Shown one piece after another: positions 1 through 9,418 of a DNA stretch of 9,418 nucleotides. The notes beneath the pieces are model-generated. The model saw only the letters and a program-made list of their open reading frames with translations. It was not told the origin of the DNA and did not search any database. Made by a program: the position numbers and the translations under genes. Within the stretch, counting starts at the first letter, position 1; the number at the start of each line of letters is the position of its first letter. Origin of the DNA: Cyanobacteria bacterium UBA9579 (GTDB lineage Bacteria > Cyanobacteriota > Vampirovibrionia > Gastranaerophilales > UBA9579); assembly GCA_003499585.1 (NCBI GenBank), contig DNSU01000182.1, positions 10,974 to 20,391 on the forward strand, in the 5' to 3' direction.

Positions 1-68
1 GCAATTTCAATAGTGACGCAGAGAACATCACCTTCAAACTTATTAATCACAACATTACATATATCCAT
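1..68 (-). CDS. 5' end of an unidentified gene after cysD (partial)
   Basis: An open frame begins at ATG 68, overlaps the end of cysD by 14 nt and runs off the left edge. It reads MDICNVVINKFEGDVLCVTI and onward. An in-frame GTG at 50 is an alternative start. The usual partner of CysD is the GTPase CysN, which starts close to a P-loop (GxxxxGKS). Nothing like that appears in these 22 codons, so this is either a different small protein or a chance open frame, with cysN further downstream or elsewhere. The purine-rich AAGAAAAG just before the ATG is a weak ribosome binding site. Overlapping starts are typical of this operon, which favours a real gene, but the evidence is thin. Confidence 0.3.
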   Translation of the reverse strand, partial: MDICNVVINKFEGDVLCVTIEI

Positions 69-855
69 CTTTTCTTAGTTTTTGCATAGCGTGAGCACCT
101 TCTTGATCCTGTGCCCTGCCTGATCTTTCTGAGTCTTTTGTGTTTTTAAGTTCTTCAATAATTTCATCGATATTGGATGCTGTTGATTCAATTGGAGAAG
201 TACATGGATAACAGCCTAAGCTTCTGTATCTTTTGCCTTCTTTTGAAAAATACAAGTCAATTATAGGGATATTCTCTTTCTTGATATATTGCCAGATATC
301 TACTTCATTCCAATGTAATATTGGATGCACTCGAATATGATTGCCTTTCTTGAAATCCGTCTTAAACTGATTCCATAATTCAGGCGGCTGATCAGTATAA
401 TCCCATTCGGAATCGGCATTTCTTTCACTGAAGATTCTTTCTTTTGATCTTGAACCTTCTTCATCTCTTCTGATTCCAAGAATTAAGCCTTCAAATTCAT
501 AGTTTTTAACTACCTGTTGAAGTCCTTCTGTTTTTAAAGCTTTACAACAGACCATTCTGCCTTTTTCAGGCCCCATTCCTTCTTTCACAGCATCTTGATT
601 AGTATGCACTATAAGATCAAAATTATATTTCTTTATAACTTCACCTCTGAATTCAATCATTTCAGGAATTTTGTATGTTGTATCAACGTGTATTAAAGGA
701 AATGGACAATGGCCGAAGAAAGCTTTCTTGGCCAACCACATTAAAACTGTGGAGTCCTTGCCTATTGACCATAACATGCCGAGTTTCCCAAAATGCTTAT
801 AAGCTTCTCTAAAAATATATATACTTTCAGCTTCCAGTTGGTCTAAATGATCCAT
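55..855 (-). CDS. cysD: Sulfate adenylyltransferase, small subunit CysD
   Basis: CysD is the catalytic half of ATP sulfurylase and makes adenosine 5'-phosphosulfate (APS) and pyrophosphate from ATP and sulfate, normally with the GTPase CysN. The 266-residue product has the family landmarks: QLEAESI near residue 6, the PP-loop SIGKDS at 30-35, PFPLIHVDT at 51-59, GIRRDEE at 127-133, WTE-like WNEVDIWQYI at 182-191, LGCYPCT at 213-219 and a C-terminal SERSGRAQD...KDGYM tail. It is shorter than the about 300-residue E. coli protein, because it lacks the insert before the RxLGC motif, and it carries a CC pair at 103-104, as in the compact forms I associate with anaerobes. The start is supported by AAAGGAG six nt before ATG 855. 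The gap to aprB is 18 nt. No CysN coding sequence is visible in the window. It is the last complete gene of the operon. Confidence 0.95.
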   Translation of the reverse strand: MDHLDQLEAESIYIFREAYKHFGKLGMLWSIGKDSTVLMWLAKKAFFGHCPFPLIHVDTTYKIPEMIEFRGEVIKKYNFDLIVHTNQDAVKEGMGPEKGRMVCCKALKTEGLQQVVKNYEFEGLILGIRRDEEGSRSKERIFSERNADSEWDYTDQPPELWNQFKTDFKKGNHIRVHPILHWNEVDIWQYIKKENIPIIDLYFSKEGKRYRSLGCYPCTSPIESTASNIDEIIEELKNTKDSERSGRAQDQEGAHAMQKLRKDGYM

Positions 856-873
856 TCTTATCTCCTTTTAAAT

Positions 874-1188
874 TTAATACTTGTTAGACTCTTTTCTATT
901 AATCTTTATAATTTTTTCATGTCCATCTTTATTCACTATGTGCCAGTTCAAACAATTGTCATTTTTAGATACATATAAATAACCGCCTTTTCCACCAATA
1001 TCTGATCCTAAGTAAAATTGAATAGCTCCTACAGAGCATTCTTTCACACAAGCAGTACATCCCCAGCAATCTTTTGGATATTTAAGATATGCTCTACGTT
1101 CTGCATCCTGAGAGATTAAACTTCCAGGGCAAACATTTGTACAATTACCACAGGAAATACATCTTTTGTCATCAATTTTAATGCTCAT
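874..1188 (-). CDS. aprB: AprB-like 4Fe-4S ferredoxin subunit of APS reductase
   Basis: A two-cluster ferredoxin of 104 residues, the likely electron-transfer subunit for the flavoprotein encoded just upstream. Counting from ATG 1188, the first cluster motif is CISCGNCTNVCP (Cys 10, 13, 16, 20) and the second is CWGCTACVKEC (Cys 41, 44, 47, 51). The Trp after the first Cys of the second motif matches the conserved AprB Trp proposed to relay electrons to FAD. SVGAIQFYLGSDIGGKGGY follows, typical of AprB-like proteins in assimilatory operons. Dissimilatory AprB is about 150 residues, so this form has a much shorter tail. I prefer ATG 1188 to ATG 1197: GGAAGG lies 10 nt before 1188 but only 1 nt before 1197. 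The start overlaps the aprA stop by 11 nt, implying translational coupling and equal subunit supply. Confidence 0.88.
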   Translation of the reverse strand: MSIKIDDKRCISCGNCTNVCPGSLISQDAERRAYLKYPKDCWGCTACVKECSVGAIQFYLGSDIGGKGGYLYVSKNDNCLNWHIVNKDGHEKIIKINRKESNKY

Positions 1189-2851
1189 AAATATCATTCC
1201 TTCCTATTAAATCTCGAAGAATAATATACACATTCCCATTTTCATATTTGGAATTGACATAACAAAGCCATTGCTTATCATCCTGATGAGGAAAATCAGC
1301 ATTTTCCTGATAACATTTCCATCTAGTTTCTTTTCTTGCAAACAAATGAGCTATTACAACCCTGGAAACATACAAACGATCAATTAATTCATAAATAAAC
1401 AGCAATTCATGAAGATTATTAGCCTTTAATTGATTGCTCACATCTAATAGCTCATCTATTTTTTCACTTGCAATCTTTAGTTTTTCCTTGCTATATGAAT
1501 AATTACAAGAAATTCCACCGGCAAATTCATCCATAACTCCTTGCATCTCTTCTTCCAGTGATTCAATAGAGTATGAAATATCAGGGTTATCCAGAAATTT
1601 ATTTATTGATTCAACTTGATTTCTCAGCTTTTCAGCATCTATTTTATTTATTTGTTTATCTTTTATTGCTTCAATAACAGCTAAAGCTGCTATTTCTCCT
1701 TCAGCAAAGCATCCGGTAACATACTTTTTAGGACTTCCTCCAGCCACATCGCCAACTGCATATAGACCATCCAATATTGTTTTTCTATTAATATCAATCC
1801 AGTATCCACTTGCGGTATGCCCGCCAGTGATGTATGGTTCTGTTCCTGTGATTTCAACATTTTCTATAGATGGACCAGAGTTGTTTTCAAGCCATCTTAA
1901 TGTCTGCGCAGGAGCCATATTCAGGTATGCTTTAAATAATTCTTCTTCCTGAGATTTGCCAATTCCTATGGTTTTTAAATAACAGGGACCATTTTCAGCT
2001 ATAGTTGAGTATAAACGCATTAAAGTAATTGGTTTACCATATTTTTCCACATACTCTTCGTCAGCATTATTTATCTGTGGTACATTTATGCCTTGAGCTA
2101 TCGTTCCGGTTGGAGCAATCGTATCTTTACACCTTAGAGCGATAAACCTCATCTCAAAAGACGTCATCTCAGCCCCGGCCCTAATTCCCATAGCATATCC
2201 TGCCCCTGTATTAAACGGGCTATACCACATTTTATGCCTTGAAAATTGCGGATTATTTGGCTTATATAACCCTGATGCTCCACCTGTCGCACAAATTACA
2301 GCTTTAGCATAAATTATACATATTGAGTTTTGATCTAATGAAAACCCTATAGCACCAACTACTCGATCATTTTTTAGTAGATAATCAACTATATTAACTC
2401 TATTTAGAACAGTTACAGTATCTTTAGTGTTAACGGCATCAGAAAGAAGAGGTTTTATATTCTCTCCATTAATTTTGATACTTCGCTTTCCTCTTGTTAT
2501 ATAGTCTCCTTTATCATCTTTTAAAATAGGAAGACCTAACTGTTCGATTTTTTGAGTTACTTTATTTAATCTTTGAGCTATTGAATAGACAAGATCCTCT
2601 CTTATAACTCCTTCTGAATCTTTTTTCACATAATCAACAAAAGACTCTGGAGTTTCTCCATTAGTAATATAAGCGTTTAAAGCATTAACACCGGCAGCCA
2701 GACATCCACTTCTTTTGATATTGGCTTTATCTGCAATTATAACTTTATAATCTGAATTTTCTGCTATGGTTAATGCACAATAACAGCCGGCAGTACCTCC
2801 ACCAACAATGAGAATATCAGTTTCAATAGTTTTAATATTAAATTGCATCAT
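1178..2851 (-). CDS. aprA: AprA-like adenylylsulfate reductase, FAD subunit
   Basis: A 557-residue flavoprotein of the fumarate reductase/succinate dehydrogenase fold, expected to reduce APS to sulfite and AMP with electrons from the ferredoxin encoded next to it. The N-terminal dinucleotide motif is ILIVGGGTAGCYCA (GGGTAG at 17-22). RSGCLAAGVNALNAY (47-61) and EMRFIALRCKDTIAPTG (233-249) resemble AprA substrate-site segments rather than SdhA. TGGHTASGYWID (342-353) supplies a candidate active-site His345, and TILDGLYAVGDVAGG (358-372) is the second FAD motif. Dissimilatory AprA is longer (over 600 residues), which fits an assimilatory-type enzyme. ATG 2851 and ATG 2848 are adjacent; GAGG lies 6 or 9 nt upstream, so either works. 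The start overlaps cysC by 14 nt and the end overlaps aprB. A general fumarate-reductase-like role is the alternative, but the neighbours make APS reductase much more likely. Confidence 0.9.
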   Translation of the reverse strand: MMQFNIKTIETDILIVGGGTAGCYCALTIAENSDYKVIIADKANIKRSGCLAAGVNALNAYITNGETPESFVDYVKKDSEGVIREDLVYSIAQRLNKVTQKIEQLGLPILKDDKGDYITRGKRSIKINGENIKPLLSDAVNTKDTVTVLNRVNIVDYLLKNDRVVGAIGFSLDQNSICIIYAKAVICATGGASGLYKPNNPQFSRHKMWYSPFNTGAGYAMGIRAGAEMTSFEMRFIALRCKDTIAPTGTIAQGINVPQINNADEEYVEKYGKPITLMRLYSTIAENGPCYLKTIGIGKSQEEELFKAYLNMAPAQTLRWLENNSGPSIENVEITGTEPYITGGHTASGYWIDINRKTILDGLYAVGDVAGGSPKKYVTGCFAEGEIAALAVIEAIKDKQINKIDAEKLRNQVESINKFLDNPDISYSIESLEEEMQGVMDEFAGGISCNYSYSKEKLKIASEKIDELLDVSNQLKANNLHELLFIYELIDRLYVSRVVIAHLFARKETRWKCYQENADFPHQDDKQWLCYVNSKYENGNVYIILRDLIGRNDIYEH

Positions 2852-3467
2852 CAGTAACCTCGAATTGTAGTATATTCCTGAGCTTTAAATAACTTATTAT
2901 TACTTCCGCACACTCATCTACTGTATTTGAATCACTATTAACAGATATCTCAGGATTATTAGGTATTTCATATGGAGAATCTATACCTGTAAAGTCTTTA
3001 ATTAAACCGGCTTTTGCTTTTTTATAAAGCCCTTTAGGATCACGTTGTTCACAGCTGTCAAGAGAACAATCAACAAAAATTTCAATAAAATCCTCTTTTA
3101 TTAGTTCTCTTACTTTACCTCTATCCTCTTTAAGAGGAGATATAAATGTAGCAATAGTAATAATACCAGCATCAACAAAGAGCTTGGCTAATTCTGAAAT
3201 TCTTCTTATGTTCTCTTTTCTGTCTATAAGGCTAAAGTTTAGATCAGAATTCAATCCATGCCGCACATTATCCCCATCAAGCAAATAAGTGAACTTATTA
3301 TTCTCATGTAGTTTTTTTTCAAGAGCATTAGCGATGGTTGACTTGCCTGAACCTGATAAGCCAGTAAACCACAATAATATTCCTTTTTGTTTGAGTAATA
3401 TTTCTCTATTACTTCGATTTATGGTTGTATCTTGCCAGACTATATTAGTTTTTATCTCTTTTTTCAC
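2838..3467 (-). CDS. cysC: Adenylylsulfate (APS) kinase CysC
   Basis: Phosphorylates APS at the 3' position to give PAPS. The 209-residue protein begins with the family lead NIVWQDTTINRSNRE (8-22), then has the P-loop GLSGSGKS (36-43), DGDNVRHGLN (64-73), RKENIRRISELAKLF (83-97), TFISPLKEDR (107-116, normally AFISPYREDR) and RDPKGLYKKAKAGLIKDFTG (142-161) with the SPYE segment after it. All catalytic motifs look intact. The GTG start at 3467 has GGAGG five nt upstream. It sits 18 nt after the permease and overlaps aprA. Its presence is notable because the neighbouring AprAB uses APS directly; no PAPS reductase (CysH) or sulfotransferase is visible here. PAPS may serve sulfation or pull the unfavourable sulfurylase reaction forward (inference). 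Confidence 0.95.
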   Translation of the reverse strand: MKKEIKTNIVWQDTTINRSNREILLKQKGILLWFTGLSGSGKSTIANALEKKLHENNKFTYLLDGDNVRHGLNSDLNFSLIDRKENIRRISELAKLFVDAGIITIATFISPLKEDRGKVRELIKEDFIEIFVDCSLDSCEQRDPKGLYKKAKAGLIKDFTGIDSPYEIPNNPEISVNSDSNTVDECAEVIISYLKLRNILQFEVTDDAI

Positions 3468-3485
3468 AATAACCTCCCCTATAAA

Positions 3486-4967
3486 TCAGTTAATACCTAA
3501 CAAAGGCCAATAAAATAAAGCAGATAAGGCGAATATCACAATTGTGAGAATATTCAATAAGATTCCTTTTTTAATAAATTCTGATAATTTTATATATCCT
3601 GAAGCAAAGGCTATAGCATTGGGTGGTGAACCTATCGGAAACATAAAATCAAGTCCTGATGGAATAGCAACCAAAAACACAGCCAACTCTGGACTTAAAC
3701 CAAATTGAGAAGCAACTTTAAGAATAATTGGAAGTAATATTATTACTACTGCTGAATTGGAAATAACCTGAGTGAGTAAGAGGCTAAGTATAGACACTAT
3801 TAGAACAAAATTTAAAAGAGAAAATGTAATATCTGAAATATATTTTCCTGTTATAAAATCCAGGACACCTGTTTCAGCAAGGCATTTTCCAATAGCAATA
3901 GCGCCTCCATACATTAAAATCGTGCCCCAATTAATCTCTTTTTTGGCATCATCCCATTTCATAACGTTTAACACAAAGAATAAAGCAGCACTAATTAAAG
4001 CTATATTTGCAACTCCAAATTCCTTACTATGGAATATCCACATATATATAGTTAATAAGAATATTAATAACGCCTTAATTTCTTTAAAACTTACTTTTCC
4101 TACGCGCTGATCCTGCAATGATAAAGATTTTTCCATAAAATTTAAATTAGCTGTGGAATTTTGCAAACTTCTTTTGATATAAAAAGCAACAGCAGCCATA
4201 AGTATATAAGCTGGAGGGGCAACAACAATAATCCATTCTAGAAATCCTATACTATTTCCTGTTGACTCTTGAAGAATTCCAATAGCAAGAGGATTTCTAG
4301 CACCACCAAGGAGAGTAACAACCCCACCAATAGAACATCCCCATGCCATGGCAAAAAATATGTGTTTACCCAATACAGAGTCAAATCCCAATCTTAATTT
4401 ATTCGACATAGAAATCAGTATAGGAAAAAGCATTGCAGCAACAGCATGTTCTGTCATTATGTGTGACATAAATGCAGACAAAAAGAATATCGCCAGTACC
4501 AGTTTCTCTGGGGTTTCTTTAAACCTTGATATTATATGATATGAAATTCTTTCACTCAATCCGGAAGCTGATACTCCGGCAGAAATAATAAAAGAACCTA
4601 AAATAAAAAACAAGGATTCATTGCCAAAAAACGAAAATATCTTAGAAGCCTCAAGCACGTTAAATGTTGATAAAAGTGCCATTATCATTAAACTGGTAAT
4701 TGCAAGAGGAATGATATTAGTTACCCATAGAAACACTGCGAAAATGAAGATAATCATAGTTTGATAAGCCTCTACACCCAATCCCTGTGGAAGATTTACA
4801 GGTGAAATAAATATAAAAAACAATAAAAAGGCGAATATGAGCAATATTGCATTCTTATACTCAAGTAAAAACAGCAGTGCTAAAGGTCTTTTATCTATAT
4901 ACACCTTCGCTAAATCTTGAATATTGTTGTAATTATCCATATTAGGATTTTGCACTTTATTTTTCAC
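3486..4967 (-). CDS. SLC13/DASS-family anion permease, likely sulfate uptake
   Basis: A 493-residue inner-membrane protein with about a dozen hydrophobic segments beginning near residue 38. It shows the pseudo-repeat architecture of divalent anion:sodium symporters: FPILISM after a first re-entrant segment near 165-185, CSIGGVVTLLGGARNPLAIG (211-230, the SSIGG...TPPN-like site), then in the second half ISNSAVVIILLPI (402-414) and FMFPIGSPPNAIAFASG (441-457). The first signature position, normally SNT, reads TEH (172-174), while the second is SNS (403-405), so ion coordination may differ from VcINDY-like proteins. Sulfate as substrate is inferred from the operon; dicarboxylates are the family alternative. 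The start is a GTG directly after the upstream TAG stop, with a weak GGA six nt before it; ATG 4940 lacks a visible binding site. About 37 polar residues precede the first membrane segment. Confidence 0.85.
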   Translation of the reverse strand: MKNKVQNPNMDNYNNIQDLAKVYIDKRPLALLFLLEYKNAILLIFAFLLFFIFISPVNLPQGLGVEAYQTMIIFIFAVFLWVTNIIPLAITSLMIMALLSTFNVLEASKIFSFFGNESLFFILGSFIISAGVSASGLSERISYHIISRFKETPEKLVLAIFFLSAFMSHIMTEHAVAAMLFPILISMSNKLRLGFDSVLGKHIFFAMAWGCSIGGVVTLLGGARNPLAIGILQESTGNSIGFLEWIIVVAPPAYILMAAVAFYIKRSLQNSTANLNFMEKSLSLQDQRVGKVSFKEIKALLIFLLTIYMWIFHSKEFGVANIALISAALFFVLNVMKWDDAKKEINWGTILMYGGAIAIGKCLAETGVLDFITGKYISDITFSLLNFVLIVSILSLLLTQVISNSAVVIILLPIILKVASQFGLSPELAVFLVAIPSGLDFMFPIGSPPNAIAFASGYIKLSEFIKKGILLNILTIVIFALSALFYWPLLGIN

Positions 4968-5594
4968 CTATAATCCACTCGAATTTAAGGAGTCTGCTAC
5001 GCTCTTAACCATCAATTTCTGTCTTAGGTTCAGGGTTTCAAGTCTCATTTTTAGCTGAAGCTTATTTATTAATGAAAAATCACAAAGATTTTCCTCTAAT
5101 ACCGGTATATATTTTAAATACACAGAAGAAATCTCATTGAATTTATTATGACTCATAATAAATTCAACTAATTCCACATTACATTTCGTCACTACAGGAA
5201 TAATTTTGCTAGATAGCACTTTTTCTATAAGTAATTTATTATCACCAACATTTACAAAGACCAGACCATCTGGGAATATCTGTGCAGCAGAGGATATAAT
5301 TTCCAGTTGTATAGCAGAATATTTAGCCGAATCTTGATAAAAATAGACACCATGAGTCCCATAAGAAAAATATTCCTCTATCTTTCCCTGCTGGTCAGGC
5401 ACAGAACTCTTTAAAATTATAAAAATATCAAAATATTTTTTTATTAAGGCTATAGTATTTTTACGCTCATTTGCTGATACATCACTTTCAAATCTTAAAA
5501 GAGTAAATCGAAGATTTTTCAAGACAAAATCATCTTCAATCGCACTTAAGATTTTTTCTATTTTAGTATTAGCAGATATATTGAGCGTATTCAT
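4968..5594 (-). CDS. Unrecognised 208-residue protein of the sulfate operon
   Basis: I do not recognise this protein. It appears soluble: no signal peptide or membrane segment. The predicted beta/alpha rhythm, with strands such as FDIFIILKSSV (55-65), YGTHGVYFYQD (78-88), DGLVFVNVGD (109-118) and SSKIIPVVTKCN (128-139), resembles the middle and C-terminal part of a radical-SAM-type TIM barrel (compare 'lle.GahgV.i.l' and 'G.vPv'). The N-terminal CxxxCxxC cluster motif is absent; the only cysteines are at 138 and 171. A degenerate barrel or an accessory protein for siroheme, FeS or sulfur handling is possible but unproven. It lies 28 nt after the reductase and directly abuts the permease GTG, so it is firmly inside the operon. 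The start ATG 5594 has only a weak GGA six nt upstream. Function unknown. Confidence 0.75.
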   Translation of the reverse strand: MNTLNISANTKIEKILSAIEDDFVLKNLRFTLLRFESDVSANERKNTIALIKKYFDIFIILKSSVPDQQGKIEEYFSYGTHGVYFYQDSAKYSAIQLEIISSAAQIFPDGLVFVNVGDNKLLIEKVLSSKIIPVVTKCNVELVEFIMSHNKFNEISSVYLKYIPVLEENLCDFSLINKLQLKMRLETLNLRQKLMVKSVADSLNSSGL

Positions 5595-5622
5595 ATGATT
5601 TCCATAATCTCAAATTTTTTAA

Positions 5623-7227
5623 TCAACAAGTTTCACAGCAGTTTTTAGTGTTATTATCACCAAATCGAGCTATTAGCCGGAGTACATTTTCTTTTTCTAT
5701 TTCAAGAAATTCTGTAATGTCAGCAATTTCAGAGTTCCTTTTCAGTTTTGCCAGTTCATAAATAAATTCAGGAACCATCTCTGCATTGATCTCGCCATAA
5801 TCAGCCGCTAATCTCGTTTGACTAGCACCAATATGCCCACCAAGATAAATCTTATAAACAGATGTTAGCTCGTTATTTACCTTTTTTATTTTGCCAGCAA
5901 GTCCTATTTCTGCTTTTAAATGTTGGCCGCAAGAGTTAAAACATCCTGATATATGCAACCTGGGCAATTCAGCTTTTAATATTGGATCAACATTTTTAAA
6001 TTTCTTTATAATTGCCGCAAGCAAATGCTGAGAATTGCAGATTCCCGTTTTGCAAATCTCAGAACCAACACAGGAAAGAGAATTATCAATATCAAAAGAT
6101 GAGGTGAATTCAGAGATAATTTGAAATAATTTATATGCATCATTTGATTTCAGATCTCTTATTAATAGCCCTTGAGTGTTAGTTAAACGTATAGAAATCC
6201 TATAATTCAGTCTATTTATAAAGTTTATCAACCTGTTTAAATCAGAAAGTCTTAAATTCCCTCCTGTTGGATGAATATTGACTGCATAATCCTTATTTTT
6301 CTGTTGTATCACAAGTTGATTTTTGATTAAGAAAGATATATCTTCATTTTGATTGATATCATCAGAGCTATTCGAAATTATCTTAGGCTCTAAATCCAGC
6401 TCTTTAATCTTTTTTACTTTTTCTACATGCCATAAATACTTATTTCTAAACTCTTCTTCTCCTAATTTATATAAAATAAACCTGATTCTTGCTTTATTCC
6501 TATTGTCTCTATCTCCCTCAACCTCAAATAGTTCTTTCATTCCTTCAACATAGTAGAACAAATCAGTAGCAGGTATAAAATCAGCCAGCTTAATGGCAAT
6601 AGACGGATTATTACCAAGACTTCCTCCACCATAAACCTCAAAACCTCTAACGCTATCCTGAATCTTTGCGATAAAGCCTATATCAGAAATAGTTGCATAC
6701 GCAGTGTCAGAGTTTGAGTTAGAAAAAGATATTTTGAATTTTCTTGGAAGACTAAATGAAGATGAATCTTTTAAAAGATGATTCATGGTTTCTATTGCAT
6801 ATTCAGTTACATCAAAAACCTCATCAAAACTTACACCTGAAAGTGGTGAACAGGCAATATTTCTAACACAATTTCCGCCAGTGCCTTTGGAAATCAAGTT
6901 GATTCCCAAAAGATCCAACATAATATCAGGAATATCAGTTAAAGAAAGCCCATGGAACTGAATATCCTGCCTCGTAGTTAAATGTATATGCTCTTTTCCA
7001 AAAGATACTGCAATGGCATTTATTTTTCTTATTTGATCAAGCGTAATGACTCCAGCAGGAATTCCTACTCTTAACATATACTTTTCTGGGATTTTTTCTT
7101 CGTATATGCCCCAAGGAGCACAAAATTTCTTCAAATTACCCTTCGATAAATCTTTTTCCAACAATGCAAAAAGACTTTCTTTAAAATTCTCTGTTTCATT
7201 TATTATTTTTTCAGGTATTTTAAACAT
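5623..7227 (-). CDS. Siroheme sulfite (nitrite) reductase, ferredoxin type
   Basis: Six-electron reduction of sulfite to sulfide with coupled siroheme and 4Fe-4S centres. Numbering is from ATG 7239 (538 residues). Family features are LTTRQDIQFHG (87-97), GTGGNCVRNIACSP (119-132), a second half-domain containing IHPTGGNLRLSDL (322-334), and the cluster/siroheme ligands C390-x5-C396 and C433-x3-C437 (GCFNSCGQH). The QFHG form and the operon favour sulfite over nitrite. The protein ends NCCETC, an unusual Cys-rich tail. Two starts are possible: ATG 7239 (AGGG four nt upstream) and ATG 7227 (GGAG six nt upstream). I chose 7227 because its binding site is better and sits clear of the attenuator T-tract. 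It is the first structural gene after the cysteine leader and terminator, so the whole operon depends on readthrough. With no flavoprotein partner next to it, ferredoxin is the likely donor. Confidence 0.92.
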   Translation of the reverse strand: MFKIPEKIINETENFKESLFALLEKDLSKGNLKKFCAPWGIYEEKIPEKYMLRVGIPAGVITLDQIRKINAIAVSFGKEHIHLTTRQDIQFHGLSLTDIPDIMLDLLGINLISKGTGGNCVRNIACSPLSGVSFDEVFDVTEYAIETMNHLLKDSSSFSLPRKFKISFSNSNSDTAYATISDIGFIAKIQDSVRGFEVYGGGSLGNNPSIAIKLADFIPATDLFYYVEGMKELFEVEGDRDNRNKARIRFILYKLGEEEFRNKYLWHVEKVKKIKELDLEPKIISNSSDDINQNEDISFLIKNQLVIQQKNKDYAVNIHPTGGNLRLSDLNRLINFINRLNYRISIRLTNTQGLLIRDLKSNDAYKLFQIISEFTSSFDIDNSLSCVGSEICKTGICNSQHLLAAIIKKFKNVDPILKAELPRLHISGCFNSCGQHLKAEIGLAGKIKKVNNELTSVYKIYLGGHIGASQTRLAADYGEINAEMVPEFIYELAKLKRNSEIADITEFLEIEKENVLRLIARFGDNNTKNCCETC

Positions 7228-7245
7228 CTTATACTCCATTAATCC

Positions 7246-7290
7246 CTAAAACAAAGCCCGCATCATACAATTTCTTGGATATGCGGGCTT
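7246..7290 (-). terminator. Leader intrinsic terminator (attenuator)
   Basis: On the minus strand AAGCCCGCAT (7290-7281) pairs perfectly with ATGCGGGCTT (7263-7254). This is a 10-bp GC-rich stem with a 17-nt loop, followed by TGTTTTAGGG, so the stem end and tail give CTTTGTTTT. It lies between the Cys-rich leader ORF and the reductase start, where a terminator makes sense only as a conditional one. Its left arm overlaps the antiterminator described separately. Confidence 0.8.
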
Positions 7291-7327
7291 ATAAATTACT
7301 CATCAAGGTAATTAAAAATGACCCGCA
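7282..7327 (-). promoter_or_regulatory. Antiterminator alternative to the leader terminator
   Basis: TGCGGGT at 7327-7321 (the last codons of the leader ORF) can pair with GCCCGCA at 7288-7282 (left arm of the terminator): six Watson-Crick pairs plus one G-U. The enclosed segment carries its own perfect small hairpin, AATTAC/GTAATT at 7313-7294, which would stack inside. The two structures share 7288-7282 and so exclude each other. A ribosome at the leader stop (7314-7312) would cover 7327-7321 and favour termination. One stalled at the Cys-Cys codons (7341-7336) would leave it free and favour readthrough. Confidence 0.65.
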
Positions 7328-7419
7328 ATATCAATACAACATGCCATCATCTGACATCCTGATACTATTGCAGGTCTACAAGGTATATGAGCACTAATTA
7401 TTATTTGTCTTATTGCCAT
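7312..7419 (-). CDS. Cys-rich leader peptide of the sulfate operon
   Basis: A 35-codon ORF (ATG 7419, TAA 7314-7312) in the 5' leader of the operon. It begins MAIRQIIISAHIPC and later contains VSGCQMMACCIDIAGHF. Cysteines are at 14, 22, 27 and 28, all TGT, far more than expected by chance. The adjacent pair C27-C28 ends only 8 nt before the antiterminator segment, which starts at 7327. The peptide is probably not functional as a protein: its translation would act as a cysteine (Cys-tRNA) sensor, as in amino-acid operon attenuation. The ribosome binding site is weak (AAGAAAG about 10 nt upstream). The ORF has no hydrophobic segment or signal peptide. It is too short for most gene callers. That it is translated is inference; its position, Cys content and the exactly placed alternative hairpins are directly visible. 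Confidence 0.75.
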   Translation of the reverse strand: MAIRQIIISAHIPCRPAIVSGCQMMACCIDIAGHF

Positions 7420-7434
7420 TTAAAATAATCTTTC

Positions 7435-7453
7435 TTACCAGCTTGTTTGGTAA
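7435..7453 (-). other. Small hairpin upstream of the leader ORF
   Basis: TTACCA (7453-7448) and TGGTAA (7440-7435) form a perfect 6-bp stem with a 7-nt loop in the RNA, just upstream of the leader ATG. Its right arm adjoins the AAGAAAG that would serve as the leader's ribosome binding site, so it could modulate leader translation. It is short and AT-leaning, and may be incidental. Confidence 0.35.
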
Positions 7454-7466
7454 CTCTAAAAACATT

Positions 7467-7476
7467 CGGTATACCG
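7467..7476. promoter_or_regulatory. Palindromic operator candidate at the transcription start
   Basis: CGGTATACCG is a perfect 10-bp palindrome, flanked by ACATT on the left and AATGT two nt further out on the right. It starts at or just downstream of the start site predicted from the promoter at 7485-7513, where a bound repressor would block initiation. GGTATACC-like cores occur in sites of several dimeric regulators, including Rrf2-type proteins, but the regulator cannot be named from this window. Confidence 0.4.
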
Positions 7477-7484
7477 TAAATGTA

Positions 7485-7513
7485 ATTTAAATATAAAAAT
7501 TTATATTAGTCAA
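7485..7513 (-). promoter_or_regulatory. Putative sigma-70-type promoter of the sulfate operon
   Basis: TTGACT (7513-7508), a 17-nt AT-rich spacer and TTAAAT (7490-7485) match the -35/-10 pattern with correct spacing. Initiation would fall near 7478-7476, giving a leader of about 60 nt before the leader-peptide ATG. The -10 is imperfect and the region is AT-rich, so other -10 choices are possible. Confidence 0.5.
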
Positions 7514-7562
7514 TACGATATATCATAAATAATTAGTTTTATTTCATTAGTTTTTGGCAAAT

Positions 7563-7600
7563 AGGAACTCTAGCATTCGGAATTAAAATGCTGTGCCCCT
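7563..7600. repeat. Imperfect hairpin, REP-like
   Basis: AGCATT (7572-7577) and AATGCT (7587-7592) form the inner stem; AGG (7563-7565) and CCT (7598-7600) extend it with mismatches. The right half, ATGCTGTGCCCCTAAC, resembles one arm of the GGGGCAC...GTGCCCC palindromes common in cyanobacterial and some other genomes, with the left arm degraded. The resemblance is from memory and weak. Confidence 0.3.
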
Positions 7601-7702
7601 AACATAAAATATTTTTCATAAAATAGAATACTGTTAATAAAATAAATAGTTTCAGGATAATCAACCTTAAAATCTTTTAATATAATTGATTCAAAAATTT
7701 GA

Positions 7703-7840
7703 AATAAATATATTGCTCAAATTTTAGGAAATTTCTACTTTAATAGCCATAAAGTTAAAATAATTAATGTGGCTGAGGGCGATATTACTCTTTCTGCTTT
7801 TATGTATAAATACTTTAATCATATTAATTATTATATTTAG
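7703..7840 (+). pseudogene. Protein-like open frame without a start, possible remnant
   Basis: Forty-five sense codons run from just after a TGA (7700-7702) to TAG (7838-7840). The translation has an ordinary protein-like composition for such AT-rich DNA, for example VAEGDITLSAFMYKYFNHI after QILGNFYFNSHKV. There is no start codon with a binding site and no recognised domain. An overlapping frame (ATG 7767 to TGA 7842-7844) encodes a 25-residue, strongly hydrophobic peptide. One or both may be chance; a decayed gene tail is the main alternative. Confidence 0.2.
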
Positions 7841-7862
7841 ATGAATTTATGCAATAAAATGC

Positions 7863-7901
7863 AATTCCCTGATAATTCCCTGTTATCATTACGGGAATTT
7901 T
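7863..7901. repeat. Direct and inverted AATTCCCTG repeats
   Basis: AATTCCCTG occurs twice, at 7863-7871 and 7874-7882. The second copy forms an inverted repeat with GGGAATT (7893-7899): a 7-bp stem and 12-nt loop followed by TTG. A related palindrome lies about 100 nt further on, suggesting a family of dispersed palindromic repeats rather than a single terminator. Confidence 0.5.
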
Positions 7902-7962
7902 GTCTAAAATCCAGCCTATGGTTGTATAGAACATTAATAAATCTTTCAAAAATTTTAAAAAA

Positions 7963-7995
7963 TCCCTGTATTTTTCTTGTCATCAGGGAATTTTT
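7963..7995. repeat. CCCTG palindrome, possible bidirectional terminator
   Basis: TCCCTG (7963-7968) pairs with CAGGGA (7984-7989) across a 15-nt loop. It is preceded by a run of A and followed by ATTTTT, so it could end transcription in either direction. It shares its core with the repeat pair at 7863-7901. Confidence 0.4.
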
Positions 7996-8086
7996 ATAGA
8001 GAACTAATTCAGAGAATAATGCTGCCTAAACTCCAATATCCGTATCTTAGTCCTATAAAAGAGAATAAGTAACTTTTAGACTGGCT

Positions 8087-8120
8087 AAATCCCCGCACCT
8101 GGCGGGATTTTTTAGTTTTT
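8087..8120 (+). terminator. Rightward intrinsic terminator with no visible gene
   Basis: AAATCCCCGC (8087-8096) and GCGGGATTT (8102-8110) form a GC-rich stem of 8-9 pairs with one bulge and a 5-nt loop, followed on the plus strand by TTTTAGTTTTT. The minus strand lacks a comparable T-run. No plus-strand gene precedes it, so it may end a small RNA or be a relic. Confidence 0.65.
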
Positions 8121-8271
8121 AGATTAAAAGAGAATTATTTTTTGAGAGTTTTAGCAGGATTTAATTGGAAAATTTAGCAAATTTCTCTGTTTCATTTTTT
8201 GGTGGGGGACTTCTGCTTTTGGGTTCATAAATTTTATTTTGCTTTTACAGATAGATTAATTTATTAATAGA

Positions 8272-8304
8272 AAAATAGAGATTATAATTTATAATCTCTA
8301 TTTT
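8272..8304 (-). terminator. Perfect 33-nt palindrome ending the higBA operon
   Basis: AAAATAGAGATTATAA (8272-8287) and its exact complement (8289-8304) flank a single T. The RNA hairpin has a T-rich 3' end in both directions. It lies 35 nt past the higA stop and could serve as a terminator for the toxin-antitoxin operon and for rightward transcripts. Confidence 0.6.
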
Positions 8305-8339
8305 AATTTCGATAGTTACTTTAGGAATTCTTACAATTC

Positions 8340-8621
8340 CTAGCCATACATTTTCTGAATTTTATCAACATTAACTGTTTGTCGGGCTTGCGCTAAATCA
8401 TATTTTTGTTGCATATTTAACCAGAACTCAGGAGTGGTATTAAATGCTTTAGCAAGTTTTAAAGCCATCTCTACTGAAACACCAGCCTTTTGATTAATTA
8501 TTCTTGATACGATTTGTCTGGATACACCTAATTTTAGTGCAAACTCAGTTACACTTAATCCAAGTGTTTCAATGTTATCTTTAATAAGTATTCCAGGATG
8601 TACCGGATTCTTCATTGACAT
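8340..8621 (-). CDS. higA: HigA-type antitoxin, XRE-family DNA-binding protein
   Basis: A 93-residue antitoxin expected to bind and neutralise the toxin encoded just upstream and to repress their shared promoter. NPVHPGILIKDNIETLGLS (5-23) is the typical HigA opening. The helix-turn-helix spans about 24-48 (TEFALKLGVSRQIVSRIINQK), and AFNTTPEFWLNMQQKYDLA (65-83) is the classic HigA tail. Length is normal for the family and nothing is missing. ATG 8621 has AAAGGA ten nt upstream; ATG 8615 (MKNPVHPG) is an alternative, which many HigA proteins would match better. It follows higB by 35 nt on the same strand, the toxin-first order characteristic of HigBA, and is followed by a perfect-palindrome terminator. 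Confidence 0.93.
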   Translation of the reverse strand: MSMKNPVHPGILIKDNIETLGLSVTEFALKLGVSRQIVSRIINQKAGVSVEMALKLAKAFNTTPEFWLNMQQKYDLAQARQTVNVDKIQKMYG

Positions 8622-8656
8622 ATTATCACCGTCCTTTTAATAAGTTAGGAGTATTC

Positions 8657-8935
8657 CTAATGGTAATCCTCATAATCTAATATATAAGCATCTCCTTTTT
8701 CAAATTTAAAGGTTAACCTCCAGTTTGCTCTTACTGTTACTGCCCAGATATCTTTTCTTTCACCTTTTAATTGATGCAGCCTAAAACTTGGTTGATCTAA
8801 ATCTGCAACTTGACATGCTGAATCTATAGCTGATAATAAGAGCCTGCACCTTTCTCTGTGTTCAGGGTTTATTCCTGAATAATCATCATCGGAGTATGCC
8901 TTTTCTAACTTTTTATTTTTAAAAGTTTTAATCAT
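8657..8935 (-). CDS. higB: HigB-type toxin, RelE/ParE superfamily
   Basis: A 92-residue toxin of the HigB branch, expected to cut mRNA on the ribosome when the antitoxin is lost. It begins MIKTFKNKKLEKAYSDDDYS and has the family hallmarks RLLLSAIDSA (31-40), FRLHQLKGERKDIWAVTV (51-68), NWRLTFKFEKGDAYILDYE (71-89) and the DYEDYH end. Basic residues in the LKGERK and WRLTF strands are in the usual catalytic positions, so the toxin looks intact. The start codon has no ribosome binding site: the -10 box ends only 6 nt before the ATG, so the mRNA is probably leaderless. The higA gene follows after 35 nt. The pair may be a mobile stabilising module inserted beside the sulfate operon (inference). 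Confidence 0.93.
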   Translation of the reverse strand: MIKTFKNKKLEKAYSDDDYSGINPEHRERCRLLLSAIDSACQVADLDQPSFRLHQLKGERKDIWAVTVRANWRLTFKFEKGDAYILDYEDYH

Positions 8936-8941
8936 GTTTAT

Positions 8942-8970
8942 ATTGTAAACTGTAAATGTACAGTTGTCAA
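8942..8970 (-). promoter_or_regulatory. higBA promoter with operator in the spacer
   Basis: TTGACA (8970-8965), a 17-nt spacer and TACAAT (8947-8942) make a near-consensus promoter. The spacer contains the inverted repeat ACTGTA (8949-8954) / TACAGT (8959-8964) with a 4-nt centre, a natural site for an autorepressing HigA dimer. The start site should fall at or within a base or two of the A of the higB ATG (8935). Confidence 0.75.
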
Positions 8971-9053
8971 TATGTGATCTTGAATTAACTGAAAATATTT
9001 CTTAAATCAATTGATAAATATTATGTTGATAAATGAAATTAATCTTGATTATG

Positions 9054-9239
9054 CTATGAAAGCATTGCAATATATTCAAGTAGCCCTTTTGCTACTAGTT
9101 TATCAGGCTTTGATGTTTTTATTTTAAGTTTTTCAATATCTTCTTGAATTGTAATAACAGCACCGATCACATCATCAATAGCAATTTTAAAATCATTGCC
9201 AACACCGTTAATAAAAGTTTTAAAATCCATACCTTGCAA
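9054..9239 (-). CDS. Small unrecognised protein, about 61 residues
   Basis: I do not recognise this product. From TTG 9239 it reads MQGMDFKTFINGVGNDFKI, then a moderately hydrophobic stretch DDVIGAVITIQ and a Lys-rich part KLKIKTSKPDKLVAKG, ending EYIAMLS. It has no cysteines, signal peptide or clear membrane segment. AGGAGG lies seven nt before TTG 9239, an excellent site. A longer frame from TTG 9284 lacks such a site, and ATG 9230 is 16 nt from it. The start therefore probably is TTG 9239. It is on the same strand as higBA but about 118 nt upstream of the toxin ATG, and the higBA promoter lies between them, so it is a separate unit. A duplicated palindrome sits over the start. Confidence 0.5.
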   Translation of the reverse strand: MQGMDFKTFINGVGNDFKIAIDDVIGAVITIQEDIEKLKIKTSKPDKLVAKGLLEYIAMLS

Positions 9240-9285
9240 GGTTTTTCCTCCTATATTTGTAACCGTTGCTATGTTACCTTGCAAG
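9230..9285. repeat. Duplicated CTTGCAAG palindrome around a gene start
   Basis: TACCTTGCAAG occurs at 9230-9240 and again at 9275-9285, exactly 45 nt apart. The first copy is part of the 12-bp perfect palindrome ACCTTGCAAGGT (9231-9242) and overlaps the probable TTG start; the second lies upstream of the AGGAGG. The pair may be an operator for the small gene. The 45-nt in-frame spacing could also be a trace of a short duplication. Confidence 0.4.
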
Positions 9286-9316
9286 TTTAAAAAGTGTTGG
9301 GTATGTGTCTTAAAGT

Positions 9317-9394
9317 TTACTTTTGGTTCCAGTCAGGTTTTTCACCATTTTTAACTATCCTGATGCTTGATTTAAATTCCTGCAGTTTTTCATC
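9317..9394 (-). pseudogene. Protein-like gene tail without a start
   Basis: After an in-frame TAA (9397-9395) the frame reads DEKLQEFKSSIRIVKNGEKP then DWNQK and stop (9319-9317). Composition and charge pattern look like the end of a real protein, yet there is no start codon in this frame and the upstream frame is closed. The likely cause is a disabled gene whose 5' part continues past the right edge in another frame. The piece is only 25 codons, so chance cannot be excluded. Confidence 0.25.
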
Positions 9395-9418
9395 TTATAC
9401 TATGCCCATAAATTAGGA

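What the first reader, a model, noticed from the sequence alone, without database searches (positions are those of the whole stretch)
7246..7419. Cysteine-sensing attenuator: Cys-rich leader peptide with mutually exclusive hairpins
Seen directly: a 35-codon ORF with four TGT codons (14, 22, 27, 28); a 10-bp terminator after it; and a 7-bp alternative pairing between the ORF's last codons (7327-7321) and the terminator's left arm (7288-7282). The tandem Cys codons end 8 nt before the antiterminator, the distance needed for a stalled ribosome to leave it free, while a ribosome at the stop codon would mask it. Amino-acid leader attenuation is established for trp, his and leu operons, and poly-Cys uORF control has been reported in mycobacteria. 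In low-GC bacteria cysteine genes are more often linked to T-boxes, SAM riboswitches or CymR. Applying it here, to an AprAB-type sulfate operon, is inference and may be undescribed.
Basis: partly seen in the sequence, partly recalled or inferred. Interest (0 to 1): 0.85.

Follow-up and report, generated by a model that had tools for sequence, protein, structure and literature searches.

The report
Cysteine-starvation switch before a sulfate operon
Ahead of a set of sulfate-assimilation genes lies a short cysteine-rich reading frame whose RNA is predicted to fold into three competing hairpins, which would let the genes be read only when ribosomes stall for lack of cysteine; the design is that of the classic tryptophan and histidine switches, here likely tuned to cysteine.

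Summary
Confirmed, and more complete than reported. On the minus strand a 35-codon ORF with TGT codons 14, 22, 27 and 28 precedes a 10-bp terminator. The leader's three strongest helices are thus the 1:2, 2:3 and 3:4 stems of a trp/his-type attenuator; 0 of 4000 shuffles reach its strength. In a stalled-ribosome model Cys14, 22 and 27 favour the antiterminator for three of three footprints, Cys28 for two; the stop codon or no ribosome favours termination. Behind it lies an AprAB-type sulfate operon. None of 66 related AprA loci has this leader; some related loci have T-boxes or SAM riboswitches.
No close relative of the leader was found, so it has no covariation test of its own. An unrelated Bacteroidota-labelled family joins polycysteine uORFs, antiterminator pairing and terminators before sulfite reductase and other sulfur genes. 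Cysteine attenuators are already predicted (cysS, Rhodobacterales) or reported (mycobacteria): a new variant of a known kind. Main doubt: the weak ribosome-binding site at the leader ATG.

The parts
7484..7513 (-). predicted promoter: -35 TTGACT (7513-7508), 18 nt, -10 TAAATT (7489-7484); start of transcription near 7477
   Evidence: consensus match 9 of 12; 13 such matches in 7150-8650 against 9.5 expected from shuffles, so weak on its own
7312..7419 (-). 35-codon Cys-rich leader ORF (TGT codons 7380-7378, 7356-7354, 7341-7339, 7338-7336), stop TAA 7314-7312
   Evidence: weak Shine-Dalgarno at ATG 7419 (-2.9 kcal/mol, half of the strand's 203 ATGs do as well), better at in-frame ATG 7350/7347 (-4.6/-4.9)
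7366..7376 (-). segment 1 (GACCTGCAATA), pairs with segment 2
   Evidence: 11 bp, -18.9
7320..7330 (-). segment 2 (TATTGCGGGTC); 7327-7321 also pairs with segment 3 (antiterminator)
7281..7290 (-). segment 3 (AAGCCCGCAT), left arm of terminator; 7288-7282 pairs with segment 2
   Evidence: 3 -15.4, 3:4 -20.4
7254..7263 (-). segment 4 (ATGCGGGCTT), right arm of terminator
7248..7255 (-). U-rich tail of terminator (TTTGTTTT; the first two T belong to the stem)
   Evidence: sequence
5623..7227 (-). first structural gene: ferredoxin-type nitrite/sulfite reductase; ATG 7227 with GGAG, upstream ATG 7239 also possible
   Evidence: (best models matched below their cutoffs); P0001 (534 aa) fits the 7227 start
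4968..5594 (-). 208-aa protein of unknown function, kept in related operons
   Evidence: no NCBIfam or Pfam match; relatives at 43-49% in 6 of the 25 loci
3486..4967 (-). DASS-family anion symporter (likely sulfate uptake)
   Evidence: TIGR00785 above cutoff
2838..3467 (-). CysC, adenylyl-sulfate kinase
   Evidence: TIGR00455 above cutoff
1178..2851 (-). AprA-type adenylyl-sulfate reductase alpha
   Evidence: NF005331 above cutoff
874..1197 (-). AprB-like ferredoxin subunit
   Evidence: best match aprB, below cutoff
55..855 (-). CysD, sulfate adenylyltransferase small subunit
   Evidence: NF003587 above cutoff

Best explanation
The leader carries a short ORF with four cysteine codons and three overlapping predicted hairpins (1:2, 2:3 and a 3:4 terminator), and it would likely work as a ribosome-mediated transcription attenuator that senses charged tRNA-Cys and controls the sulfate-assimilation operon behind it. 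Predicted working: with no ribosome, 1:2 forms first and leaves 3:4 free to terminate. With enough cysteine, the ribosome runs to the stop codon (7314), covers segment 2, and 3:4 terminates. When Cys-tRNA is short, a ribosome stalled at Cys14, Cys22, Cys27 or Cys28 covers or strips segment 1; segment 2 then pairs with segment 3 before segment 4 is made, the terminator cannot form, and the sulfite reductase, sulfate permease, CysC, AprAB and CysD genes are transcribed. Shown from sequence: ORF, codons, complementary segments, U-rich tail, operon. Inferred: folding in the cell, translation, stalling, readthrough, the signal.
For: Three strongest helices of the leader form the 1:2/2:3/3:4 set; 0 of 4000 dinucleotide shuffles reach -40 against -54.7 observed. 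Stall model on the partial transcript: antiterminator probability about 0.9 with the A site at roughly codons 13-28, near 0 at the stop codon, 0.05 without a ribosome; Cys14, Cys22 and Cys27 are permissive for 3 of 3 footprints, Cys28 for 2 of 3. All four Cys codons fall in codons 14-28, chance 0.029 (the range was chosen after seeing the model). Among 264 terminators before genes in 92 loci including the window (1.73 Mb; several places held twice), 16 have the helix set; the window has the lowest summed energy, and it alone has adjacent Cys codons in an ORF over the helices (one other, L016, has a 65-residue ORF with three non-adjacent Cys). The operon's products, APS reductase and sulfite reductase, lead to sulfide for cysteine (pathway recalled). 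Some related loci show other tRNA- or SAM-linked RNA control: T-box before the sulfite reductase in L002, L006 and L107, SAM riboswitch before it in L002, L005, L006 and L111. Independent parallel: Cys uORF + antiterminator + terminator in a Bacteroidota-labelled lineage.
Against: The leader ATG has no better Shine-Dalgarno than half of the strand's ATGs (-2.9); CysC, AprA, AprB and CysD have -7.1 to -12.4, though the 208-aa gene (-3.3) and the DASS gene (-1.7 at the ATG I chose) are as weak. An internal start at ATG 7350/7347 would use only Cys27-28. In the full-length equilibrium fold the terminator wins in every state (3:4 about 0.9), so the switch depends on co-transcriptional timing, as in known attenuators (recalled). 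No homologous leader was found in 66 related AprA loci, so there is no covariation for this leader; helix set and Cys codons come from one sequence. Cys-rich short ORFs are not rare (37 of 696). A perfect 10-bp palindrome at the predicted start of transcription (7467-7476) suggests a repressor may also or instead act.
Confidence: 0.8

Rival explanations
1. The hairpins are real, but control is by something other than cysteine codons: a constitutive or RNA-binding-protein-controlled terminator, with the Cys codons incidental.
For: Cys-rich short ORFs are not rare by themselves (37 of 696 with 4 or more Cys); weak ribosome-binding site; palindrome 7467-7476 at the predicted start of transcription.
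Against: Three mutually exclusive helices with the regulatory codons in the permissive stretch; segment 1 and segment 2 both lie inside the ORF, which a protein-binding design does not need; no credible Rfam element.
Confidence: 0.13
2. Translational rather than transcriptional control: a short Cys uORF that couples or blocks translation of the next gene, as in mycobacteria, with the terminator a minor part.
For: Polycysteine uORFs acting as translation attenuators are reported in mycobacteria (PMC13236596, PMC9031893, passages); two clostridial AprA operons have SD-preceded Cys uORFs and no such terminator seen (L182, L204).
Against: A 10-bp GC-rich hairpin with a U-rich tail sits between ORF and gene, and segment 2 pairs precisely with its left arm.
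Confidence: 0.04
3. A known cysteine or SAM RNA sensor (T-box, SAM riboswitch) in degenerate form.
For: Such elements precede the sulfite reductase in several clostridial loci.
Against: cmscan of the whole window at E up to 1 gives only a spurious MicC match, 32 bits against a cutoff of 90.
Confidence: 0.02

Closest known systems
uORFC-8-2 motif before cysS in Rhodobacterales (PMC8632094, passages read)
   Same: short uORF with tandem Cys codons (there usually 14-15) inside a first stem, then an intrinsic terminator; ribosome-mediated attenuation inferred by its authors from sequence
   Different: controls cysteinyl-tRNA synthetase, not sulfate assimilation; alphaproteobacteria; two stems described, no 2:3 antiterminator helix mentioned in the passages I read
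Polycysteine uORFs of mycobacteria and other actinobacteria (Seliverstov 2005, PMC1262725; Shell 2015, PMC4633059; passages; Canestrari 2020, not held, seen only as cited)
   Same: Cys codon clusters upstream of cys genes; cysteine response reported by Canestrari as cited
   Different: no conserved terminator hairpins (PMC1262725 passages); leaderless and translation attenuation in mycobacteria (as cited); the window's ORF lies about 58 nt after the predicted start of transcription and has a terminator
trp and his operon attenuators (recalled; Naville and Gautheret 2010, PMC2965389, passages for His leaders in Firmicutes)
   Same: 1:2, 2:3, 3:4 helix logic with regulatory codons in a leader ORF (recalled)
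   Different: cysteine instead of Trp or His; different operon
Cysteine T-boxes of clostridia (PMC2940859, passages)
   Same: sense tRNA-Cys charging and act by premature termination before cysteine genes
   Different: tRNA binds RNA directly, no leader peptide

Membership tests
trp/his-type ribosome-mediated attenuator | three overlapping helices 1:2, 2:3, 3:4 | tested here: met
   (prediction)
trp/his-type ribosome-mediated attenuator | leader ORF with repeated codons for the pathway product, placed so that a stall masks segment 1 but not 2 | tested here: met
   Cys28 only for 2 of 3 footprints
trp/his-type ribosome-mediated attenuator | intrinsic terminator before the first gene | tested here: met
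   10-bp stem with TTTGTTTT; not listed by the scan because of its 17-nt loop
trp/his-type ribosome-mediated attenuator | translated leader (ribosome-binding site) | tested here: inconclusive
   weak at ATG 7419, fair at ATG 7350/7347
trp/his-type ribosome-mediated attenuator | conserved codons and helices in homologous leaders | tested here: inconclusive
   no homologous leader in 66 related AprA loci
trp/his-type ribosome-mediated attenuator | response to charging of the cognate tRNA | not testable with these tools
   needs experiment
T-box | T-box covariance model | tested here: not met
SAM riboswitch | SAM aptamer covariance model | tested here: not met
Bacteroidota-lineage polyCys attenuator (model R1 made here) | match to covariance model R1 | tested here: not met
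   no window match at E up to 10
mycobacterial-type polycysteine uORF | leaderless uORF | tested here: inconclusive
   start of transcription predicted about 58 nt before the ATG, from a weak promoter match only
uORFC-8-2 | match to its model | not tested
   no model of it was built; the Rfam scan gave no such match, but whether Rfam holds it was not checked

The most novel reading that the evidence does not exclude
Cysteine codons are a recurrent sensor for sulfate and cysteine assimilation well outside actinobacteria. The window holds a complete three-helix cysteine attenuator on a whole AprAB-type sulfate operon, where related loci have T-boxes, SAM riboswitches or neither. A separate Bacteroidota-lineage family forms a cysteine-attenuator regulon (sulfite reductase, cysK-, cysE- and cysH-like genes), and isolated cases stand in an Opitutia MAG and in clostridia. 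The sensor would thus have been invented or exchanged several times.
Probability: 0.6. Interest if true: 0.7.

Novelty: new variant of a known kind. Interest (0 to 1): 0.6.

Why it matters
Classical leader-peptide attenuation is textbook for Trp, His, Leu, Ile-Val, Thr and Phe (recalled). For cysteine it has been reported as translational control in mycobacteria and predicted before one tRNA-synthetase gene. A complete cysteine attenuator on a sulfate operon would show a genome using the leader-peptide sensor where some relatives have tRNA- or SAM-binding RNAs, and would give a simple, codon-testable cysteine sensor. The Bacteroidota-lineage family found on the way offers the comparative evidence that a single locus cannot.

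Tried and rejected
Rfam MicC match: 32 bits against 90, rejected. Naive scan for Cys-rich ORFs plus terminators over 81 sequences: a long list (cut by the output limit), not filtered for coding regions, useless without an architecture test. L049 MCCCCSGCILIY (the row's label partly cut): lies inside a 344-aa ORF, rejected. Apparent Cys ORFs in L005 and L006 overlap T-boxes or a SAM riboswitch; the one in L012 overlaps an S-box by eye. Homologous leaders in relatives: none in 66 AprA loci; crude motifs there give 4 T-box, 13 SAM-core, 52 neither. Search for clostridial Cys uORFs before the sulfate-binding protein: 24 loci, 22 with a usable start, convincing in 1 (L223, the same place as L204); L233 and L241 not convincing. 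With L182 that makes two, so rare. Model R1 in 294 genomes: 111 have a match at E 0.01 or better, but many matches cover only the terminator half; of 23 new places read, 10 have a polyCys ORF before a gene and 13 do not. In the 9 seed leaders the 2:3 pairing is kept in 63 of 63 cells, but only one pair varies, so it is uninformative by itself; the terminator's two pairs with changes on both sides are matched by 144 of 500 shuffles. In one search the script took a wrong ORF for L215; L256 and L260 show no 2:3 helix at the ORF end; L275 has CCTTCA in segment 3 but only GAAGG pairs; against shuffles of the upstream stretch 12 of 18 helices lie under 0.1, the rest not. The Opitutia order gave no second example (1 of 132 genomes at E 1e-90, its own). 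L068, which also showed a Cys-rich ORF over helices, was not followed up. The papers PMC11109978, PMC6429828, PMC4833913 and PMC7366714 (passages) showed no cysteine attenuator in the passages seen.

Full report
WHAT IS THERE. All features lie on the minus strand. A 35-codon ORF starts at ATG 7419 and ends at TAA 7314-7312; codons 14, 22, 27 and 28 are TGT. Listing the ungapped helices of 7440-7239, the three strongest are 7290-7281/7263-7254 (10 bp, -20.4), 7376-7366/7330-7320 (11 bp, -18.9) and 7327-7321/7288-7282 (7 bp, -15.4). They overlap as 1:2, 2:3 and 3:4; the last is followed by a U-rich tail and stands just before the first gene. Segment 1 and segment 2 lie inside the ORF, with Cys22, Cys27 and Cys28 between them and Cys14 just before segment 1.

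CHANCE. The 201-nt leader folds with z -3.46; 1 of 200 shuffles does as well. A codon-blind search for a terminator with overlapping 2:3 and 1:2 helices found the arrangement in 57 of 4000 dinucleotide shuffles; none reached -40 in summed energy, while the leader has -54.7. In 92 loci including the window (1.73 Mb, mostly clostridial relatives; several places are held twice, such as L002/L115, L006/L154 and L013/L116) 264 terminators stand before a gene and 16 show the arrangement; the window has the lowest summed energy and is the only one whose ORF over the helices has adjacent Cys codons. In a second set of 97 loci including the window, 66 terminators gave 11 arrangements, of which, besides the window, L028, L068 and L069 have Cys-rich ORFs; L068 was not followed up. 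The Cys codons alone are only mildly unusual.

HOW IT WOULD WORK. I folded the part of the transcript downstream of a ribosome placed at each codon, ending at 7275, just after segment 3. With no ribosome, 1:2 has probability 0.92 and 2:3 0.05. With the A site from about codon 13 to codon 28, 2:3 is about 0.9. At the stop codon it is 0. For 3' edges of +10, +13 and +16 nt: Cys14 0.91/0.91/0.91, Cys22 0.91/0.91/0.91, Cys27 0.94/0.95/0.68, Cys28 0.95/0.68/0.02. In the complete leader at equilibrium the terminator wins in every state, so the decision must be made during transcription; this is also how known attenuators are held to work (recalled). All four Cys codons lie in codons 14-28, chance 0.029 (range chosen after the model). 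Translation, stalling and readthrough are inferred.

WEAK POINTS. The leader ATG has a poor Shine-Dalgarno (-2.9; half of the strand's 203 ATGs are as good), while CysC, AprA, AprB and CysD have -7.1 to -12.4; the first gene has -5.9, and the 208-aa gene (-3.3) and the DASS gene (-1.7) are as weak as the leader. In-frame ATGs 7350/7347 have AGGA and -4.6/-4.9; starting there would give a 12- or 11-residue peptide, MMACCIDIAGHF or MACCIDIAGHF, with the tandem Cys codons only. The promoter call is a consensus match; the region has 13 such matches against 9.5 expected. No whole genome is held for the window.

OPERON AND RELATIVES. Downstream are a nitrite/sulfite reductase, a 208-aa unknown, a DASS symporter, CysC, AprA, AprB-like and CysD. 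The closest other sulfite reductases listed are about 51% identical and AprA about 70%; those with names are mostly clostridial, so the source is a divergent organism whose taxon I do not know. None of 66 AprA loci fetched has such a leader. Rfam was run on 21 long loci and 13 short ones, not on all: T-boxes in L002, L005, L006, L007 and L107 and SAM riboswitches in L002, L005 (two), L006 and L111 (two). Of these, T-boxes in L002, L006 and L107 and SAM riboswitches in L002, L005, L006 and L111 stand before the sulfite reductase with no gene between; the others lie before other genes, and L007 has no AprA in the stretch held (L002 read as L115). The amino acid of the T-boxes was not determined. 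A crude motif count over the 66 loci gives 4 T-box, 13 SAM-core and 52 neither. Two clostridial AprA operons, L182 and L204, carry SD-preceded uORFs ending MRCCC and MCCRMCMAQR right before a solute-binding protein (sulfate-binding by context), with no terminator of this kind seen.

AN INDEPENDENT FAMILY. L069, titled a Bacteroidetes MAG, has a uORF with CCACCCC before a 15-bp terminator and a sulfite reductase. In its order 8 of 20 genomes have a close sulfite reductase, in 9 places, and 9 of 9 have a polyCys uORF and a strong terminator. The sequence TTTCGCGAAGG is invariant but read in two frames (as FREG or VSRR), so the RNA rather than the peptide seems to be kept; it can pair with the terminator's left arm in 9 of 9. 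The terminator has two pairs with changes on both sides, though 144 of 500 shuffles do as well on that count. A model from these leaders (R1) searched in 294 genomes led to 10 of 23 newly read places with polyCys uORFs before cysK-like PALP (3), sulfite reductase (2), Cys/Met PLP enzyme (1), hexapeptide transferase (2, cysE-like by recall), PAPS reductase (1) and rhodanese (1) genes; 9 of the 10 have a terminator. Of 18 loci examined for 2:3, 15 have the helix at the ORF end (16 with L215); 12 of 18 lie under 0.1 against shuffles. Where segment 2 reads TGAAGG instead of CGAAGG (L255, L259, L266) segment 3 reads CCTTCA instead of CCTTCG, as the pairing requires; L275 has CCTTCA without the matching change, and L256 and L260 lack the helix. 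The window does not match R1 at E up to 10: same logic, no shown kinship. L028 (Opitutia MAG) has two divergent polyCys uORFs, placed by eye directly after -10-like boxes and followed by GC-rich hairpins; R1 matches one of them weakly (17.3 bits, E 0.0035).

LITERATURE. Cys leader peptides without conserved terminators before actinobacterial cys operons: PMC1262725 (passages). Cys uORFs in mycobacteria: PMC4633059 (passages), and Canestrari 2020 as cited in PMC9094748, PMC13236596 and PMC9031893 (passages; the paper itself is not held). Predicted Cys attenuator with terminator before cysS in Rhodobacterales: PMC8632094 (passages). Leader peptides replacing T-boxes in Firmicutes, for His: PMC2965389 (passages). 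Cysteine T-boxes: PMC2940859 (passages). In the listings and the passages opened I saw no cysteine attenuator with terminator on a sulfate operon; most subscription papers are not in that library.

VERDICT. A real feature, most likely a cysteine-sensing three-helix attenuator; a new variant of a known kind. The logic is old; the amino acid, the operon and the lineage are the news, and the lack of close homologues is the main gap.

Noticed in passing
window 7467-7476: Perfect 10-bp palindrome CGGTATACCG at the predicted start of transcription; a possible repressor operator, so control may be double.
   Followed up: no
window 7435-7453: Inverted repeat TTACCA-7-TGGTAA in the 5' part of the leader RNA, just before the leader ORF.
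   Followed up: no
window 4968-5594: 208-aa protein without NCBIfam or Pfam match, kept before the DASS permease in 6 related operons; a family without a name in a sulfate operon.
   Followed up: partly
window 8340-8935: HigB-like toxin and helix-turn-helix antitoxin pair on the same strand upstream, then about 900 nt without a clear gene.
   Followed up: partly
L210, L214-L221, L255-L260, L265, L266, L275, L277: Apparent cysteine-attenuator regulon in a Bacteroidota-labelled lineage: polyCys uORFs, mostly with antiterminator and terminator, before sulfite reductase, cysK-, cysE-, cysH-like and rhodanese genes.
   Followed up: partly
L028 3386-3740: Two divergent, apparently leaderless polyCys uORFs in an Opitutia MAG, one toward a sulfite reductase and siroheme synthase, one toward a conserved membrane protein and a second sulfite reductase-like gene.
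   Followed up: partly
L182 6949-7008; L204 13666-13592: SD-preceded Cys uORFs directly before the solute-binding protein of clostridial AprAB operons, without such a terminator; likely translational type.
   Followed up: partly
L068 15849 (minus): Cys-rich ORF (LAFCAKCAFMGECVRKNPRFCICCL) over a terminator with overlapping helices in a Helicobacteraceae MAG.
   Followed up: no
L103, L104, L106, L108, L112, L204 promoter regions: Conserved stretch close to ATAGGAATAGTATGAATTAA right after the promoter of clostridial sulfate operons; looks like a regulator box (CymR-like by recall).
   Followed up: no
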